A stretch of DNA of 64,000 nt from Planctomyces sp. SH-PL62. GTDB lineage: Bacteria > Planctomycetota > Planctomycetia > Isosphaerales > Isosphaeraceae. This document shows positions 1-64,000 of this stretch, piece by piece. Each line of letters starts with the position of its first letter. The first letter of the stretch is position 1. The notes below the pieces were generated by a model. The model saw nothing but the letters and a program-made list of their open reading frames with translations, made no database searches and was not told the origin of the DNA. The stretch spans positions 3,224,001 to 3,288,000 of the forward strand of contig NZ_CP011273.1 of the NCBI RefSeq assembly GCF_001610895.1, read 5' to 3'. Position numbers and translations under genes: made by a program.

Positions 1-1721
1 TCGGGGGCGGTCAGCCAGCGCGCCAGCTCGGCGCGGCGGTCGGCCGGGTCGTCGAAGTCCAGAGGTCGGCCGTCCAGGGGAGTCGGCGGTTGGGGCTTGC
101 CGGTCCTCGGCTGGACCAGCTCGCCCGACTCGGCGACGTAGAGCGTGCGGAGCCCGTCCCCCTGCCGACCCTCGCCCCCCCAGCCCTTGGCGCGGACCCT
201 GGAGAACAGGCTCGCCATGCCGTAGTACTGGTCGTTGGTCCATTTTTCGAGCGGGTGGTTGTGGCACTTGGCGCAGCCCAGAGAGAGGCCCAGGAAGGCC
301 TGGCTCACGTTCTCCGTCATGTCCTCGGGAGACTGACTGAGGGCGTAGAAATTGGTCGCGCCGTTCTCGACGCTCTCGCCGGAGGCGGTGACGATCTCGC
401 GGACGAAGCGGTCCCAGGGGACGCCGTCGGCCACCTGCTTGCGGATCCACTGGTAATACGCCTTGAGCGCCTGCGGCCGGAGCCTCGCGCCGTTGAGCAT
501 CAGCAGGTCGGACCACTTGTAGGTCCAGTAGTCGACGAACTCGGGGGCCGCCAGCAGCCGGTCGACGACCGCGTCTCGGCGGGCTTCCGAAGGGTCGGCG
601 AGGAACGCCCGCGCCTCGTCGACGGTGGGGATTCGGCCGATCGTGTCGATGGTGGCCCGCCGGAGGAACTCGGCGTCGTCGCAGGGGGGAGAGGCCGGCA
701 GGTCGAGCCTCGCCAGTTGGCGGTCGATCTGCTCGTCGATGAAGTTGCGAGGCTTGCGATCCTGGGCGAGCTGGTCCGGCGGCGTCGCGGATCGGCCGCC
801 GTAGGGGACCGTGATCCTGGCGATGGCCAGCTTGCTGGCGAACCAGGCCACGACGGCCCCCTCGCCGGGCCCGACGACCTGCGCCTTCCCCTGCTCGTCG
901 ACCCGGCAGACCGACTCGTCGGACGACGACCACTTGACCCATCGGGTGACGTCCTCGGTCCGGCCGTTGGAGTACCGGGCGCGGACCAGGATCTGCTGGG
1001 ACCGGCCGACCCGCTGGAGCGAGCGTTCGGGGGAGACTTCCAGGCTCTCGACCCGGGCGTCGTCGGCGGTCGGCGGGGGGGAGCCGGCGGCGATCCACCC
1101 CGAGAGGATGCGGTAATCGAGCGAGTCGGTCGCGAACCGGAGCCCCCCCTTGTGGGCGATCGCCCCCGACGGCTTGGTCAGGATCAGGCTCCGGCCGGGG
1201 TCGCCGAACTCGACGCGACGGCCCCGGTCCTGCTTGACGATGTTGAAGAAGTCGGCGTCGGGGTCGTAGCCCTGGAGCGAGAGCCGGAACCCTCCCTTGC
1301 CGGCCAGCGCCCCATGGCAGGCGCCCGCGTTGCACCCCCGCTTCGCGAGGATCGGCTGGACGTGCTCGCGGAAGCTCCAGTCGAACGCCCGGCCCTGGCC
1401 CGACACCGCGACCTCGACCGTGGCGACCCGATCGCCGACCTTCGCCGTGATCGTCGCACGGCCGTCGGCGACGGGCGTCGCCAGGCCGTCGGCGACGGCG
1501 ACGACCTCCGGGGCGCTCGACGACCACGCGATCCCCTCGACGACCTGGCGGCCGGGCTCGCCCCGCTCGATCTCCTGGACGATGAGGCGCTGGCGGCTTT
1601 CCGGGCTGCTCAGAGCGATCGCGGCGGGCAGGACCGTGATCGGCTCCTCCCCACGCGCGGCGGTCAGGCATGCGGCCAGGGCGGCGAGAGGCCCGGCGAG
1701 GGCGATCCAGGGTCGGGTCAT
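1..1721 (-). CDS. PSD1-type DUF1549/DUF1553 secreted protein, partial (cut by left edge)
   Basis: The reading frame starts at ATG 1721 and stays open to the left edge, so the C-terminal part is missing. The first 23 residues form a signal peptide (MTRPWIALAGPLAALAAC). An Ig-like (BIG2-type) stretch follows, then a heme-like CNAGACHG motif, a second Ig-like stretch, the DUF1549 block (DEQIDRQLARL onward, with CAKCHNHP) and the beginning of DUF1553 near the edge. This arrangement is the planctomycete PSD1 family, proteins predicted to be exported and to bind c-type heme; their substrates are not established. It lies 43 nt downstream of the DUF1501 gene on the same strand, a pairing that recurs in planctomycetes and suggests co-transcription. 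Family assignment is firm; function is not. Confidence 0.85.
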   Translation of the reverse strand, partial: MTRPWIALAGPLAALAACLTAARGEEPITVLPAAIALSSPESRQRLIVQEIERGEPGRQVVEGIAWSSSAPEVVAVADGLATPVADGRATITAKVGDRVATVEVAVSGQGRAFDWSFREHVQPILAKRGCNAGACHGALAGKGGFRLSLQGYDPDADFFNIVKQDRGRRVEFGDPGRSLILTKPSGAIAHKGGLRFATDSLDYRILSGWIAAGSPPPTADDARVESLEVSPERSLQRVGRSQQILVRARYSNGRTEDVTRWVKWSSSDESVCRVDEQGKAQVVGPGEGAVVAWFASKLAIARITVPYGGRSATPPDQLAQDRKPRNFIDEQIDRQLARLDLPASPPCDDAEFLRRATIDTIGRIPTVDEARAFLADPSEARRDAVVDRLLAAPEFVDYWTYKWSDLLMLNGARLRPQALKAYYQWIRKQVADGVPWDRFVREIVTASGESVENGATNFYALSQSPEDMTENVSQAFLGLSLGCAKCHNHPLEKWTNDQYYGMASLFSRVRAKGWGGEGRQGDGLRTLYVAESGELVQPRTGKPQPPTPLDGRPLDFDDPADRRAELARWLTAP

Positions 1722-1764
1722 GGTCCGATTCACCTCGGCTGGGGGCGTCGGGCGGGAGGGACGA

Positions 1765-3141
1765 TCAGAAGAGTTCGCGGATCTCGCGGCAACCGAAGTC
1801 GACGAGCGGGAAGGGGCGTCCCGCCGGGCCGGGGAGCATGGCTTCCAGGTCCAGGCCCAGGCTGTGGAAGATCGTCGCGGCGACGTCGCCCGGTCCGACG
1901 GGGCGGTCCGCCGGCACGGCCCCGATGGGGTCGCTGGCCCCGACCACACGCCCCCCCTGGACGCCCCCCCCGGCGAAACCGACCGTGTAGCAGTTCGGCC
2001 AGTGGTCGCGGCCCCCGGCGGGGTTCACGCGGGGCGTCCGGCCGAATTCGGCCAGGTTGCAGACCAGCGTCGCGTCCAGCAGGCCCCGGCGGTCGAGGTC
2101 CTCGATGAGCGCGGTATACGCCTGGTCGTACATCGGGCAGACGATGTCGCGCATCCCCTCGATCGAGGTGAACGGCTTGGAGCCGTGGATGTCCCAGGTG
2201 ATCTCGTCGAAGACGGTGAGGAACGCGTTGACGGTCACGAACCGCACGCCGCTCTCGACCAGCCGACGCGCCAGCAGGCAGGACTGGCCGAGCCGGGTCA
2301 TCCCGTAGCGCTCGCGGGTCGCCGTGGATTCGCGGGACAGGTCGAACGCCTCGCGAGCGCTGGGGCTCGTCATCAGCCGGAAGGCCGACTGGAAGTCCTC
2401 GTCCAGCAGCGAGGCGTCCTCGGAGGCCTCGAACGTGGCGACGGCGTCGTCCACCAGCTCGCGGATCTTGCGACGGCGGTCGAGCCTCAGGCTGCCGATC
2501 TCCTTGGGGGGGAGCAGGTCGGGGACGCGGAAGTCGGGCTTCGAGGGGTCGGCGTTGAGCGAGAACGGGTCGTGCGCCTTGCCCAGGAACCCGGCCGCCT
2601 GGCCGTTCGGCAGGTTGCCGCCGCCCCTCCCCATCAGCTCGGGCAGGACCGCGAACGGCGGCAGGTCGGTCTTCCGGCCTTTCAGATAGCTGACGACCGA
2701 CCCGATGTGCGGGGTGTTGACCCCTCCCGAGAACAGCCGGCCGGTCTGCATCATCTGCCAGCCCGCGTCGTGGACCGCCGCGCCGCCGTGGTGGACCGAC
2801 CGGACCAGCGAGATCTTGTCGGCGATCTGGGCGTGCCGGGGCAGGATCTCGGAGAACTGGATCGCCGACGATCGGGACGCGATCGGCTTGAACGGCCCTC
2901 GGATCTCCGCCGGGGCGTCGGGCTTCATGTCCCAGAGGTCCATGTTGCTGGGCGCGCCGAGGTTGAAGATCATGATGCACGAGCGGTCGTCGGCCTCGGG
3001 CCGCACGGCGCCGGCCGCCCTGGCCGCGAACCAGTGGGGGAGGCCGAAGCCGATCGCCCCCAGGGTCCCCACCTGGAGGAAGTCGCGACGGGTCGTCCCG
3101 TCGCAGGTCGAGGTCTTCCCCTCGCCGTTGAGCTTGAGCAT
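1765..3141 (-). CDS. DUF1501 family TAT-exported protein
   Basis: 458 residues. The N-terminus carries a twin-arginine signal (TRRDFLQVG followed by a hydrophobic stretch), and the body has the DUF1501 sulfatase-like fold signature: SCIMIFNLGAPSNMDLWDMK near residue 55, CNLAEFGRTPR near 370 and GRDHWPNCYT shortly after. These residues match the family's remote similarity to alkaline-phosphatase-superfamily enzymes, but no substrate is known. The start at 3141 is supported by an AGAGGAG ribosome binding site about 9 nt upstream. The PSD1 gene follows 43 nt after its stop, so the two probably form one transcript and an extracytoplasmic functional pair. Confidence 0.88.
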   Translation of the reverse strand: MLKLNGEGKTSTCDGTTRRDFLQVGTLGAIGFGLPHWFAARAAGAVRPEADDRSCIMIFNLGAPSNMDLWDMKPDAPAEIRGPFKPIASRSSAIQFSEILPRHAQIADKISLVRSVHHGGAAVHDAGWQMMQTGRLFSGGVNTPHIGSVVSYLKGRKTDLPPFAVLPELMGRGGGNLPNGQAAGFLGKAHDPFSLNADPSKPDFRVPDLLPPKEIGSLRLDRRRKIRELVDDAVATFEASEDASLLDEDFQSAFRLMTSPSAREAFDLSRESTATRERYGMTRLGQSCLLARRLVESGVRFVTVNAFLTVFDEITWDIHGSKPFTSIEGMRDIVCPMYDQAYTALIEDLDRRGLLDATLVCNLAEFGRTPRVNPAGGRDHWPNCYTVGFAGGGVQGGRVVGASDPIGAVPADRPVGPGDVAATIFHSLGLDLEAMLPGPAGRPFPLVDFGCREIRELF

Positions 3142-3590
3142 GCGCGGACTCCTCTTCGACGACCTCGGGCCTCGCGGGCGGGATCGGGGGCGGGAGCGTC
3201 GGGGCGTTCGGCCCTGTCGCGCCAGGATGCGAATGGAATTCAGGATAGCTCACCCGACCCGGCCGACGCCAGCATCCATCGGTCGACGCGGCGGGGGAGG
3301 GGGCGGGGGGCTCCACGGACTTCCATCCCTCGATCGGAGCCGTCGCCTTCGGCCTCGATGATCGCTGCATCTCGCCGAACCCTCCGGTTCGCGCTAAAGC
3401 GCATGAAGATGGGCGGACGATAAAACGGGAGGTCATGCCGAATCGCCTCGATCCCCGACCCTTGGCAAAGGCGAGCCATCAAGGCGATTACGTATTACAG
3501 CAGATGGGCGATGTGCGTGGTCCGCCCAGGACGCCGCGCCGAAGGAATCGGCGGGCCCTCATCCCTCGATCCAATGGAATGGTCGATCCG
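3142..3590. promoter_or_regulatory. divergent intergenic region between DUF1501 and porin genes
   Basis: A 449-nt gap between two diverging genes, so it should hold promoters for both. No clear -35/-10 pair was recognised. A perfect 12-bp palindrome (GCGCTAAAGCGC) lies at about 3391-3402 and could be an operator, but nothing else supports that. Open frames across the gap look like high-GC artefacts. Confidence 0.3.
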
Positions 3591-4916
3591 ATGTCCAAAC
3601 GAGTCATCCTGTTGGCGTCGTGCGCGGCGATGATCTCGACGACCACGCTCCGCGCTCAGGAATTCGCGCCGGCGGAGGCTCCAGGGCCGCAGCCGCAGCC
3701 GACGCAGCAGCCGGTCGTCACGGGGAGGGGGTTGGAAGCGGAGTCGTTGCCCGCCGAGACGGCCGAGGACCTCCCGCCGGGGTTCGACCTGTCGGAGCGA
3801 CTGGGGCCGACGCCGGTCTCGGACGTCCGATTCCTGATGGACCAGCTCGGCTTGCAGCGGGCGTTCGGCGACAGCGGCATCCGTGCGTTCGGCTGGGTCG
3901 AGGGGGGATACACGGGCGCCTCGACCGGTCCCGGGCTGCTCTCCGTCGAGCCTCGACAGAACCGGTTCGGCAACGAATTCCTGCTGAATCAGATCGGCCT
4001 GGTGTTGCAGAAGCCGCTCCACCAGGACGGCCTCAACTTCGGGTTCAACATCCGCTACTTCGCCGGCGCCGACGCGGCCCTGGGCCAGCCCAAGGGGGGC
4101 ATCGGCTCGACCATCACCAACCAGCGCTTCAGCCAGGACTTCCGCGACCTCTACCTCTCCGCGCACCTGCCGATCCTGACCGAGGGGGGCATGGACGTGA
4201 AGGTCGGCCGCATGAACACCATCATCGGGTACAACGGCTTCCTCGCCCCGTACCGGCCGTTCTACTCCAGCGATTACCAGTTCTTCTACTCGCAGGACGG
4301 TGCCTTCACCGGCTTCCTGACGAACCTCAACGTCACGAAGCGCCTGGAGTTCTGGAACGGCATGACGCTGGGCGCCAACACGTTCTTCACCATGCGAAGC
4401 GCCCACTCGTTCTGCTACATCGGCCAGGTGAACTACTGGCTGACCGACGAGCAGAAGACGCGGCTGACGGCCTCGGTCTACACCGGGCCGAACGCCATCT
4501 TCGCCGCGCCGGGGCTGGCCGGCGATCAGAACACGACCGTCGAACTCCGCGTCCAGCAGAACTGGAGCCAGCGGTTCACGCAGATCGTCCAGTCCAACAT
4601 GGGTTGGGATCGGAACACCCCGGTCGGCACCGGGTCGTGGTACGGCGTTTACACCATCGGGATCTACCACCTGACCGACAAGCTCGACGGCCTGGCGCGC
4701 GGCGAGTGGTTCGCCGACGTCAAGGGGACGCGCACCGGGATCGACACCGACTACGCGGCGGTGACGCTGGGGCTCAACTGGCATCCGGTCAAGTATCTGG
4801 ACATCCGGCCGGAGATCCGGGGCGACTTCGCCGGCGCCCCGGCCTTCGGGACCAACGGGGCTCACACCGATTTCAGCCAGCTCACCGGCGGCGTCAGCTT
4901 CCTGGTCAAGTTCTGA
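3591..4916 (+). CDS. outer-membrane beta-barrel porin (BBP2/OmpL-like)
   Basis: 441 residues from ATG 3591; an in-frame ATG at 3579 is an alternative. A signal peptide (MSKRVILLASCAAMISTTTLRAQ) leads into a Pro/Gln-rich linker and then a region of alternating hydrophobic and polar residues rich in Tyr, Phe and Gly, ending in FLVKF. The terminal Phe is typical of proteins inserted by the BAM machinery. Motifs such as FGWVEGGYTG, VKVGRMNTIIGYNG and DYAAVTLGLNWHPVKYLDIRPE fit the planctomycete BBP2 beta-barrel family. It converges on ureD, and the two stop regions overlap by 11 nt. A role in urea entry is conceivable from position only; substrate is unknown. Confidence 0.7.
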   Translation: MSKRVILLASCAAMISTTTLRAQEFAPAEAPGPQPQPTQQPVVTGRGLEAESLPAETAEDLPPGFDLSERLGPTPVSDVRFLMDQLGLQRAFGDSGIRAFGWVEGGYTGASTGPGLLSVEPRQNRFGNEFLLNQIGLVLQKPLHQDGLNFGFNIRYFAGADAALGQPKGGIGSTITNQRFSQDFRDLYLSAHLPILTEGGMDVKVGRMNTIIGYNGFLAPYRPFYSSDYQFFYSQDGAFTGFLTNLNVTKRLEFWNGMTLGANTFFTMRSAHSFCYIGQVNYWLTDEQKTRLTASVYTGPNAIFAAPGLAGDQNTTVELRVQQNWSQRFTQIVQSNMGWDRNTPVGTGSWYGVYTIGIYHLTDKLDGLARGEWFADVKGTRTGIDTDYAAVTLGLNWHPVKYLDIRPEIRGDFAGAPAFGTNGAHTDFSQLTGGVSFLVKF

Positions 4917-6009
4917 CGCCGACCGGGGCGCGGTCGGCGACGTCCCCGTTCCGGCTCCCGTCGCCGTTCCCGTTCCCGTTTTCGCCTACGCTTTCCTTTT
5001 CCTTCCCGGCCTCGTCTTCATCGGTCGACGCCTCGCCCGCCCCGCCCTGTGGGGAGCTGACGGGCGTCGAGAACCAGTGATTGGGGGCGAGTTCGTTCGA
5101 GCCGAGGAGCCAGGCGGGCGAGCCGGGGCCGTGGGTCCAGCTCGCGGCCGTGAGCAGGGCGACGCGTGCCAGGTCGGCGGTGACGGCCGTGGGGGGGCCG
5201 CACCACCGAATGCAGGTCGCCTCGTCTCCGAGCGGGAAGACCGACCGGAGGACGTTCGGGCCGGGGTCGAGCAGGATCTCCGGGCCGGGGGGAGGGCCGG
5301 CGAGGAAGAGCCCGGCCGTGGCCAGGCGCCCCCCGAAGTACCAATCGGCCTCCTCGGCCGACCACGGGCCGTCCCACCGGAAGCGGTCGCGGTAGATCAG
5401 CCGGCCGCCCCGCCGGAACTCCACGTCCTGGACGATCCGATCGAACACGAACCGCTCCGAGAGGGCGCCTCGGTCATAGCGGCCGGCGAGCCAGACGTCT
5501 CCCCAGATCAGCCGGCCGCCGGGCGCGATCTCGATGCGGCCGCGTTGATGGTAGCGGGCGTTTCGGAACGGGATCTCCGGCCCGGGAAGGACCACCAGGC
5601 AGGCGTCGTCCTCGACCGTCACGGCCCACTGCTGGGTGGCGTGGCTGGCCAGCGCCGGGTGGATCCGGGTGGCCGACTGGCCGGTGACCACGGCGGAGAC
5701 CCCGCTCCGGGCCGTGATCTCGATCAGGTGGGCGTCGCCGTCCATCAGCCCGGCGGTCAGGTTGATCAGGTAGAGGAGGGCGACCGACCGGGACTGGGAC
5801 TGGGACGGGGACTCCAGGGCGAACGGCGGGAAGACGCGGACGGGGATCTGCTGGTAGCAGGCGCCCAATCGCGTCTCGCCACCGACGGCGACCAGCTCGA
5901 TCCGCGCGCCGCCCACCCGGGCGGCGGCGTGGTGGGTGGAGACGGCGTCGAGGAACTCGGGGGGGGTCAGGAATTCGTCGGACGTGATGCGAGTTGCTCG
6001 CGCACCCAC
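4906..6009 (-). CDS. ureD: urease accessory protein UreD
   Basis: 367 residues. UreD (UreH) acts with UreF and UreG to load nickel into apo-urease. Family blocks visible are [53 protein letters not shown] and the late [12 protein letters not shown] region. The first about 325 residues cover a normal UreD; the remainder is a hydrophilic tail rich in Glu, Gly and Asn with no obvious role and no metal-binding His. The start overlaps the end of ureG by 43 nt and the stop lies 11 nt inside the convergent porin gene. It is the last gene of the leftward urease operon. Confidence 0.9.
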
Positions 6010-6761
6010 TGGATCACCTCCTCGACGCCTTCCTTCTCGCGGAGGCTGACCATCAGGAACGGGCGCTCGCCGCGCATCCTCAGGCTGTCGCGGCGCATCA
6101 CGTCGAGATCGGCGCCGACGTGGGGCGCCAGGTCGGTCTTGTTGATGATGAGCAGGTCGCTGTTGCAGATGCCGGGGCCCCCCTTGCGGGGGATCTTGTC
6201 CCCTTCGGCCACGTCGATGACGAAGATGAAACGGTCGGCCAGCTCGCGCGAGAAGACGGCGGTGAGGTTGTCGCCCCCGGATTCCACGATCACCATCTCG
6301 AGGCCGGGGAACTGGCGCTGGAAGTTGGCCACGGCGCTGAGGTTGGCGCTGGCGTCGTCGCGGATGGCGGTGTGCGGGCAGCCCCCGGTCTGGACGCCGA
6401 CGATGCGCTCGACCGGCAGGACCTCGCGGCGCGACAGGAACTCGGCGTCCTCGTGGGTGTAGATGTCGTTGGTGACGACCGCCAGGTTGATCGCCGGCCA
6501 GAGGGCGCGGCAGAGGGTCTCCAGCAGGGCCGTCTTGCCCGATCCGACCGGGCCGGCGACGCCCAGGGTGAAGACCTGGCGCGACGGCCCGGCGTAGCGC
6601 GCCGGGCCGGGCTTCCCCATGTGGTCGTGAGAGTGGCCGTGATCGCCGTGGAGGACGGCCGCGGATCTAGGGAACCGACGCCGCGGCCGGGCCGCGGATC
6701 CCGAGATCTCGGGCGGCGGGTCAAGAGCGGAACATGCGCGCGTAAAGTCGAGTCTGTTCAT
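5967..6761 (-). CDS. ureG: urease accessory GTPase UreG with His-rich N-terminus
   Basis: 264 residues from ATG 6761, about 55 longer than usual. UreG is the SIMIBI-class GTPase that drives nickel insertion into urease. It shows the P-loop GPVGSGKT, the [14 protein letters not shown] block, the nickel-binding GGCPH motif, [27 protein letters not shown] and the guanine-specificity motif NKTD. Just before the conserved body is a His-rich tract ([10 protein letters not shown]), a likely metal-binding segment. Starting at the internal ATG 6620 would give a normal length but lose this tract. No ATG, GTG or TTG codon was seen immediately ahead of the tract, so 6761 is preferred although it overlaps ureF by 41 nt. 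Confidence 0.93.
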
Positions 6762-7401
6762 CGCAAAGGATCTCGTAGAAGGGGCAGCCGCCGCCGGCCG
6801 TCCGGGGGTCGCGATCGATCAGGTCCGCGGCGAGCGCGCGAAGGCCGTCGTGGAGGTAGGCCAGGATCTGCTGGCCGTGGGTGTGGCCGACCGGGATGGC
6901 CCGGACGCCCGCGCCGATCATCCCCAGGGCCGCCTGGTGCAGATACGCCGTCAGGACCTCGGCGCCCTCGCCTCCGGCGAGCGCGCCCAGGATCCCGAAG
7001 GCGATCGGATGATGCCAGCCCCGGGGGCCGTCGCTCGCCGGCCCGAGGAGCGTCGCCAGGCCTGGGGCGGACCAGGTCCAGGTCCGCCCCAGGCCCAGCA
7101 GTTGTTCGCCCATCTCCCGACCGGCGGTGCGGATCGAGGGGGGGACGATCGAAGCGTCGGCCAGCTCGTTGAGCGCCGCCAGCTCGGCCGCGTCGCCCGC
7201 CAGGGCCGCCCGGTGCGCCGAGGCGACCAGGACCCCCTCGAGCGGGCCGAGCGACGACCGGAGCCAGAGTGCGATCCAGCGTTCGAGGCTCTCCGGGTCG
7301 TGGACCAATCTCCGGGCGAGGGCGCCTTCGAGGCCCCAGGAATGGGTGTAGCCGCTGATCGGCAGGGCCGAGTCGGACATCTGGAGGAGCCGCAGGTTCA
7401 T
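6721..7401 (-). CDS. ureF: urease accessory protein UreF
   Basis: 226 residues from ATG 7401, 14 nt after the ureC stop. UreF gates UreG activity within the UreD-UreF-UreG maturation complex. Recognisable blocks are [21 protein letters not shown] at the N-terminus, the helical region around [16 protein letters not shown], and the C-terminal [22 protein letters not shown]. Length and motifs are normal for the family. The start chosen matches the canonical UreF N-terminus; a much longer open frame continues upstream in this GC-rich DNA but is antisense noise over ureC. The gene sits in the compact run ureC-ureF-ureG-ureD. Confidence 0.92.
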
Positions 7402-7415
7402 GCCTCGACCTCGGC

Positions 7416-9137
7416 TCAGAACAGGAAGTAACGCTGGGCCATCGGGAGTTCCGCGAGCGGGTCGCTGCCGACCGCCTCGCCGTCGACGTAGACCTGGTAG
7501 GTGTCGGCGTCGACGCGGATCTCGGGGGTGGCCTCGTTCCGCTTCATGTCCTTCTTGCCGATCGTGCGGCAGCCCTCGACGGCCAGGGTCTCGCGCTGGA
7601 GCCCGTAGCGCTCGACGATCCCGGCCTCGAGCGACGCCCGCGACACGAAGTTGAAGCACGACTTCGACAGCGCCCGGCCGAGGGTGGCGAACTGGGGACG
7701 CATGTAGACCGGCTGGGGCGTGGCGATGCTGGCGTTGGGGTCGCCCATCTGGGCGGCGACGATCATCCCCGCCTTGAGGATCAGGAACGGCTTGACCCCG
7801 AAATAGGCCGGGTCGTACAGCACCAGGTCGGCCAGCTTGCCGGGCTCGATGCTGCCGACGTGGTCGGAGATCCCGTGCGCGACGGCCGGGTTGATCGTGT
7901 ATTTGGCGACGTAGCGCTTGGCCCGCTCGTTGTCGTTCCGGGCGGTGTCTTCGGCCATGGCGCCGAGCTGCACCTTCATCTTGTGGGCGGTCTGCCAGCA
8001 CCGGACGATCGCCTCGCCGATCCGGCCCATCGCCTGGGAGTCGGAGCTCATGATGCTGATGATGCCGCGGTCGTGGAACACGTCCTCGGCCCCGATCGTC
8101 TCGGCCCGGATGCGGCTCTCGGCGAACGCGACGTCCTCGGGGATGCTCCGCGACAGGTGATGGCAGACCATCAGCATGTCGAGGTGCTCGTCGATCGTGT
8201 TGACCGTGAACGGCCGGGTCGGGTTGGTGCTCGACGGCAGGACGTTGGGCAGCCCGGCGATCTTGATGATGTCCGGGGCGTGGCCGCCGCCGGCGCCCTC
8301 GGTGTGGAAGCTGTGGATGGCCCGGCCGTCGATCGCCTTGATCGTGTCGTCGATGAATCCGCACTCGTTGAGCGTGTCGGTGTGGATGGCGATCTGGATG
8401 TCGAAGGCGTCGGCCACCTTCAGGCTGGTGTCGATGACCGCGAGGGTGGTGCCCCAATCCTCGTGGAGCTTCAGGCCGCAGGCGCCGGCCTTGACCTGCT
8501 CCTCCAGGGCCTTGGGAAGGCTGCCGTTCCCCTTGCCCAGGACCCCGACGTTGATCGGCAGGCCCTCGAACGCCTGGAGCATCCGCATGATGTTCCAGGG
8601 GCCGGGGGTGCAGGTGGTGGCCCAGGTGCCGGTGGCCGAGCCGGTGCCGCCGCCGATGAGCGTGGTGACCCCCGAGGCGATCGCGACCTCGATCTGCTGC
8701 GGGCAGATGAAGTGGATGTGGGTGTCGATGCCGCCGGCGGTGACGATCCGCCCCTCGCCCGCGATGATCTCGGTCCCCGGGCCGATGACCAGGCGGGGGT
8801 CGACGCCGTTCTGGGTCAGCGGGTTGCCCGACTTCCCCACGGCCACGATCCGGCCGTCGCGGATGCCGATGTCTCCCTTGACGATCCCCCAGTAGTCGAG
8901 CACCACCGCGTTGGTGATGACCAGGTCGCAGTGGGGCGGGCCCATCGGGTCGACGACCGGGCATTGATCCTGGCCGTCCCGGATCGACTTGCCGCCGCCG
9001 AAGATCGACTCCTCGCCGTAGTCGACGTAGTCCTGCTCGATCTCGATGATCAGCTCGGTGTCGGCCAGGCGGATGCGGTCGCCGACCGTCGGCCCGTACT
9101 TCTTGGCGTATGCCTGCCGGGAGATCTTGACGCTCAT
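7416..9137 (-). CDS. ureC: urease subunit alpha (catalytic)
   Basis: 573 residues, normal length. UreC hydrolyses urea to ammonia and carbamate at a dinuclear nickel centre. All expected residues are present with an offset of +6 from the Klebsiella enzyme: His140 and His142 (DTHIHF), the carbamylated Lys223 ([11 protein letters not shown]), His252, His278 ([13 protein letters not shown]), flap Cys325-His326 (MVCHHLS) and Asp366 (SSDSQAMGR). The C-terminus MAQRYFLF is typical. It lies 70 nt downstream of ureB and 14 nt upstream of ureF. Because subunits are separate (alpha, beta, gamma), this is the bacterial three-subunit type. Confidence 0.97.
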
Positions 9138-9207
9138 GTTCCTGGGTCCTCGGAGGTGGAGGCGAACGCTCGACTCGAGCAGAGGCGCGATCCGGCGGGG
9201 GGCCCGC

Positions 9208-9582
9208 TCACGAAGGCTCGTTCCCGTATCCCTGGTCGAGGCATCGCTTGAGGCTGGTCTCCCGGATGTAGGGCTCGTCCAGCCGGCCCGACACCAGGCC
9301 GTTGAACCCGAAGACCTTGCGACGGCCCCCGTAGGGGATCAATCGGACCTCCTTGACGTCGCCGGGCTCGAAGCGGACCGAGGTCCCGCTGGGCAGGTCG
9401 AGTCGCATCCCGTAGGCCTTGGCCCGATCCAACACCAATTCGCGATTGACCTCGAAAAAGTGGTAATGGGATCCGACCTGCACGGGCCGGTCCCCGGTGT
9501 TGTTCACGGTGATCGTCACCGTGGGGCGCTCGGCGTTGAGTTCGATCTCGGGACCGTCGAAGAAGTATTCGCCTGGGATCAT
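9208..9582 (-). CDS. ureB: urease subunit beta
   Basis: 124 residues from ATG 9582, which has a GAGG ribosome binding site; a GTG at 9603 would add seven residues without support. UreB is a structural subunit of the (alpha-beta-gamma)3 enzyme. The signatures [45 protein letters not shown] and [15 protein letters not shown] are clear. Slightly longer than the typical 101-110 residues because of a C-terminal tail after [10 protein letters not shown]. It lies 44 nt after ureA and 70 nt before ureC, in the same operon. Confidence 0.95.
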
Positions 9583-9626
9583 GGTCGGCCTCGCAACGTG
9601 CACGGGGTGGGTTCGCTCGGCGACGC

Positions 9627-9929
9627 TCAGCGGATGGGGTCGTGGACCGTGACCAGCTTGCTCCCGTCGGGGAAGGTGGGCTCGACCTGGATCATCGAGA
9701 CCATCTCGGGGACGCCTTCCATCACGTCGTCGCGGCCCAGGATCTCGCGCCCGGCGCTCATGATCTCGGCCACCGACTTGCCGTCCCGGGCCATCTCGAG
9801 CAACTGGGCCGTGATGAAGGCGGTCGCCTCGGGCACGTTCAGCTTGAGCCCTCGGGCTTTGCGCTGCGCGGCCACCTGGGCCGCCACGAAGATCAGAAGT
9901 TTGTCGCGTTCCTGCGGCGAGAGATTCAT
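9627..9929 (-). CDS. ureA: urease subunit gamma
   Basis: 100 residues, exactly the normal size. UreA is the small structural subunit of the three-subunit urease. It begins [20 protein letters not shown] and contains [35 protein letters not shown] and the terminal TVHDPIR, all diagnostic. A GAGGTGACC ribosome binding site precedes the start. It follows the urea transporter gene by 69 nt and begins the structural part of the operon. Confidence 0.96.
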
Positions 9930-9998
9930 GGCTCGGTCACCTCGAAATCGGGGGAGTGGATGGGGAGGAGGCGTCGGCGACCGCCGCGGGTCGTCGGT

Positions 9999-10919
9999 TC
10001 AAGCGACCTTCGCCCCTCGGTCCGCGAGGAACGTCTCGTCGAGCTTGCCGAGCGCCAGCACCAGCCAGGTCGCCAGGACGAACGGCGCGGTCAGCGCGGG
10101 GAGGCCGAGGAGGGGGACGAGATCGGTCAGCAGCACCGCGAGCAGCATCCCCAGCAGCGGCGGGATCGACGACCGTCGCCACAGCGAGAGCGCCACGGCC
10201 GCCAGCGTCGCGTTGTAGCCGTACAGCCCCAGCGCGATGTTCTCGAACAGCGGCCGGACGACCAGGCTCTCGGGGTCGAGCAGCCGGGACGCCCCGGTCG
10301 CGTGCCAGCCCCCCACCATCGCGCCCACGACCGACCCCGCCAGCACCCAGGCGGCGTGCCGCCAATTGCCGACCGCCAGGCCCGCCAGGAAGAGGGCCGC
10401 CGTCGCGACGTCGGCCTGGAACATGACCTGGCTGACCCCCTGGACCGCCCCGACCCAGGGCGCGACGTCGGCGGGGCCCGGGTGGACGACCCGCTCCGCG
10501 CCCATCGCCGTCCCCAGGAAGAAGATCGCCCACGTCGTGACGATGAACGGCGCGGTGTAGGTCGGGAAGGGGAGGCGGGCGCGGGTCAGGAGGGTCGCCG
10601 CCACGCAGCCGACGACCAGCAGCCCGAGGCTCGCCGCCCCGGGCCGGAAGAAGAAGAGCGAGGCGATCCCGACCAGGGTCGCGTTGAACCCGTAGATCCC
10701 CGCCGTCGTCTCCGCGTCGTCGAATTTCAGCAGTCGCGCGGTCGCCGTCCCGAGGACCGCGCCGACGATCGCCCCCGCCGCCATGAGGGGCGAACTCCAG
10801 GCGATGCCCAGCAGGAACAAGGCCCCGGTGGCGGCGTTATCCTGGAAGAAGACCTGCCCGACGCCCCGCGCGGCCGCGAGGGCGAAAGCCGCAGGATCGC
10901 GATCCGGCTGCCATTTCAT
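9999..10919 (-). CDS. urea transporter (UT family)
   Basis: 306 residues from ATG 10919. UT proteins are channel-like carriers that let urea cross the inner membrane. The internal two-fold repeat of the family is plain: QVFFQDNAATGALFLLGI pairs with QVMFQADVATAALFLAGL, and YGFNATLVGIA pairs with YGYNATLAAVA. About ten hydrophobic segments are visible. It sits directly ahead of ureA on the same strand, so import and hydrolysis are probably co-regulated. The much larger open frame running upstream is antisense-type noise; the Met chosen is followed at once by the conserved first repeat. Confidence 0.92.
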   Translation of the reverse strand: MKWQPDRDPAAFALAAARGVGQVFFQDNAATGALFLLGIAWSSPLMAAGAIVGAVLGTATARLLKFDDAETTAGIYGFNATLVGIASLFFFRPGAASLGLLVVGCVAATLLTRARLPFPTYTAPFIVTTWAIFFLGTAMGAERVVHPGPADVAPWVGAVQGVSQVMFQADVATAALFLAGLAVGNWRHAAWVLAGSVVGAMVGGWHATGASRLLDPESLVVRPLFENIALGLYGYNATLAAVALSLWRRSSIPPLLGMLLAVLLTDLVPLLGLPALTAPFVLATWLVLALGKLDETFLADRGAKVA

Positions 10920-10975
10920 CGTGGTGCGTCCCCAGGGAACTGAGAGGCGAAGGTCGAAGCCCGCCGCTCGTCCGT

Positions 10976-11683
10976 TCAGTCGAGGATCTCGACCTTCCCC
11001 GTGGCCAGGTCGTAGACGCCGCCGACGACCTTCAGGCCCCCGGACTTGACCGTCTCGGCGAGGATCGGGCCCTCGGCCCGCAACTGGCCCACGCAGCGCC
11101 GGACGTTGGCCCTGATGGTGTTGTCGAGCTTGTCGCCGGGCTGGCCCTTGGCGTCGAGGACGGCCGGCTTGAGCAGGTGGACGAGGTCGTGGATCGAGCC
11201 GGGAAGGGCGTCGTCGGCCTCGATGTGCTGGATGGCCGCCTTGACCGCGCCGCACTTGCTGTGGCCGAGCACCAGTATCAATCGCGTGCCGAGCTCGGCG
11301 ACCGCGTATTCGACGCTCCCGGTCACGATCGGCCCCGCGCCGCTGACGACGTTGCCGGCCACGCGGACGACGAAGAGGTCGCCCACGCCCTGGTCGAAGA
11401 TCAGCTCCGGAGCCACCCGCGAGTCGGCGCACGCGACGATGATCGCCGTGGGGGCCTGGCCTTCCGCCAGCGCGGCGAAGTCCGACGGCCTGCGCCGCGA
11501 CATCAGCGACGGCTGTCCTTTGATGAACCGCGCGTTCCCTTCGAGAAGCTTGGCGAGCACGGCGTCGGCGTCGGGCGACGGCTGGGCGGCCGTCGCGCCG
11601 GACGCGGCCAGGCTCGCCGCGCCGGCCGTCAGGGCTGTCTGCTTCACGAACTCGCGACGCGAAGTGGGGCGGCCGGCTCTCAT
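10976..11683 (-). CDS. beta-class carbonic anhydrase, TAT-exported
   Basis: 235 residues from ATG 11683, which has a clear AAAGGTGG ribosome binding site; the frame extends 47 codons further upstream but without a signal peptide at its head. The N-terminus has a twin-arginine signal (TSRREFVKQTALTAG then an Ala-rich stretch ending ATAAQ). Zinc and catalytic motifs of beta carbonic anhydrases are present: CADSR and HSKCGA, plus RVAGNVV and GSVEYAVAELGT. It interconverts CO2 and bicarbonate, probably outside the cytoplasm. It is 56 nt upstream of the urea transporter on the same strand, which suggests it handles CO2 released by ureolysis, an inference from position. Confidence 0.9.
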   Translation of the reverse strand: MRAGRPTSRREFVKQTALTAGAASLAASGATAAQPSPDADAVLAKLLEGNARFIKGQPSLMSRRRPSDFAALAEGQAPTAIIVACADSRVAPELIFDQGVGDLFVVRVAGNVVSGAGPIVTGSVEYAVAELGTRLILVLGHSKCGAVKAAIQHIEADDALPGSIHDLVHLLKPAVLDAKGQPGDKLDNTIRANVRRCVGQLRAEGPILAETVKSGGLKVVGGVYDLATGKVEILD

Positions 11684-11890
11684 GACATCCACCTTTTCGA
11701 TCCGGCCGGGGGGCTCGCCGGCCTGTCCGAGGATCGCGCGAATCGTCGGGACGAACCGTGTCGCGGTGACAGGCCTGTGTCGAGACGTGTGATCCCTGGC
11801 GGCATACGATAACGCCCGCTTCATCCGGTGTAAATCGTCCTCATTCCAAAATATTTCGATTCCGCCGGACGGGGTCGGAAGGGCGAGAAA

Positions 11891-13588
11891 TCAGAAATAG
11901 AGCTGGAATCGCAGCCAGAACATGTCGGCCGATTTCTGCAGGCCCCCGGGCCGGTACAAGACCGGGTCGCCGAACTCGCCGTGCAGCCAGAATCCGTAGA
12001 TCTTCATGTACTCGTTCCAGTACCAATTCACGCCGACTTCGGTCGTGGCGGCCCGGTTCGACCAGAGGTTCGGATCGGCGAACCCCGAAGAGAAGATCTG
12101 CTCGCCGAGTCGCAGTTCGCTGGCGCGGGCCACCAGCTCCCACGCCCCGATGCCGCGAGCCCCCCCCTTCTTCGTCGGGATCAGGGGACGCTTGGGGTAG
12201 AGCCGCGACCGCTGCTCGACGTGCTCGCCGGTCAGGAAATAGCCGCCGGTGACGTAAAACCCCGAGAACGGGACGGGATCCCCCGACGGACGGGCGGCGG
12301 ACGCATAACTCCCGTAGCCGTACTGCCACTCGCCGATCAGCGACAGGCCCCTGTTGAAGTAGGCCGCATGGACGGACCCCAGCAATCGGTCCCCACGCTC
12401 GACCACGTCGCGATTGAGGATCAGGAAGGGGGTCGTGCCGGCTCCCGGGCTGTCGGTGTTCGGGGAACCCCCGCCGATGCGGAAGGACAGGGGCACGGGG
12501 GATTGGTCCTGGCGGCCGAAGGCGACGGAGCTGCCCACGTTGAGGAATCGGGCGAACTCCAGCGCCTCGGACTGCTGGAACGGCCTGGCGTTGAAATACG
12601 CGACGAAATCCACCCCGTTGTCGAGGCTCTCGAACGAGTTGCGAGAGCCGTTGAAGACCCCCGCCGCATAGTCGAGGCGTTTGTCGAAGAGATAGCCCCA
12701 GGCCATCAGCCCGAACTGGCGATTCAGGCTGAGATTGGTCGTGAACAGGGACCGTTCGGGGGTCGGCAGCCAGTAATTCGAGATCGCGTACTGGTCATAA
12801 GGGAGGGGGGTGAAGAAGCGGCCGAACCGGAACTGGAAGCGGTCGTTGAAATGCAGGTTGATGAAAGCGTTGAGCAGGTTGAACGTGCCGCCCGAGCCCC
12901 GATTCACCGCGAGCTCGTACTCGACCGGCTTGGTGATGTTGCCCGAGAAGAAGATCCGCTGGCGAGGCAGGAAGATGCCGCTGTTGGCCGGCGTTTGATC
13001 GCTTTGAGACCAGATCCGCGCCTCGATCTGGGACTCGTAATGGATCTGGAGGCGGTACTCCTCGTCCTTGGTCTGGAACTGGAATCCGGGGCCGAACACG
13101 CCCCGCAGCGCCCGTTTGCCGCCGCTTTTGATGTCCGACGACCTGTACCCGGGGGCCGGCGTGAAGGGGGCGAACTGCCCTTCGGTATAGTCCGGCACCG
13201 GGTCGAAGGATACGTCGTCGCGGCCGTCCCCGTTACTGGATGGAGCTTCCCCGATGTCGGGCTCCGCCGGCTCCGGCTCCAGGCCGTCCGCGTCCGGTCG
13301 TGCCTGGAGCGCCTCGAATCGCTCCAGGATTCGGCCCATCTGCTCCTGATGCTCCCGCTTCGTGCTCTCCAGCTCTCGCGCGAGATTCTGATTCATCTCC
13401 TCCATGGCGCGGAGCCGCTCGGCGAGCTGTTCGACGGTCGTGGCCGGTTTCGAAGCGGCGGTGCTCGGGGCCGACGCGCCCGGCGCGTCGGCGAGCGGGG
13501 CCTGCGCCCGGGCCGGGTCCCCGGGCGCGGCCAGGAGGACGAATCCGAACAGGCTCGTCGCCCATGTCCAGGCCCGGATCACGACCAT
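11891..13588 (-). CDS. phosphate-selective porin O/P-like outer-membrane protein
   Basis: 565 residues from ATG 13588, supported by AGGAGC upstream; the open frame continues 94 codons further but this Met begins a signal peptide (MVVIRAWTWATSLFGFVLLAA). After the signal comes a coiled coil (about residues 45-95, TTVEQLAERLRAMEEMNQNL) as found in trimeric porins, a linker, then a beta-barrel region with LPRQRIFFSGNITKPVEYELAVN, NDRFQFRFGRFFTPLPYDQY and a terminal Phe (RFQLYF). This is the Porin O/P layout. Substrate is not predictable. It lies 207 nt upstream of the carbonic anhydrase gene on the same strand and may or may not belong to that unit. Confidence 0.82.
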   Translation of the reverse strand: MVVIRAWTWATSLFGFVLLAAPGDPARAQAPLADAPGASAPSTAASKPATTVEQLAERLRAMEEMNQNLARELESTKREHQEQMGRILERFEALQARPDADGLEPEPAEPDIGEAPSSNGDGRDDVSFDPVPDYTEGQFAPFTPAPGYRSSDIKSGGKRALRGVFGPGFQFQTKDEEYRLQIHYESQIEARIWSQSDQTPANSGIFLPRQRIFFSGNITKPVEYELAVNRGSGGTFNLLNAFINLHFNDRFQFRFGRFFTPLPYDQYAISNYWLPTPERSLFTTNLSLNRQFGLMAWGYLFDKRLDYAAGVFNGSRNSFESLDNGVDFVAYFNARPFQQSEALEFARFLNVGSSVAFGRQDQSPVPLSFRIGGGSPNTDSPGAGTTPFLILNRDVVERGDRLLGSVHAAYFNRGLSLIGEWQYGYGSYASAARPSGDPVPFSGFYVTGGYFLTGEHVEQRSRLYPKRPLIPTKKGGARGIGAWELVARASELRLGEQIFSSGFADPNLWSNRAATTEVGVNWYWNEYMKIYGFWLHGEFGDPVLYRPGGLQKSADMFWLRFQLYF

Positions 13589-14365
13589 TCGGCTCCTATC
13601 AGGACGGCGCGTCGTCGCGCAGACCTTCTCAGATATCGAGAGTGAGAAGACGCCGACGACGAAGGATCGCGTTCGATCCCATCGACGAGCCTCCCGCCCG
13701 TTCTTGAGATTCCCGTCCAGGCATGCGAGGTTTGACGTGAATAGGCCCGCCCGGCCCCCGGAATCGCCCGGCACCCTACTCGTAAAGCCGTTCCCGCACA
13801 AGCGGGGAATTTCGCTCGCGGACGAGGCTCGGGCGGGCCTCCCCGCCGCGTCGAGCTTCAAATGCGACACCTGCTTGCGTCGTCTCGGTCCGTGCTCTAG
13901 GATGAGTCCGGATTCACCTCTCCGGCGGATCGATAGATATGGGTTGACTCATGCGACGGCGTCCGATTCGGCGAAGCTCACGGCCCGGAAACCTCTGAAG
14001 CCCAGTCGCTCCCGCCGGTCGAACGCCCGCGGATGATTCCCCCTGGCGATTCCCCCTGATCTCCCGCCGCCCCGGACATCTCTCCACCGGGGTCGTGGTC
14101 GATCCTCCTCAAGGTTCATGCGTCGGAACCGCCGAGGTCTCGTATCCGACCCGGAACGTCGACCCGAATCGATCCCGACCCTGGACTTCATCCCGAGGAT
14201 TCTCGTGCTCCCGATCCTGCCGTGGTTGGCGGGGCGTTTGCAGGCCAGGCCCCGACGTCGGGCGGCCGTTCGTTCCATGAGGGTGCCGATCGGACCGAGG
14301 TGATCCGGGATCGCGCCTCGGTCTGTAGCTCCGGCTGGAGCGATCCCGAAAGGGTGGTGAACGTC
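13589..14365. other. 777-nt intergenic region
   Basis: Divergent gap between the O/P porin and a small secreted-protein gene. Visible are a hairpin-like TTCCCGC-ACAA-GCGGGGAA near 13791-13809 and two closely spaced copies of GATTCCCCCTG near 14035-14060. Open frames here have no ribosome binding site, no recognised domain and a composition like antisense noise, so none is called. Confidence 0.3.
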
Positions 14366-14692
14366 ATGCCTCTCAAGATTCGGTCGTCGCTGGTGAAACG
14401 ATCCCTCCCCGTCGCGGCGTTGGCCGTCTGGACCGCGGCCCTGGCAGGGGCCGCGGCGTTCCAGGCCCCGGCGCAGGCTCCTTACATCTACGGCTACGGT
14501 CCTCAGGGGCTCGGCTACTACGCGGTCCCCGGCGTCGTGCCCGCCCCGGCCGTCGCGCCGCGATTGACCGTTCCGACCCAGGCGCGGCCTTCCGCCCCCG
14601 CCGCCGGCCGGAGCGTCGGCCCTGGCTCCCGGAATTGGGCCACGGGCAACCGAGTCCCGTCCCATCGCCCCTGGCTCCGCTCCCGGAGCTGA
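14366..14692 (+). CDS. small secreted protein of unknown function
   Basis: 108 residues. I do not recognise it. It starts at ATG 14366 after AAAGGGTGGTG and begins with a signal peptide (MPLKIRSSLVKRSLPVAALAVWTAALAGAA). The mature part is rich in Pro, Tyr and Gly (YIYGYGPQGLGYYAVPGV) and then in Pro/Arg/Ser, with no Cys. It resembles short surface or envelope proteins of planctomycetes but has no named domain. It lies 76 nt upstream of a secreted TPR protein on the same strand. Signal peptide and ribosome binding site make it probably real. Confidence 0.6.
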   Translation: MPLKIRSSLVKRSLPVAALAVWTAALAGAAAFQAPAQAPYIYGYGPQGLGYYAVPGVVPAPAVAPRLTVPTQARPSAPAAGRSVGPGSRNWATGNRVPSHRPWLRSRS

Positions 14693-14768
14693 CGCGACCC
14701 TCCCCGCGGACGAGAAGCCTGGAAATGGACACCGAGATCGAATCGCAATGGTTGGAAAGGGGATCGGA

Positions 14769-15830
14769 ATGAAGCGAGCGAGAGTCATCGGGTTTTCGGT
14801 CGTCGTCGTCGTCGGCGTCCTGGCCGCAGGCCCGGCGCGGGCCGCGGATTGGAAGGCCGACCAGGACGCCGGCTGGAAAGCCTACAAGGAAGGCCGGATC
14901 GAAGCGGCCGAGACGTTGTTGAAGTCGGCCGAGGAGCAGGCCCGTGCGTTCGGCCCCGGAGACGCCCGGCTGGCCCTGACCCTCGACCATCTGGCCTGGG
15001 TCTACTGCGCCGAAGGACGATGCGAGGAGGCCGAGCCGCTGGCCAAGGAAGCCCTCGCCATCCGCGAGAAGTCGCTGGCGACGGACGCCGCCATGGCCGA
15101 CAGCCTCAACACCCTGGCCGCCGTCTATGAGGCGGCCGGCAAGCCGGCCGAGGCGCGGCCGCTCTACATCCGCTGCCTCGCCGCCGCGGAGAAGGCCGAG
15201 GGCGCCGGGGGCGTGGGCGTCGCCGCCGCGATCGACAACCTGGCGGCCGTCGATCATCGACTGGGGAAGTTCGATGAGGCCGAGGCCTTCTACAAGCGGG
15301 CCCTCGCCCTCCGCGAGAAGTTCGACGGCCCGAAATCGGTCGAGCTGACCTCGACCCTCCACAACCTCGGCCTGCTCTACATCGACGAGAAGAAGTACGC
15401 CGAGGCCGAGCCGCTCCTGAAGCGATCCCTGGCGATCCGCGAGGAGTCGCTCCCCGCCGGTCACCCCGACGTGGCCCTGTCGCTCGAGGCCCTCGGCTGG
15501 CTCCACGCCTCGCAGGAGAAGCCCGCCGACGCCGAGCCGCTGCTGAAGAAAGCCCTGGCGCTGTACGAGGCCGACCTGGGCGCCGACCATCCCCACGTCG
15601 CCCGCTGCGCCGGCGAACTGAGCCGCGTCTGCCTGGCCCTGGATCGCCGGGACGAGGCGGAATCCTATGGCAAGCGCGCCGTCGCCATCCTCGAGAAGGC
15701 CTCCGACGACCCTCGCGAACTGGCGACGGCCCTGGACGACCACGCCGCCGTGCTCCGGAAGCTCGACCGGACCGACGAAGCCGTCAAGCTCGAAACCCGA
15801 GCCGCCGAGCTTCGCTCCTCCGTCGAGTGA
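14769..15830 (+). CDS. secreted TPR-repeat protein (kinesin-light-chain-type repeats)
   Basis: 353 residues from ATG 14769, preceded by AAAGGGG; an upstream ATG at 14748 would place the signal peptide off the N-terminus. A signal peptide (MKRARVIGFSVVVVVGVLAAGPARAAD) is followed by about seven 42-residue tetratricopeptide repeats of the kinesin-light-chain type, seen as repeated patterns such as AEPLLKRSLAIREESL, AEAFYKRALALREKF and HPDVALSLEALGWLH. Such repeats form protein-binding superhelices; the partner is unknown. It ends before a strong hairpin terminator. Confidence 0.85.
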   Translation: MKRARVIGFSVVVVVGVLAAGPARAADWKADQDAGWKAYKEGRIEAAETLLKSAEEQARAFGPGDARLALTLDHLAWVYCAEGRCEEAEPLAKEALAIREKSLATDAAMADSLNTLAAVYEAAGKPAEARPLYIRCLAAAEKAEGAGGVGVAAAIDNLAAVDHRLGKFDEAEAFYKRALALREKFDGPKSVELTSTLHNLGLLYIDEKKYAEAEPLLKRSLAIREESLPAGHPDVALSLEALGWLHASQEKPADAEPLLKKALALYEADLGADHPHVARCAGELSRVCLALDRRDEAESYGKRAVAILEKASDDPRELATALDDHAAVLRKLDRTDEAVKLETRAAELRSSVE

Positions 15831-15862
15831 GCGACCCGGACGCCTGGGACTGGAAACCAGAA

Positions 15863-15903
15863 CGGCCTCGGGAGTCTTTCAACTCCCGAGGCCGTCGTGT
15901 TTT
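15863..15903 (+). terminator. rho-independent terminator
   Basis: A 13-bp perfect stem (15863-15875 pairing with 15882-15894), a six-base loop CTTTCA and a following TCGTGTTTT. It lies 33 nt after the TPR gene stop and also faces the 3' end of the opposing tRNA, so it may serve both strands. Confidence 0.85.
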
Positions 15904-15929
15904 GGGCCGCGTGCGGCTTTGTCGCTGAG

Positions 15930-16003
15930 TACACCCGATAGGATTTGAACCTATAACCTTTAGCTCCGGAGGCTAACGCTCTATCCAATTGAGCTACGGG
16001 TGC
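15930..16003 (-). tRNA. tRNA-Arg (anticodon CCG)
   Basis: 74 nt. Reads on the minus strand with a 7-bp acceptor stem (GCACCCG with CGGGTGT, first pair G-U), D-arm GCTC/GAGC, anticodon arm TTAGC-CTCCGGA-GCTAA giving anticodon CCG, T-arm ATAGG-TTCAAAT-CCTAT and discriminator A. CCA is not encoded. It decodes CGG, a common codon in this GC-rich genome. Confidence 0.96.
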
Positions 16004-16157
16004 GTCTGACGGGTCTTATTCCACCCTGGATGAGGAGGTTTGTCAAGACGGCGGCGGCGGAACCGGGGTTTGGGTCGCGGGGGAGGGGGCGGGAAGGTAG
16101 AATCAGGCCGCCCGCGGCGCTCGGCCGGCGTCGGGAGGACGCGCCAGGTCCAGGAGG

Positions 16158-16967
16158 ATGAGTCGGTTGATCGAGAGCCCCATCGCGTCGGAACGGCGTC
16201 TGACTTTCCTAGGCACCGGGACGTCGTCGGGCGTCCCCGTGCTGGGCTGCGACTGCTCGGTCTGCATGTCGGACGACCCGCGCAACAATCGGACCCGTCC
16301 CAGCGTGTTGCTGACGTTCCCGGCGGGGAACCTGCTCATCGACACCGGCCCCGAGATGCGCATGCAGCTCTTGCGCGAGGGGGTGCGGCGGGTGCACGCG
16401 ATCGCCTACACCCATCCCCACGTCGACCACCTCTTCGGCCTGGACGACGCCCGCGTGTTCCCCAGGTGGATCGGCGGCCCCGTCCCGGTCTACTGCGAGG
16501 CCGACACCGAGGACTACATCAAGCGGGTCTTCTCGTACGCCTTTCGCGAGGAGACGCGGGCCTGGCCGCCGGGCTTCGTCCCCAAGATCGACTTCGAGCG
16601 GCTGGTGCCTTACAAGGCGTTTGAGGTCCTCGGCGAGACGATCCTGCCGGTGCGGCTCCACCACGGCCGGTTCGAGGTCCTGGGGTTCCGGGTCGGCGGC
16701 CTCGCCTATTGCACCGACGTCAACCGCATCCCCGAAGAGACCTTCGAGGCGCTCCAGGGGCTCGACGTCCTGATCCTCGACGCCCTCCGGTTCGACCCCC
16801 ACCCGACGCACTTCCACCTGGACGAGGCGCTCCGGGTGGTCGAGCGGCTGAAGCCCCGGCGGGCGCTGTTCACGCATTGCTCGCACGAGTTCGACCACGC
16901 CCGGGTCGACGCGATGCTGCCGCCGCACGTCCGGCTCGCCTTCGACGGGCTGGTGGTGCCGTTCTAG
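16158..16967 (+). CDS. PhnP-like MBL-fold metallohydrolase
   Basis: 269 residues. The protein has the metallo-beta-lactamase signature THPHVDH (His86, His88, Asp90, His91) and, near the start, LTFLGTGTSSGVPVLGC with Cys31, Cys33 and Cys36. The latter is the structural zinc site seen in PhnP, the 5-phosphoribosyl-1,2-cyclic-phosphate phosphodiesterase. Later ligands LHHGRFEV, YCTDVN and FTHCSHEF fit the same subfamily. No phosphonate genes surround it, so it may act on another cyclic phosphodiester. The AGGAGG sequence abuts ATG 16158, so the TTG at 16167 could be the true start; this would not affect the domain. Confidence 0.85.
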   Translation: MSRLIESPIASERRLTFLGTGTSSGVPVLGCDCSVCMSDDPRNNRTRPSVLLTFPAGNLLIDTGPEMRMQLLREGVRRVHAIAYTHPHVDHLFGLDDARVFPRWIGGPVPVYCEADTEDYIKRVFSYAFREETRAWPPGFVPKIDFERLVPYKAFEVLGETILPVRLHHGRFEVLGFRVGGLAYCTDVNRIPEETFEALQGLDVLILDALRFDPHPTHFHLDEALRVVERLKPRRALFTHCSHEFDHARVDAMLPPHVRLAFDGLVVPF

Positions 16968-17186
16968 GCTTGGGCGGGCCCTTCGGATACGGCTTGCGGG
17001 CCGAGACGCGGGGAGAATACGATATCCCGCCGGTCGATCCCCCCGACGGGTCGATCCCCTCCCGGCCTCCGGGCCGAGCTTCGGCGGCGTCCCGGACGGC
17101 CCCGAGCGAGCGTCCGTCGCGGGTCACCTTCGCGAAGCGGGCGAGGATCGGACGTTTTCAACCGAACGGGCATCGAGGGCGGCGCA

Positions 17187-18896
17187 GTGCTGTTCAATTC
17201 GCCGGAATTCTTCGTCTTCTTCCTGATCGTCTACGCCCTGTACCGCCTGCTGGACCTGCGGGGCCAGAACCGCATGCTCCTGGCCGCCAGCTATCTCTTT
17301 TATGGCTGGTGGGACATCCGGTTCCTCTATCTCCTGGTCCTCTCGACGGCCCTGGACTATTGCTGCGGCCTGCTCCTGGGGCCGGGCCGCATCCCGGGGC
17401 GCGACCGCCTCAAGGTGTCGGTGCTGACGATCCTCGCCAGCCTCCTCTTCGTGACCCTGGACTGGAAGGCCGTGCGCTGGGTCGACCCGGCGGCGTTCCG
17501 GTCGCCCGGAGAGCCGGCGGCCGGCTCCTGGGGGACGATCGCGGTCGATTGGGGCCGATTGGTCTCGCCCGACTGGCTCGGCGTCTCGGTGCTGGTCGGG
17601 ACCGTCGCGGCGGTCTTCGCGGCCAACCTGCTGTATTACCCGCTCACGAACATGCAGGCGGATCGTCGGCGTCGGGTCGGCGTCTGGCTGACGGTCGGGG
17701 CCAACCTGACGCTGCTGGGCTTCTTCAAGTATTTCAACTTCTTCATCGACAGCTTCGCGAGGATGCTCGAACCGATGGGGGTGCCGGTGGAGTCGCTCCA
17801 CCTGCACGTGATCCTGCCGGCGGGGATCTCGTTCTACACGTTCCAGTCGATGAGCTACACGCTGGACGTCTACCGCGGCAAGGTGGAGGCGGTGCGCAGC
17901 CTTGAGGACTACGCGCTGTTCGTGACCTTCTTCCCCGTGCTGGTGGCCGGGCCGATCGAGCGGGTGGGGCACATGCTGCCGAAGCTGACGACGCCCCGTG
18001 TGCTGAACCTGGACCAGACCACCCGCGGCTGCTTCCTGATCCTGTTCGGGCTGTTCAAGAAGGTCGCGGTGGCCGACAGCCTGGCGGTCTCGGTGAACTC
18101 GGTCTTCAACGCCCCCAGCGCCACCTGGGCCGACGTGGTGCTGGCGACGGTCGGCTTCGCGTTCCAGATCTACTGCGACTTCTCCGGCTACACCGACGTG
18201 GCGCGCGGGGTCGCGAAGGTGCTGGGCATCGACCTGATGCTGAACTTCAACCTGCCGTACTTCTCGCGGACCCCCAGCGAGTTCTGGACGCGCTGGCACA
18301 TCAGCCTGTCGAGCTGGCTGCGGGACTACCTGTACATCCCCCTGGGGGGGAGCCGGGGGGGCGAGGGGGCCACCTACCGCAACCTGATGATCACGATGCT
18401 CCTGGGGGGGCTCTGGCACGGGGCGGCCTGGAACTTCGTCCTCTGGGGGGCCTACCAGGGGGCGATCCTCTGCCTCTATCGGCTGTTCACGCCCCGGGCG
18501 AGGCCGGCCGACCTCGACGAGCCGTCGCCGGCCGGGGGGCTGGACCTCGGCCGCCGCATCGGGGCGGTGCTCTCCACGGGCTTCTTCTTCGTCCTGACCT
18601 GCTACGGCTGGATGCTGTTCCGGGCCGGCTCGCTGGAGCAGGTGGTGGACTACACGCGGATCCTGCTGTCGGGCCCGTTCGACCTGCACACGACGATCGC
18701 CAAGCCGACGACCGCCGGGGTCCTCGGGCTGCCGCTGCTGATCGCCTTCGAGTGCCTGGAGTACTCGGCCGGGACGCGGCTCTTCTATCGCTCGCTCCCC
18801 AGCCCCGTCCGGGGCGCGCTGTACGCCCTGCTGCTCTTCATCCTGGTCATGGGGACGTCGAATGCCGCGACCCAGTTCATCTACTTCCAGTTCTGA
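17187..18896 (+). CDS. MBOAT family O-acyltransferase
   Basis: 569 residues, starting at GTG 17187 (reads LFNSPEFFVFFLIVYALYRLL, the standard MBOAT N-terminus). About eleven membrane segments are visible. The family blocks are clear: SYLFYGWWDIRFL, GISFYTFQSMSYTLDVYRG, FGLFKKVAVAD, YCDFSGYTDVARG, FWTRWHISLSSWLRDYLYIPLGG and the catalytic His in LWHGAAWNFVLWG. It is an inner-membrane enzyme of the AlgI/PatA type that moves acyl groups to an exported polysaccharide. The next gene overlaps its end by 35 nt and encodes the SGNH-like partner usual for this family, so they likely form one transferase system. Confidence 0.92.
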   Translation: MLFNSPEFFVFFLIVYALYRLLDLRGQNRMLLAASYLFYGWWDIRFLYLLVLSTALDYCCGLLLGPGRIPGRDRLKVSVLTILASLLFVTLDWKAVRWVDPAAFRSPGEPAAGSWGTIAVDWGRLVSPDWLGVSVLVGTVAAVFAANLLYYPLTNMQADRRRRVGVWLTVGANLTLLGFFKYFNFFIDSFARMLEPMGVPVESLHLHVILPAGISFYTFQSMSYTLDVYRGKVEAVRSLEDYALFVTFFPVLVAGPIERVGHMLPKLTTPRVLNLDQTTRGCFLILFGLFKKVAVADSLAVSVNSVFNAPSATWADVVLATVGFAFQIYCDFSGYTDVARGVAKVLGIDLMLNFNLPYFSRTPSEFWTRWHISLSSWLRDYLYIPLGGSRGGEGATYRNLMITMLLGGLWHGAAWNFVLWGAYQGAILCLYRLFTPRARPADLDEPSPAGGLDLGRRIGAVLSTGFFFVLTCYGWMLFRAGSLEQVVDYTRILLSGPFDLHTTIAKPTTAGVLGLPLLIAFECLEYSAGTRLFYRSLPSPVRGALYALLLFILVMGTSNAATQFIYFQF

Positions 18897-20039
18897 CGCG
18901 CCACTCCCGGAAGCCTCGGGACGCGGGGGTCGCGGCGACGCGGCCCGGACCCTGGCGTGGACGCTGGCGTGCCTCGCGGCGCTCGACGTCGCGGCCAGCC
19001 GGGCGTTCCCGCCCCCCGCCGACCCCAGGCGGCCCCCTCGGCGCTCCAGGCCTACTTCCAGTACGGCCGCTCGATCGAGGACAAGCTCGACCGCGCGATC
19101 GGGGAGAGCGACGATCAGGCCGCGCCCATCGCCTTCGCCGGCTGGCCCGACCCCCAGCCGGGAGAGGACCAGCCGAAGGAGCGTCCCCCCGGCGCCGACC
19201 TCCTCGTCGCCTTCTACGGCATGTCGTTCAGCAACCAGATGGCCGAAGCCCTCAAGGCGGCCGAGCCGAAAGTCGCGGTCCGCAAGATCGGCGGCCCGGC
19301 GGCGCCCCCCAATCACGTGATGGAGATGTACGAGATCGACCGGGGCCGCCACGACGCCGACGTCGTGGTCTTCACGGTGCTGGACTCGTCCGTCGGCGGC
19401 GTCCTCACCATCGACGGCGCCTGCCGCAACTTCGAGGCCCCCCAGCCCTTCATGTATCGCCGCTATTTCGCGACCCCCGAGGGCCTCGACGCCCACGAGC
19501 CCCCCGCGCGGTCGCTGGCCGAGTTCCGCGAGGCCTGGCTCGACCCCGAGGGACGGGCCCGGCTGATCGACGAACTGCTGAAGTGGGACCTCTACTACAG
19601 CCCCTTTTACTTCCGGAAGAACTTCCTGGACGAATCGTCGCTCGCCCGGATGATCCGACGCGCCCTCTTCCGCAGCCACAAGCAGACGATCACCGGGCTG
19701 TATGAGGAGGACGGCCGCTTCCTGGAGGATTCCGAGGCGATCCGGGCCCTCAAGGGGATGGTCGGGCGGTTCATCGACCAGGCTCGGGCCGACGGCAAAC
19801 GACCGCTCGTCCTGATGGTCCAGGATCAGGCCTCCGGCTCCCGGCTCCAGGACGTCCTCGGGCCGATCGTGGAGGCTCGCGGGGCGCTCGCGTTCAATAC
19901 CAACGCCATCTGCCCGACCTCCAACCGCCTGAACTTCGTCGCGGACGGCCACTTCACCCCCGCCGCCAACGAGAAGCTCGCCGAGGCCCTGGCCGAGCTC
20001 CTCCGCCGCCCCCCGCTCGCGACGGCCGACCCCGGCTGA
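18862..20039 (+). CDS. SGNH/AlgX-like partner of the MBOAT enzyme, apparent -1 frameshift
   Basis: Two frames must be joined. The first opens at ATG 18862, overlapping the MBOAT end, and gives a membrane anchor (TLAWTLACLAALDVAASRAF) then PPPADP. The second frame takes over near 19023 with QAAPSALQAYFQYG and runs to 20039. Adding one C in the C-run at 19023-19026 (or the nearby C6 at about 19013) makes a single protein of about 392 residues. The body has FYGMSFSN and a late DGHFTPAANEKLAE, which fit the first and last blocks of SGNH hydrolases. A GTG at 18957 could start the second frame alone but would give an Arg-rich, anchorless N-terminus. Predicted to transfer acyl groups outside the membrane. 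Confidence 0.7.
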
Positions 20040-20164
20040 GCCGCCGGCCGCCGGGAGGATGCCCGAACCGCGGAGAAAATGGTAGGATCGAACCGCACCG
20101 GGCGCGTCGACGACGCGACCGCGAGGAGCGCCGCGCAAGCGATCAATCAGGAGCATGGCACGCG

Positions 20165-21601
20165 ATGGAGATGGAGTCGAAGCAGGAACTGGCGGAGCGG
20201 CTGGGGTGCCACGGACAGGAGCATCTGCTGCAGTTCTGGGACGAGCTGGATGAGGCCGGGCGCGACCTCCTCGCCAAAGAAATTGCATCGATCGACTTCG
20301 ACCAGCTCGACAGACTGATCGCCGGCCTGGTGCGCGGCGCCGTCGAGGAGCCGGAGATCCCGGCCGAGCGCGTCCATCCCATCGACGTCGTCCGCCTTCC
20401 CCAGACCGACGGCGAGCGGACGGCGCGTCGGCGGGCGACCGACGCCGGCGAGGAGGCGCTCGCCGCCGGCGAGGTGGGCGTCGTGCTGGTCGCGGGCGGT
20501 TCGGGCACGCGGCTGGGCTTCCCCGGCCCCAAGGGGACGTTCCCCATCGGCCCGGTCTCCTCCGCGAGCCTCTTCCAGATCCACGCCGAGAAGCTCGTCG
20601 CCCTGGGAAGCCGCTACGGCAAGCAGCCGCCGCTGTACGTGATGACCAGCCCCGAGAACCACGACGCGACCGTCGAGTTCTTCGAGCGGAACGGCCGGTT
20701 CGGCCTGGATCACGTCCGGTTCTTCATCCAGGGCCGGATGCCGGCCGTCGACCTGAAGACGGGCAAGATCCTGCTCGCCGCCCGCGACCGGCTCGCCATG
20801 AGCCCCGACGGCCACGGCGGCACCCTCGCGGCCCTGGCCGGGCCCGGCGACGCCGGGTGCGAGCCGAGCTGCCTCGCCGAGATGGGCGAACGGGGCGTGC
20901 AGACCCTGTTCTACTTCCAGGTCGACAACCCCATGGTCGAGATCGCCGACCCGACCTTCATCGGCCTCCATCGCCAGGGCCAGGCCGAGATGTCGTTCAA
21001 GGTCGTCGAGAAGATGACCCCCGACGAGAAGGTCGGCGTCGTCGTCCTGGTCGACGGCCGCCCCCAGGTCATCGAATACTCCGACCTGCCGCGTTCCCTC
21101 GCCGAGAAGCGCGGCGAGGAAGGCCAGCTCGCCTACTGGGCCGGCAGCATCGCCATCCACGCCTTCGAACGCTCGTTCATCGAGCGGTTGGTCGGGGGCC
21201 TGCGGCTGCCGTTCCACCGGGCCGTCAAGAAGGTCCCGTACGTCCTGCCGACCGGCGAGACGGTCCAGCCGGCCGAGCCCAACGCGGTCAAGTTCGAGCA
21301 GTTCATCTTCGACGCCCTGCCGGCCGCCGAGCGGTTCGTGATCGTCGAGACCGATCGGGCCGTCGAGTTCGAGCCCCTGAAGAACGCCGTCGGCCCGGAC
21401 TCCCCGGCCACCGTCCACCAGCGGATGAGCGACCTGTTCGGCGGCTGGCTCGAACAGGCCGGCGTCGTCGTCCCCCGCCGCCCCGACGGCTCCGTCCCCT
21501 TCGCCATCGAGATCAGCCCGCTCTTCGCCCTTGCCGCCCACGACCTGAGGGCCAAGGTCGAGCCCGGTCTCGTCGTCGAACGCCCGCTCTATCTCCGCTG
21601 A
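20165..21601 (+). CDS. UDP-sugar pyrophosphorylase (UAP1-like)
   Basis: 478 residues. Belongs to the eukaryotic-type UDPGP family, whose members make UDP-N-acetylglucosamine or UDP-glucose from UTP and the sugar 1-phosphate. The nucleotide-binding motif VLVAGGSGTRLGFPGPKG is at about residue 106. Other family blocks are LYVMTSPENHDATVEFF, SPDGHGGTLAAL, LFYFQVDNPMVEIADP and the sugar-site region NAVKFEQFIFDALP. The N-terminal about 100 residues form the helical domain normal for the family. The match to UAP1 is stronger than to UDP-glucose enzymes, but specificity is not certain. AGGAG lies 11 nt before the start. Confidence 0.88.
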   Translation: MEMESKQELAERLGCHGQEHLLQFWDELDEAGRDLLAKEIASIDFDQLDRLIAGLVRGAVEEPEIPAERVHPIDVVRLPQTDGERTARRRATDAGEEALAAGEVGVVLVAGGSGTRLGFPGPKGTFPIGPVSSASLFQIHAEKLVALGSRYGKQPPLYVMTSPENHDATVEFFERNGRFGLDHVRFFIQGRMPAVDLKTGKILLAARDRLAMSPDGHGGTLAALAGPGDAGCEPSCLAEMGERGVQTLFYFQVDNPMVEIADPTFIGLHRQGQAEMSFKVVEKMTPDEKVGVVVLVDGRPQVIEYSDLPRSLAEKRGEEGQLAYWAGSIAIHAFERSFIERLVGGLRLPFHRAVKKVPYVLPTGETVQPAEPNAVKFEQFIFDALPAAERFVIVETDRAVEFEPLKNAVGPDSPATVHQRMSDLFGGWLEQAGVVVPRRPDGSVPFAIEISPLFALAAHDLRAKVEPGLVVERPLYLR

Positions 21602-21623
21602 GAAACCGGCGTCTCGGTCCCAG

Positions 21624-21652
21624 CCCCCCCCCATCAGAGGCGATGAGGGGGG
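21624..21652. terminator. hairpin between convergent genes
   Basis: A C-rich arm ending ATC (21624-21635), loop AGAGGC, and a GATGAGGGGGG arm (21642-21652) form a strong stem with one bulge. It lies between two converging stops (21601 and 21678) and may act in both directions, although no U-tract follows. Confidence 0.4.
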
Positions 21653-21677
21653 CGAGCCGGGAGGTCGTCGGCCTCGC

Positions 21678-23048
21678 TCAGCTCGATTGCCGGAGCTTGG
21701 TGAATAGCTGGCTGTACGGGGCGTGCTCGTGCCGGAGCTCGGCGCGAAGGTCGCCGGTCATCAGCGGCTCCTCGTCCTCCTCGGCGTCGACCTCGTTCTC
21801 ATCCCGAGCGTCGGCGTCGGCCTCGACGGCCGCGAGTTCCTCGACGGGTTCCGTCCGGCTCTCGATTTCGACTTCGGCCTCCTCGTCATCGCCGTCGTCG
21901 GTCGCGGGCTCGGCTCCTCGGGTCAGTTGGTCGCGGTTGCGCGCCCATTCGGACCAGGCCTGGAGGGCGGCGTAGTGGTCCTCGACGAGTTCACCGTCGG
22001 CCGGGGGGGCTCGGCCGAGGTCTCGAACGCGGCGGACTCCTCGGCTTCCAGGCTGCCGCCCCAGCCCACCTCGATCAGGCCGTCCTCGACGCGGAGCGGG
22101 GGCCGGCTGGGGAGCAAGGGAGCCTGGACGGGCCGCGATTCGACCTCCGGCGGGGCCTCGACGACCTCGCGCCGGGCCGACGGCCGGCTCCAGACGACGG
22201 GATCGGCGGCGACTTCCACGGGCCGCTCGACCGGGGCGCGGGGGCCAGGGCCGGCGTCGGGGGCGGGGCCTCGGCGCGGGGGAGGGCCGGGGAGGGGCCT
22301 CGCGAGGCGTCGTCGGGACGGCGGATCGCCGCGCGGATCGATCGCCGGCCAGGGCCAGCAGCCGACGCGCGTTCCCGGCCGCGTCGCGATGCAGCCGCTC
22401 CACTTCGTGCTCGTCGACGCCGACCAGGAGCCGGGCCGCCTCCTCCACGTCCAGCGGGGGGAGGTGGGCGTGCCTCGTCAGCCGAGTGGCGAAGGCCCGG
22501 AGCGACCGCGAGGCCAGCCGGCGCGCCAGCTCGGTCCGACCGACGAGGACGACGGCCGCGAATCCCCCCGACGCGCCGAGGCCGTCGCACAGGGCCTCGA
22601 TCTCGGCCCAGACCTCGGGCGCGGCGTGCTGCGCGTGCTCGACGACCAGCAGCCAGGCCCGTCCTTCGTCGGCGTCGTCCTCCAGGGCCTCGGCGACGGC
22701 CAGCCGGAGCGTGGCCGGTCGGTCGGCGGCGGGGGCCGCGCCGAGCCTGGCGGCCGCGAGCGTCAGGAAATCGACCGCGTCGAGCGTCGGGGAAACCTCG
22801 ACCACGGCGGCCCGCCAGCCTTCGGGGAGCCGCTCGACGAGCCGCCCCCGGACCCAGGTCTTGCCCGCGCCGGCTTCTCCGGTGAGCAGCAGGACCGGGG
22901 CGGAGCCCGAGGCGTCCAGGAGGGTCGAGCCGAGCGATTCGAGGGCCGCGCGACGGCTGGCGACGGCGGCGTCCCATGAGCCGGGGCCCGAGCCGGGCCG
23001 AGGTTCCGGGGCGCTTCCCTGCGGGGCGTTGTGCCGATTCCGCTCCAT
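21678..23048 (-). CDS. AAA ATPase (ExeA/AAA_22-like), with two apparent frame shifts in a Pro-rich linker
   Basis: About 456 residues if read end to end. ATG 23048 follows an AAGGAG site. The N-terminal 230 residues form a P-loop ATPase: Walker A LLTGEAGAGKTW (about residue 53), a Walker-B-like WLLVVEHAQHA, and sensor region VVLVGRTELARRL. This resembles ExeA/TniB-type ATPases, though Glu-His replaces the usual Asp-Glu of Walker B. Between about 22290 and 22003 the sensible reading (VEVAADPVVWSRPSARREVV...GLIEVGWGGSLEAEES) is in another frame; the original frame resumes at DGELVEDHYAALQ and ends in an acidic tail. Missing or extra bases in C/G runs at both borders explain this. Function unknown. 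Confidence 0.65.
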   Translation of the reverse strand: MERNRHNAPQGSAPEPRPGSGPGSWDAAVASRRAALESLGSTLLDASGSAPVLLLTGEAGAGKTWVRGRLVERLPEGWRAAVVEVSPTLDAVDFLTLAAARLGAAPAADRPATLRLAVAEALEDDADEGRAWLLVVEHAQHAAPEVWAEIEALCDGLGASGGFAAVVLVGRTELARRLASRSLRAFATRLTRHAHLPPLDVEEAARLLVGVDEHEVERLHRDAAGNARRLLALAGDRSARRSAVPTTPREAPPRPSPAPRPRPRRRPWPPRPGRAARGSRRRSRRLEPAVGPARGRRGPAGGRIAARPGSLAPQPAPAPRRGRPDRGGLGRQPGSRGVRRVRDLGRAPPADGELVEDHYAALQAWSEWARNRDQLTRGAEPATDDGDDEEAEVEIESRTEPVEELAAVEADADARDENEVDAEEDEEPLMTGDLRAELRHEHAPYSQLFTKLRQSS

Positions 23049-23384
23049 ATTCGACCGACTCCTTGGTTGGCTCCTTCGAGCGACGCGGAGGTCGCCCGAC
23101 CGGTCCCCGACATCCTGGCTTCGGCGGCCGGGGGGCCGCTTCGACTCGTCGGGGCCGCCGGCGCACGGGCCGCACGGCGATCTTCCCGTTCTTTCATGAT
23201 CGACCCGGCCCGCCTCCACTCTTGAATGCCGAGCCGGGAGAGCGTCGCGGGAGGGTGGACGCGTTGTCGAGAGCGGCGGTTTTCGGTAGGATGGCGTCGA
23301 TCGTCCGGGATTCCAGGATTTCGCCGAAAACGAGGCTGCGGGCCCGAAGGATCGGCGCAACCGCATCCGTGAGGGGGCTTGGGT
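23049..23384. promoter_or_regulatory. divergent intergenic region, ATPase/kinase
   Basis: A 336-nt gap between diverging genes. It should contain both promoters, but no convincing hexamers or operators were recognised. Confidence 0.3.
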
Positions 23385-24287
23385 TTGGCGACGAGCGGCG
23401 GCGCGGCCAGCGCGGAAGATCGAATCGGCGCCTATCGCGTCGTCCGGGTGATCCATGCGGGCGTCACCTCCGTCGTCATGGAGGTGGTCGACGAAACCAC
23501 GCACCGGCGGTACGTCGTCAAGCAACTGGCGGCCTCACGCTGCGACGACGCCTCGGAACGCCGGAAGTTCGCCTTCGAGGCCAAGCTCGGCCTGGAGCTG
23601 CGGCACCCGAACCTGATCCGGGTCCACGAATTCGTCAACGACCGCGAGCAGCCCTACTTCGTGATGGAGTACTTCCCGGGGCTCAACCTCAAGCTCCCGC
23701 TCTCGCGGCCGACCGTATACCCGATGCCCAGGGAGCACCTGCACAAGATCATCCGCCAGGCGGCCTCGGGGCTGGCGTTCATGCACGAGAAGGGGTGGGT
23801 GCATCGCGACGTCAAGCCCGAGAACATCCTGGCCGACCGGGGGGGCGAGACCCGGGTGATCGACTACACGATCGCCATGCGGACCCGCACCGGGCTGGCC
23901 CGGCTGTTCGCCGGCAAGGTCCCCCGACAGGGGACCGGCACCTACATGGCCCCGGAGCAGATCCGCTGCGAGTCCCCCGCCCCCACGGCCGACATCTACA
24001 GCTTCGGCGCCACCTGCTACGAACTGGCCTGCGGCCGTCCGCCGTTCCGGGCCGGGTCCCAGCAGGAGCTGCTGAACAAGCACCTGCGGGAGAAGCCCCT
24101 CTCGCTGATCTCGCGAGACGACCAGATCACGCCCGAGTTCAACGAAGCCGTCCTGCGGATGCTCCAGAAGCGGCCCGAGGATCGGTTCGCCAGCCTCCAG
24201 GAGTTCCTGGCGATCTTCCGGAATGTCCGGATTTCCCGGAACGACCCCGACCCTCGCGCCGATAATCGGGACGGGCCCTTCGCCTGA
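23385..24287 (+). CDS. Ser/Thr protein-kinase-like protein with altered DFG (DYT)
   Basis: 300 residues starting at TTG 23385, which is spaced 7 nt from GAGGGGG; another TTG lies at 23379. The kinase fold is evident: the ATP lysine in YVVKQL, the alphaC glutamate region, HRDVKPENIL catalytic loop, activation-segment GTGTYMAPEQ and ADIYSFGATCYELACGRPPF. Two features are unusual. The glycine-rich loop reads HAGVTSVVM rather than GxGxxG, and the DFG motif reads DYT (VIDYTIAM), keeping the metal-binding Asp. No membrane segment or extra domain is present, unlike most planctomycete kinases. It may be active with atypical nucleotide handling. accA follows 51 nt downstream. Confidence 0.85.
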   Translation: MATSGGAASAEDRIGAYRVVRVIHAGVTSVVMEVVDETTHRRYVVKQLAASRCDDASERRKFAFEAKLGLELRHPNLIRVHEFVNDREQPYFVMEYFPGLNLKLPLSRPTVYPMPREHLHKIIRQAASGLAFMHEKGWVHRDVKPENILADRGGETRVIDYTIAMRTRTGLARLFAGKVPRQGTGTYMAPEQIRCESPAPTADIYSFGATCYELACGRPPFRAGSQQELLNKHLREKPLSLISRDDQITPEFNEAVLRMLQKRPEDRFASLQEFLAIFRNVRISRNDPDPRADNRDGPFA

Positions 24288-24338
24288 GCCCGGCCGGCCC
24301 CGCCCCGCGTCCGCCCGTTTTCGAGGATCCAGCGTCCC

Positions 24339-25379
24339 ATGCGCAGCGCCCACGAACAGCGACTCCCCTTCGAGGCCCCCATCTACGAGATGGAGCAGCG
24401 GCTCGGCGACATGGAGGCGCAGTACGCCAAGAACCGCGCCGGCGGCGACAACTCGAAGATCGGCGAGCAGATCCGTCGCCTCCGCCGCGAGTTGGCGGCC
24501 CTCAAGCGCGAGATCTACTCCCAGCTCGACCCCTGGCAGACGGTGCAGGTCTCGCGGCACCCCCAGAGGCCCCAGACCCGCGACTACATCGACCTCATCT
24601 TCGACCAGTTCCTGGAACTCCACGGCGACCGCGCCATCGGCGACGACCAGGCCATCGTCACCGGGTTGGGCTACCTCGACGATATGAAGGTGATGTTCAT
24701 CGGCCACCAGAAGGGGAAGAACCTGGCCGAGCGGACCGCCTGCCACTTCGGCTGCGCCCACCCCGAGGGCTACCGCAAGGCGCTGTTGAAGATGCGGTTC
24801 GCCGAGAAGTTCGGCCTGCCGATCGTGACCTTCATCGACACCCCCGGCGCCTATCCGGGGATCTCGGCCGAGGAGCGCGGGCAGGCCGCGATCATCGCCG
24901 AGAACCTGATGGAGATGTCCGGCGTCGCCACCCCGATCGTCTGCGTCGTGATCGGCGAGGGGGGCTCCGGCGGCGCGCTCGGCATCGGCATCGGCGACCA
25001 CCTGGGGATGCTGGAGCACACATACTACTCCGTCATCAGCCCCGAAGGCTGCGCCACGATCCTCTGGAAGGGGGCCGAACACGCCCCGAAGGCCGCCGCG
25101 GCCCTCAAGTTCACCAGCCGCGACCTGCTCCGCTTCGGCATCGTCGACGAGATCGTGCCGGAGCCCCTCGGCGGCGCCCACCGCGACCACCCCGAAATGT
25201 CCACCTCGCTCAAGCAGTTCCTCCTCCGCAACCTCCGCCGACTGGCCACCGTCCCCAAGGACGAGCTGCTCGACCGACGTTACGCCAAGTACCGCAAGAT
25301 CGGCGTCTTTCTCGAAGAGACCCCCGATCAAATCGCCGTCGACTCCCAGCTCAACGGCCACGCCCCGTCGGCCCTCTGA
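24339..25379 (+). CDS. accA: acetyl-CoA carboxylase carboxyltransferase subunit alpha
   Basis: 346 residues. AccA with AccD transfers carboxyl from biotin to acetyl-CoA, the first committed step of fatty-acid synthesis. Diagnostic segments are the N-terminal LPFEAPIYEMEQRL, VSRHPQRPQTRDYIDLIF, FLELHGDRAIGDDQAIV, PIVTFIDTPGAYPGISAEERGQA, VIGEGGSGGALGIGIGD and YYSVISPEGCATILWK. Length is slightly above the usual about 320 owing to a C-terminal tail. A GAGG site precedes the ATG. It is 51 nt after the kinase-like gene on the same strand; accD is not in the window. Confidence 0.96.
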   Translation: MRSAHEQRLPFEAPIYEMEQRLGDMEAQYAKNRAGGDNSKIGEQIRRLRRELAALKREIYSQLDPWQTVQVSRHPQRPQTRDYIDLIFDQFLELHGDRAIGDDQAIVTGLGYLDDMKVMFIGHQKGKNLAERTACHFGCAHPEGYRKALLKMRFAEKFGLPIVTFIDTPGAYPGISAEERGQAAIIAENLMEMSGVATPIVCVVIGEGGSGGALGIGIGDHLGMLEHTYYSVISPEGCATILWKGAEHAPKAAAALKFTSRDLLRFGIVDEIVPEPLGGAHRDHPEMSTSLKQFLLRNLRRLATVPKDELLDRRYAKYRKIGVFLEETPDQIAVDSQLNGHAPSAL

Positions 25380-25780
25380 TTTGGCTTCGTTTTCACCGGG
25401 GCGAGGCTGGTTAAAAACATCGCAAATGCTGCCGATCAAAGCCTTTGAGCGATAAGTCGTCGGGCTCGAATTGGCTTCGTTCGGCGATTTTCGTGGTGCG
25501 TTTCGACTCACTTCCTCGGGCCGCTCCGGGCTTCCCGACCGGCCTCCGCGCGCACTTCGCCCTATCCTGGATCATGCGCCCGATTCCGGGGTTGCGTTCA
25601 GGAGGATGGGGCCGCGCCGCCGGATCGATCAATCCGCCCGCCGAGCTTCGTTCTACAACGCCCTCCGGATCCCTTCCGACGGCCCGGCCCGGGAACGCTT
25701 CAAGGCGAGATTCCCCGGCCTGGCGGATCGCCTGGGGGCTCCCAGGACGAGCGTCGCCTCCTGATGGGCCGGCACCGGTG
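25380..25780. other. 401-nt intergenic region between converging genes
   Basis: Lies between the accA stop and the histidine-kinase stop. A 52-codon frame at 25606-25764 (MGPRRRIDQSARRASFYNALRI) has AGGAGG directly touching its ATG, which is too close to work well. It is Arg-rich and unlike any family I know, so it is not called as a gene. No terminator with a U-tract was seen. Confidence 0.3.
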
Positions 25781-27270
25781 TCAGGCGTTTGGGAGGGAAG
25801 GATCGAAATCGTCGATCCGGGAGGTTTCCGCCTCGGGCAGGCGGATGGTGAAGCGGGAGCCCGCGCCGGGGACGCTCTCCACGCCGAGACTGCCGTGGGA
25901 GGCCCGGACGATCCGCTGGACGACCGAGAGGCCCAGGCCGACGCCGCCCCGGCCCAGCAGTCGGGCGCGGGGGGACTGGTAGAAGGGCTCGAACGCCGAG
26001 ATTCGCTCGTCGGCGGTCAGGCCGCAGCCGCGATCCGCGACCGAGAGCACGGCGGTCCCCGGCTCGCGGCGGACCTCGACCGTGACGAGGGAGCCGGCCT
26101 CGCTGTATTTCAGGGCGTTGTCGACCAGGTTCTCGACGGCCTGCGCCAGCAGCGGGGGGTGGGCTCGGGCCCAGACGGACGGCGATTCGCACGTCAGCTG
26201 GAGGTCCGACGCCCGGGGCCGGCCTTCCCAGCTCCGGAGCAGCTCCGGGACCCAGGCCGCCAGGTCGATCGGCTCCTCGCGAAGCGGCTCCGCATCGGAT
26301 TCGGCGCGGGCCAGGAACAGGAGCGACTCGACGATCCGATGCAGGCGGAGGGCCTCGCGGCGGATCTGATCCAGGGCTTGCTCGTAATCCTCGGAGGGGC
26401 GGGGGCGGCGACGGACCACGTCCACGAGGCTCAGCACGCCGGCGATCGGGGTGCGAAGCTGGTGCGAGGCGTCGCCGGTGAACCGCCGCTGGCGCTCCAG
26501 CGCCTCTCGGCGACGTTCGAGGAGGGCGTTGAAGGCCCGGCCGAGCTCCTCCAGCTCGTCGCCCGTCTCGGGGGTCGGCAGGCCGTCCTGGTCGTCGGCC
26601 GCCGCCTTCTCGCGGGCCGCCGCCGCCAACCTCGCGATCGGGGCCAGGGCGCGACGGCAGAGCCACCCCCCCAGCGCGGCGCAGAGGAGCCAGGTCGACG
26701 TCGAGGCGACGGCGAGCGCCACCCCCAGCCGGGCGATGCTCGCGTCGACCGGCGCCCGCACGAGCGCCGCGGTCAGGATCATCTCGTCGTACTCGTCGTC
26801 GTCTGGGTCGCGGTCGTGGGGGATCGGCGTCTGGTCCCCGCGCCCCTGCCGGATCATGGTCGCGAGGAGGAGCCGGCGACGGCCGATCCGCCAGACCGGG
26901 GAGTCTTCCAGGATCGTGACGTCGGCCTTCGCCCCGGCGAGCGCGCCGGGCTCGGAGACCGGCGGCGACGGCCCGGCCTCCCAGTTCGCCGAGCGGTCCA
27001 GGACCCGGCCCCGCGCGTCCTGGACCTTCCAACGGACCTGTTCCGGGGACGGGTCGAGCCCGATGGTGATCCGCCGCTCCTCCGGCTTCCATTCCAGGCC
27101 GTCGGCTTCGACGTGCACCGACGACTCCAGCGCCGTGAGCGACTTCACCAGGTGGTCGTCGACCCGGCGATGCAGATACGACCAACCGAGCGCGTACATC
27201 GTCGCCGAGAACCCCAGCAAGACGACGCCGAGGGTCCCCAGGAAGAACATCAGCAGCCGATTGGCGAGGC

Positions 27271-27274
<4 letters not shown>
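25781..27274 (-). CDS. sensor histidine kinase
   Basis: 497 residues. Membrane sensor of a two-component pair. A first transmembrane helix (about residues 7-30, FFLGTLGVVLLGFSA) is followed by an extracytoplasmic sensing region of about 150 residues, a second helix near 185-205, a HAMP linker with DELEELGRAFNALLERR, the dimerisation/phosphoacceptor box GDASHQLRTPIAG, and the ATP-binding N (NLVDNALKYS), G1 (DRGCGLT), F (FEPFYQS) and G2 (GVGLGLSVV) boxes. Its ATG overlaps the response-regulator stop by 4 nt (ATGA), so the two are translationally coupled. The signal sensed is unknown; the small membrane-protein gene just upstream may be related. Confidence 0.93.
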
Positions 27275-27972
<698 letters not shown>

Positions 27973-28044
27973 GTCGTGATTCCGATCGCCTCGGCCGGGC
28001 TGGGATGCGGGGACGCTCTCTGGGAATTGTACCCGTCGCGCCCG

Positions 28045-28359
28045 TTACATCCAGCGGGCCGGCGAGACCGCGAACGTCGACGGGCCGACCAGGAAGCCCA
28101 TCTCGTCGCGACGCTCGCATCCGGTCGGCCTGACGGCGAGCGCGATCCCGGCCGGTTCGTCGCGTCGCGACGCCTCGTCCCGGGGCCTGGGACGCGGCCG
28201 GGGCTCCGCCACGTCCCGCCCCGGCGCGGGGGCCTTCCCGCCGAGGATCGTCCGGTCGAAGCCCTGGATCAATTGGCCGAGGCCGAGTCCGAGCATCGTG
28301 CCCACGGCGACGGCCAGACAGGCCGGAAGGAACAGGATCGTGAACGCATTGATCGCCAT
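28045..28359 (-). CDS. small single-pass membrane protein, unknown function
   Basis: 104 residues. I do not recognise a family. ATG 28359 has a GGGAGGATG ribosome binding site about 8 nt upstream. The N-terminal 30 residues (AFTILFLPACLAVAVGTMLGLGLGQLI) form a membrane anchor; the rest is hydrophilic, with a stretch of alternating Pro and Arg (EPRPRPRPRDE) and one Cys. It is 72 nt upstream of the OmpR-type regulator on the same strand, so it may be co-transcribed with, or controlled by, that system. Confidence 0.6.
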   Translation of the reverse strand: MAINAFTILFLPACLAVAVGTMLGLGLGQLIQGFDRTILGGKAPAPGRDVAEPRPRPRPRDEASRRDEPAGIALAVRPTGCERRDEMGFLVGPSTFAVSPARWM

Positions 28360-28985
28360 GTTTCATCCTCCCTCTCGTCACGCTTCGATGGCGGCCGCAA
28401 GGGGCCCCGCCCGACGTTGAGGAAGGATACGGCTTGAAGGTTAAACCACCGTTACGCCGGGATAAGTTCGCCCTAATCCCATCGGGCGAAGGGGATCGTC
28501 GACGCGGACGAATCGAGGAGGCGCGGCTTTTGTGCTCTTCGGCCCCTCTTTTATCGCTGCGGGCCGCCTCCCCGGTGGGGGGCTGGACCGCGATGCGTCG
28601 CGACGGCGAGAGGCTTCGGCCTCGCCCGGCGATCGGCGGGGAGCCGCGGGTCCGGCCCCCTCGCATCCGGCCCAGGCCAGAGAACCGGCCCTCGATTTTC
28701 GGACGGAACGATTGATGAAAGCGGTCGACGGGGGCCGATGGCTTTCATAACGACCGAGCGAGGCGCGAGCCAAAGCCACGCGTCGTGCTTGGTAATCTCG
28801 GATGAGCAGGCGTCGTCGACGCTCAACGCGGTGCTCCCACTCGCCCCCCTTCCCGGGGGAGGCGAGACGTACGGCGGCGTCGGCCCCGACGCGACGCGAG
28901 TCGCGGAAGGACGACGCAATGGAGGCGGCGCCTGCTTCTCCCTCCTCGGCCCGGACCAGCTCGACCTGGCCCGGCCCGGCCTTCG
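28360..28985. other. 626-nt intergenic region
   Basis: Lies between two leftward genes, so it probably holds the promoter for the small membrane protein and two-component genes. A G/C-rich inverted repeat near 28838-28864 (TCGCCCCCC, TTCC, then GGGGGAGGCGA) resembles an arm of the dispersed palindromic repeat at 31 and 50.5 kb. Open frames here have Arg-rich compositions and no ribosome binding site and are not called. Confidence 0.35.
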
Positions 28986-29342
28986 TCAACCGTGTTCGCG
29001 TTCGCGGACGGTGACGTAAACTTCCTGGCAGGTCTCGGCGATCTTCTCGCCCAGCCCCTGGTGCTTGGTCTCAAGCTGGGCGGAGTACATCCCCAGCACC
29101 TTGCAGAGGAAGGCCCCGTGGCAGGGGTCGCCTTCCTGGACGAGCTGGTCCAGGGATTCCTCGATCTGGTCGGCCAGATACAGGAGGAACTGGGCCTGGC
29201 CCTTGATCTCGGCCAGGTACTTCCGCAGGTCGGGGGAGATCAGCTCGCGAGGCGACGCGGCGTCCTCGACGTGCTCCGCGTGGCCGTCGCCGTCGTGAAA
29301 CTCGTGCAGCGTCGGGACGCCGTTCTCGGCCGAGGTGCTCAT
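28986..29342 (-). CDS. small helical protein, paralogue of its upstream neighbour
   Basis: 118 residues from ATG 29342, which overlaps the previous gene's stop by ATGA. No known domain was recognised. After an acidic, His-containing N-terminal 35 residues, it shows a heptad-like helical pattern: YLAEIKGQAQFLLYLADQIEESL, then DPCHGAFLCKVLGMYSAQLETKHQ. The same pattern occurs in the upstream gene product (LQFMDYLVRA, then DPGTRIFIKQLVEMHTANLRQ), so the two arose by tandem duplication. Likely cytoplasmic, since neither signal peptide nor membrane segment is seen. Translational coupling suggests a heteromeric pair. Confidence 0.65.
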   Translation of the reverse strand: MSTSAENGVPTLHEFHDGDGHAEHVEDAASPRELISPDLRKYLAEIKGQAQFLLYLADQIEESLDQLVQEGDPCHGAFLCKVLGMYSAQLETKHQGLGEKIAETCQEVYVTVREREHG

Positions 29343-29644
29343 GAGGGGTCTCCGGCCGGGAAGCCAGGCTCGGGCGACTGGACCTGGGCGTCGAGCAGGT
29401 CGCACAGCTCGCCGATGGCCTGCATGTGCTGGCTCTCCTGGCGGAGGTTGGCCGTGTGCATCTCGACGAGCTGCTTGATGAAGATGCGGGTGCCGGGGTC
29501 CGGCTCGTCCTGGAACCGCTCGACGTCGGCGACGGCGGCCCGGACCAGATAGTCCATGAACTGGAGCTTGCCGCGGATCGAGACCGAGAGCCGGGAGAGC
29601 GTGGCGCTTCCCGCGGCCTCCGGTGGCGCTGTGAGCTGGGACAT
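29339..29644 (-). CDS. small helical protein, first of a paralogous pair
   Basis: 101 residues from ATG 29644; a GTG at 29677 could add 11 residues, and neither start has a strong ribosome binding site. It is unrecognised. The product is predominantly helical with SIRGKLQFMDYLVRAAVAD, DPGTRIFIKQLVEMHTANLR and QAIGELCDLLDAQ, matching the downstream gene product block for block. The shared core is a helix ending in a YL motif, a short loop with Asp-Pro, and a second long helix with K-x-L-x-M. It leads a two-gene unit and diverges from the ThuA-like gene. Confidence 0.62.
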   Translation of the reverse strand: MSQLTAPPEAAGSATLSRLSVSIRGKLQFMDYLVRAAVADVERFQDEPDPGTRIFIKQLVEMHTANLRQESQHMQAIGELCDLLDAQVQSPEPGFPAGDPS

Positions 29645-29946
29645 CCTGGAAGTGTCTCCGGGCCGAGGGCCGGACACCTGAGCGAGGCGTCAGCGTCCGT
29701 GCGGTGTAGAGGGTCGTCGCCCGGGATCTTGAGTCAAAATCCGCAGGGGACCGAAATTCCCCTGGAGATTACTCCGACCCCCGGCCGCTTGCAAGCGGAA
29801 AGCCATCCCCCGGTGGACGCCTGGGCACTTCGACCGGCGCCGGGTTCCTTCCGCATCCGGGGCGTAGTACAAGGAAGCGTCGGAACGCGAGGTCGGGCCG
29901 GGCCCGCCTCGCTCGCCATCCCTCTCGCCCGAAGGAGAACCCTATC
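29645..29946. promoter_or_regulatory. divergent intergenic region upstream of ThuA-like gene
   Basis: 302 nt between diverging genes; it must contain promoters for both the paralogous pair and the ThuA-like gene. No clear hexamers or operators were recognised. Confidence 0.3.
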
Positions 29947-30849
29947 ATGTCCCGAAACCTGAACCGCCGCGAACTGCTCCTGGCCGGCGCCGGCGCCGCC
30001 TGGCTGGGCGCGGGCGTCCTCTCGCGGTCCGTCGGGGCGACGGCCCGGGCCCCCAAGAAGGTCCTCTTCTTCACCAAGAGTTCGGGCTTCCCGCACTCGG
30101 TCGTCACCCGGCAGGACGGCACCCCGGCGCACGCCGAGAAGATCCTGACCGAGATCGGCAAGGAGCACGGCTTCGAGGTCGTCGCCTCCAAGGACGGCCG
30201 CCTCTTCGAGCCCGACAAGATCGGCGAGTGGGACGGCTTCGTCTTCTACACCACCGGCGACCTCACCACCCCCGGGACCGACAAGTCCCCCCCGCTCTCG
30301 GCCGACGGCGAGAAGGCCCTCTACGACGCCATCCGCAAGGGCAAGGGCTTCATCGGCATGCACAGCGCCACCGACACCTTCGGCCACCACGGGGCGAGGA
30401 ACAAGGGGGCCGAGGATCCGTTCATCCAGATGATCGGCGGCGAGTTCGTCTCGCACGGCCCCCAGCAGGTCGCGACCCTGGAAGTCGTCGACCCCAAGTT
30501 CCCCGGCCTGGCCGACGGCTTCGGCAAGGCGTCTTCGTTCCAGATCAACGACGAGTGGTACGCCCTCAAGAACCAGCCCGACGACCTGCACGTGATCCTC
30601 GTGCAGAAGACCGAGGGCATGGACGGCCACATGTACAACCGCCCCGATTTCCCGGCCACCTGGGCCCGCAAGTACGGTGACGGCCGCGTCTTCTACACCT
30701 CGATGGGCCACCGCGAGGACGTCTGGACCAACCCCAACTACCAGTCCCTCCTCCTCGGCGCCCTCGCCTGGTCCACCGGCCTCGCCGACGCCGACGTCGC
30801 CCCCAACATCAAGCAGGTCACCCCCGGCTACGACAAGCTGACGCGGTGA
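29947..30849 (+). CDS. ThuA-domain protein, TAT-exported
   Basis: 300 residues, preceded by an AAGGAG site. A twin-arginine signal (NRRELLLAGAG and a hydrophobic stretch) is followed by a ThuA/trehalose-utilisation domain with a glutamine-amidotransferase-like fold: KKVLFFTKSSGFPHSVV, WDGFVFYTTGDL, GKGFIGMHSATDTF, MIGGEFVSHGPQQ, NDEWYALKNQ and GRVFYTSMGHREDVW. Planctomycetes have many such exported proteins, often near sugar-degradation genes. None of those is adjacent here, so the substrate is unknown. The cysteine nucleophile of true amidotransferases is not evident. Confidence 0.85.
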   Translation: MSRNLNRRELLLAGAGAAWLGAGVLSRSVGATARAPKKVLFFTKSSGFPHSVVTRQDGTPAHAEKILTEIGKEHGFEVVASKDGRLFEPDKIGEWDGFVFYTTGDLTTPGTDKSPPLSADGEKALYDAIRKGKGFIGMHSATDTFGHHGARNKGAEDPFIQMIGGEFVSHGPQQVATLEVVDPKFPGLADGFGKASSFQINDEWYALKNQPDDLHVILVQKTEGMDGHMYNRPDFPATWARKYGDGRVFYTSMGHREDVWTNPNYQSLLLGALAWSTGLADADVAPNIKQVTPGYDKLTR

Positions 30850-30993
30850 CGATCCGAGAACGACCGGCCGCCGGGAGCCCCGGCGGTCGGCCTCGTCTCG
30901 TCGACGCGACAGCGCGGCGTCCCGGCCCTGATCGACATCGCGGACGAACGCAAGACGCCGACGGCGCTCGTGCTCGTCGTCCCCTTGTAAACG

Positions 30994-31162
30994 GTCTTCC
31001 CCCCTCGCGGGGGAAGACAGACCGCGAAGCGGTCAGATGAGGGGGGGCGAGCATAAGCGCCGTCGGGATTCGCAGCCCGGCCGCACGAAACGCCGGCGGT
31101 TTCCATGCTCGCCCCCCCCTCATCCGGCCCTTCGGGCCACCTTCTCCCGCCAGGGGGGAAGG
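30994..31162. repeat. dispersed palindromic repeat element, copy 1
   Basis: About 169 bp. Each end carries an arm of about 60 bp in opposite orientation: a C/G-run hairpin (30994-31018 at left, 31140-31162 at right), a second short hairpin (GACCGC-GAA-GCGGTC at left, GGCCC-TTC-GGGCC at right), then GATGAGGGGGGGCGAGCAT at left and its complement at right. The arms pair with one another, flanking a 50-nt centre containing GTCGGGATTCGCAGCCCG. The same plan recurs at 50.5 kb, so this is a repeat family. It has no open frame or transposase and no obvious target duplication. Confidence 0.8.
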
Positions 31163-31186
31163 ACGTTAAGGGTCGGAATCAGGCGC

Positions 31187-34100
31187 TCACGGTCCGGTCG
31201 CTTCAAAGGCGACGGATCCGTCGATGATGGTGTAGCGTACCCTGGCCGAGAGGACGTCGGGGGGCGGGACCTGGAAGAGGTCGCGGTCGAAGACCGTGAC
31301 GTCGGCGCGGAGGCCGAGCCTGAGGACGCCGAGGCGGCCTTCGGCGAAGGCGGCGTGGGCGGCGCCGGCGGTGAAGGCCCGGAGGGTCTCTTCGAGGCTC
31401 ATGCGCTGGTCGGGGTGCCAACCCCCTTCGGGACGGCCCTCGGCGTCCTGGCGGGTGAGGGCGGCGAAGAGGCCCCATTGCGGGTCGACGATCTCGACGG
31501 GGAAATCGCTGCCGAAGGCGAGCCGGACCCTGGCGTCGAGGAACCATCGCCAGGCGTAGGCGCCGTCGACGCGGCCGGGGCCGAGGCGGGCGTCGGCCCA
31601 GCGCTTGTCGGTGCTGGCGTGCGAGGGCTGCATCGAGGCGATCACCCCGAGTTCGGCGAAGCGGGGGACGTCTTCCTTGCGGACCACCTGCGCGTGCTCG
31701 ATCCGAAGCCTGGGATCGGCCGCCTCCGGGACGGCCTTCCGCGCGGCGTCGAAGGCGTCGAGCACCAGGGCGTTCCCCCGGTCGCCGATGGCGTGGACGG
31801 CCACCTGCCAGCCGTTCTTGAGGGCGGCGACGGTCGTCTGCTCCAGCGTCCTGGGGTCGATGAGGAGGAGCCCCTTGTTGTGCGGGTCGTCGGCGTAGGG
31901 CTCGAACAGGAGCGCCCCGCGCGAGCCCATCGCGCCGTCGATGAACAGCTTGATCGCCCGCATCTCGAAGCGGTTCCCGGCGGGCGGCGGGGCCTGGCTC
32001 ACGAACACGGCCTCCCCGCCCGCAGGGGGCGAGGCCATCGCGTAGACCCGGAGTTTGAGCGAGCCTTCCTCGTCCAGCTCGCGGAAGACCTCTTCCTCGC
32101 GCCGGGAGACCCCCGCGTCGTGGACGCCGGTCAGGCCGAGGGAGAGGATGCGATCCTGGGCCGCGAGGATTCGTTTGCGAACGTCTTCGCGCGAGGCGGC
32201 CGGGACGACGCGGCCGACCAGGCCCATCGCGCCGTCGATGAAGACGCCCGAAGGCCGACCGTCGGCGAGGTGGTGGATCTGGCCGTCGGAGGGCGGCTGA
32301 GTGCTCGCGTCGACCTTCGCCCGCTTCATGGCCTCGGTGTTGGCCCATCCCGCGTGGCCGTCGACGCGCGAGAGCCAGACCGGCCGGTCGGGCGAGGCGG
32401 CGTCGAGGGGGGAGGCGTCGGGGAACTCGCCGCCGGGCCAGAGGCTCTGGTCCCAGTTCGCCCCCAGGACCCAGGCGTCCGCCGGCAGCGTCGCCGCGTA
32501 TTCCCTGACCTTCCGCGAGACCTCGTCGAGCGACTTCACCCCCCGCAGGTCGAGCTGGGTCAGGCTCTCGCCGAGCGCCGCGATGTGGCCGTGGGCGTCG
32601 ACCAGGCCGGGCGTGGCGAGCGTTCCGGGGGCCTCGATCACGCGGGTCGACGGGCCCTTCCAGGCGAGGACCTGGTCGCGCGAGCCGACGGTGACGATCT
32701 CGCCGTCGCGCGCCGCGAGGCCCTCGGCCCAGGGGTTCGCGGCGTAGCCCGTCCAGATCCGACCGGGGAGGAGCACCAGATCGGCCGGGCCGTCGTGCTT
32801 CAAACGCAGGACGCGGCCGGGGAGCCTCTGGTCGGCGGCGGGGAATTCCGGCCGCTGGCCGTCGGCGATGACCGCCTGGCCGTTGACGAAGACGAAGCGG
32901 GCGCCCTCGGCGTACTTCTGCGGGTCCTCGAACGTCGCCGCGTCGCGGAAGGTCTTCGGGTCGAAGACGACGAGGTCGGCGTACGCGCCCGGCCTCACGA
33001 CGCCTCGGTCGCGCAGGCCCAGGATCGAGGCGGGGAGGCCGGAGTTGGCGCGGATCGCGTGTTCAAGGGTGATGACGTGCTCGTCCTCGGCGTATCGGAC
33101 CTTGCGGGGGAAGGTGCCGAACGAGCGGGGATGCGGGCGGGAGGCGTCGTTCAATTCGCCTCGGGTTCCGCCGTCGGAGGCCGTGGCGACGAAGTCGGAC
33201 TGCATGACGGCCCGGACCTCGTCCTCGCTCATGCTGAAGTTGATCGCCTGCGTGCCGCCGTTGCGCTGGACGTCCAGGACGATCTCCAGCGGCGTCGTCC
33301 CTTCCTCCTTGGCGATGGTCGCCAGGTCCTTGCCGACGCGGCTGGGCCTGGGGGGGTAGGTCGTCAGTCGGATCGCCGCGCCCCCCATGCGCTCGTCGAG
33401 CGAGCGGAGGATCTCCTCGCGAAGTTTGGGGCCCTGCACGGGGTCGTCGGCCAGCTTCGCGAACTCCTCCTTGCTCACGCGGACGGCCCAGTGGGGGACG
33501 ACCATCGCGCCGAGCGACGTGCTGGAGGCGACGTAGGGGGACTGGTCTGCGGTCGCGACGCGGCCCTTTGCGCGGGCGTCGGCGATCTTGGCCAGGGCCT
33601 CGGCGGTCTTCCCCCAGTTCCGCCGGCCGCTAGCCTTGAGGTGGGAGATGTGCACCGGGGCGCCGGACTGTTCGCCGATCGCCAGGGCCTCGTCGACGGC
33701 GTCGAGCAGGCCGCTCTCCTCATTGCGGATGTGGCTGGCGTAGATCCCGCCGTAGCTATGGACGAGTTTCGCCAGCTCGACCAGCTCGGCGGTGCGGCCG
33801 TACCGGCTGGGGACGTAGATCAGGCCCGTCGACATCCCCCACGCGCCGTCGTCCAGGGCCTTCCTCGCCAGGTCCTTCAGCCTGGTCATCTCCTCGGCGG
33901 TCGGCTCGCGGTCCTCGACGCCCATCACGGCGCGGCGCAGCGAGCCGTGGGGGATCAGGTGGACGACGTTCGAGCCCGCGCCGAGGGCGTAGATCCTGCC
34001 GAAGTACGCATGGACGTCGATCGGCCCCGAGCCGCAGTTGCCGGTGACGATCGTGGTGACGCCCTGGGTGATGTAGTTGAGGTTGAGCCGTCCCTTCGCG

Positions 34101-34414
34101 CCGATGATGCCGTCGTCGGAATGGGTGTGGAGGTCGATGAAGCCGGGGGCGACGACCAGTCCGGAGGCGTCGATGGTCCGCGCGCGGGCCATGCCGGCGA
34201 GGTCGCCCACGGCGATCACGCGGTCCCATTTGATCGCCACGTCGGCCTTGCGCCGGGGGGCGCCCGTGCCGTCGACCAGCACGCCCCCCTGGAGCACGAC
34301 GTCGGCGGGGGGCACGTCGGCCCCCCTCGCGGCGACGTGATCGAACCAGCAGGCCAGCCCCAGGGCGATCCCCAGCGCGGACCGCAGACCTCGGATTCGT
34401 CCACCCATGCTCAT
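31187..34414 (-). CDS. secreted double amidohydrolase: D-aminoacylase-like domain fused to YtcJ-like domain
   Basis: 1,075 residues from ATG 34414 (site AAAGGGG). A signal peptide occupies about residues 1-32. Residues about 35-530 match N-acyl-D-amino-acid deacylases: GFIDLHTHSDD (His96, His98), TGNCGS (Cys127), YASHIRNEE (His228), HISHLKASG (His258) and TASDGG (Asp414). Residues about 541-1075 match the YtcJ-like amidohydrolase_3 family: GLVDAHGHIAALGESL (His608, His610), AVHAIGDRGN, LRIEHAQVV and LAFGSDFPVE. Both halves therefore keep full metal-ligand sets. These are normally separate proteins of about 500-550 residues. Substrates are not known; an exported role in peptide or amide scavenging is an inference. 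Confidence 0.88.
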   Translation of the reverse strand: MSMGGRIRGLRSALGIALGLACWFDHVAARGADVPPADVVLQGGVLVDGTGAPRRKADVAIKWDRVIAVGDLAGMARARTIDASGLVVAPGFIDLHTHSDDGIIGAKGRLNLNYITQGVTTIVTGNCGSGPIDVHAYFGRIYALGAGSNVVHLIPHGSLRRAVMGVEDREPTAEEMTRLKDLARKALDDGAWGMSTGLIYVPSRYGRTAELVELAKLVHSYGGIYASHIRNEESGLLDAVDEALAIGEQSGAPVHISHLKASGRRNWGKTAEALAKIADARAKGRVATADQSPYVASSTSLGAMVVPHWAVRVSKEEFAKLADDPVQGPKLREEILRSLDERMGGAAIRLTTYPPRPSRVGKDLATIAKEEGTTPLEIVLDVQRNGGTQAINFSMSEDEVRAVMQSDFVATASDGGTRGELNDASRPHPRSFGTFPRKVRYAEDEHVITLEHAIRANSGLPASILGLRDRGVVRPGAYADLVVFDPKTFRDAATFEDPQKYAEGARFVFVNGQAVIADGQRPEFPAADQRLPGRVLRLKHDGPADLVLLPGRIWTGYAANPWAEGLAARDGEIVTVGSRDQVLAWKGPSTRVIEAPGTLATPGLVDAHGHIAALGESLTQLDLRGVKSLDEVSRKVREYAATLPADAWVLGANWDQSLWPGGEFPDASPLDAASPDRPVWLSRVDGHAGWANTEAMKRAKVDASTQPPSDGQIHHLADGRPSGVFIDGAMGLVGRVVPAASREDVRKRILAAQDRILSLGLTGVHDAGVSRREEEVFRELDEEGSLKLRVYAMASPPAGGEAVFVSQAPPPAGNRFEMRAIKLFIDGAMGSRGALLFEPYADDPHNKGLLLIDPRTLEQTTVAALKNGWQVAVHAIGDRGNALVLDAFDAARKAVPEAADPRLRIEHAQVVRKEDVPRFAELGVIASMQPSHASTDKRWADARLGPGRVDGAYAWRWFLDARVRLAFGSDFPVEIVDPQWGLFAALTRQDAEGRPEGGWHPDQRMSLEETLRAFTAGAAHAAFAEGRLGVLRLGLRADVTVFDRDLFQVPPPDVLSARVRYTIIDGSVAFEATGP

Positions 34415-34485
34415 GCGATTCCCCTTTCGCTCGATCCGATGCCATCCGGCCGCCGCGTCTGGTTCCGCGACGGCCGCTCCCGAGA

Positions 34486-36918
34486 TTACCCTCGCTCCGA
34501 GGGGCGGCGGAAGGGGAGGCCGGGGCGTTTCGCCGCCGCGAGCGAGGCCGGGGCGGGGGGCGTGGTCCTTCCGGGGGGGAGCCGGCGGCGGCGTTCGAAC
34601 AGCGTGAGGCAGGCGGGCAGGAGGAGGAGGTTCCCCAGCGTGCTCCCGGCCGTGGCGACGGCCACCATCGTCCCGAAGTTCACGAACGGCTCGAACTCGC
34701 TCGTCCGCAAGGCCAGGAAGCCGACCGCCACGGCCAGGCTGGAGAGCAGAACGCCCGGCCCGGAGACCGAATAGCTGGCGAACAGGCTGCGGCGGAATCC
34801 CCGCGTCCGGCGCAGCTTGTGGTACTGGATCAGGCAGTGGAAGGTGTCGTCCACCGAGAGCCCCAGGGCCACGCTGGCGACCAGCGCCGTGGCGATGTCC
34901 AGCTTGATCGAGAGCCAGCCCATCAGGCCCAGGACCAGCGCCACCGAGAGCAAGGTCGGCAGCAGGGCCAGGACGGCCAGGGTGGGGCTGCGGAAGGCCA
35001 GCGTGAGCATGGCCAGGATGCCGAATGCCGACCAGGCGAAGGTCCCCCACTGCGTCGCCACCACCCCCTCGGTCGTCTTGGTCATCAGGTACGACAGGCC
35101 GGTCAGGAACGACCCCGGGCCGAACTCGGCGCGGGCGGCGTCCTCGGCCCGTCGGAAGATCGACGCCTTGGTCGCGGCCGGCTGCTGCTCCAGCAGGCGA
35201 ACGAGGATCCGGGCCCGCTTCGCCTCCGGGTTCCAGAAGCTTTGCAGGAGCGACGCCTGGGGAGAGGCCGCGATCAGCTCCAGCTTGTCGGCCAGGACCC
35301 GGGCGCGGGCGTCCGGGGCGAGCTCGGCGATCCGGCCGTCGGGGTCCAGGACCGTCGCCAGCGAGAGCACCTGGGCCACGGCCCCCGGCCGGTCCGGTTC
35401 CAGGTCCGCGATCGCGTCGCCGACCCGGTCGAGCTTGGCGAGGACCTCCGGGTCCAGGTCCGACTCGATCGGCGCGACGATCTCGACCAGGCCGATCCCC
35501 CCCAGCTTCGACTCCACGGCCTGGTAGTCCCGGACGACCCGCGTCTGGGGCTTGAACAGGTTGATGTAGTTGGTTTCATACGTCAGCCGGAACATGCCGA
35601 AGGCGGGCGGGATCGTGGCCAGGGCGATCGCCGCGACGACATACGCCGGGCGGCGGTGGACCAGCAAGGTCAGCCGGTTCATCGCGCCGGAGACCCGCGA
35701 TCGCGAGCCTTCCCGGACGGGGATCTCCAGCGGGAACGGCGGCAGCATGGCGATCGGCGAGAGCGCCATGACGAGCACCGCGGCCGTCAGCGTGCAGGCG
35801 CCCAGGATCGCCCCGAACTGCCGGATCGGCATCACGTCGCTGGTCACCAGCGCGAGGTAGCCGACGGCCCCCGTCACGGCCGTCCAGAAGATCGGCGTCC
35901 AGACCCTGCGGAGGGTGAGCCGCGCCGCGGTGGGGGCGGGGTGCTTGCGGCGGTCGTCGCGGAAGTGGATCGCCAGATGGCTCGCCGCGGGCATCGTCAG
36001 GACGATGATCTGGGCCACCAGCGGGCCCCCCGAGAGCGAGAGCCGGACGCCGAACGCGTGCAGCAGCGTCTCGGTCGCCAGCCAGACCGTCCAGCCGGCG
36101 AGGATCGGCACGATCGCCCACCAGATGCTCCGCACGGCCGAGAGCGTCACCAGCGCGATCAGGATCATCCCCACCGCCGCCAGCCGTCGGCCGTCGATCT
36201 CGATGGAGGCGAAGCCGTCGGCCAGCAGGACCGGCGGGCCGACCACCGCCGGCCTGGCGATCCCATGCCGCGCGGCGAAGGCGTCGGCCTTTTCGCGGAG
36301 CAGACGCACGGTCTCGATCACGTCGTGATCGCTGGTCTTCCGCAGTCGGGCGACGACCGCCGTCGTCGTCGCGGTCGAATCGATCAGCGTGCCGACGAAC
36401 AGCGGGTTCTTGATCAGCCGCTCCCGGATGGCGGCCCGCCGCGCGGCGTCGCCGGCGCGGACGGCCCCGCCGACGGTCATGGCGTTCGCCTTCAGGTCGA
36501 TGTTGCCGACCGCCCGCCGGGCCGCGTCCATCGCCATCTTGCGCGCGAAGCCGGGGAGCTTGTCGAGCGCCAGCAGCGCGTCGTCGAGCGCCCAGACCAG
36601 CGGCATGGCGTCGAGCGACTCGATCCGCAAGACGCCCGGGATCGCCTCGGGCGCGACCGCCGCCGCCAGCTCGGCGACCCGGTCCACCCCGGCCGCGCTG
36701 ACGACCTCGGGGTCGTCGTAGACGAGGAACACGAAGTTGTCGTCGCCGAAAGTCCCGGCGGCGTCCTGGTAGACCAGCATCGCCGGGTCGTCCTCGGCGA
36801 AGAACGAGCTGATCGACTGCTCGTAGCCGACGTGCTCGCCGAAGACGATCAGGTAGGCCAGCAGCGCGAGAACGACCGAGCCGACGACGTAGCGGGAGCG
36901 CAGCAGGAGTTCGATCAC
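34486..36918 (-). CDS. RND-superfamily (MMPL/Patched-like) transporter
   Basis: 810 residues from GTG 36918, which is better spaced from AAGGA than the TTG at 36927. Two similar halves each have one helix, a large extracytoplasmic loop and five more helices. The first membrane bundle starts at VGSVVLALLAYLIVF and continues at about 230-380; the second begins near PAYVVAAIALATIPP. The second-half motif VALGLSVDDTFHCLIQYH carries the paired Asp of proton-coupled RND exporters. Such proteins without periplasmic adaptor partners usually move lipids or hydrophobic molecules. It is 71 nt upstream of the double amidohydrolase on the same strand and could be co-transcribed with it. Confidence 0.9.
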   Translation of the reverse strand: MIELLLRSRYVVGSVVLALLAYLIVFGEHVGYEQSISSFFAEDDPAMLVYQDAAGTFGDDNFVFLVYDDPEVVSAAGVDRVAELAAAVAPEAIPGVLRIESLDAMPLVWALDDALLALDKLPGFARKMAMDAARRAVGNIDLKANAMTVGGAVRAGDAARRAAIRERLIKNPLFVGTLIDSTATTTAVVARLRKTSDHDVIETVRLLREKADAFAARHGIARPAVVGPPVLLADGFASIEIDGRRLAAVGMILIALVTLSAVRSIWWAIVPILAGWTVWLATETLLHAFGVRLSLSGGPLVAQIIVLTMPAASHLAIHFRDDRRKHPAPTAARLTLRRVWTPIFWTAVTGAVGYLALVTSDVMPIRQFGAILGACTLTAAVLVMALSPIAMLPPFPLEIPVREGSRSRVSGAMNRLTLLVHRRPAYVVAAIALATIPPAFGMFRLTYETNYINLFKPQTRVVRDYQAVESKLGGIGLVEIVAPIESDLDPEVLAKLDRVGDAIADLEPDRPGAVAQVLSLATVLDPDGRIAELAPDARARVLADKLELIAASPQASLLQSFWNPEAKRARILVRLLEQQPAATKASIFRRAEDAARAEFGPGSFLTGLSYLMTKTTEGVVATQWGTFAWSAFGILAMLTLAFRSPTLAVLALLPTLLSVALVLGLMGWLSIKLDIATALVASVALGLSVDDTFHCLIQYHKLRRTRGFRRSLFASYSVSGPGVLLSSLAVAVGFLALRTSEFEPFVNFGTMVAVATAGSTLGNLLLLPACLTLFERRRRLPPGRTTPPAPASLAAAKRPGLPFRRPSERG

Positions 36919-37085
36919 GGGGGCCAAGATCCTTCTCGGGGTGGTTCCGATCGGTCGCGCCGGCAGTCTCCGTGGCAGGTCCGCCGCGATAATTTCACCA
37001 GTTTACCGATCCGGCCCCCATTTGACAGCGCCGCCGCACCCCCGTCGCGAAGTCTCCCGAGCCCCCGAACCGGGGGCGCCCGGGA

Positions 37086-37901
37086 TCAGGCCGTGACGAT
37101 GGTGTTGTCTTCGATCACGTTGCCGGCGGCCTCGTTCTTGATCGCCGTGACGTTCTTGTAGAGGACGTTCTTCACGACGGTGTTGTTCGTGGCGGCTGAA
37201 CGGAGCCACACGCCGACGGCCTGCAGCTGGACTCGCGACGAGTAGGTGTCACGTCCGATGAGGTTGCCGACGACGGCGTTGTGCTTCGAGGGGCCCACGA
37301 GTTCCACGCCGGCGTTGTAGGTGCCCAGGACGTTCTGCAGGGCGGGCGTCGTCGACACGCCGCCGCCGATCGTGTTGCGGCTGCCGCCGACGATCCTGAC
37401 GGCCGCCCCCAGCCGCGACTGGCCCACGGCCCCGAAGGCGTTGCCGTCGACCGAGACGAGGTCGGCCTGATTGATCTCGATCCCTGAGGGGGCGCCCGCG
37501 CCCTCGTTGATGAAGGAGATACCTCGAATCCGCGAGCCGCCGCCGCGGGGGTTGACCGACATGATTGGGCCGCTCCCCCCGTTCTTGATGATCTGAACCG
37601 TCAGGTGGGCGTTGTTGACGGAGGGGTCCGTGGACGTGTTCGGGGAGGCCCCAGCCTGCGTGTAGCCGTCGATGACGACCTTGCCGGTGATCGGAGGGAG
37701 CGCCTGGCCCCCCGGCCTGATGGGCGCGTCGCTGGGGAGTTGGAACTCGATGACGTCGCCGCCCGGCGTCTGGTTGGCCTGATTGATCGCCGCTCTCAAC
37801 GTCCCCGGCCCCGCGCCCGCCGCGCTGGTGACCAGGAAAACCGTCATCAGCGCCCGCGATTCAAGCTGCTCGCTCACCGGTCGGCACGACTTGCGTTTCA
37901 T
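37086..37901 (-). CDS. short right-handed beta-helix surface protein with LExR-type N-terminus
   Basis: 271 residues from ATG 37901; a longer in-frame extension to 38222 has noise-like composition. The N-terminus (MKRKSCRPVSEQLESRALMT) is the planctomycete signal/sorting type in which a conserved LExR motif precedes the mature protein. Next comes a CSLREA-like segment (GPGTLRAAINQANQTPGGD) and then parallel beta-helix rungs (SGIEINQADLVSVDGNAFG, AAVRIVGGSRNTIGGG, GVELVGPSKHNAVVGNLIG, NNTVVKNVLYKN). Such folds occur in adhesins and polysaccharide lyases, but no catalytic residues could be assigned. At 271 residues it is much shorter than most relatives. Probably extracellular. Confidence 0.75.
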   Translation of the reverse strand: MKRKSCRPVSEQLESRALMTVFLVTSAAGAGPGTLRAAINQANQTPGGDVIEFQLPSDAPIRPGGQALPPITGKVVIDGYTQAGASPNTSTDPSVNNAHLTVQIIKNGGSGPIMSVNPRGGGSRIRGISFINEGAGAPSGIEINQADLVSVDGNAFGAVGQSRLGAAVRIVGGSRNTIGGGVSTTPALQNVLGTYNAGVELVGPSKHNAVVGNLIGRDTYSSRVQLQAVGVWLRSAATNNTVVKNVLYKNVTAIKNEAAGNVIEDNTIVTA

Positions 37902-38254
37902 AGACGCCCTCGCACTCGGAGGAAGTGATCTACGGAAGCTCAACCAATGGGAAGATAGGACACGAATTAGCGGAGCGTGGACCATTCGGAGTCGCCCGGC
38001 CGCGGATTTCCGAAGTTCCCACGCATCGGGTCGGCTCGGGCCTGCGCTGCGTGCGACTCCCGGCCCGGGGCGGGCTCGTGTCAAATTCCTGCGAGGCCGG
38101 TCGCCAGCGAAGCTCGAATCCCCCGATCGTCTTGCATCGCGTGCCTCCCGGCCCGAAAATCTCAGGATGACCGCCGCCCGGCTGCCGGAAGGACGATCCG
38201 GGCGCGCGGCTTCCTTGATCAACCGACCGCGTCGTCCCAGGTGACATCATCTCC
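37902..38254. promoter_or_regulatory. divergent intergenic region, beta-helix/lactonase
   Basis: 353 nt between diverging genes. No promoter hexamers, terminator or small gene could be supported. Frames across it continue from the neighbouring genes by chance. Confidence 0.3.
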
Positions 38255-39520
38255 ATGACTTCATCCGACCGTTCCCGCCGTACGTTCCTGAAAGGCTCCC
38301 TGGCGCTGGCCGGGACGGCGCCGCTCCTGGCCGGGTCGCTCCGCGCGGGGGAGGGCGGGGGGGACCTGCTCGCCTACGTCGGGACGTTCAGCTCGCCGCT
38401 CCAGGACGTCCTGCCGACGCAGGTGGACCTCCCCCCCGGCAACGGCCGGGGCATCCACGTCTTCCGGGTGGATCGGGCCACCGGGGCGATGACGGCCGTC
38501 GGCGTGCAGGAGATGGGGACCAGCCCGAGCTGCCTGGCGCTGAACGCCGCCGGCGATCGGCTGTACTCCGCGAACGAGACCGATCGCCAGGGCGACGACA
38601 AGCAAGGGACCGTCGCCGCCTTCGCCGTCGATCGGGCCGACGGCTCGCTGAAGCCGCTCGGAAGCGTCCGATCCGGCGGCGCTGGGCCGACTTATGTGAG
38701 CATCCATCCGTCGGGGCGGTTCCTGCTGGTCGCGAACTACTTCGGCGGCTCCGTAGCGGTGCTGCCGATCCGCAAGGACGGCCGCCTGGGCGAGCCGGTG
38801 GACGTGAAGGTCGACGCGGGCGAGATCGGCCCTCGCAAGGCGACGAACGCCCCGCCGGGCTCCTTCGCGATCAGCGGGCACGACCGGACCCACGCGCACA
38901 TGATCCAGGCCGACCCCTCGGGCCGGTTCGTGATCCACGTCGACCTGGGCCTGGACCGGATCTTCGTCTGGAAGTTCGACGAGAAGACCGGGACGCTGAC
39001 CCCGAACGAGCCCCACGCGGTCGCGCTGCCGCCGGGCGACGGACCCCGGCATTTCCACTTCCACCCCAACGGGCGCTGGTTCTACTCCATCCAGGAGGAA
39101 GGCTCGACGATCGTCCTGTTCGACTACGACGCCGAGAACGGCCGGCTGGCGCCGCGGCAGACGATCTCGACGTTGCCCCCGGGATTCGCCGGCAGCAACT
39201 TCACCTCCGAGATCCTGGTCTCGGCCGACGGCCGGTTCGTCTACGCCGGCAACCGCCTGCACGACAGCATCGCCATCTTCGCGGTGGGGGCCGACGGCGC
39301 CCTGACGTACGTCGGCGAGGAGTGGACCCGGGGCGACTACCCCCGCAGCTTCTCCTTCGACCCCACCGGCCGATTCCTCTACTGCTGCAACCAGCGCGGC
39401 GACAATATCGCCGTCTTCCGCGTCGATCCGCAGACCGGCGGCCTGGCGTTCACCGGCCATTACGTCCCGGTCGGCAACCCGTCGCACGTCGTCTTCCTGG
39501 ATCTGGCCGAGGTCCGGTAA
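38255..39520 (+). CDS. TAT-exported lactonase, 6-phosphogluconolactonase-like seven-bladed propeller
   Basis: 421 residues; the ATG has an AGGTGA site about 9 nt upstream. A twin-arginine signal (SRRTFLKGSLALAG) leads to a beta-propeller of the Pgl/YbhE lactonase family (PF10282). Repeated propeller strands are seen in GIHVFRVDRATGAMTAV, TYVSIHPSGRFLLVANY, HMIQADPSGRFVIHVDLGLDRIFVW and PRSFSFDPTGRFLYCCNQRGDN. The cytoplasmic members hydrolyse 6-phosphogluconolactone; this exported one probably acts on another sugar lactone. It is followed 25 nt later by a small zinc-ribbon gene. Confidence 0.88.
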   Translation: MTSSDRSRRTFLKGSLALAGTAPLLAGSLRAGEGGGDLLAYVGTFSSPLQDVLPTQVDLPPGNGRGIHVFRVDRATGAMTAVGVQEMGTSPSCLALNAAGDRLYSANETDRQGDDKQGTVAAFAVDRADGSLKPLGSVRSGGAGPTYVSIHPSGRFLLVANYFGGSVAVLPIRKDGRLGEPVDVKVDAGEIGPRKATNAPPGSFAISGHDRTHAHMIQADPSGRFVIHVDLGLDRIFVWKFDEKTGTLTPNEPHAVALPPGDGPRHFHFHPNGRWFYSIQEEGSTIVLFDYDAENGRLAPRQTISTLPPGFAGSNFTSEILVSADGRFVYAGNRLHDSIAIFAVGADGALTYVGEEWTRGDYPRSFSFDPTGRFLYCCNQRGDNIAVFRVDPQTGGLAFTGHYVPVGNPSHVVFLDLAEVR

Positions 39521-39545
39521 ACCCTCCGAGACGACTGGAGGAGCG

Positions 39546-40064
39546 ATGGAGACCGCCCGCTGCCCTTCGTGCCGAAGCGAGTCCGTCCTGACCGTCGACG
39601 TCCTGACCGGCGAGGGGGATGGCTCGCTCATCCTCCGGCCGCGTCACTGCCGGGCGATGGGCTCCGGCGTCGGGATCCGGTCGCCGTTCTCCACCTGCGT
39701 CTCGTGCGGCTTCGTCTGGACGGCGATCGACCCGGCGGCGCTCCGGGACTTCATCCAGAGGAGCGGGGAGGAGATCGCCCGGCAGCAGCTCGACGAGTTC
39801 GACCGGGGGCCGTTCCGCGACCTGCCGGACACGGACCTCGCGCGCGAAATCGGCGCGGCGATCGCGGACGTCGACGCCCGATACCGTGAGCGCCCGTCGG
39901 CCGCGATCCGCCGCTATCGCGAGCTTCGGGGCGTGACCTGGGACCAGGCCCACCACGACACCCGGAACTGGCGCCGCCTCACCCGCGAGGAGAAGCTGGA
40001 ACTCTTCGGTTGGTCCCCGAAAAAAAAGACCGTCGCAGACGACTTCGACTCCCCGTTCCCTTGA
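39546..40064 (+). CDS. zinc-ribbon protein of unknown function
   Basis: 172 residues with a GGAGGA ribosome binding site. The N-terminal 55 residues contain two Cys pairs, CPSC (residue 6) and CVSCG (near 51), as in a zinc ribbon. The middle is helical and acidic. The C-terminal part (IRRYRELRGVTWDQAHHDTRNW) resembles the short helix-turn segment of ribosomal L7/L12-like or bacteriophage-Mu-like small domains, a weak likeness only. Located 25 nt after the lactonase on the same strand and ending close to the convergent transporter gene. Function unknown. Confidence 0.72.
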   Translation: METARCPSCRSESVLTVDVLTGEGDGSLILRPRHCRAMGSGVGIRSPFSTCVSCGFVWTAIDPAALRDFIQRSGEEIARQQLDEFDRGPFRDLPDTDLAREIGAAIADVDARYRERPSAAIRRYRELRGVTWDQAHHDTRNWRRLTREEKLELFGWSPKKKTVADDFDSPFP

Positions 40065-40092
40065 AATCGAAGCCGACTGAAGCCGGCGGTCC

Positions 40093-41571
40093 TCACCCCG
40101 CGACGAGGCTCCGCGCCAGGTCGAAGGCGCTGTAGCCGGCGACGATCACGATGGCGATGAAGGCGATCCAGGTGAAGGTGTCGCTCAGGCGCGAGGGGCC
40201 GACGCGGGGGTCGTCGTCGCGATGCCGGAGGTAGATGGTCGCGCCGGCGATCAGCGGGAGCATCATCCCCTGGGCCACGCCCCCCGCCTTGACCAGCCCC
40301 AGGGGCTCGCGGACGGCGTAGTAGAGGGCCAGGGCCAGGGCGGGATAGACGATGCAGAAGGCCTTGACCGCGCGCTCGCGGCCGGCGTCGCCCTCGGGCC
40401 GCCAGATCCCGGTGAGGTTCAGGAAGTCGACGGTCAGGCGGCTGTTGGCGGCCGTGGAGACGTACAGGGTCTTGAAGAGGACGGCCCAGGCGCCCAGCAG
40501 GAAGGCGATCCGCACGCCCCCCCGCAGCGGGGCCAGCGGCGTCCCTTCCAGCGGCCCCAGGTACATCCGCGCGAGGGTCGGGATCATCTCGGGGCCCTTG
40601 GGGTCGAGCCCCTGCGGGTGGAGGACCGCCGCGCCTAGCAGATAGAAGGCGATCGTCGCGATCGTGAAGACGATCATGCTCACCCAGGCGTCGAGCTGCA
40701 TGACCCGCGTCCAGCCCCGGGCGCGGTCGACCCATCGGGAGTCGTCGCCGGCGGGCTTCGGGCCGACGAACCGGGCGTAGCCCTTCTCGATGCACCAGTA
40801 AGGGTAGGCCACCAACTCGGCCGCGCCCACGCCGGTGATCCCGAACGCCGAGAAGGCCAGGCCCACGGCCGTGGCCGGCAGGGCGAACGTGAACCCTGAG
40901 GCCAGGTCCGGCATGCTGATGCGGAACGTCGTCCATTGCAGGACGACCACGCTGGCGACCGTGAAGAGAGTCACCGCGCCGACCAGGATCGTCGTGATCC
41001 GTTCGATCCGTCGATAGCCGCCGGAGAGGAGCAGGACCGTCGCCGCGATCGTCGTCAGGCCCGCCCAGATGTACTCCTCGCGGGTGTGCAGGAACGCACC
41101 CCACGACGGCGAGACCTTGGCCACCGCGTCGGCCATGGCCTCGGATGCGGCGGGGAAGGCCATGTGCGCCGCCTGGCCGACGGTCCCCTCCATCGCGGCG
41201 ATCTGCGCCTGGGTCGCCAGCATCATGATCAGCCAGAGCCAGCAGACCCACGAGGCCCCCGCGCGCGGGCCGGGGAGGGTGTCGAAGGCCGCGAGCGTCG
41301 TCTTGCCGTGGACGATCGCGTATCGCCCCAGCTCGATCTGGACGAACACCTTGACCACGCAGCTCGCCAGGATCAGCCAGAGGAGCGTGAATCCGGCCTT
41401 CGCCCCCAGGCCCGTCGTGTTGATCAGCTCGCCCGTGCCGACGATCGCCGCGGCCAGGATCAACCCGGGGCCGATCCGCCCCAGCGCCTTGACCAGCGTG
41501 CGCGGCGGCTCCTCCACCGCGTCGGCCGGCGTGGCGTAGAGGTCGTGCTCCTCATGCTCCTGCTCGCTCAT
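40093..41571 (-). CDS. NRAMP-related transporter lacking the canonical metal motif
   Basis: 492 residues from ATG 41571 after GGAGTGG. About eleven to twelve membrane helices and overall spacing match the NRAMP/Mnt family. The first helix, normally holding DPGN, reads AAAIVGTGELINTTGLGAKAG, and the sixth, normally MxH, reads TGVGAAELVAYPYW. Thus the residues that bind manganese or iron in MntH are replaced by acidic or polar ones (Glu in both). This fits NRAMP-related clades whose ligands differ from Mn/Fe. Divalent-metal transport is therefore not assured. It converges on the zinc-ribbon gene with 28 nt between stops. Confidence 0.8.
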   Translation of the reverse strand: MSEQEHEEHDLYATPADAVEEPPRTLVKALGRIGPGLILAAAIVGTGELINTTGLGAKAGFTLLWLILASCVVKVFVQIELGRYAIVHGKTTLAAFDTLPGPRAGASWVCWLWLIMMLATQAQIAAMEGTVGQAAHMAFPAASEAMADAVAKVSPSWGAFLHTREEYIWAGLTTIAATVLLLSGGYRRIERITTILVGAVTLFTVASVVVLQWTTFRISMPDLASGFTFALPATAVGLAFSAFGITGVGAAELVAYPYWCIEKGYARFVGPKPAGDDSRWVDRARGWTRVMQLDAWVSMIVFTIATIAFYLLGAAVLHPQGLDPKGPEMIPTLARMYLGPLEGTPLAPLRGGVRIAFLLGAWAVLFKTLYVSTAANSRLTVDFLNLTGIWRPEGDAGRERAVKAFCIVYPALALALYYAVREPLGLVKAGGVAQGMMLPLIAGATIYLRHRDDDPRVGPSRLSDTFTWIAFIAIVIVAGYSAFDLARSLVAG

Positions 41572-41823
41572 CGATCCACTCCGCGACCCGACGTTTCGGC
41601 GACCCTCGGCCTGTGACGAGGCGAGCCATCGTACGCGGCCCGGAGGCCCGACGCCATCGACTTGTACCAGCCGTCCGATGCGAGCCGGCGGCCGTCCGGC
41701 GTGGCGTTCGGGCAACAAGCGTCGATTCGCGGCGACCGGACCGCAAGACCGGGCCTAGCGTTGATTGGGGCCGGCGGGCGACGCGGCCAGGGCCAGACAC
41801 AACCCGGAGGCGCAGCGAGAACC

Positions 41824-43020
41824 ATGATCGTCGCAAAGGATTCGCCGACGAGCGAGGCCGCCCGCGGGCCGCGCCTGAGGATCGACGCCGTCGCATCCTC
41901 GGCGGCCACCTCGGCCCTGACTCACATCTTGATGTCCAGCCCCCTCGACGCGGGAGAGGCGAGTTCGGCCCCGCCCGGCGTCGAGCCGGACCGATCCGCC
42001 ACGGCCGCCGGCGGAAATCGGCTCCGGCCGTTCCAGCGGATCGGCGCCTATCGGCTGCTCGTGCGGCTGGGACGGGGGGCGCAGGGCGAGGTCTGGAAGG
42101 CCGTCCGGAGCGAAGGTCGCGACCGCGTGGTCGCGCTGAAGATCCTCAACCCCGGGCTCTCGATCCACCCCCGACGGCTCGCGCAGTTCCGCCGCGAGGC
42201 CGAGCGCGGGGCCCGGCTCGACGGTCCGTCGCTGCTCCAGGTGATCGACGCCGGCGAGGTCGACGGCTGCTTCTACATGGCGATGCCGTTCGTCGAGGCC
42301 GCGACCCTCCAGGACGTGATCCACGAGCGCCGGGTCCGTCGCGGCGGCGATCCCGCCGACCTGGTCCACCCCCTCGTCGAGCTGGACGACGCCCGGTACT
42401 ACGTGGAGATCGCCCGGACGCTGGTCAAGGCCGCGCGGGCGCTCGAACTCGTCCACCGCCATCGCGTGGTCCACCGCGACGTCAAGCCGGCCAACATCCT
42501 GCTGGAGCGTCGGCGGCCGTTCGGCGTCTATCTCTGCGACCTGGGCCTCGGCCGCGACCTCGACTGGGCCACCAGCGAGCAGATGCGCGACGGCGCCGGG
42601 ACCCCCATGTACATGTCTCCGGAGCGGCTCCTGAAGGCCCCGGCCGACGAGATCCTCTCCGACGTCTACTCGATGGGCGTGACCCTGTTCGAGGCCCTGA
42701 CCCTGGGCCGCCTGTACGAGCCGGTCCGGAACGTCCCGCTCCCCGCGCTCGCCTCCGTTCTCGCGGCGGCCCGGCCCCGGGCGCCCCGGTCGGTGGACCC
42801 CAACCTCCCCGCCAGCTTCGAGCCCGTCCTCCTCCGCGCCACCGCCCGGGATCCCAGGGCCCGCTACCGCTCGGCCGGCGACTTCGCGGACGCCCTCGAA
42901 TCCGCGACCCCCCAGGCGAGCCGCGATCCCGCCATCGAACCCGCGCCTGGGCCGCGTCGGCCCCACTACCTGTCCCGACCGAACGCCTGGCAGCCCGACG
43001 CTCGCGCGGAGATCGGGTAG
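41824..43020 (+). CDS. Ser/Thr protein kinase (Hanks type)
   Basis: 398 residues from ATG 41824; earlier in-frame starts have noise-like sequence. After about 70 low-complexity residues the kinase domain begins at IGAYRLLVRLGRGAQGEVW (glycine-rich loop) with VALKIL (ATP lysine), HRDVKPANIL (catalytic loop), CDLGLGRDLD (DLG in place of DFG), GTPMYMSPERLL, and SDVYSMGVTLFEALTLGRLYE. All catalytic residues are present. No transmembrane helix or C-terminal sensor domain is visible, so it is probably cytoplasmic. An alpha/beta hydrolase gene follows 46 nt later on the same strand. Substrates unknown. Confidence 0.9.
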   Translation: MIVAKDSPTSEAARGPRLRIDAVASSAATSALTHILMSSPLDAGEASSAPPGVEPDRSATAAGGNRLRPFQRIGAYRLLVRLGRGAQGEVWKAVRSEGRDRVVALKILNPGLSIHPRRLAQFRREAERGARLDGPSLLQVIDAGEVDGCFYMAMPFVEAATLQDVIHERRVRRGGDPADLVHPLVELDDARYYVEIARTLVKAARALELVHRHRVVHRDVKPANILLERRRPFGVYLCDLGLGRDLDWATSEQMRDGAGTPMYMSPERLLKAPADEILSDVYSMGVTLFEALTLGRLYEPVRNVPLPALASVLAAARPRAPRSVDPNLPASFEPVLLRATARDPRARYRSAGDFADALESATPQASRDPAIEPAPGPRRPHYLSRPNAWQPDARAEIG

Positions 43021-43066
43021 ACTGGGGCGTAGCCCTTGATTCGCCGAACGCCGCCCGAGGACGACG

Positions 43067-43813
43067 ATGGAACCCGCCGAGCCCGCCGCCTGCCTCGCCA
43101 TCCACGGCCTGGGGGGCGGGCCTTATGAGCTGCAACCGCTGATCGACGCCGTTCGCGCGACGGGCCGCCGCGTCGAGGCCCCCGCGCTCCCCGGGCACGA
43201 GGGGCCGGGGCCCGTCATGCCCGCCTCGTCCTGGACCGACTGGACCCGGGCCGCGGAGGCGTGGTACGACGAGTCGGCCGCGCGGCGAGGGCCGACGAGC
43301 GTCGTCGGGTTCTCGACGGGCGCCCTGGTCGCGCTCCACCTGGCGAGCCGGCGGCCGGTCGACCGCCTGGTCTTGATCGCCCCGTTCTTCGCGATCCGGT
43401 ATACCCGGCTGCTCCCGTTCCGGCCGTCTCGGCTGCTCCGGATCTGCGCGAAGCTCCGGCCCGACGTCCCCCGGCGCGGCCCCGCCGTGCGCGATCCCGA
43501 GGCGCGGCGTCAGGTCGCGGCGCTCGACCGTTTCCGGACCTTCAGCCTCGCCGCGGCCGTCTCCGCTTTGGACCTGATCGAAATCGTCGAGCCCCTCCTG
43601 CCGGCGATCGACGCCCCGACCCTGATCCTCCAGGGGAGCCTCGACTCCGTCGTCGAGCCCTGCCGCGCGGCCCGGCTTCGCGAACGCCTCGGCTCGCGCC
43701 GCAAGCGGTTGGTCATGCTGCCGAGCAGCGACCACCTCGCGGCCTTCGACCGCGACCGCGAGCGGCTGATCGCCCAGACGCTCGCGTTCCTGGATGAAGA
43801 CGTGAGCGAATGA
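43067..43813 (+). CDS. alpha/beta hydrolase, carboxylesterase/monoacylglycerol-lipase-like
   Basis: 248 residues, GAGGACGACG before the ATG. The fold and catalytic triad are visible: oxyanion loop HGLGGGPYE (about residue 13), nucleophile elbow GFSTG (Ser near 82), Asp in ILQGSLDSVVEP and His in PSSDHLAAFDRD. The length and LPGHEGPG segment resemble the bacterial carboxylesterase/monoacylglycerol lipase group (Est30-like). Cytoplasmic, no signal peptide. It follows the kinase gene and converges with a membrane-protein gene, leaving only 10 nt between stops. Confidence 0.85.
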   Translation: MEPAEPAACLAIHGLGGGPYELQPLIDAVRATGRRVEAPALPGHEGPGPVMPASSWTDWTRAAEAWYDESAARRGPTSVVGFSTGALVALHLASRRPVDRLVLIAPFFAIRYTRLLPFRPSRLLRICAKLRPDVPRRGPAVRDPEARRQVAALDRFRTFSLAAAVSALDLIEIVEPLLPAIDAPTLILQGSLDSVVEPCRAARLRERLGSRRKRLVMLPSSDHLAAFDRDRERLIAQTLAFLDEDVSE

Positions 43814-43823
43814 GTGGGCCGCC

Positions 43824-45392
43824 TCAGGGCCGGTTCGGGCCGTTCACCGTGGCGTCGGGACCGAACCGGATGTGGAGCCCGGCGTGGCCGGCGAAGCGGT
43901 CGCCGTAGATCGCGCGAACGATCGCCCAGTCCGCCAGGATCGCCAGGGCCGACGCGAGCACTCCCGCCGCGATCAGCCTCCCCCAGCGCACCGGGCGTTC
44001 GCGGGGCGTCGGGACCTCATACGCACCGGCCGATTCGTCGCGCGAAGGGGACGCCAGCAGCAGGATCAGCGCGCAGACCACGGCGTTCGCATACACCACC
44101 CCTTCCGTGATCAGGCGTTGGTCCGTGAACTTGACCACCGCCTTCCCGAAATTGCCGACGACGACGATCGCCAGCAGCATCAGGTACAGCGCCTGGCCAC
44201 GCCCGAGCGCGCCCTCCGGGACCACGGCGAGGGGCCGCCGGTCGTGGCGGATCATGAGCGCGAACAGGGCCGCCGTCGCGATGGCGAACCCCAGGTCGAA
44301 CCAGACCTGGGCCGAGAGCCCGTACATGACCGCCGGAACCGCCTGGAAGTCGACCCAGTGGCCGACCCCCTTGCGGAAGTTCACCAGCGGGATCGCCAGC
44401 AGGGTGAAGCCGATCGCCAGCCGCTCCGGCCAGCGCCGCGACGGCGCGACGGCCTCGTGGTCGACCCTGCCGACCCGCTTCGCCAACCCCGCCACGGCCA
44501 GCGCAAGGCCCAGGCCGTTGATCAGCCCGGTGGTCTGTTCGAGGACGCTGTGCCAGTTCGTCTCGTAGCCGCTGGTCACCGCGACCAGCTTGATCATCGA
44601 GGCCCCCGCGAAGCTGATCCCGCCCACGACCCCCGTCACGACGGCGGCCCGCGCCACCTGCGGCAAGCCGTTGCGCAGGCAGTAGGTCAGCATCCCCACG
44701 ACCATCCCCAGGCAACCGGCCCAGTTGTCCCCGCGAGGGGGCGTCATCCGAAGTCCCAGCACCGGCACGAGCACCAGGAACCCGATCCACCATCCGATCG
44801 TCATGTGCAGGATGAGTGACGCGGCCCGGTCGACCCGCCGTCGGACCCCGGCGTAGATCAGGGCCGCTGCCAGCGCCGCCGCCACCCCCAGCCAGTCGGA
44901 ATCGTACCAGTCGAGGCTGTATCCCAGGTCTCGCAGCCACGGCTCCAGCAGCCGTCCCTGAACCTGCCAGGCCGCGAACACGGCCGCGATCGGCGGGAGC
45001 AGCTCGACCAGGCGTTCGCGATCCGCCTCGGCGGGGAGCGCCGTCCCCGCGCCGCCGGGCGCCGCCCAGAGGAATCCGATCGTGAACAGGGCGGCGAATC
45101 CGTAAAGCACCGATTCGGAGTGCCCCGAATGGGTGTAGCCGATGACGTGCATGTACGAGATGCTGCCGCCGAACGACCATCCCAGCGCCCCGAACAGGGC
45201 GAAGAACGGCAGCCGGCCGTACCAGTCGCGACGCCCCGAGAGGAGCACGGCGGCCATCGCCGCCAGGGCCCCCGGGATGAGGGCCCCGTACTCGTGCCCG
45301 AAGTTCCCCCTCACGCCCCAGCCCACCGAGAGCGAGAGCGCCGTCAACAGGTAGAACGCCACGCCGGCCCGGAGCTTCACGTCAGGCATCAT
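43824..45392 (-). CDS. polytopic membrane protein of unknown function
   Basis: 522 residues; ATG 45392 is preceded by GAGGCGGG. I do not recognise a named transporter family. About thirteen hydrophobic segments can be counted, for example VAFYLLTALSLSVGWGV, LPFFALFGALGWSFGG, LILHMTIGWWIGFLVLV and ALYLMLLAIVVVG. Charged or polar residues are embedded in several of them: RGNFGHEYGALIPG, SYMHVIGYTHSGHSES and RKGVGHWVDF. The conserved-looking His and Glu in loops after helix 1 and helix 4 could be functional. It resembles uncharacterised planctomycete integral membrane proteins; no neighbour gives a strong hint. Confidence 0.75.
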   Translation of the reverse strand: MMPDVKLRAGVAFYLLTALSLSVGWGVRGNFGHEYGALIPGALAAMAAVLLSGRRDWYGRLPFFALFGALGWSFGGSISYMHVIGYTHSGHSESVLYGFAALFTIGFLWAAPGGAGTALPAEADRERLVELLPPIAAVFAAWQVQGRLLEPWLRDLGYSLDWYDSDWLGVAAALAAALIYAGVRRRVDRAASLILHMTIGWWIGFLVLVPVLGLRMTPPRGDNWAGCLGMVVGMLTYCLRNGLPQVARAAVVTGVVGGISFAGASMIKLVAVTSGYETNWHSVLEQTTGLINGLGLALAVAGLAKRVGRVDHEAVAPSRRWPERLAIGFTLLAIPLVNFRKGVGHWVDFQAVPAVMYGLSAQVWFDLGFAIATAALFALMIRHDRRPLAVVPEGALGRGQALYLMLLAIVVVGNFGKAVVKFTDQRLITEGVVYANAVVCALILLLASPSRDESAGAYEVPTPRERPVRWGRLIAAGVLASALAILADWAIVRAIYGDRFAGHAGLHIRFGPDATVNGPNRP

Positions 45393-45535
45393 CGCCCCCC
45401 CGCCTGGAGTCGAGAACTCGATCCCCCCGCGTCGGAGGGCGATCCAGACTATGACGGCGAGGAGACATGTTCAAGAATCGCCAGGATTTCCCGGCCATGT
45501 TGCCGCCGACGGTCCGCTTCAGGTAGTCTGTTCGT

Positions 45536-46090
45536 ATGAACATCCTGCCCAGAAGTTTTTACGATAGGCTAGCGAAGGACGTGGCCCCGGAACTCCTGGG
45601 GATGAACCTGATCAGGACACTCGACGGGGTCCCTCGGATCGGTCGGATCGTCGAGGTCGAGGCGTATCTCGGCCCTCCCGACCTGGCGGCGCATTCGACG
45701 AAGGGGCTGACCCGACGGACGAAGGTCATGTACGGCCCGCCCGGTTACGCGTACGTCTACCTGATCTACGGGATGTACCACTGCCTCAACGCGGTGACCG
45801 GGCCGGGGGAGCATTCGTCGGCGGTGCTGATCCGGGCGTTGGAGCCGATTTCAGGCGTCGAGTCCGCGACCAACGGCCCCGGGAAGTTGTGCCGGGCCCT
45901 CGGGATCGACCTGAGCCTGTACGGGCATGATTTAACGGAGGGAGAATTGGTGATCGCGCGACCCGAAGGGCCGCGCGAGGCTTTCACCATCGCGACGAGC
46001 CCTCGGATCGGGGTCGATTACGCCAAGGAGTGGGCGCTGGAACCCCTCCGCTTCACGATCGCGGGCAATCCGTTTCTCTCTCGCCGTTGA
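45536..46090 (+). CDS. DNA-3-methyladenine glycosylase (AAG/MPG family)
   Basis: 184 residues, slightly short of the usual about 190-200. It excises alkylated purines in base-excision repair. Diagnostic segments are LLGMNLIR, GRIVEVEAYLGPPDLAAHS (catalytic Glu), RTKVMYGPPGYAYVYLIYGMYHCLNAVT (with the intercalating Tyr region), NGPGKLCRALGI and RIGVDYAKEWALEPLRF. The sequence ends NPFLSRR without extra domains. Probably a single-gene transcript. Confidence 0.94.
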   Translation: MNILPRSFYDRLAKDVAPELLGMNLIRTLDGVPRIGRIVEVEAYLGPPDLAAHSTKGLTRRTKVMYGPPGYAYVYLIYGMYHCLNAVTGPGEHSSAVLIRALEPISGVESATNGPGKLCRALGIDLSLYGHDLTEGELVIARPEGPREAFTIATSPRIGVDYAKEWALEPLRFTIAGNPFLSRR

Positions 46091-46181
46091 CTCCGGTTCG
46101 GGGCTCGAGGTCGGGTCGAATGATCGAACGACCTTCGCGGTCGGCCAGCCCTTGAACCTCGAAATCGGTCGCCGACGGCGA

Positions 46182-46703
46182 TCAGAGACAGGGCTGGGCG
46201 TCGGATCGGTTCGAGCCCGAGGACGAGGACGGGCCGAACGAGCGGACGTTCCTCGGGGGGAGCGGGGTCGGGGGCCCCTGGTCTCCCTGGTCGGAAGCTG
46301 GTCGATGTAGCGCGTCGCGACCGTCGAGGACGTGACGGATGATCTCACTGGGGTCGACGGGCTTGATGAGATGGGCGTCGAAGCCCGCCTCTCGCGACTT
46401 CCGCACGTCCTCGGGCTGGCCGTAAGCCGTTTGCGCCAAAAGGATCGGCGGATCGTCCAGGGCCGATCGGATCGCTCGGACGACCTCGTATCCCGACATC
46501 CCCGGCAGGCCGATGTCGATGAAGACGACGTCATGGGGTTTCTGGGTCGCCAGTCGAAGGCCCTCCCATCCGTCATGGGCGACCTCCACGCGACATCCGT
46601 AATATTGCAAGAGACTGGCCTGAGACAGCGCCAGGTCTTCGTTGTCATCAATAATAAGGACGCAGCGACCGGGCGGCACCCGATCCGTGGATCTGGAATT
46701 CAT
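46182..46703 (-). CDS. stand-alone receiver-domain response regulator
   Basis: 173 residues from ATG 46703, which has AGGAGGGGAG upstream. Only a CheY-like receiver is present: acidic pair in LIIDDNEDLA, phosphoacceptor Asp in VVFIDIGLPGMSGYEVV, Thr in LLAQTAYGQ and Lys in HLIKPVDPSEI. After residue 130 comes a Pro/Ser-rich tail without a DNA-binding domain. This type usually relays phosphate or modulates a hybrid kinase, which is not encoded nearby. It lies 97 nt downstream, on the same strand, of nothing obviously related; the TPR gene upstream ends at 46801. Confidence 0.88.
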   Translation of the reverse strand: MNSRSTDRVPPGRCVLIIDDNEDLALSQASLLQYYGCRVEVAHDGWEGLRLATQKPHDVVFIDIGLPGMSGYEVVRAIRSALDDPPILLAQTAYGQPEDVRKSREAGFDAHLIKPVDPSEIIRHVLDGRDALHRPASDQGDQGPPTPLPPRNVRSFGPSSSSGSNRSDAQPCL

Positions 46704-46800
46704 CGCACTCCCCTCCTGGCATTTGGCTATCGCAATCGCCATGCCGATACCGGAGTTTGTACGATCCCAGATGCTCGGCTGCCCGAAGTCTTTGCAAATT

Positions 46801-48108
46801 TTAAGATTCGGGCCGGGCGGTGGGGAGCCGAGGCGACGGCGGGTGTTTCTCGTTGAACCGGAACAGCGCCTGTTGAGACGTGGCGTCGAGGGGATCGCGG
46901 CCGATCGCCAGCTTCAGCCAGGCGCGGGCCTCGGGGATGAAGCCGGCCTGGGCGCAGACCTCGGCGGCCTGTTTGATAAGGTTGGGGTCGCTGCGGCCGG
47001 TCGGCGTGGCCATTCGCTGGACGAGCGAGTTGAAGGCTTCCAGCGCCTCGGCGGCGCCGCGCAGGGGGGCGGCCTTCTCGGGCTCGCCGCACAGCTCGTA
47101 GGCATGGATCAGCCCGAAAGCGGCGTCGCGGTTGCCCGGGTCGGCCTCGTAGGCGATCTGGTACCAGCGCCGCGCCGCAGGGCCGTCGCGGCGGGCGAGC
47201 GCGACGCGGCCGCGCAGCCGGGCCAGCTCGGGGTCGTCGGCCGGTCCCGTTTCCAGCAGGGCCTCGGCCTGGTCCTCCTCGCGGCGGTCCATCAGGATCA
47301 TGACGCGATGGGCCAGGGCCCGAGGGTCGTCGGCGGGGAGGGGGGCGAGCACCTCCTCGGCCTCTTCATAAAGGCCGAGCCGGCGGTCGTTGTCGGCCAG
47401 GGCCAGCCGCGACTCGCGGTCGTCGGGGTCGGCTTCGAGGTAGCGGCTCAGCGTCTGGGCGACCTCGCCGGCTTCCCACAGGCAGTTCCGCATCAGGCAC
47501 CAGTGGAACAGGTTCTCGTAGCGCAGGGCCGTGACCTCGGACATGGCGGCGAACTGCTCGGACAGTTCGCGACGGCGGAGCTGCATCCCGTAGATGTAGA
47601 TCAGCTCGCGACGCGGCTGCACGAGGGTCGGGTCGAGCCGAACCGCCTCCAGCAAGGCGGCCTCGGCGAACCGTGCGCGGTCCCGCCGCAATTCGATCTG
47701 GCCGGTCAGCAGCCGGGCCTGGGGGGCGACGGGGTGGTCGTCGGGGATCTTCGCCAGGGCGGCGATCGCGTCGTCGGGGCGCTGCTGGGCGATGGCCACC
47801 TGGCCTCGCAGCATCCAGTCCTGGGGCTGCGGGTCTCGCGCCCGGGTCAGGCGGCCGAGGAGCCGGGCCGCGTCGCCGATCCGGTCTTCCTGCAGGCTGC
47901 GCTGGGCCTGCCGCCAGAGTTCCTCGGGCTCGACCGACCGCGACCGGACCACGTACGCCGACGCCGCGATCAGCAGGGCCGTCGCAACTCCGATCCCGAT
48001 TCCGACGCCGATCCGACGACGTCGGGCCGAGGGGGTCCGCGCGGGCGAGGGCGCGGGCCCCCGATCTCGCGACGCCGGCGCCGGCGATTTCGACGAGCTG
48101 GCCGCCAT
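46801..48108 (-). CDS. membrane-anchored TPR protein
   Basis: 435 residues from ATG 48108, following GAGGCGGAAG. After a Ser/Pro/Arg-rich cytoplasmic start, one transmembrane helix (GVGIGIGVATALLIAASAYVV, about residues 34-54) leads to an exported region of TPR-like helical repeats: LWRQAQRSLQEDRIGDAARLL, DWMLRGQVAIAQQRPDDAIAAL, RLALADNDRRLGLYEEAEEVL, RLRGRVALARRDGPAARRWY. Such proteins scaffold complexes at the envelope; the partner is unknown. It diverges from a secreted gluzincin-like gene across a gap with a striking inverted repeat. Confidence 0.85.
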   Translation of the reverse strand: MAASSSKSPAPASRDRGPAPSPARTPSARRRRIGVGIGIGVATALLIAASAYVVRSRSVEPEELWRQAQRSLQEDRIGDAARLLGRLTRARDPQPQDWMLRGQVAIAQQRPDDAIAALAKIPDDHPVAPQARLLTGQIELRRDRARFAEAALLEAVRLDPTLVQPRRELIYIYGMQLRRRELSEQFAAMSEVTALRYENLFHWCLMRNCLWEAGEVAQTLSRYLEADPDDRESRLALADNDRRLGLYEEAEEVLAPLPADDPRALAHRVMILMDRREEDQAEALLETGPADDPELARLRGRVALARRDGPAARRWYQIAYEADPGNRDAAFGLIHAYELCGEPEKAAPLRGAAEALEAFNSLVQRMATPTGRSDPNLIKQAAEVCAQAGFIPEARAWLKLAIGRDPLDATSQQALFRFNEKHPPSPRLPTARPES

Positions 48109-48209
48109 GATCTTCCGCCTCGCGTGCCGTATCCGAAAGGTTCCTCGCATCGATCATGTCCAGATCCGGGACGCCCCCGCAAGCCCTCCCCTCGGGGAAT
48201 CGTCCGGGG

Positions 48210-48341
48210 GGCCTGGCGAATCCTTGCGGCCGGGTTTCGGTTGACGGCCTCGGGGATTTCGACCATACTCCGCCGGACCTCTCGACCCGGAAACGGGTCC
48301 GCGCGGGCTCGCCCGGCCCACGGCCGCAAGGATTCGCCAGG
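48210..48341. repeat. 23-bp perfect inverted repeat in a divergent intergenic region
   Basis: Arms at 48210-48232 (begins GGCCTGGCGAATCCTTG) and 48319-48341 (its exact reverse complement) enclose 86 nt. Inside is a second hairpin, GACCCG-GAAA-CGGGTC, at about 48286-48301. The element lies between the starts of two diverging genes (48108 and 48387). It could be a structured regulatory element or a minimal mobile repeat; no other copy was noticed in the window. Confidence 0.75.
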
Positions 48342-48386
48342 CCGCCTCGACGATCGGATCGCACCCCCAAGCAGGACATGGACGTC

Positions 48387-50416
48387 ATGCGCCAGGCTCT
48401 CTGGACCCTCCTGTTCGCCGTGGCGGTCGCCCCGGCCGCCCTGGCCGGCGAGGCGATCGACAAGGCTCGCCAGCTGATCGCCGCCAAGGACCTGAAGGCC
48501 GCCGCCGGGGTGCTCGAAGACGCGCTCGGGGCCGCCCCCTCGGCCGAGGACCGCAAGGCCGCCGTCGACCTGCTGAAAGAGACTTACAAGGGCCTGATCC
48601 GGGACGCCAGGGCCGCCGGCGCCACCCAGGAGGCCGCCTCTTTCGAGGACGACCTGGCCATCCTGGAAGCCGCCTCGCCCCCCCCGGCGGCTCCCGCTCC
48701 AGCTGCCACGCCCCCCTCGCCGTCTCCGGCCCCCACGGCGCCACCGGCCGCCGCGCCCGAGCCGGCTCCCGCGCCCGCACCGGCTCCCACGCCCGCACCG
48801 GCCCCCGCGCCCGCACCGGCGGAACGGGTCTCGATCCCCCACGTCGAGCCTGCTCCGGCCGCCGCGCCCGAGCCGGCCCCGGCCGATCCCCCCGCGCAGC
48901 TCCCTCCGCTGGGCGGACCGGAGCCCGCGCCCCAGTCGGCGGCCCCGGCGAAGACCGCCCCCCGCCCAGGTCGCTCGACGACCGGGTGGGGCGGGCCGCC
49001 GTCGCGAGCCCTGAATCCCGCCCCGAGGCGTCTTCGGCGCCCTCGGCCGGAACCGCGGAGCCGATCGAGGGGCTCGCGGAGGCCGACGCCCTGTTCAACA
49101 AGAAGCAATACGACCAGGCGGGCCAGCGGTACGCGGTCCTCGCCCGCAAGGGGCAGCTCCCCGCCGCCCGGAACAAGGTCTGGGCCTACTGCCGGTGGGC
49201 GGCGGTCGTCGCCCGGATCAACGCCGGCCCGCGATCGAACCAGGAATGGGAACTCATCGAGCGCGAGATCGACAGCATCCAGCGCCTGACGCCCGGCAAC
49301 TGGTACGGCGAGTACCTCAAGGACCGCGTCGCCGCGGCGCGCAACGGCGAGCGGCCCATCGGCAAGGGGCCCGGCGGGCTGGCCGTCCGCGGCGCCTCGC
49401 CCGACGAATCCGAACCGGAATCCGATCCGACGCCGGCTCCCGCTCCGGCCCCGGCCCCGACTCCGCGACGACGCCCCACGGCCGACCCCCAGGCGCGCAG
49501 GGCCGCGGCCGGGGAAGCCCTCGACCTTCCGCCCGCCGACGATCCCCTCCCGAGCCCGGCTCCCGAGCTCGCCCCGCCGGCCGCCGAACTCCCCGACTCG
49601 ATCCCGGACGCCGCTCCCGCGTCGGCTCCCGCCGCCGGGCTGGGGGCGTCCCCCGTCTCGTGGCAGGTCCACGAGACCGAGAGCTTCCGAATCTTCCACG
49701 TCGACCCCGCGCTCGCCGCGAAGGCGGCCGCGGCGGCCGAGGCCGTCAGGGTCTCGCAGGGGACGCGCTGGGGGAGTCCCACGGCGCGCGGGGCCTGGTC
49801 GCCGCGATGCGACATCTACCTCTATCCCACCGCGTCCGACTTCGCCCGCATGACCGGCCAGCCCGAGACCTCGCCCGGCTTCTCGACGATGGGGATCGGC
49901 GGCGGCCAGGTCGTCGCCCGCCGCGTGAACCTGAGGGCCGATCACCCGCAGTTGATCTCGGCCATCCTTCCGCACGAAGTCACCCACGTCGTCCTCGCCG
50001 ACGTCTTCGCCGACCAGCAGATTCCCCGCTGGGCCGACGAGGGGATGGCCGTCCTCGCCGAACCCGCCGCCGAGCAGGTCGGCCGCGCCGTCGAGCTCCA
50101 CGCCCCTCTCGCCGAGAACCGCGTCTTCCAGCTCGAAAAGCTGATGGCGATCGACTATCCCGAGTCCCAGGACTGGAATCTCTACTACGCCCAGAGCGTC
50201 TCGCTCACCCAGTTCCTGATGGCCGAGGGGACCCCCGCCCAGTTCGTCGCCTTCCTGAAGAACGCCCAGCAGGACGGGACCGACGCAGCCCTTCGCGGCA
50301 CCTACCGCATCGCCGGTCTCGACGACCTCGAACGCCGATGGCGCGACTACGCCCGTCGCGAATCCTCGCGCCTGGCCGTCGCCCCGACCGCCTCCGACGC
50401 CTCGACGACCAAGTAA
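48387..50416 (+). CDS. secreted protein with C-terminal gluzincin (HExxH) domain, apparent -1 frameshift
   Basis: About 676 residues if one C is restored in the C6 run at 48958-48963. The start at ATG 48387 has AGGA 10 nt upstream (ATG 48378 is an alternative) and encodes a signal peptide (MRQALWTLLFAVAVAPAALAG). A helical repeat-like segment is followed by Pro/Ala-rich linkers (PAPAPAPTPAPAP), a second helical segment (ADALFNKKQYDQAGQRYAVLA), another Pro-rich linker and a C-terminal domain with HEVTH (zinc ligands and catalytic Glu) and WADEGMAVLAE (third ligand Glu). This is the peptidase-MA-like gluzincin arrangement. Probably a cell-surface or extracellular metalloprotease, or an inactive relative. 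Confidence 0.7.
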
Positions 50417-50457
50417 CGATCCCACAACTCCGGCGCAATCAAATGCCGGCGCAATCA

Positions 50458-50930
50458 TGCCTTCCCCCCTCGCGGAGGAAGACCGCCGGTCTCCGCATCC
50501 GGAACCATAACGCCCTTCCCCCCTGGCGGGGGAAGGTGGCCCGGAGGGCCGGATGAGGGGGGGACGAGCACGAACGCCACCGCCGTAATGTCCGGCCCGA
50601 TTGCGAATCCCGCCGGCGTTCGTGCTCGTCTTCCCCCTCATCTGACCCCTCCGGGGTCTGTCTTCCCCCGCGAGGGGGGAAGACTTTCATCGCATCGAAG
50701 GCCACCGCCGTAATGTCCGGCCCGATTGCGAATCCCGCCGGCGTTCGTGCTCGTCTTCCCCCTCATCTGACCCCTCCGGGGTCTGTCTTCCCCCGCGAGG
50801 GGGGAAGACTTTCATCGCATCGAAGGCCACCGCCGTAATGTCCGGCCCGATTGCGAATCCCGACGGCGCTTATGCTCGTCACCCCCTCATCTGACCGCTT
50901 CGCGGTCTGTCGGGGAAGACCGTTGTTGAG
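50458..50930. repeat. dispersed palindromic repeat, copy 2, with 125-bp tandem duplication
   Basis: Contains arms like those at 31 kb: C/G-run hairpins at 50458-50482 and about 50512-50537, GGCCCGGAGGGCC, then GATGAGGGGGGGACGAGCA. After this, a unit of 125 bp (starting GCCACCGCCGTAATGTCC) occurs at 50576, at 50701 with essentially identical sequence, and a third, degenerate and shortened, at 50826-50930. Each unit ends with a GTCTTCCCCC hairpin. No gene lies inside. It fills the space between the converging ends of two genes. Confidence 0.85.
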
Positions 50931-50996
50931 GACGGAAGGCGACGGCGTTTCGGGTGAATGGACTGCGAATCCCGACGGACGGCTCGCGCGGCGCGC

Positions 50997-53900
50997 TCAG
51001 CTCGCGGATTCGGTTCGCCAGAGGCGGGAGAGGCGTTCGCGCTCGGCGTCGTCGATGGGATCGCGGCGCTCGGCGCGCAGCTTTCCGTCCGGGGCGACGC
51101 GGATCAGCCAGGAGGGGCCGAGCGGGCCGAGGCCCTTCCGATCGAGGGCCGGGATCGAGAGGGACGCCCTGAGCTGGGCCCAGGATTCGGGCTCGCCGGG
51201 GGCGAGGAAGGTCAGCGGGCGCCATCGGCCGTCGTCGCCCCGGACGAGGGCGTCGCACGAGCCCCTGACGGTCGTCGAGCCTTGAAGGATCCAGCTCTCG
51301 CACGGGCGGACGCCGGGCGGGGGGGCGTTGCGGAGACGGGCGAAGAACGGGCTGGCGACCCAGGCGCGGAGCCAGGCGACGGCATCGGCCCGGAGCGAGG
51401 CGTTCGCGGCGGGAGTCCGGCGGCTCCCCAGCCGGGTCGCGACCTCCTCGGGGTCCGCGCCGGCGAGGAGATCGGGATCGACGGCCGCCGCGCGGACCAG
51501 GTCGCCGAGGCGGGCCGTCCGCGAGGCCCCCAGCCGGGGCGTCTCCAGGTCGAGGAAGCGGAGCGGCGACGGCGGGGCCGGCGGGGCGAGGCGTTCGCGG
51601 GGCGCGTCCAGGATCGCCGAGACGATCTCCGCCAGCTTCGTACCGTCGGAGCGGTTGAAGGTCTCCTCGGCGGTCGTGATCCCGGCGACGTCGACGACCC
51701 GGATCTCGGGCGCGGGCCAGCCGTCGGGGAGGGGGGCGAGGCAACGCCCGGTCCGGCCGTCGAAACGCTCCCACAGCAGGTTGAGCGCGGGGGAGAGCTT
51801 GGCGACCGAGGCGGCGATCTCGTCGAGCGGCTTGGCGAACCCGGCCGAGAGGACGAGGTCGTCCCGGGCGCGGGTGGCGGCGACGTAGAACAGCCGCAGG
51901 GCTTCCTCACGCTCCTCGCGATCCTCGACGGCCCGATATGCGAGCCAGCCCAGGCTCTCGCCGCTCCCCGGCAGGTCGGGGTCGAGGTCCGTCGCCGCCG
52001 GTCGGGGCTTGAGGACCAGCCCCAACTCGCGGTCGAAGCCCTGGGCCCCGGTCTTGGAGCCGGAGTCCTTGTTGAGGTCGGGCAGGACGACGATCGGGAA
52101 CTCCAGGCCCTTGGCCTGGTGGACGGTCATGATGCGGATGCTCGGGCTGCCTTCCTCGGTCGTGGTCGCCTGCTCCTCGCGCGGGGGGTCGTCGGCGAAG
52201 GCCCGCAGCCGGCCGACGAAGTCCGCCAGGCCGAACCCGCCCCGGCGGTCGAACCCGCGCGCCGTCTCCACCAGCTTCCGCACGTTGGCGAGCTTCCGCG
52301 CGCCGAGGAACTCGCACGTCAGCGCCGCCTCGAAGCCGGACTCGTCCAGCGCCGCGGCGAGCAGCTCGGCCATCGGGACCTGGTCCTTCAAGGCCCGCCA
52401 TCGCGCCAGGAGCATGCGGGCGCGGCAGGCCCGGGCGCGGTCGGCGTCGGAGAGTCCGGGGGCGTCGGCCGCCCGCTCCAGGCCCCGGCTCAGGTCGCCG
52501 GTCTTCGCCAGCCAGAACAGGCCCTCGTCGCTCAGGGCGAAGAACGGGCTCCGCAGGCAGCCGGCCAGCGCCACCTCGTCGAGCGGGTCTTCCACCACCG
52601 AGAGCAGGTTGACGACGTCGAGGATCTCCTGCTGCGAGTAGAACGCCGAGCCGCCGATCGTGTGGTACTCGAAGCCCTGGTCGGCCAGCGCCGTCTCGTA
52701 CGGCCAGACGTCGGTCATGGCGCGGAGCAGCAGCGCGACGTCGCCGGCGTGCGCGCGGCGGGGCTTGCGGGTCCTGCGGTCGACGATCATCCAGCCCTCG
52801 TCGAGCCGGCGGCGGAGCCAGCGCGCCAGGGCCTCGGCCTCTCGGATCCGGCCGTCCCGCGCCGAGGGCTTCGAAGCGTCGGCGGCGGTCTCGGACTCCG
52901 CCTCGGGCGGGGGGGGCTCGACCCAGAAGAAGTGGACGGCCGGCTCGTCCGCGTGGTTGGGGCGCGCGGGGGAAAGGCGTACGGCCAGGGGATCGGCGAC
53001 CTCCGCGCCGGGGTCGGGGAACGACTCGGCGAACAGGGCGTTGACGAAGTCGATGATGCGCGGGACGGTGCGGAAGTTCTCCGAGAGCCGGAGCCGGCCG
53101 GGTTCGGGGAACTCGTCGCGCCAGCGGCCGAAAATGGCGGGCTCGGCCCCCCGGAAGCGGTAGATCGACTGCTTGGCGTCGCCGACCACGAACATCCGGC
53201 CGCCCAGGAACCCATCGCTTCCCAGCAGCCGGAGCACGTCGCTCTGGATCTGGTCGGTGTCCTGGAACTCGTCGACCAGGACGAACTCGATCGCCGACGG
53301 TTCGACCTGGAGGTCGGCGTCGGGCTCGAACGTCAGGTCGGGGTCGGGCGCGGTCGCGGTCCCGCCTCGGGGGCCGCGCCGGCGAGGTCGCGGAGGGCGT
53401 CGCGGGCCAGGACGATGAGGTCGGAGAAGTCGAGCCCGCGACGGCGGACCTTGAGCGCGTCGTACTCGGCGCGGGCCTCGCGGGCGACGCGAGCGAAGCG
53501 GGCCGTTTCGGCGGCCGCCTCTCGGGTGACGGAGTCGTCCCAGACGAGCTTCTCGCGGACGTCGCCGACCTTGCCTCGGAGGTCCTTGAAGGCGTTAGCG
53601 ACCCGTTCCTTCACGTCGGCGTCGGGCCAGTCGTTCTTGCCCCGGAGGCCGGCGACCTTGGCGGCCTCGCGGAGCCGGTCCAGGTCGTCGTCGCGACAGC
53701 CTGGGGCTTCCACCGCCACCAGGGCGTCGAGCACGTCCTGGCGAACGAGCGCGAGCTTGGGGCCGACGTCCTGGAGCGGCTCCAGGACGCGGCGGCAGGC
53801 GCGGGCGACGGGGGCGAGCCTCGCCAGGATCGCGGGGCGGGCGCGGGCCTTCCACACGTCTCGCCAGCGGGCCGCGATCTCCTCGGGCTCCAGGTCGCAG

Positions 53901-54463
53901 AGCGGGTCGATCTCGTCGGGAGTGCGGCGGGCCAGCGCGTCTTCGAGCATCGCGCGGAGGCCGCGCAGGGTGTGGGGGACGGCCAGTTCGAGCAGGTCGG
54001 GGTCGCGGGCGGCGAGCAGGCGGCGGATCGCGGCGGCCACGGCCTGCTCGCGGAGCGCCCCGGCGACGACCTCGTCCAGGACCACGAACTCCGGGTCGAC
54101 GCCCATCGCCTCGGCCCGGCTCCGGAGCACCCGGCCGCAGAACTGGTGGAACGTGCCGATCGGCGCGGCTTCCAGGGCGCGAAGGACCGTCGTCCACCAG
54201 TCCGGGTCTGACCCGCCGGCGAGCCGGGACCGGCATCGCTCGCGGATCCGCTGGCGAAGCTCCCGCGCCGCCTTGTCGGTGAACGTCATCACGGCCAGCG
54301 AGCGCAGGGCGCGGCCCTCGGCGCCGTCGATCTCGCGGAGGAACCGCTCGGTCAGCACGGTCGTCTTGCCGCAGCCGGCGCCGGCCGCCAGGGCCACGCT
54401 CACCCCGCGCGCCTTCAGCGGACCTTGCTGCTCGCGCGTCAACGAGACCCGATCGTCGCTCAT
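50997..54463 (-). CDS. addA: AddA-type helicase subunit, apparent -1 frameshift near 53.35-53.39 kb
   Basis: About 1,155 residues once one base is added near 53350-53385, where the frame otherwise meets a TGA at 53333. ATG 54463 overlaps the addB stop (ATGA). SF1A helicase motifs run throughout: Walker A AGAGCGKTT, TFTDKAARELRQR, IGTFHQFCGRVL; after the lesion DEFQDTDQIQ, GDAKQSIYRFRGAEPAIF, MTVHQAKGLEFPIVVLP and YVAATRARDDLVLS. AddAB unwinds and resects double-strand breaks for RecA. The C-terminal nuclease region (RGSCDALVRGDDGRWRPLTF) retains one Asp but lacks the DYK motif, so nuclease activity is doubtful. Leftward operon with addB, uppP, pgsA and rimO. Confidence 0.85.
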
Positions 54464-57400
54464 GACCGCTCCGCCTTCGGTTCCGTGGATTTCGCGGACT
54501 TCGAGGCCCTGGCCGGGCGGCCCCCGAGCGTCTTGTCGGCCGAGGCCGTGGGCTGCGCGTCGGGCTCGATCGTCTTCCCGGCCGCGCGGACCTGGCGGAT
54601 GCGGCAGACGCCCCGATACTCGCAGTAGGCCTCGCAGCCTTCCTTCCTCGGCGCGACCTGGAACGCCCCGTCGCGGAGACGGTGGATGATCGCGAAGACG
54701 CGTTCGATCAGGGCCTCGCGCACGTCTTGCCACTGCGCGAAGACGATCGGCCGATACCCCTTATCCTTCAGGCCCCAGTAGCCGACGTCCAGCAGTTCGG
54801 CCTCTCCGCGCTGATAGAGGAGCCGTTCGACGGCCATCGCGTAGAGCGGGAGCTGGAGCATCCGGCCTTCGGTCACGTCCTTGGAACTCGGCGGGTTGCC
54901 GCTCTTGTAGTCGATGATCCGGTAGCGGGGCGGTCCGGACTCGGCCCCGGCGTCGACCATGTCGATGCGGTCGATCCGGCCCTTGAGGCGGACGACCTCG
55001 GCGCCGAGGGTCAGCTCGAATTCGGGATGGTCGGTCCCGGGCTCGCCGAAGCCGAACTCGAACATCCGGGGCGCGGGGGCGGTCGGCGTCTGCGAGGTGT
55101 ACTCGGCCCGCTGCTGGGCGTACTGGGCGGTGATCCGCTGCACCTGGCCCAGCTCGATCTCGCGGAGGCCCAGGTCCAGCTCGCTCAACTCGTCCAGCTC
55201 TTTCGCCAGCACCTTGTCGACGGCGGCGGCCAGGAGGCGTTCGTCGGGGGTGTCGGCGTCGGTCTCGGCGCGTCGGCGTTCGAACTCCTCGAGGATGTCG
55301 TGCAGGCGGCTGCCGCGCTCGGTGGCGTCCTCGTCCAGCTCGTCGCGCTCGGCGATCGGATCGAGATGGAGGACGTGCCGGCTGAAGAACTGGAAGGGGC
55401 AGTTCAGGTAGGTCTCAAGCTGGCTGGGGCTGAACGTGTGCGTGAGCCCGTCGAAGTCCCGCGCCAGGCGGGAGTGGGCCTCGGGATCGGTGAGCAGCCC
55501 CTCGAACTCGCCGAACGGGGCCCCCCGGCGGCGGCGATCCAGCGCCTGGAGCGCGGCCGCCGCCCCCTCGAGCGGCGCCCGATGGCCCGGGTCGGCGGCC
55601 AGATCGCGGAGCCTGGCCGTGCGGCCGCGCTCGGCGGCCAGGGCCGCGGCCAGGACCCGGGCGTCGCCCGGCGCGACGGCCAGGTCCTCGCGGTCGAGCA
55701 GGGCGGGGTGGAACCGCGCGTGCGCGACGTGGCAGGCCGACTCCGCGGGGGCCGACATCGCGCCCAGCAGGTCGTCGAGGAACCCCGCGCGGAGCAGGGG
55801 TTGGCCCTTGGCGTCGGTCGTCGGATAGAACAGGTGCGCCCCGCGCTCCGCCGCGCCGAGCGCCCGGAGGAACCGGAGCGTCTCGGCCGCATACGCCGCG
55901 CGGCCGGCGGGGCTGGGCTCCTCGCCGGGCTTCAGCTCCAGGAATCGCTCGACGGCCGGGCGTCTCGGGAAGCTCCCCTCGACCAGGCCGACCAGGAGGA
56001 CGCGGCCCGCGCGGCAGCCGCCGAGGTCGTCCACCAGGGTCGTGCGGATCGAGCCGTCCGGGGCCGTCGGCCTCGGCGCCTGGACCTCGGCGGTGACGTC
56101 GGTCAGCACGTCCACGAATTCCGCCCAGGGGACGACGACCGCATCTCGGCCCAGGCGTTCGAGGATCTCGGCGCGGTCTTCCAGGGCGTCCCAGAGCGTC
56201 TCCAGCGCCCGGCCGTCGCGCGAGCCCAGGCCCAGCTCCGTCGCGGCGCGGCGAAGTTCGATCGCGTGCTCGCTCCAGGGGCGGGGACGGTCCAGCGGGG
56301 CCAGGACGTCGATCACCCGCTTGATGATGGGGTGCGCCCGCCGCGCCCGCTCGACCTTGCGCCTGCGGCGGTCGCGTTCGATCGGGTCGGGCGCGTCCTC
56401 GTTGCGGGCGATCGCGCGTTCGAGGGCCTGGAGGATCTGGCGGTCCCCCCGGAAGACGGACGACTCGTGGAGCGTGGAGGCGGCTTCGGCGAGGGCCAGG
56501 CGGTCGACGTCCTCGCCCCAGCTCGGCTGCAACTGGCCGTTGCGGAGAAACCGGACGAGCTGCTCGGCCTCCCACTCTTCCACCGGGATCCGCGCCGCCT
56601 GGAGGGTCGCCGCGACGGACGGGTCGACGTCCAGGGTCCTCGGCCCGGCGTCGTGGACCGGCAGGCCCGCCCGCCGGAGGGCGAGGCAGGCCGATTCCGC
56701 CTGATCGTCCCAGCGGGGGAAGGCGATCAGGATCTCGTCCGGTTCGACGCCGCGGCCGATCAGGTCCTTGACCTCGCGCGCGACCATTCGGCCCAGGTCC
56801 ATCCCGGCCGGGCCGCCCCGGATCGACAGCCCCTCGCCGGTCTCGATCTTCGGGGCCGACGCGGCGAACAGGAGCGCGTCGACCGCCCGCAGCCCCGCCG
56901 GCCGATGGGAGTCGGAAGGGACGAGCGATTCGACCATCCCCAGGTCCAGCAGCCGGGCTCGGATCGGGGCGGTCGCCAGGTACAGCTCGGCGCGTTCGGG
57001 GGCGTCCTGGTGGCAGAGGGTGACGTCGACCGACCGGGGGCGCTCCAGGATGTCGCGGAGGATCCGCCACTGCGCCGGCGACTTCCCCTCGAAGTCCAGG
57101 AAGACGAGGTGGTCGCCCTCGCCGGAGCCCGCCCGCGCGTTTCGGTCTCGGAGCCGCAAGGAGGCCCAGACCGAAAGCCCGGCCTCGTCCTCGGCGTCGA
57201 GGTCGGTCAGGAGCCGACGGTAGCGCCGGAAGACCGAGACCTCGGCGGCCCGGATCGCGTCGTCCCCGTCGTCTTCCGGTTCCGGGCGTTCGTCGTCCCG
57301 CTCGCGATGGCGTTCGGCGACCGTCCAGTCGCGGACGCGGCGTCGGAGGCGGCGGCGGTAGCCGACCCGCGAGGTCAGCTCGGCGAGCGGTCCGCGACGG

Positions 57401-57720
57401 CCGCCGGCGGTCTCGTCGCGCAGGGCCTCGTCGAGGACGGCGGTCGCGGCCGAGTCCGACAGCAGCGTCGGCCCCTTCCGGACGATCGAGGCGACCCAGC
57501 GCCAGAGGTCGGCCCAGCACCGCACGCGGGGCTCGGCGAGCCAGGTCGACTTCGAGGGATGCAACGCCAGTTCGCGGATCGTCTGGTCACGGCAGAGGGG
57601 CGTCGGCACGATCCACTGGGCCGCCCGGAGCGACGGGTCCAGTTGCAGGAGACGCCCCCGCATCGACGCGCCGGGAGGTCCCGTCCAGAGCGTTCGGTGA
57701 GGCGTCAACGTCGCTCCCAT
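54460..57720 (-). CDS. addB: AddB-type nuclease/helicase-like subunit
   Basis: 1,086 residues from ATG 57720. It forms the AddAB recombination enzyme with AddA. The C-terminal RecB-like nuclease is intact: GRIDRIDM, IIDYKSG and QLPLYAMA. Cys residues for the iron-sulphur cluster are at YLNCPFQFF and in CEAYCEYRGVC. The N-terminal helicase-like part reads LWTGPPGASMRG where a P-loop GxGKS/T should be, so ATP binding there is probably lost. The first 134 nt overlap the uppP 3' end; the next in-frame Met (57663) would remove the P-loop-like segment. The stop overlaps addA by ATGA. Confidence 0.87.
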   Translation of the reverse strand: MGATLTPHRTLWTGPPGASMRGRLLQLDPSLRAAQWIVPTPLCRDQTIRELALHPSKSTWLAEPRVRCWADLWRWVASIVRKGPTLLSDSAATAVLDEALRDETAGGRRGPLAELTSRVGYRRRLRRRVRDWTVAERHRERDDERPEPEDDGDDAIRAAEVSVFRRYRRLLTDLDAEDEAGLSVWASLRLRDRNARAGSGEGDHLVFLDFEGKSPAQWRILRDILERPRSVDVTLCHQDAPERAELYLATAPIRARLLDLGMVESLVPSDSHRPAGLRAVDALLFAASAPKIETGEGLSIRGGPAGMDLGRMVAREVKDLIGRGVEPDEILIAFPRWDDQAESACLALRRAGLPVHDAGPRTLDVDPSVAATLQAARIPVEEWEAEQLVRFLRNGQLQPSWGEDVDRLALAEAASTLHESSVFRGDRQILQALERAIARNEDAPDPIERDRRRRKVERARRAHPIIKRVIDVLAPLDRPRPWSEHAIELRRAATELGLGSRDGRALETLWDALEDRAEILERLGRDAVVVPWAEFVDVLTDVTAEVQAPRPTAPDGSIRTTLVDDLGGCRAGRVLLVGLVEGSFPRRPAVERFLELKPGEEPSPAGRAAYAAETLRFLRALGAAERGAHLFYPTTDAKGQPLLRAGFLDDLLGAMSAPAESACHVAHARFHPALLDREDLAVAPGDARVLAAALAAERGRTARLRDLAADPGHRAPLEGAAAALQALDRRRRGAPFGEFEGLLTDPEAHSRLARDFDGLTHTFSPSQLETYLNCPFQFFSRHVLHLDPIAERDELDEDATERGSRLHDILEEFERRRAETDADTPDERLLAAAVDKVLAKELDELSELDLGLREIELGQVQRITAQYAQQRAEYTSQTPTAPAPRMFEFGFGEPGTDHPEFELTLGAEVVRLKGRIDRIDMVDAGAESGPPRYRIIDYKSGNPPSSKDVTEGRMLQLPLYAMAVERLLYQRGEAELLDVGYWGLKDKGYRPIVFAQWQDVREALIERVFAIIHRLRDGAFQVAPRKEGCEAYCEYRGVCRIRQVRAAGKTIEPDAQPTASADKTLGGRPARASKSAKSTEPKAERS

Positions 57721-58603
57721 TTCCGCTCGACGAGACGAGCCCGAGGACCACCACCGCCAGCAAGACCAAGTATACAGAACAATACCACAGCTTCCCCGAG
57801 CGGACAACGCGGATCAGCCAGAGGATCGCCGCGTAGCCGACCAGTCCGGCGAGGATCATGGCCGCGATCGTCTGCATCACGCGGTCGGGCGTCAGGTTCA
57901 GTCGCGACGGGTCCTTGATCGCGTCCTTCAGCTCGTTGGCGACGGCGCCGGCGATGGCCGGGATGGCGATCATCAGGCTGAACCGCACCGCCCAGACCCG
58001 CGAGAGGCCCAGGAACAGCGCGGCGACGATCGTCACGCCGCTGCGGCTCACTCCCGGCAGCGGGGCCAGCGTCTGGGCCAGCCCAATCAGGAGGGCGTCG
58101 ACCCAGGTCGTTTCCGACGGGCCTCGTCCGCGACCGTCCGGCCCCCGCATCTTGAGCGAGACCAGGGCCAGGAAGACCGCCGAGATCAGGAAGCCGACCG
58201 GGGCCGCCGTGTGGCTCTGGAACAGGCTGTCCACCCACTTCTTGAAGAAGAGGGCGAACGGGACGAGCGGGAGGGTCGCCACGATCGCCAGCATCGCCAC
58301 GCGGAGGACCGTCGGCCGGCGGAAGTCCGGGCCGACGTCGGGGTCGTCGGTCAGGAGCCCGCGGACGCCCAGCCGGATCGGGCCCCGGTAGTGGTAGAGG
58401 ATCGCGGCCATCGTCCCCAGGTGGAGCATCACGTCGAAGAAGAGGTTCTCCTCCCCGCCCCGGTGCGTCCCCGTCAGCCAGGCGAAGAACTGCTGGGTGA
58501 TGAGCAGGTGGCCGTCGCTGGAGACGGGCAGGAACTCGGTGACGCCCTGGACCATGCCGAGGGCGAGGGCCTCGATCCATTCGATCAGCATGCGAAGATC
58601 CAT
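57587..58603 (-). CDS. uppP: undecaprenyl-diphosphatase
   Basis: 338 residues. UppP (BacA) dephosphorylates undecaprenyl diphosphate at the inner membrane so the lipid carrier can be reused for peptidoglycan and other surface polymers. Signatures: EALALGMVQGVTEFLPVSSDGHLL at the N-terminus (catalytic Glu and Ser region) and PGVSRSGVTIVAALFLGLSR (Arg). About eight helices are visible. Typical proteins are about 270 residues; here the last 40 (GNGSDVDASPNALDG...) form a hydrophilic tail that overlaps the start of addB by 134 nt. It follows pgsA after 143 nt. Confidence 0.93.
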   Translation of the reverse strand: MDLRMLIEWIEALALGMVQGVTEFLPVSSDGHLLITQQFFAWLTGTHRGGEENLFFDVMLHLGTMAAILYHYRGPIRLGVRGLLTDDPDVGPDFRRPTVLRVAMLAIVATLPLVPFALFFKKWVDSLFQSHTAAPVGFLISAVFLALVSLKMRGPDGRGRGPSETTWVDALLIGLAQTLAPLPGVSRSGVTIVAALFLGLSRVWAVRFSLMIAIPAIAGAVANELKDAIKDPSRLNLTPDRVMQTIAAMILAGLVGYAAILWLIRVVRSGKLWYCSVYLVLLAVVVLGLVSSSGNGSDVDASPNALDGTSRRVDAGASPATGPVAPGGPVDRADAPLP

Positions 58604-58654
58604 CTTGGGTTAGTAAGCGTACGAGGTCCGGCGCGAAGCCGGCCGCAATCCTAA

Positions 58655-58682
58655 CGCCCTTCCCTCGTCAGGGGGAAGGCGT
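58655..58682. repeat. solitary hairpin resembling a repeat-family arm
   Basis: The sequence CGCCCTTCCC-TCGTCAG-GGGGAAGGCG forms a stem of about nine pairs. It closely resembles the outer hairpin of the palindromic repeat at 31 and 50.5 kb but stands alone between pgsA and uppP. It may attenuate the transcript. Confidence 0.5.
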
Positions 58683-58746
58683 CGAAAGGCCGGCCCGTCC
58701 ACGTTCGGGGACGGTTGCCTAGGGACGGGCGAGGGGGCCTCGTCCC

Positions 58747-59361
58747 TCAGCGTCGTCGGGCGGCCTCGCCCCGGAGGGCGGGGCCCGCGCCCCAGAGGTA
58801 GCTGGCGCCGCTGTAGAGCGTCAGCGCCACGGCGATCCAGGTGAAGGCGTCGCGGAGGATCGTCAGCTCCTGCGCGGGGGAGACGAGCCAGAGGCAGAGC
58901 AGGGCGGCGGAGACCGACAGGCACTGGAACAGCGTCTTGAGCTTGCCGGCCATCTTGGCGCCGAACGCCTGGCCCTGGCCTTCCAGCAGGCTGCGCAGGC
59001 CCTGGATCAGCAGCTCGCGGACGACGATCGCCGTCACCATCCAGGGGAGGACCCCCGTGCCGGGGATCGCCGCCAGGTAGATGTACGCGCTCGAGACGAT
59101 GACCTTGTCGATCAGCGGGTCGAGCTGGCGGCCCAGGGGCGTGTCCTGATCCAGGAGCCGGGCGAAGTAGCCGTCGAGCGCGTCGGAGACGGCGGCGACG
59201 ACGAACAGGCCGAAGGCCCAGCCGTACCATTCCAGCGACATCGCCGCGCAGACCAGGACCGTCAGCCCCAGGCGCGAGACGGTCAGGGTGTTGGGCACGT
59301 TCCAGAACGTGCCGGCCGGCCGCGCGGGGGCGTCCAGGACGGAGTGGTTCTCGGGGGGCAT
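58747..59361 (-). CDS. pgsA: CDP-diacylglycerol-glycerol-3-phosphate 3-phosphatidyltransferase
   Basis: 204 residues. PgsA makes phosphatidylglycerol phosphate at the inner membrane. The CDP-alcohol phosphatidyltransferase signature DG-x2-AR-x8-G-x3-D-x3-D is complete in DALDGYFARLLDQDTPLGRQLDPLID. It begins with a short polar stretch and NVPNTLTVSRLGLT, the usual first segment, and shows about five helices. It starts 7 nt after the rimO stop, so it is almost certainly co-transcribed with it. The product length is normal. Confidence 0.93.
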   Translation of the reverse strand: MPPENHSVLDAPARPAGTFWNVPNTLTVSRLGLTVLVCAAMSLEWYGWAFGLFVVAAVSDALDGYFARLLDQDTPLGRQLDPLIDKVIVSSAYIYLAAIPGTGVLPWMVTAIVVRELLIQGLRSLLEGQGQAFGAKMAGKLKTLFQCLSVSAALLCLWLVSPAQELTILRDAFTWIAVALTLYSGASYLWGAGPALRGEAARRR

Positions 59362-59368
59362 GGGGATC

Positions 59369-60826
59369 TCACATTCCGTCGAGGATGTTCAGCGACGGCC
59401 CCGGGCGCGACTTGCGAGGTCGGGGCCGCGCCCGCTTCCGTCGCGACGGGAGGGCCAGCGAGCGGGCGACGAAGTCGTAACCCTGGGTGTCGACGATCTC
59501 GCAGGGGACCACGTCCCCCGGCTGGAGGCCTGCGTCCGGCACCAGCACGACGCCGTCGACGTCCGGGGCGTCGGCGTACGAGCGGCCGACCCAGACGTCC
59601 GGCTGGCCGGGGGCCCGGCCGTCGATCAGGACGTCGAGCTCGCGGCCGACGAGGGTCCGGTTGAACTCCTCGGCGATCGGCTGCTGGATCCGCATGATCG
59701 TCTCGCGACGGGCTTCCTTCACGTCCTCGGGCAGGTGGCCGGGCACCTTGGCCGCCGGCGTGTCGGGCTCCAGGGAGTAGGTGAAGACCCCCAGGCGCTC
59801 GAACTTCGCCTCGGCGACGTAGTCGGCCATCTCCTGGAACTCGGCCTCGGTCTCGCCGGGGAAGCCGACGATGAACGTGGTGCGGAGCACGAGGTTGGGG
59901 ATCGACGACCGCAGCCGGTCGACGATCGCCGTGGTCTCGGCCCGCGTGTGGCGGCGGTTCATGACCTTGAGCATCCGGTCGTTGATGTGCTGCAAGGGCA
60001 TGTCGAGATACGGGACGATCCGCTTCGCCCCGGCGATGACGTCGTAAAGCTCGTCGGTGAAGTGCCGGGGATAGTTATAGAGGATGCGGATCCAGGTCAG
60101 CTCCTCAATCTGGTCCAGCTCGCGGAGCAGGTCGGCCAGGCGGGGCTCGCCGTAGAGGTCCATGCCGTAGTAGGTCATGTCCTGGGCGACGAGGATCAGC
60201 TCGCGGACGCCGTCGCGGGCCAGCTCGCGGGCCTCGTCGACGACCAGCTCGATCGGCTTGGTGACGTGCTTGCCCCGCATGTACGGGATCGCGCAGAAGG
60301 TGCAGAGCCGGTCGCAGCCCTCGGACACCTTCAGGTACGCCAGGTGCCGGGGGGTGATCCGCAGCCGGGCCCGGTCGTCCTGGGCCTGGATCGGGGCCGG
60401 GCGGAACAGCGTCCGCTGCTCGTGCAGGCCGCCGAGGATCCGGTTGGAGACGTGGACGATCTGCTCGCGGCCGAAGACGCCGACCACCTGGTCGACTTCC
60501 GGGAACTCGTCCAGCAGCAAGTCCTTCTGGCGCTCGGCGAGGCAACCCGCGACGATCACCCCCTTGACCCGGCCGTCCCGCTTCCGTTCCAGCATCTCCT
60601 CGATCACCCCGCACGATTCCTTGCGCGCGGCGTCGATGAACCCGCAGGTGTTGACGATGACGAGGTCGGAATCCCGCCCCTCGGGCACGAGCGCGTACCC
60701 CTCCTGCGCCAGCAGGCCGAGCATCCGCTCGGAGTCGACGAGATTCTTGGAACAGCCGAGGCTGACGAACGAGATCGTCCCCCGGACATCGGTATCGGTC
60801 TGTTCGGTCGGGCGTTCAGGCGTCAT
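59369..60826 (-). CDS. rimO: ribosomal protein S12 methylthiotransferase RimO
   Basis: 485 residues from ATG 60826. RimO adds a methylthio group to Asp of ribosomal protein S12 by radical-SAM chemistry. N-terminal cluster Cys are in SLGCSKNLVD, NTCGFID and AGCLAER; the radical-SAM motif is GCDRLCTFC; then MPLQHINDRMLKVMNR, TTFIVGFPGETEAEF and a C-terminal TRAM domain. An earlier ATG at 60883 is unlikely because TATAAT at that place looks like the promoter -10. After the TRAM domain a Lys/Arg-rich tail (PSRRKRARPRPRKSRPG) is unusual. It heads the run rimO-pgsA-uppP-addB-addA. Confidence 0.94.
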   Translation of the reverse strand: MTPERPTEQTDTDVRGTISFVSLGCSKNLVDSERMLGLLAQEGYALVPEGRDSDLVIVNTCGFIDAARKESCGVIEEMLERKRDGRVKGVIVAGCLAERQKDLLLDEFPEVDQVVGVFGREQIVHVSNRILGGLHEQRTLFRPAPIQAQDDRARLRITPRHLAYLKVSEGCDRLCTFCAIPYMRGKHVTKPIELVVDEARELARDGVRELILVAQDMTYYGMDLYGEPRLADLLRELDQIEELTWIRILYNYPRHFTDELYDVIAGAKRIVPYLDMPLQHINDRMLKVMNRRHTRAETTAIVDRLRSSIPNLVLRTTFIVGFPGETEAEFQEMADYVAEAKFERLGVFTYSLEPDTPAAKVPGHLPEDVKEARRETIMRIQQPIAEEFNRTLVGRELDVLIDGRAPGQPDVWVGRSYADAPDVDGVVLVPDAGLQPGDVVPCEIVDTQGYDFVARSLALPSRRKRARPRPRKSRPGPSLNILDGM

Positions 60827-60881
60827 GGGCTCGTGGTGACTCTCGCTCGGCGCGCGGGGGAACTCGGGCTGATGAGCCCTC

Positions 60882-60887
60882 ATTATA
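60882..60887 (-). promoter_or_regulatory. possible -10 element of rimO
   Basis: TATAAT on the minus strand, 56 nt upstream of the chosen rimO start. A matching -35 (TTGACA-like) is not visible at the correct distance. Given how rare AT-rich hexamers are in this DNA it is a candidate promoter. Confidence 0.35.
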
Positions 60888-61020
60888 TCCCGCCCCCGGC
60901 CGTTCGTGGCCCCCCAATCCGCGGAAGATTCCGTGCGCGGCCGCGTTCGCGGCGGTCCGACGCGCCTTCGCGATCGGGAAACGGCGGCCCGGCCCCCTGC
61001 ATCGACCGCCTCGGGGACGC

Positions 61021-61040
61021 TCGCGGATTTCGAATCCGAA
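61021..61040 (+). repeat. copy of the tRNA-Arg anticodon arm
   Basis: A 20-nt segment (TCGCGGATTTCGAATCCGAA) matches 19 of 20 bases of the anticodon arm of the following tRNA-Arg (61142-61161). The rest of a tRNA is not present around it. It may be a tRNA remnant or a trace of site-specific recombination. Confidence 0.7.
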
Positions 61041-61116
61041 CCTCAACTGTTGTCTTGCCGTCCAGCTTGGTTATACTGATCCCCGCGGTTCAGCTATCGT
61101 GCCGAACCGAGACCAG

Positions 61117-61190
61117 GCGCCCGTAGCTCAATTGGATAGAGTCGCGGACTTCGAATCCGAAGGTTGTAGGTTCGACTCCTACCGGGCGCG
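61117..61190 (+). tRNA. tRNA-Arg (anticodon TCG)
   Basis: 74 nt. Acceptor GCGCCCG/CGGGCGC, D-arm GCTC/GAGT, anticodon arm GCGGA-CTTCGAA-TCCGA with anticodon TCG (outermost pair G-A mismatched), T-arm GTAGG-TTCGACT-CCTAC and discriminator G. CCA not encoded. It reads CGA and wobble codons. Confidence 0.95.
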
Positions 61191-61265
61191 CTTTCTCTCC
61201 TGCCGTCGGATCGAGCGGTGGAGAGCTGCCATCATCCCACCCAGCGAGAGAAGAGGCGACTCGCC

Positions 61266-62210
61266 TCACCTCGGTCGATCCTCCTTCGCGGAAGACGAAT
61301 CGAAGACCTCGACGTCTTTCGGCAGGGAGAGTTCGCCGAACCGCGCCTCGTCGACGCCCTGATTGAGCGAGAGTTCCTCGACCTCGATGCGCACCTCCTG
61401 CCGCCAGGCGTCGGTGATCAGGTTCTCGAGGGGGAACTTGGCGTCGTAGAACTTCCAGGACGCCGTCTTGAGGAACTTCGCTTCGCCGTCGAGCACGTCC
61501 TGGTATTCGACGTCCAGGATCGACGTGACGTCGCCGTTCAGGGTCTCGATGCGCCGTTTGAGCAGGAAGCGGTCCCTGGGGCTGAATTCGTAGGTCGTGC
61601 TGAAAAGGCTTTCGGGACCGAGTCGGCGGCTCCGCACGATTCGGCCGATGGGGACGCCCCTGGAATCCGCCATCGCCGCTTCGGCGACGTCCGGCGAGTT
61701 CAGGGTTTCGATCAGGCTCGTCCGGATCGACGGCGCGCCGACGTCTCGCGGGTCGATCGGGAAACGGTCCGGCAGACCTTCGCGATCGACGATTTGCAGT
61801 CGATTCATCCGGCCCGAGTAGACCTTCCAGGCGTCGCCGAGGCGCAGGAAGATCTCCTCGCCGCCCGTCGTCTGGTCCTTGATGCGGGACAGGACGTGGT
61901 CGCCCCGGAAGATCACGGATTCCGTCGAGCGGGATTCCGGGGCGGTCTTCACCTCAATGACGAGGCCGTCGCTCTCGAATCGCTTCGTTTCCGGTTTGGA
62001 GACGGATCGATCCGTGATGCGGGTCTGGATCGTCGCCGAGCCGTCGTGGATCCGTCCATAGTTGTCGCGAATCGCGTCGAGCGCGGCCCTGACGACTTCC
62101 TTCGGCTCCTCGCCGGACGCCGTGGGGCAGGGGACGAGGGGAAGGACGCCGAGCACCGCCGTCGCGGTCCGCATGAGGATTGAAGCGCCCATCTTCCTGA
62201 AGTCCTTCAT
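61266..62210 (-). CDS. secreted protein of unknown function, LolA-like in pattern
   Basis: 314 residues from ATG 62210; ATG 62192, with AAGGA 10 nt upstream, is an equally good start. A signal peptide (ASILMRTATAVLGVLPLVPCPTASG) precedes a mature region that has a helix (EVVRAALDAIRDNYGRIHDGSA) and then mostly beta strands (TIQTRITDRSV, ESVIFRGDHVLSRIK, DAWKVYSGRMNRLQIV, STTYEFSPRDRFLLKR). This resembles the half-barrel outer-membrane-lipoprotein-sorting (LolA/LolB) proteins common in planctomycetes, but similarity is at pattern level only. It lies 62 nt downstream of the DUF4132 gene on the same strand. Confidence 0.7.
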   Translation of the reverse strand: MKDFRKMGASILMRTATAVLGVLPLVPCPTASGEEPKEVVRAALDAIRDNYGRIHDGSATIQTRITDRSVSKPETKRFESDGLVIEVKTAPESRSTESVIFRGDHVLSRIKDQTTGGEEIFLRLGDAWKVYSGRMNRLQIVDREGLPDRFPIDPRDVGAPSIRTSLIETLNSPDVAEAAMADSRGVPIGRIVRSRRLGPESLFSTTYEFSPRDRFLLKRRIETLNGDVTSILDVEYQDVLDGEAKFLKTASWKFYDAKFPLENLITDAWRQEVRIEVEELSLNQGVDEARFGELSLPKDVEVFDSSSAKEDRPR

Positions 62211-62272
62211 GTTAGGGCTTGCTCGGTCGATCGATCGACCGATCGGGCCTGACGTTCCGGGGCCGACGCCTT

Positions 62273-64000
62273 TCATCTCCGGCCGATCTGGCTGGTGATG
62301 GTGGGGTCAGTGATCTTCTTGTCCTCGGCCAGCATCAGGGCCTTGCTGAGGACGATCGAGAGCGTGGCGTCCCCCTCGAAGGGGAGGAAGACGCCGTCGC
62401 CTTGCGGCTCGCCGCTTCGCTTGGGGACGATGCAGAGGTATTCGTCGTTCGGCTCCATCAGGATGTTGCCGCTTCCCAGGTGGATCTTGTAGGTGCGCAG
62501 GTCGCCGCGCACCACCAGGAACTTGTCGGCGAACGAGCAGCGGGGGGCGATCTTCAGGCGTGGGATCAGTCGTTCCAGCACGGCCTTGCGGGTCTTGCCG
62601 TTGGCCGAGAGGTCGCCGAAGCTGTAGGTCCGCCAGTAGTCGACGAACCGGCCCTCGGGGCCGCCGTCCGACCAGTTCGGGTCGTTGCCGACGCTCGCCA
62701 CGCCGACGAACAGGTCGACGTCGCGGAAGACCTCGCTCAGCACGAGGGGCGGGATCTGGTCGAGCGGGACCGGCTCGGCGTCGGCCTGCCGCCAGCCGGG
62801 GGAGTAGCCGCCGCCTCCTGCATGAGCCTCGCGCTGGGGGGTGCCGATCTCGTAGAACCGGACCTGGTCGGTGGCCAGGTGGAGGTACGAGCCCGATTCG
62901 GTGGTCGCCGCGCCATACTCGCCGCTGATCCCTTCCACCCAGAACTCGGCGCGGAGGTTCCACTCGGGGAGATCGCGCGACGTGGCGGGGTAGCTGTCGT
63001 CGACCATCAGCCGGAGCTTGTTCCGCCATCCCCGGGCGGCGCAGAGGGCATGGTACTGGTGCTGACGCAAGACGTGGGCGGCGAACCGGTTGGAGTAGAC
63101 GCGAGTGCTCCGCTCGGCGTCGGTCAGGACGTAGACTTCGCGATACGCCTGCTTGAACGGCTGGCGGACCCTGTGGCGGTCGAACCAGTCGCGCCAGGCC
63201 GCGACCTCCTCGACGGGGCGGTCGATCGGGTGCCAGAGCGCGACCTTCGTCACTTCGCCGAGTCCCTCCAGCGGCACGTCGTCCACGCAGACGATCCGGC
63301 CGTCGAGCCAGATTCCGGCGTCGGACTGGCCGTTCGTCTCGAAGGTCCAGATCAGCCGCCGGGCGATCGCGCCGACGAGCGGGTGGTCGAGGTACCGGGT
63401 TTTCCAGGCTTCGAGCGGCCAGGTCTTGCGGGCCAGGAAGAGGCCGTCGATCCGCTCGCGCTGGGCGGTGAGCATCTTGCCGACGTCCTTGGCGGCGGCT
63501 TGAAGCTCCTTGACCTCCGCGGCGTGGTCTTTCTTGACGGCGGCGGGGGCCGATTTCAGCGGCTTGCCGGCCTTACTCCAGGTCAGGCGGGCGTCGGGGC
63601 CGTCGACGACGAGTTCGGCCGTGTAGTCGCCGAGGGCCTCGACGCGGCGGCCGACTTCCTCCATCCCGTAGGAGGGGACGGCCAGTTCGTCGATATCCTC
63701 GCGCGGGAGCCCCTCGCGGCTCGCGGCGGCCGTGAGGGCTTTCTCGGCCTCCTTTTGGGCCGGGATGAACTTGATCTTGAGCTTGAGGATCGCGAGCTGG
63801 CCGACGGCGTCCATCCCCGGCATCATCCCCAGCGCCGCGACGACGGCATTCCCGAGCGAGATCAGCCGAGGCCCCCTTCCGGGGATCTTGCGATAGGCCG
63901 ACAACGCCAGCGCCGCCAGCGCCCGCGCCAGGTCGCGATCGGTTTGGAGCCCCGCGCACCAGGCGAGCCCTTTGAGCAGGTCAACGTGGTGGGGATCGAT
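62273..64000 (-). CDS. DUF4132 domain protein, partial (cut by right edge)
   Basis: The frame ends at 62273 and stays open through the right edge with protein-like sequence upstream of the first start codon (HHVDLLKGLAWCAGLQTDRDL), so the N-terminus is outside the window. About 575 residues are visible. Segments matching DUF4132 proteins are LVGAIARRLIWTFE, FKQAYREVYVLTDAE, RFAAHVLRQHQYHALCAARGWRN, VPLDQIPPLVLSEVFRDVDLFVGVASVGN and the terminal block FEGDATLSIVLSKALMLAEDKKITDPTI. Family members often carry a WGR domain and are large cytoplasmic proteins without an established biochemical role. The secreted protein gene lies just downstream. Confidence 0.8.
   Translation of the reverse strand: MDPHHVDLLKGLAWCAGLQTDRDLARALAALALSAYRKIPGRGPRLISLGNAVVAALGMMPGMDAVGQLAILKLKIKFIPAQKEAEKALTAAASREGLPREDIDELAVPSYGMEEVGRRVEALGDYTAELVVDGPDARLTWSKAGKPLKSAPAAVKKDHAAEVKELQAAAKDVGKMLTAQRERIDGLFLARKTWPLEAWKTRYLDHPLVGAIARRLIWTFETNGQSDAGIWLDGRIVCVDDVPLEGLGEVTKVALWHPIDRPVEEVAAWRDWFDRHRVRQPFKQAYREVYVLTDAERSTRVYSNRFAAHVLRQHQYHALCAARGWRNKLRLMVDDSYPATSRDLPEWNLRAEFWVEGISGEYGAATTESGSYLHLATDQVRFYEIGTPQREAHAGGGGYSPGWRQADAEPVPLDQIPPLVLSEVFRDVDLFVGVASVGNDPNWSDGGPEGRFVDYWRTYSFGDLSANGKTRKAVLERLIPRLKIAPRCSFADKFLVVRGDLRTYKIHLGSGNILMEPNDEYLCIVPKRSGEPQGDGVFLPFEGDATLSIVLSKALMLAEDKKITDPTITSQIGRR

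Follow-up and report, generated by a model that had tools for sequence, protein, structure and literature searches.

A conserved fusion of D-aminoacylase-like and YtcJ-like amidohydrolases in the Isosphaeraceae, seemingly undone several times at one locus

Gene fusion is widely taken as a sign that two enzymes share one pathway. Is this the case for a gene of Planctomyces sp. SH-PL62 that joins two amidohydrolases in one chain? The gene lies in the window, by which we mean the whole stretch of 64,000 nucleotides that was analysed (NZ_CP011273.1, positions 3,224,001 to 3,288,000), and its features are given in Table 1. The original prediction was that a D-aminoacylase-like enzyme and a YtcJ-like one, both with full ligand sets of their own, are naturally fused in an exported polypeptide, which was taken to suggest sequential reactions on one substrate. 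The comparisons described here uphold this architecture and do not support the sequential reactions. Both kinds of enzyme are already known. The joined D-aminoacylase/YtcJ architecture is not described in the papers listed by our literature searches, which agrees with the earlier statement that no characterised enzyme is known to have it.

The open reading frame encodes 1075 aa, for which we estimate a mass of about 115 kDa, with zero internal stops. Its product is probably exported, as had been proposed, judging by an N-terminus in which a basic n-region and a hydrophobic stretch at residues 12–24 can be read by eye; AlphaFold places a helix at residues 11–28 of this putative signal, with pLDDT under 50. 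The linker between the halves is found where the junction had been placed, near 32.79 kb. It differs in length by up to 6 residues across relatives, and a PG[RK]-like motif followed by DGP is present in 16 of the 17 fused rows of the alignment, the exception being G010, which is without DGP. With a dN of 0.20–0.43, against 0.07–0.13, the linker changes faster. The in-frame start codons around the junction (residues 516–620) are TTG 538, GTG 547 and GTG 592, none of which is convincing by eye as an internal start for the C-half. A scan of positions 30700–37300 found 0 promoter-like sites and 1 terminator-like site (0.2 and 1.6 in shuffles) and is uninformative.

The N-half is an amidohydrolase of the D-aminoacylase type. 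PF01979 matches the fusion protein in 2 stretches, and residues 1–535 match the D-aminoacylase structures 1rjp (E 1.5e-85) and 1m7j (E 4.1e-85), with a weaker match (7.5e-63) to OngB, a GlcNAc1A deacetylase (9kb1). Subtype V, according to the available text of PMC12017989, is characterised by a Cys/His/His metal site and a catalytic Asp. C127, H228, H258 and D414 align with these residues in 1rjp and 1m7j and, together with H96 and H98, do not vary across the 17 fused rows of alignment A1 or across the further covering rows (35 N rows). The D-aminoacylases and N-acyl-D-glutamate deacylases (1m7j, 1rjp, 3gip, and 9g5m/9gv8 from Klebsiella) have the Cys/His/His site and catalytic Asp in common with the N-half, as well as the Tyr/Lys/Tyr/Arg substrate anchors. 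They are, however, single-headed, with no second enzyme behind, whereas the fusion protein is two-headed, and the region of the N-half past residue 301, the insertion domain, is unaligned with their structures.

OngB shares its subtype V core and its alpha-carboxylate anchors with the N-half. In the available text of PMC12017989, PpOngB anchors the acetamido and alpha-carboxylate groups of its substrate through Tyr194, Lys254, Tyr285, Ser291 and Arg379. Mapped by eye via the 1m7j alignment, these are matched by Y200, K260, Y294, S298 and R430, all invariant; by the roles given there, Lys260 and Tyr294 would be carboxylate anchors alongside Arg430, and Tyr200 would serve the amide oxygen. The OngB specificity residue Ser292, which is Thr in D-aminoacylases, corresponds on by-eye mapping to Thr299 in 35 of 35 N rows, and the counterpart of OngB Gln298 falls past the end of the 1m7j alignment. 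The pocket residues of the N-half fit no single known substrate class. Its fold is assigned by sequence homology because the AlphaFold model of this half, built on only 3–4 sequences, is poor (pLDDT around 50 in the full model and a mean of 49.1 alone). Foldseek places D-aminoacylase structures at ranks 3–6 with a TMt of 0.51 and an rmsd of 12–13, which says little.

The C-half is an amidohydrolase of the YtcJ type. The PF07969 profile matches the fusion protein at 429.6 bits (cut-off 29.7; E 3.2e-128) in 3 stretches, the best of which, residues 591–1069, spans profile positions 1–471 of 472, and residues 536–1075 match 3icj with an E of 1e-52. The site of YtcJ-like PF07969 enzymes, as given in the available part of PMC13081902, is comprised of HxH, a carboxylated Lys, His, His and Asp. 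H608, H610, K822, H874, H907 and D970 align with this set in 3icj and show no variation in the 17 fused rows of A1 or in the further rows that cover them (41 C rows); His687 is only nearly invariant in alignment A2. The same set is present in the uncharacterised 3icj and 3igh, in metalloBSH and in the epsilon-lysine acylase SmELA, which is termed YtcJ-like in the part of PMC10699109 available. Unlike these enzymes, the C-half is fused behind another amidohydrolase, and the extra C-terminal domain that the PMC13081902 text describes for metalloBSH is absent, the protein stopping 6 residues past the PF07969 match. In metalloBSH the residues that bind the sulfonate are Ser194, Gln381, Asn443 and His544. 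The AlphaFold model of the C-half is mostly above pLDDT 90. It aligns with 3igh over 477 residues (VIA; Z 49.5, rmsd 3.4), a comparison that tests the C-half only, its 50 rows containing no D-aminoacylase structures. The N-substituted formamide deformylase is also a relative of YtcJ.

Table 1. Features of the fused gene and its neighbours, in window coordinates.
Feature	Position	Strand	Basis
Whole fused amidohydrolase gene, 1075 codons plus stop	31187..34414	-	open reading frame
Possible ribosome-binding site AAAGGGG	34421..34427	-	by eye; 6 nt before ATG at 34414
Probable export signal, residues 1 to about 32	34319..34414	-	inferred by eye
N-half, residues 37-520: D-aminoacylase-type subtype V amidohydrolase	32855..34306	-	Pfam, alignment, structure-sequence homology
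N-half HxH (H96, H98)	34121..34129	-	alignments
N-half Cys127, subtype V metal ligand	34034..34036	-	1rjp/1m7j alignment; role per available text of PMC12017989
N-half His228, metal ligand	33731..33733	-	alignment
N-half His258, metal ligand	33641..33643	-	alignment
N-half Asp414, catalytic residue	33173..33175	-	alignment
N-half Arg430, substrate carboxylate anchor	33125..33127	-	alignment; role per available text of PMC12017989
Linker, residues 521-541	32792..32854	-	alignment of relatives
C-half, residues 542-1071: YtcJ-type amidohydrolase (PF07969)	31202..32791	-	Pfam, 3icj homology, model
C-half HxH (H608, H610)	32585..32593	-	alignments, 3icj
C-half His687 (DGHAGWA), proposed counterpart of metalloBSH His196	32354..32356	-	by eye, available paper text
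C-half Lys822, expected carboxylated lysine	31949..31951	-	alignments, 3icj; carboxylation predicted
C-half His874, metal ligand	31793..31795	-	alignments, 3icj
C-half His907, metal ligand	31694..31696	-	alignments, 3icj
C-half Asp970, metal ligand	31505..31507	-	alignments, 3icj
MMPL/RND-type transporter gene, upstream	34486..36927	-	near locus in many relatives
ThuA-family gene, convergent neighbour	29947..30849	+	by locus in many fused and half-lost relatives

How widely is the fusion conserved? The search of the order covered 45 genomes, every one in the family Isosphaeraceae. The gene is fused end to end in 21 of these and is cut by contig ends in 2 more, and among the 35 searched genomes with at least one of the halves, 23 retain the fusion. 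Fused homologues reach down to 53% identity. In 12 of the 45 genomes one half is absent or wrecked and the other kept, and this occurs in both directions. Seven have the N-half only, one of them (G034) as a fragment with an in-frame stop; four have the C-half only, including G002 of the same genus; and in one, at L145, the N-half is open and the C-half lacks about residues 605–1007 and is then frameshifted. Most of the half-lost genomes are drafts, with five contigs or fewer only in G002, G024 and G025. Neither half reaches the threshold in 10 genomes, including G017, which is a single contig. Two separate genes in close relatives had been named as the finding that would speak against a natural fusion; at the thresholds used, the two orthologous halves are separate genes in 0 of the 45 genomes.

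No fusion outside the Isosphaeraceae is present among the matches listed for 397 genomes of the class (45 of them the Isosphaeraceae itself), nor in 392 genomes of the phylum, a draw that overlaps that of the class; an independent fusion of divergent sequence could have escaped, because 2 candidates were scored per genome at thresholds of 1e-120 and 1e-172 and the class result covers the listed matches. Solo genes of the N type are frequent in the class. Those of G041, G067, G129 and G242, from other Planctomycetia, are 50–54% identical to the N-half and have the same tested catalytic residues, but are unfused, and the linker DGP is absent from the C-termini of all four as read. In G041, which belongs to another family, N-type and C-type genes are on different contigs. 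A scan of genome contigs, which leans to the C-half because it used two C-half patterns only, took 80 of at least 548 relatives; an N-half homologue of over 80 bits was beside the C-half at 0 of 78 loci outside the Isosphaeraceae, in flanks of up to 10 kb and often shorter. Among viral contigs scanned for relatives of the N-half, there is one distant locus, L162, at 36% identity.

Within the genus, dN/dS values of 0.215–0.290 for the N-half and 0.210–0.318 for the C-half in four pairs show constraint on both. By the same measure N-only copies stay constrained (0.121, 0.139, 0.044 and 0.120 for four pairs, with rows in common between three of them), and they retain the tested catalytic residues wherever these are covered. 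In both the N and the C trees, solo copies are nested among fused ones. The AU test rejects a topology in which the fused rows all form one clade (p 1.45e-45 for N, 1.98e-14 for C), and parsimony requires 4 or more changes per tree, without giving a direction. Most solo copies sit at the same locus as the fusion, as common neighbours indicate for the N-only L147, L148, L151 and L152 and the C-only L139, L140 and L141. In addition, remnants of the lost half or of the linker are present in L140, L141, L145, L147 and L150. The N-only L147 and L150 end in LPGRALRL..DGP plus 2 and 19 residues. In the C-only L140, RPGRALRLQAEGPAD follows the leader, and in the C-only L141, ADVVVEGGTVVDG runs directly into PADL. 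A clear remnant is absent from L139, L149, L151 and L152, and L148 has only a motif that is possible in solo genes too. Most simply, the fusion arose once, at the stem of the Isosphaeraceae. This single origin is not secure, because G010, which branches first in the N tree of fused rows, has a long branch with low support (81/61) and a linker without DGP, and groups with the C-only G024 in the C tree (92/97).

We favour, with a probability of about 0.7, a two-headed amide hydrolase with an ancestral tether and independent heads that has repeatedly been undone. The N-terminal head would be a subtype V, beta-site mono-zinc deacylase of N-acyl-D-amino acids or of close N-acyl amino-sugar acids. 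The C-terminal head would be a binuclear N-acyl amide hydrolase of YtcJ type with a carboxylated lysine, the chemistry of both being predicted from their residues. The heads are held together by a short variable linker and most probably work independently of each other, on N-acylated compounds found outside the cytoplasm. The fusion would have been undone several times, one catalytic core being deleted in place each time. The deletion of one or the other half in several relatives suggests that each enzyme is able to function by itself.

Does one head instead remove an N-acyl group and hand the product to the other, as the original prediction had it? The pair is tethered in 21 of 45 genomes and, on the available texts of PMC12017989 and PMC13081902, both heads come from families that cut N-acyl amides. 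We nevertheless consider such sequential reactions unlikely, since either half has been lost in relatives that keep the other, the flanks examined at the 78 loci outside the family hold no N-half homologue, and the linker varies in length and changes quickly. Distinctly unlikely, and drawn by analogy, is that the two heads divide one substrate pool between them, each cutting N-acyl bonds that complement those of the other. The N-head would then act on alpha-N-acyl-D-amino acids and the C-head, like epsilon-lysine acylase and metalloBSH, on side-chain or other amine-linked acyl groups, for example in extracytoplasmic acylated amino acids or lipoamino acids. If this is true, lineages would trim the protein to whichever head their diet needs, and the natural series of fused, N-only and C-only proteins would measure the worth of the tether.

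An appended domain can be a help without being an enzyme: metalloBSH loses about 4-fold of its activity without its extra C-terminal domain (available part of PMC13081902). That one head here is likewise a non-catalytic aid to binding or folding is very unlikely, given that neither half of the fused rows shows any variation in the tested metal and catalytic residues and that the two halves have similar dN/dS. Separate genes might also have fused more than once, in which case some solo copies would be ancestral and not remnants. The abundance of solo N-type genes in the class, the separate contigs of G041, and the linker and C-tree position of G010 are in keeping with this; the remnants at five loci and the shared neighbours make it quite improbable. 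The chance that a missing stop, through sequencing error or a strain-specific mutation, has merged adjacent genes is negligible. We found no evidence in its favour, and it is rejected by the conservation of the same fusion, with a similar linker, in 21 genomes of such divergence.

With independent heads, this family-level fusion of two complete metalloenzymes, seemingly undone several times and both ways at one locus, is a documented counter-example to the usual reading of fused genes. The fused, N-only and C-only versions are a ready comparative set for the effect of tethering. A label of 'D-aminoacylase' or 'amidohydrolase' in the Isosphaeraceae may conceal a second enzyme. Among the NCBIfam models listed (the best 25 of 60, the best 25 of 54 and all 12), none reaches its curated cut-off; the best for the whole protein is NF006560, at 196 bits (cut-off 340), with 190 bits for the N-half, and the best for the C-half scores 35.1 bits (cut-off 298.15).

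The gene is a single open frame of 1075 codons. Its N-half (residues ~37-520) is of the D-aminoacylase type and its C-half (~542-1071) of the YtcJ type, with a linker at 521-541. Pfam finds PF07969 in three stretches (E 3.2e-128, the best at 591-1069) and PF01979 in two, and none of the NCBIfam models listed reaches its cut-off for the protein or its halves. For residues 1-535 the matching structures are D-aminoacylases (1rjp, E 1.5e-85; 1m7j, 4.1e-85; 3gip, 3.9e-77) and PpOngB (9kb1, E 7.5e-63); for residues 536-1075 they are uncharacterised hydrolases (3icj, E 1e-52; 3igh, 1.2e-48). Modelled in full by AlphaFold from an alignment of 31 sequences (three fused, the others C-half relatives), the protein has a mean pLDDT of 74.2 and a pTM of 0.59, with the C-half mostly above 90 per block and the N-half at ~50. 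N-half models were set aside (mean pLDDT 49.1 when modelled alone). The C-half model matches 3igh (Foldseek TMt 0.85; VIA Z 49.5, rmsd 3.4 A, 477 aligned).

Positions of the fused gene and features around it
Feature	Position	Strand	Remarks
Fused amidohydrolase gene	31187-34414	-	ATG at 34414, stop at 31187
AAAGGGG	6 nt before the ATG at 34414	-	
MMPL/RND-family transporter gene	34486-36927	-	Lies upstream, its end 71 bp from the fused gene; homologue near the locus in many, not all, relatives
ThuA gene	29947-30849	+	
Small ORF, 112 aa	29339-29677	-	Accompanies the ThuA gene beside the locus in many relatives
Small ORF, 139 aa	28986-29405	-	As for the 112-aa ORF
Antisense open frame, 1245 aa	31037-34774	+	Opposite the fusion; high G+C codon usage may have produced it

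Each half keeps its own metal-ligand set, as the original prediction held. In subtype V enzymes, as described in PMC12017989, Cys/His/His and a catalytic Asp are required, and the acetamido and alpha-carboxylate groups of the substrate are gripped by conserved Tyr, Lys, Tyr and Arg. The N-half counterparts are C127, H228, H258, D414, Y200, K260, Y294 and R430, plus H96 and H98. This set is complete in all 34 full rows of the alignment and, in one fragment row, present wherever covered. The specificity Ser of OngB is replaced by Thr299, as in D-aminoacylases; the structure alignment halts at residue 301 and restarts at 350, and pocket assignment is limited to the aligned part. For metalloBSH, of the YtcJ type, alanine mutants in PMC13081902 show that the HxH, two other His, an Asp and a carboxylated Lys are each essential. 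The C-half has H608 and H610 in 40/40 rows covering them and K822, H874, H907 and D970 in 41/41, all likewise invariant in a further alignment, A2. His687, in 41/41 rows but near-invariant in A2, may be the counterpart of metalloBSH His196 (matched by eye).

The order search covered 45 genomes, every one from the family Isosphaeraceae. A full-length fused frame, 53-100% identical, is present in 21 of them, the window genome included, which bears out the proposed natural joining of the two enzymes. The fused gene is cut by contig ends in two more (G060, G019), and in one (G023), whose contig begins just before the N-half, the N-half is open but the C-half broken. Seven are N-only (G007, G020, G021, G025, G026, G034, G061), four are C-only (G002, of the same genus as the window genome, G011, G015, G024), and ten have neither half at the search threshold. 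The copy in the draft genome G034 (L157, G034:C553) is fragmentary and interrupted by one in-frame stop, either a decaying gene or an assembly error. Among the matches listed in a C-half pattern scan, Aquisphaera insulae and Singulisphaera sp. GP187, both Isosphaeraceae, carry the fusion. No full-length fusion was found outside this family among the matches listed for 397 class genomes (45 of them Isosphaeraceae) and 392 phylum genomes, in draws that scored two candidates per genome at thresholds of 1e-120 and 1e-172 and that a divergent independent fusion could escape.

Are the solo genes precursors of the fusion or what is left of it? Trees and remnants indicate that the fusion is undone in both directions. 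Solo copies are scattered among fused ones in the maximum likelihood trees of each half, and a single clade of all fused rows is rejected (AU p 1.45e-45 in the N tree, 1.98e-14 in the C tree). Each tree needs at least four fused/solo changes, a count that is itself directionless; the direction, from fused to solo, comes from remnants of the lost parts. The N-only loci L147 and L150 have a C-terminal LPGRALRL..DGP followed by 2 and 19 residues, respectively. DGP is in the linker of 16 of 17 fused genes and absent from all four outgroup N genes read. In the C-only L140 the tail of the missing N-half, RPGRALRLQAEGPAD, comes after the leader, and the C-only L141 retains ADVVVEGGTVVDG, the opening strand of the N-half, joined straight onto PADL. 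The C-half of L145 is continuous to residue ~604, skips to ~1008 and is frameshifted thereafter. A weaker sign is the LPGRALRL..DG of L146 and L157 (one clade), and L148 retains LPGRALR alone. No clear remnant of the lost half is present in C-only L139 and L149 or N-only L151 and L152. ThuA and/or MMPL homologues adjoin N-only L147, L148, L151 and L152 and C-only L139, L140 and L141, as they do many fused copies. They are absent from the stretch examined at fused L123, L129, L130, L133 and L135-L138, N-only L150 and C-only L149, and from the short pieces L142, L143, L145, L146 and L157.

One origin of the fusion is the simplest reading. Repeated formation from separate genes would suit G010, which splits off first in the fused N tree on a long branch (support 81/61), has the one linker without DGP, and in the C tree groups with G024, a C-only genome (92/97). 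However, a single event is favoured by the common locus, the remnants and the resemblance among linkers, and repeated formation is very improbable. In the class, the N-type commonly occurs as a solo gene: 201 of 397 genomes have one matching at E ≤ 1e-120, and most of the matches listed cover the N-half only. No N-half homologue above 80 bits lies in the flanking DNA covered (at most 10 kb, often less) at any of 78 non-Isosphaeraceae C-half loci, which come from 80 of 548 relatives, and G041, which belongs to a different family within the class, carries both types on separate contigs. Within the genomes searched, the fusion thus does not seem to have joined two genes that are widely conserved as neighbours.

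By sequence, both heads belong to families cutting N-acyl amides. Such N-half kin are D-aminoacylases and OngB (PMC12017989), and C-half kin are metalloBSH, acting on taurine conjugates (PMC13081902), and an epsilon-lysine acylase classed as YtcJ-like (PMC10699109). In Pseudomonas aeruginosa, the exoprotein PA2699, which is YtcJ-like, depends on Tat (PMC4899797). Given these families and the leader-like N-terminus, the simplest reading is that the protein would be exported and scavenge N-acylated compounds with two heads, which are predicted to work independently on a loose tether. The 21-residue linker has a dN of 0.20-0.43 vs 0.07-0.13 for the halves and a dN/dS of 0.18-0.93 (within-genus pairs), and differs in length by up to 6 residues across the 17 fused genes. 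The halves have dN/dS of 0.215-0.290 (N) and 0.210-0.318 (C) in four within-genus pairs.

The fusion had been taken to suggest sequential reactions on one substrate. This is unlikely, and such processing cannot be essential to the use of either head, since each is kept alone in some relatives (N-only 7/45, C-only 4/45). Solo N copies are under constraint, with dN/dS of 0.121, 0.139, 0.044 and 0.120 in four pairs, three of which share rows. Comparing the N-half of G023, whose C-half is broken, with that of fused G035 yields 0.117; for a control pair of fused genes the value is 0.122. The enzyme kinds of both halves are already known. Neither this architecture, for which the original prediction likewise knew of no characterised enzyme, nor the two-way loss of its halves was found in searches of an open-access library. 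The strongest point is evolutionary: the members of this fusion separate, whereas a fusion is commonly read as a sign of a shared pathway.

Elsewhere in the same genome, a 1437-aa open frame at L159:1685-5995 (+) (G000:C1 ~4537684-4541994) shows PF01979 in three stretches and PF07969 in two. From these domains it is apparently a triple amidohydrolase, so tandem amidohydrolase fusions may recur there. A D-aminoacylase-like gene, 36% identical and perhaps cargo or contamination from a host, is also present at 3001-4461 of L162 (IMGVR_UViG_3300043178_000177), a contig of a viral collection.
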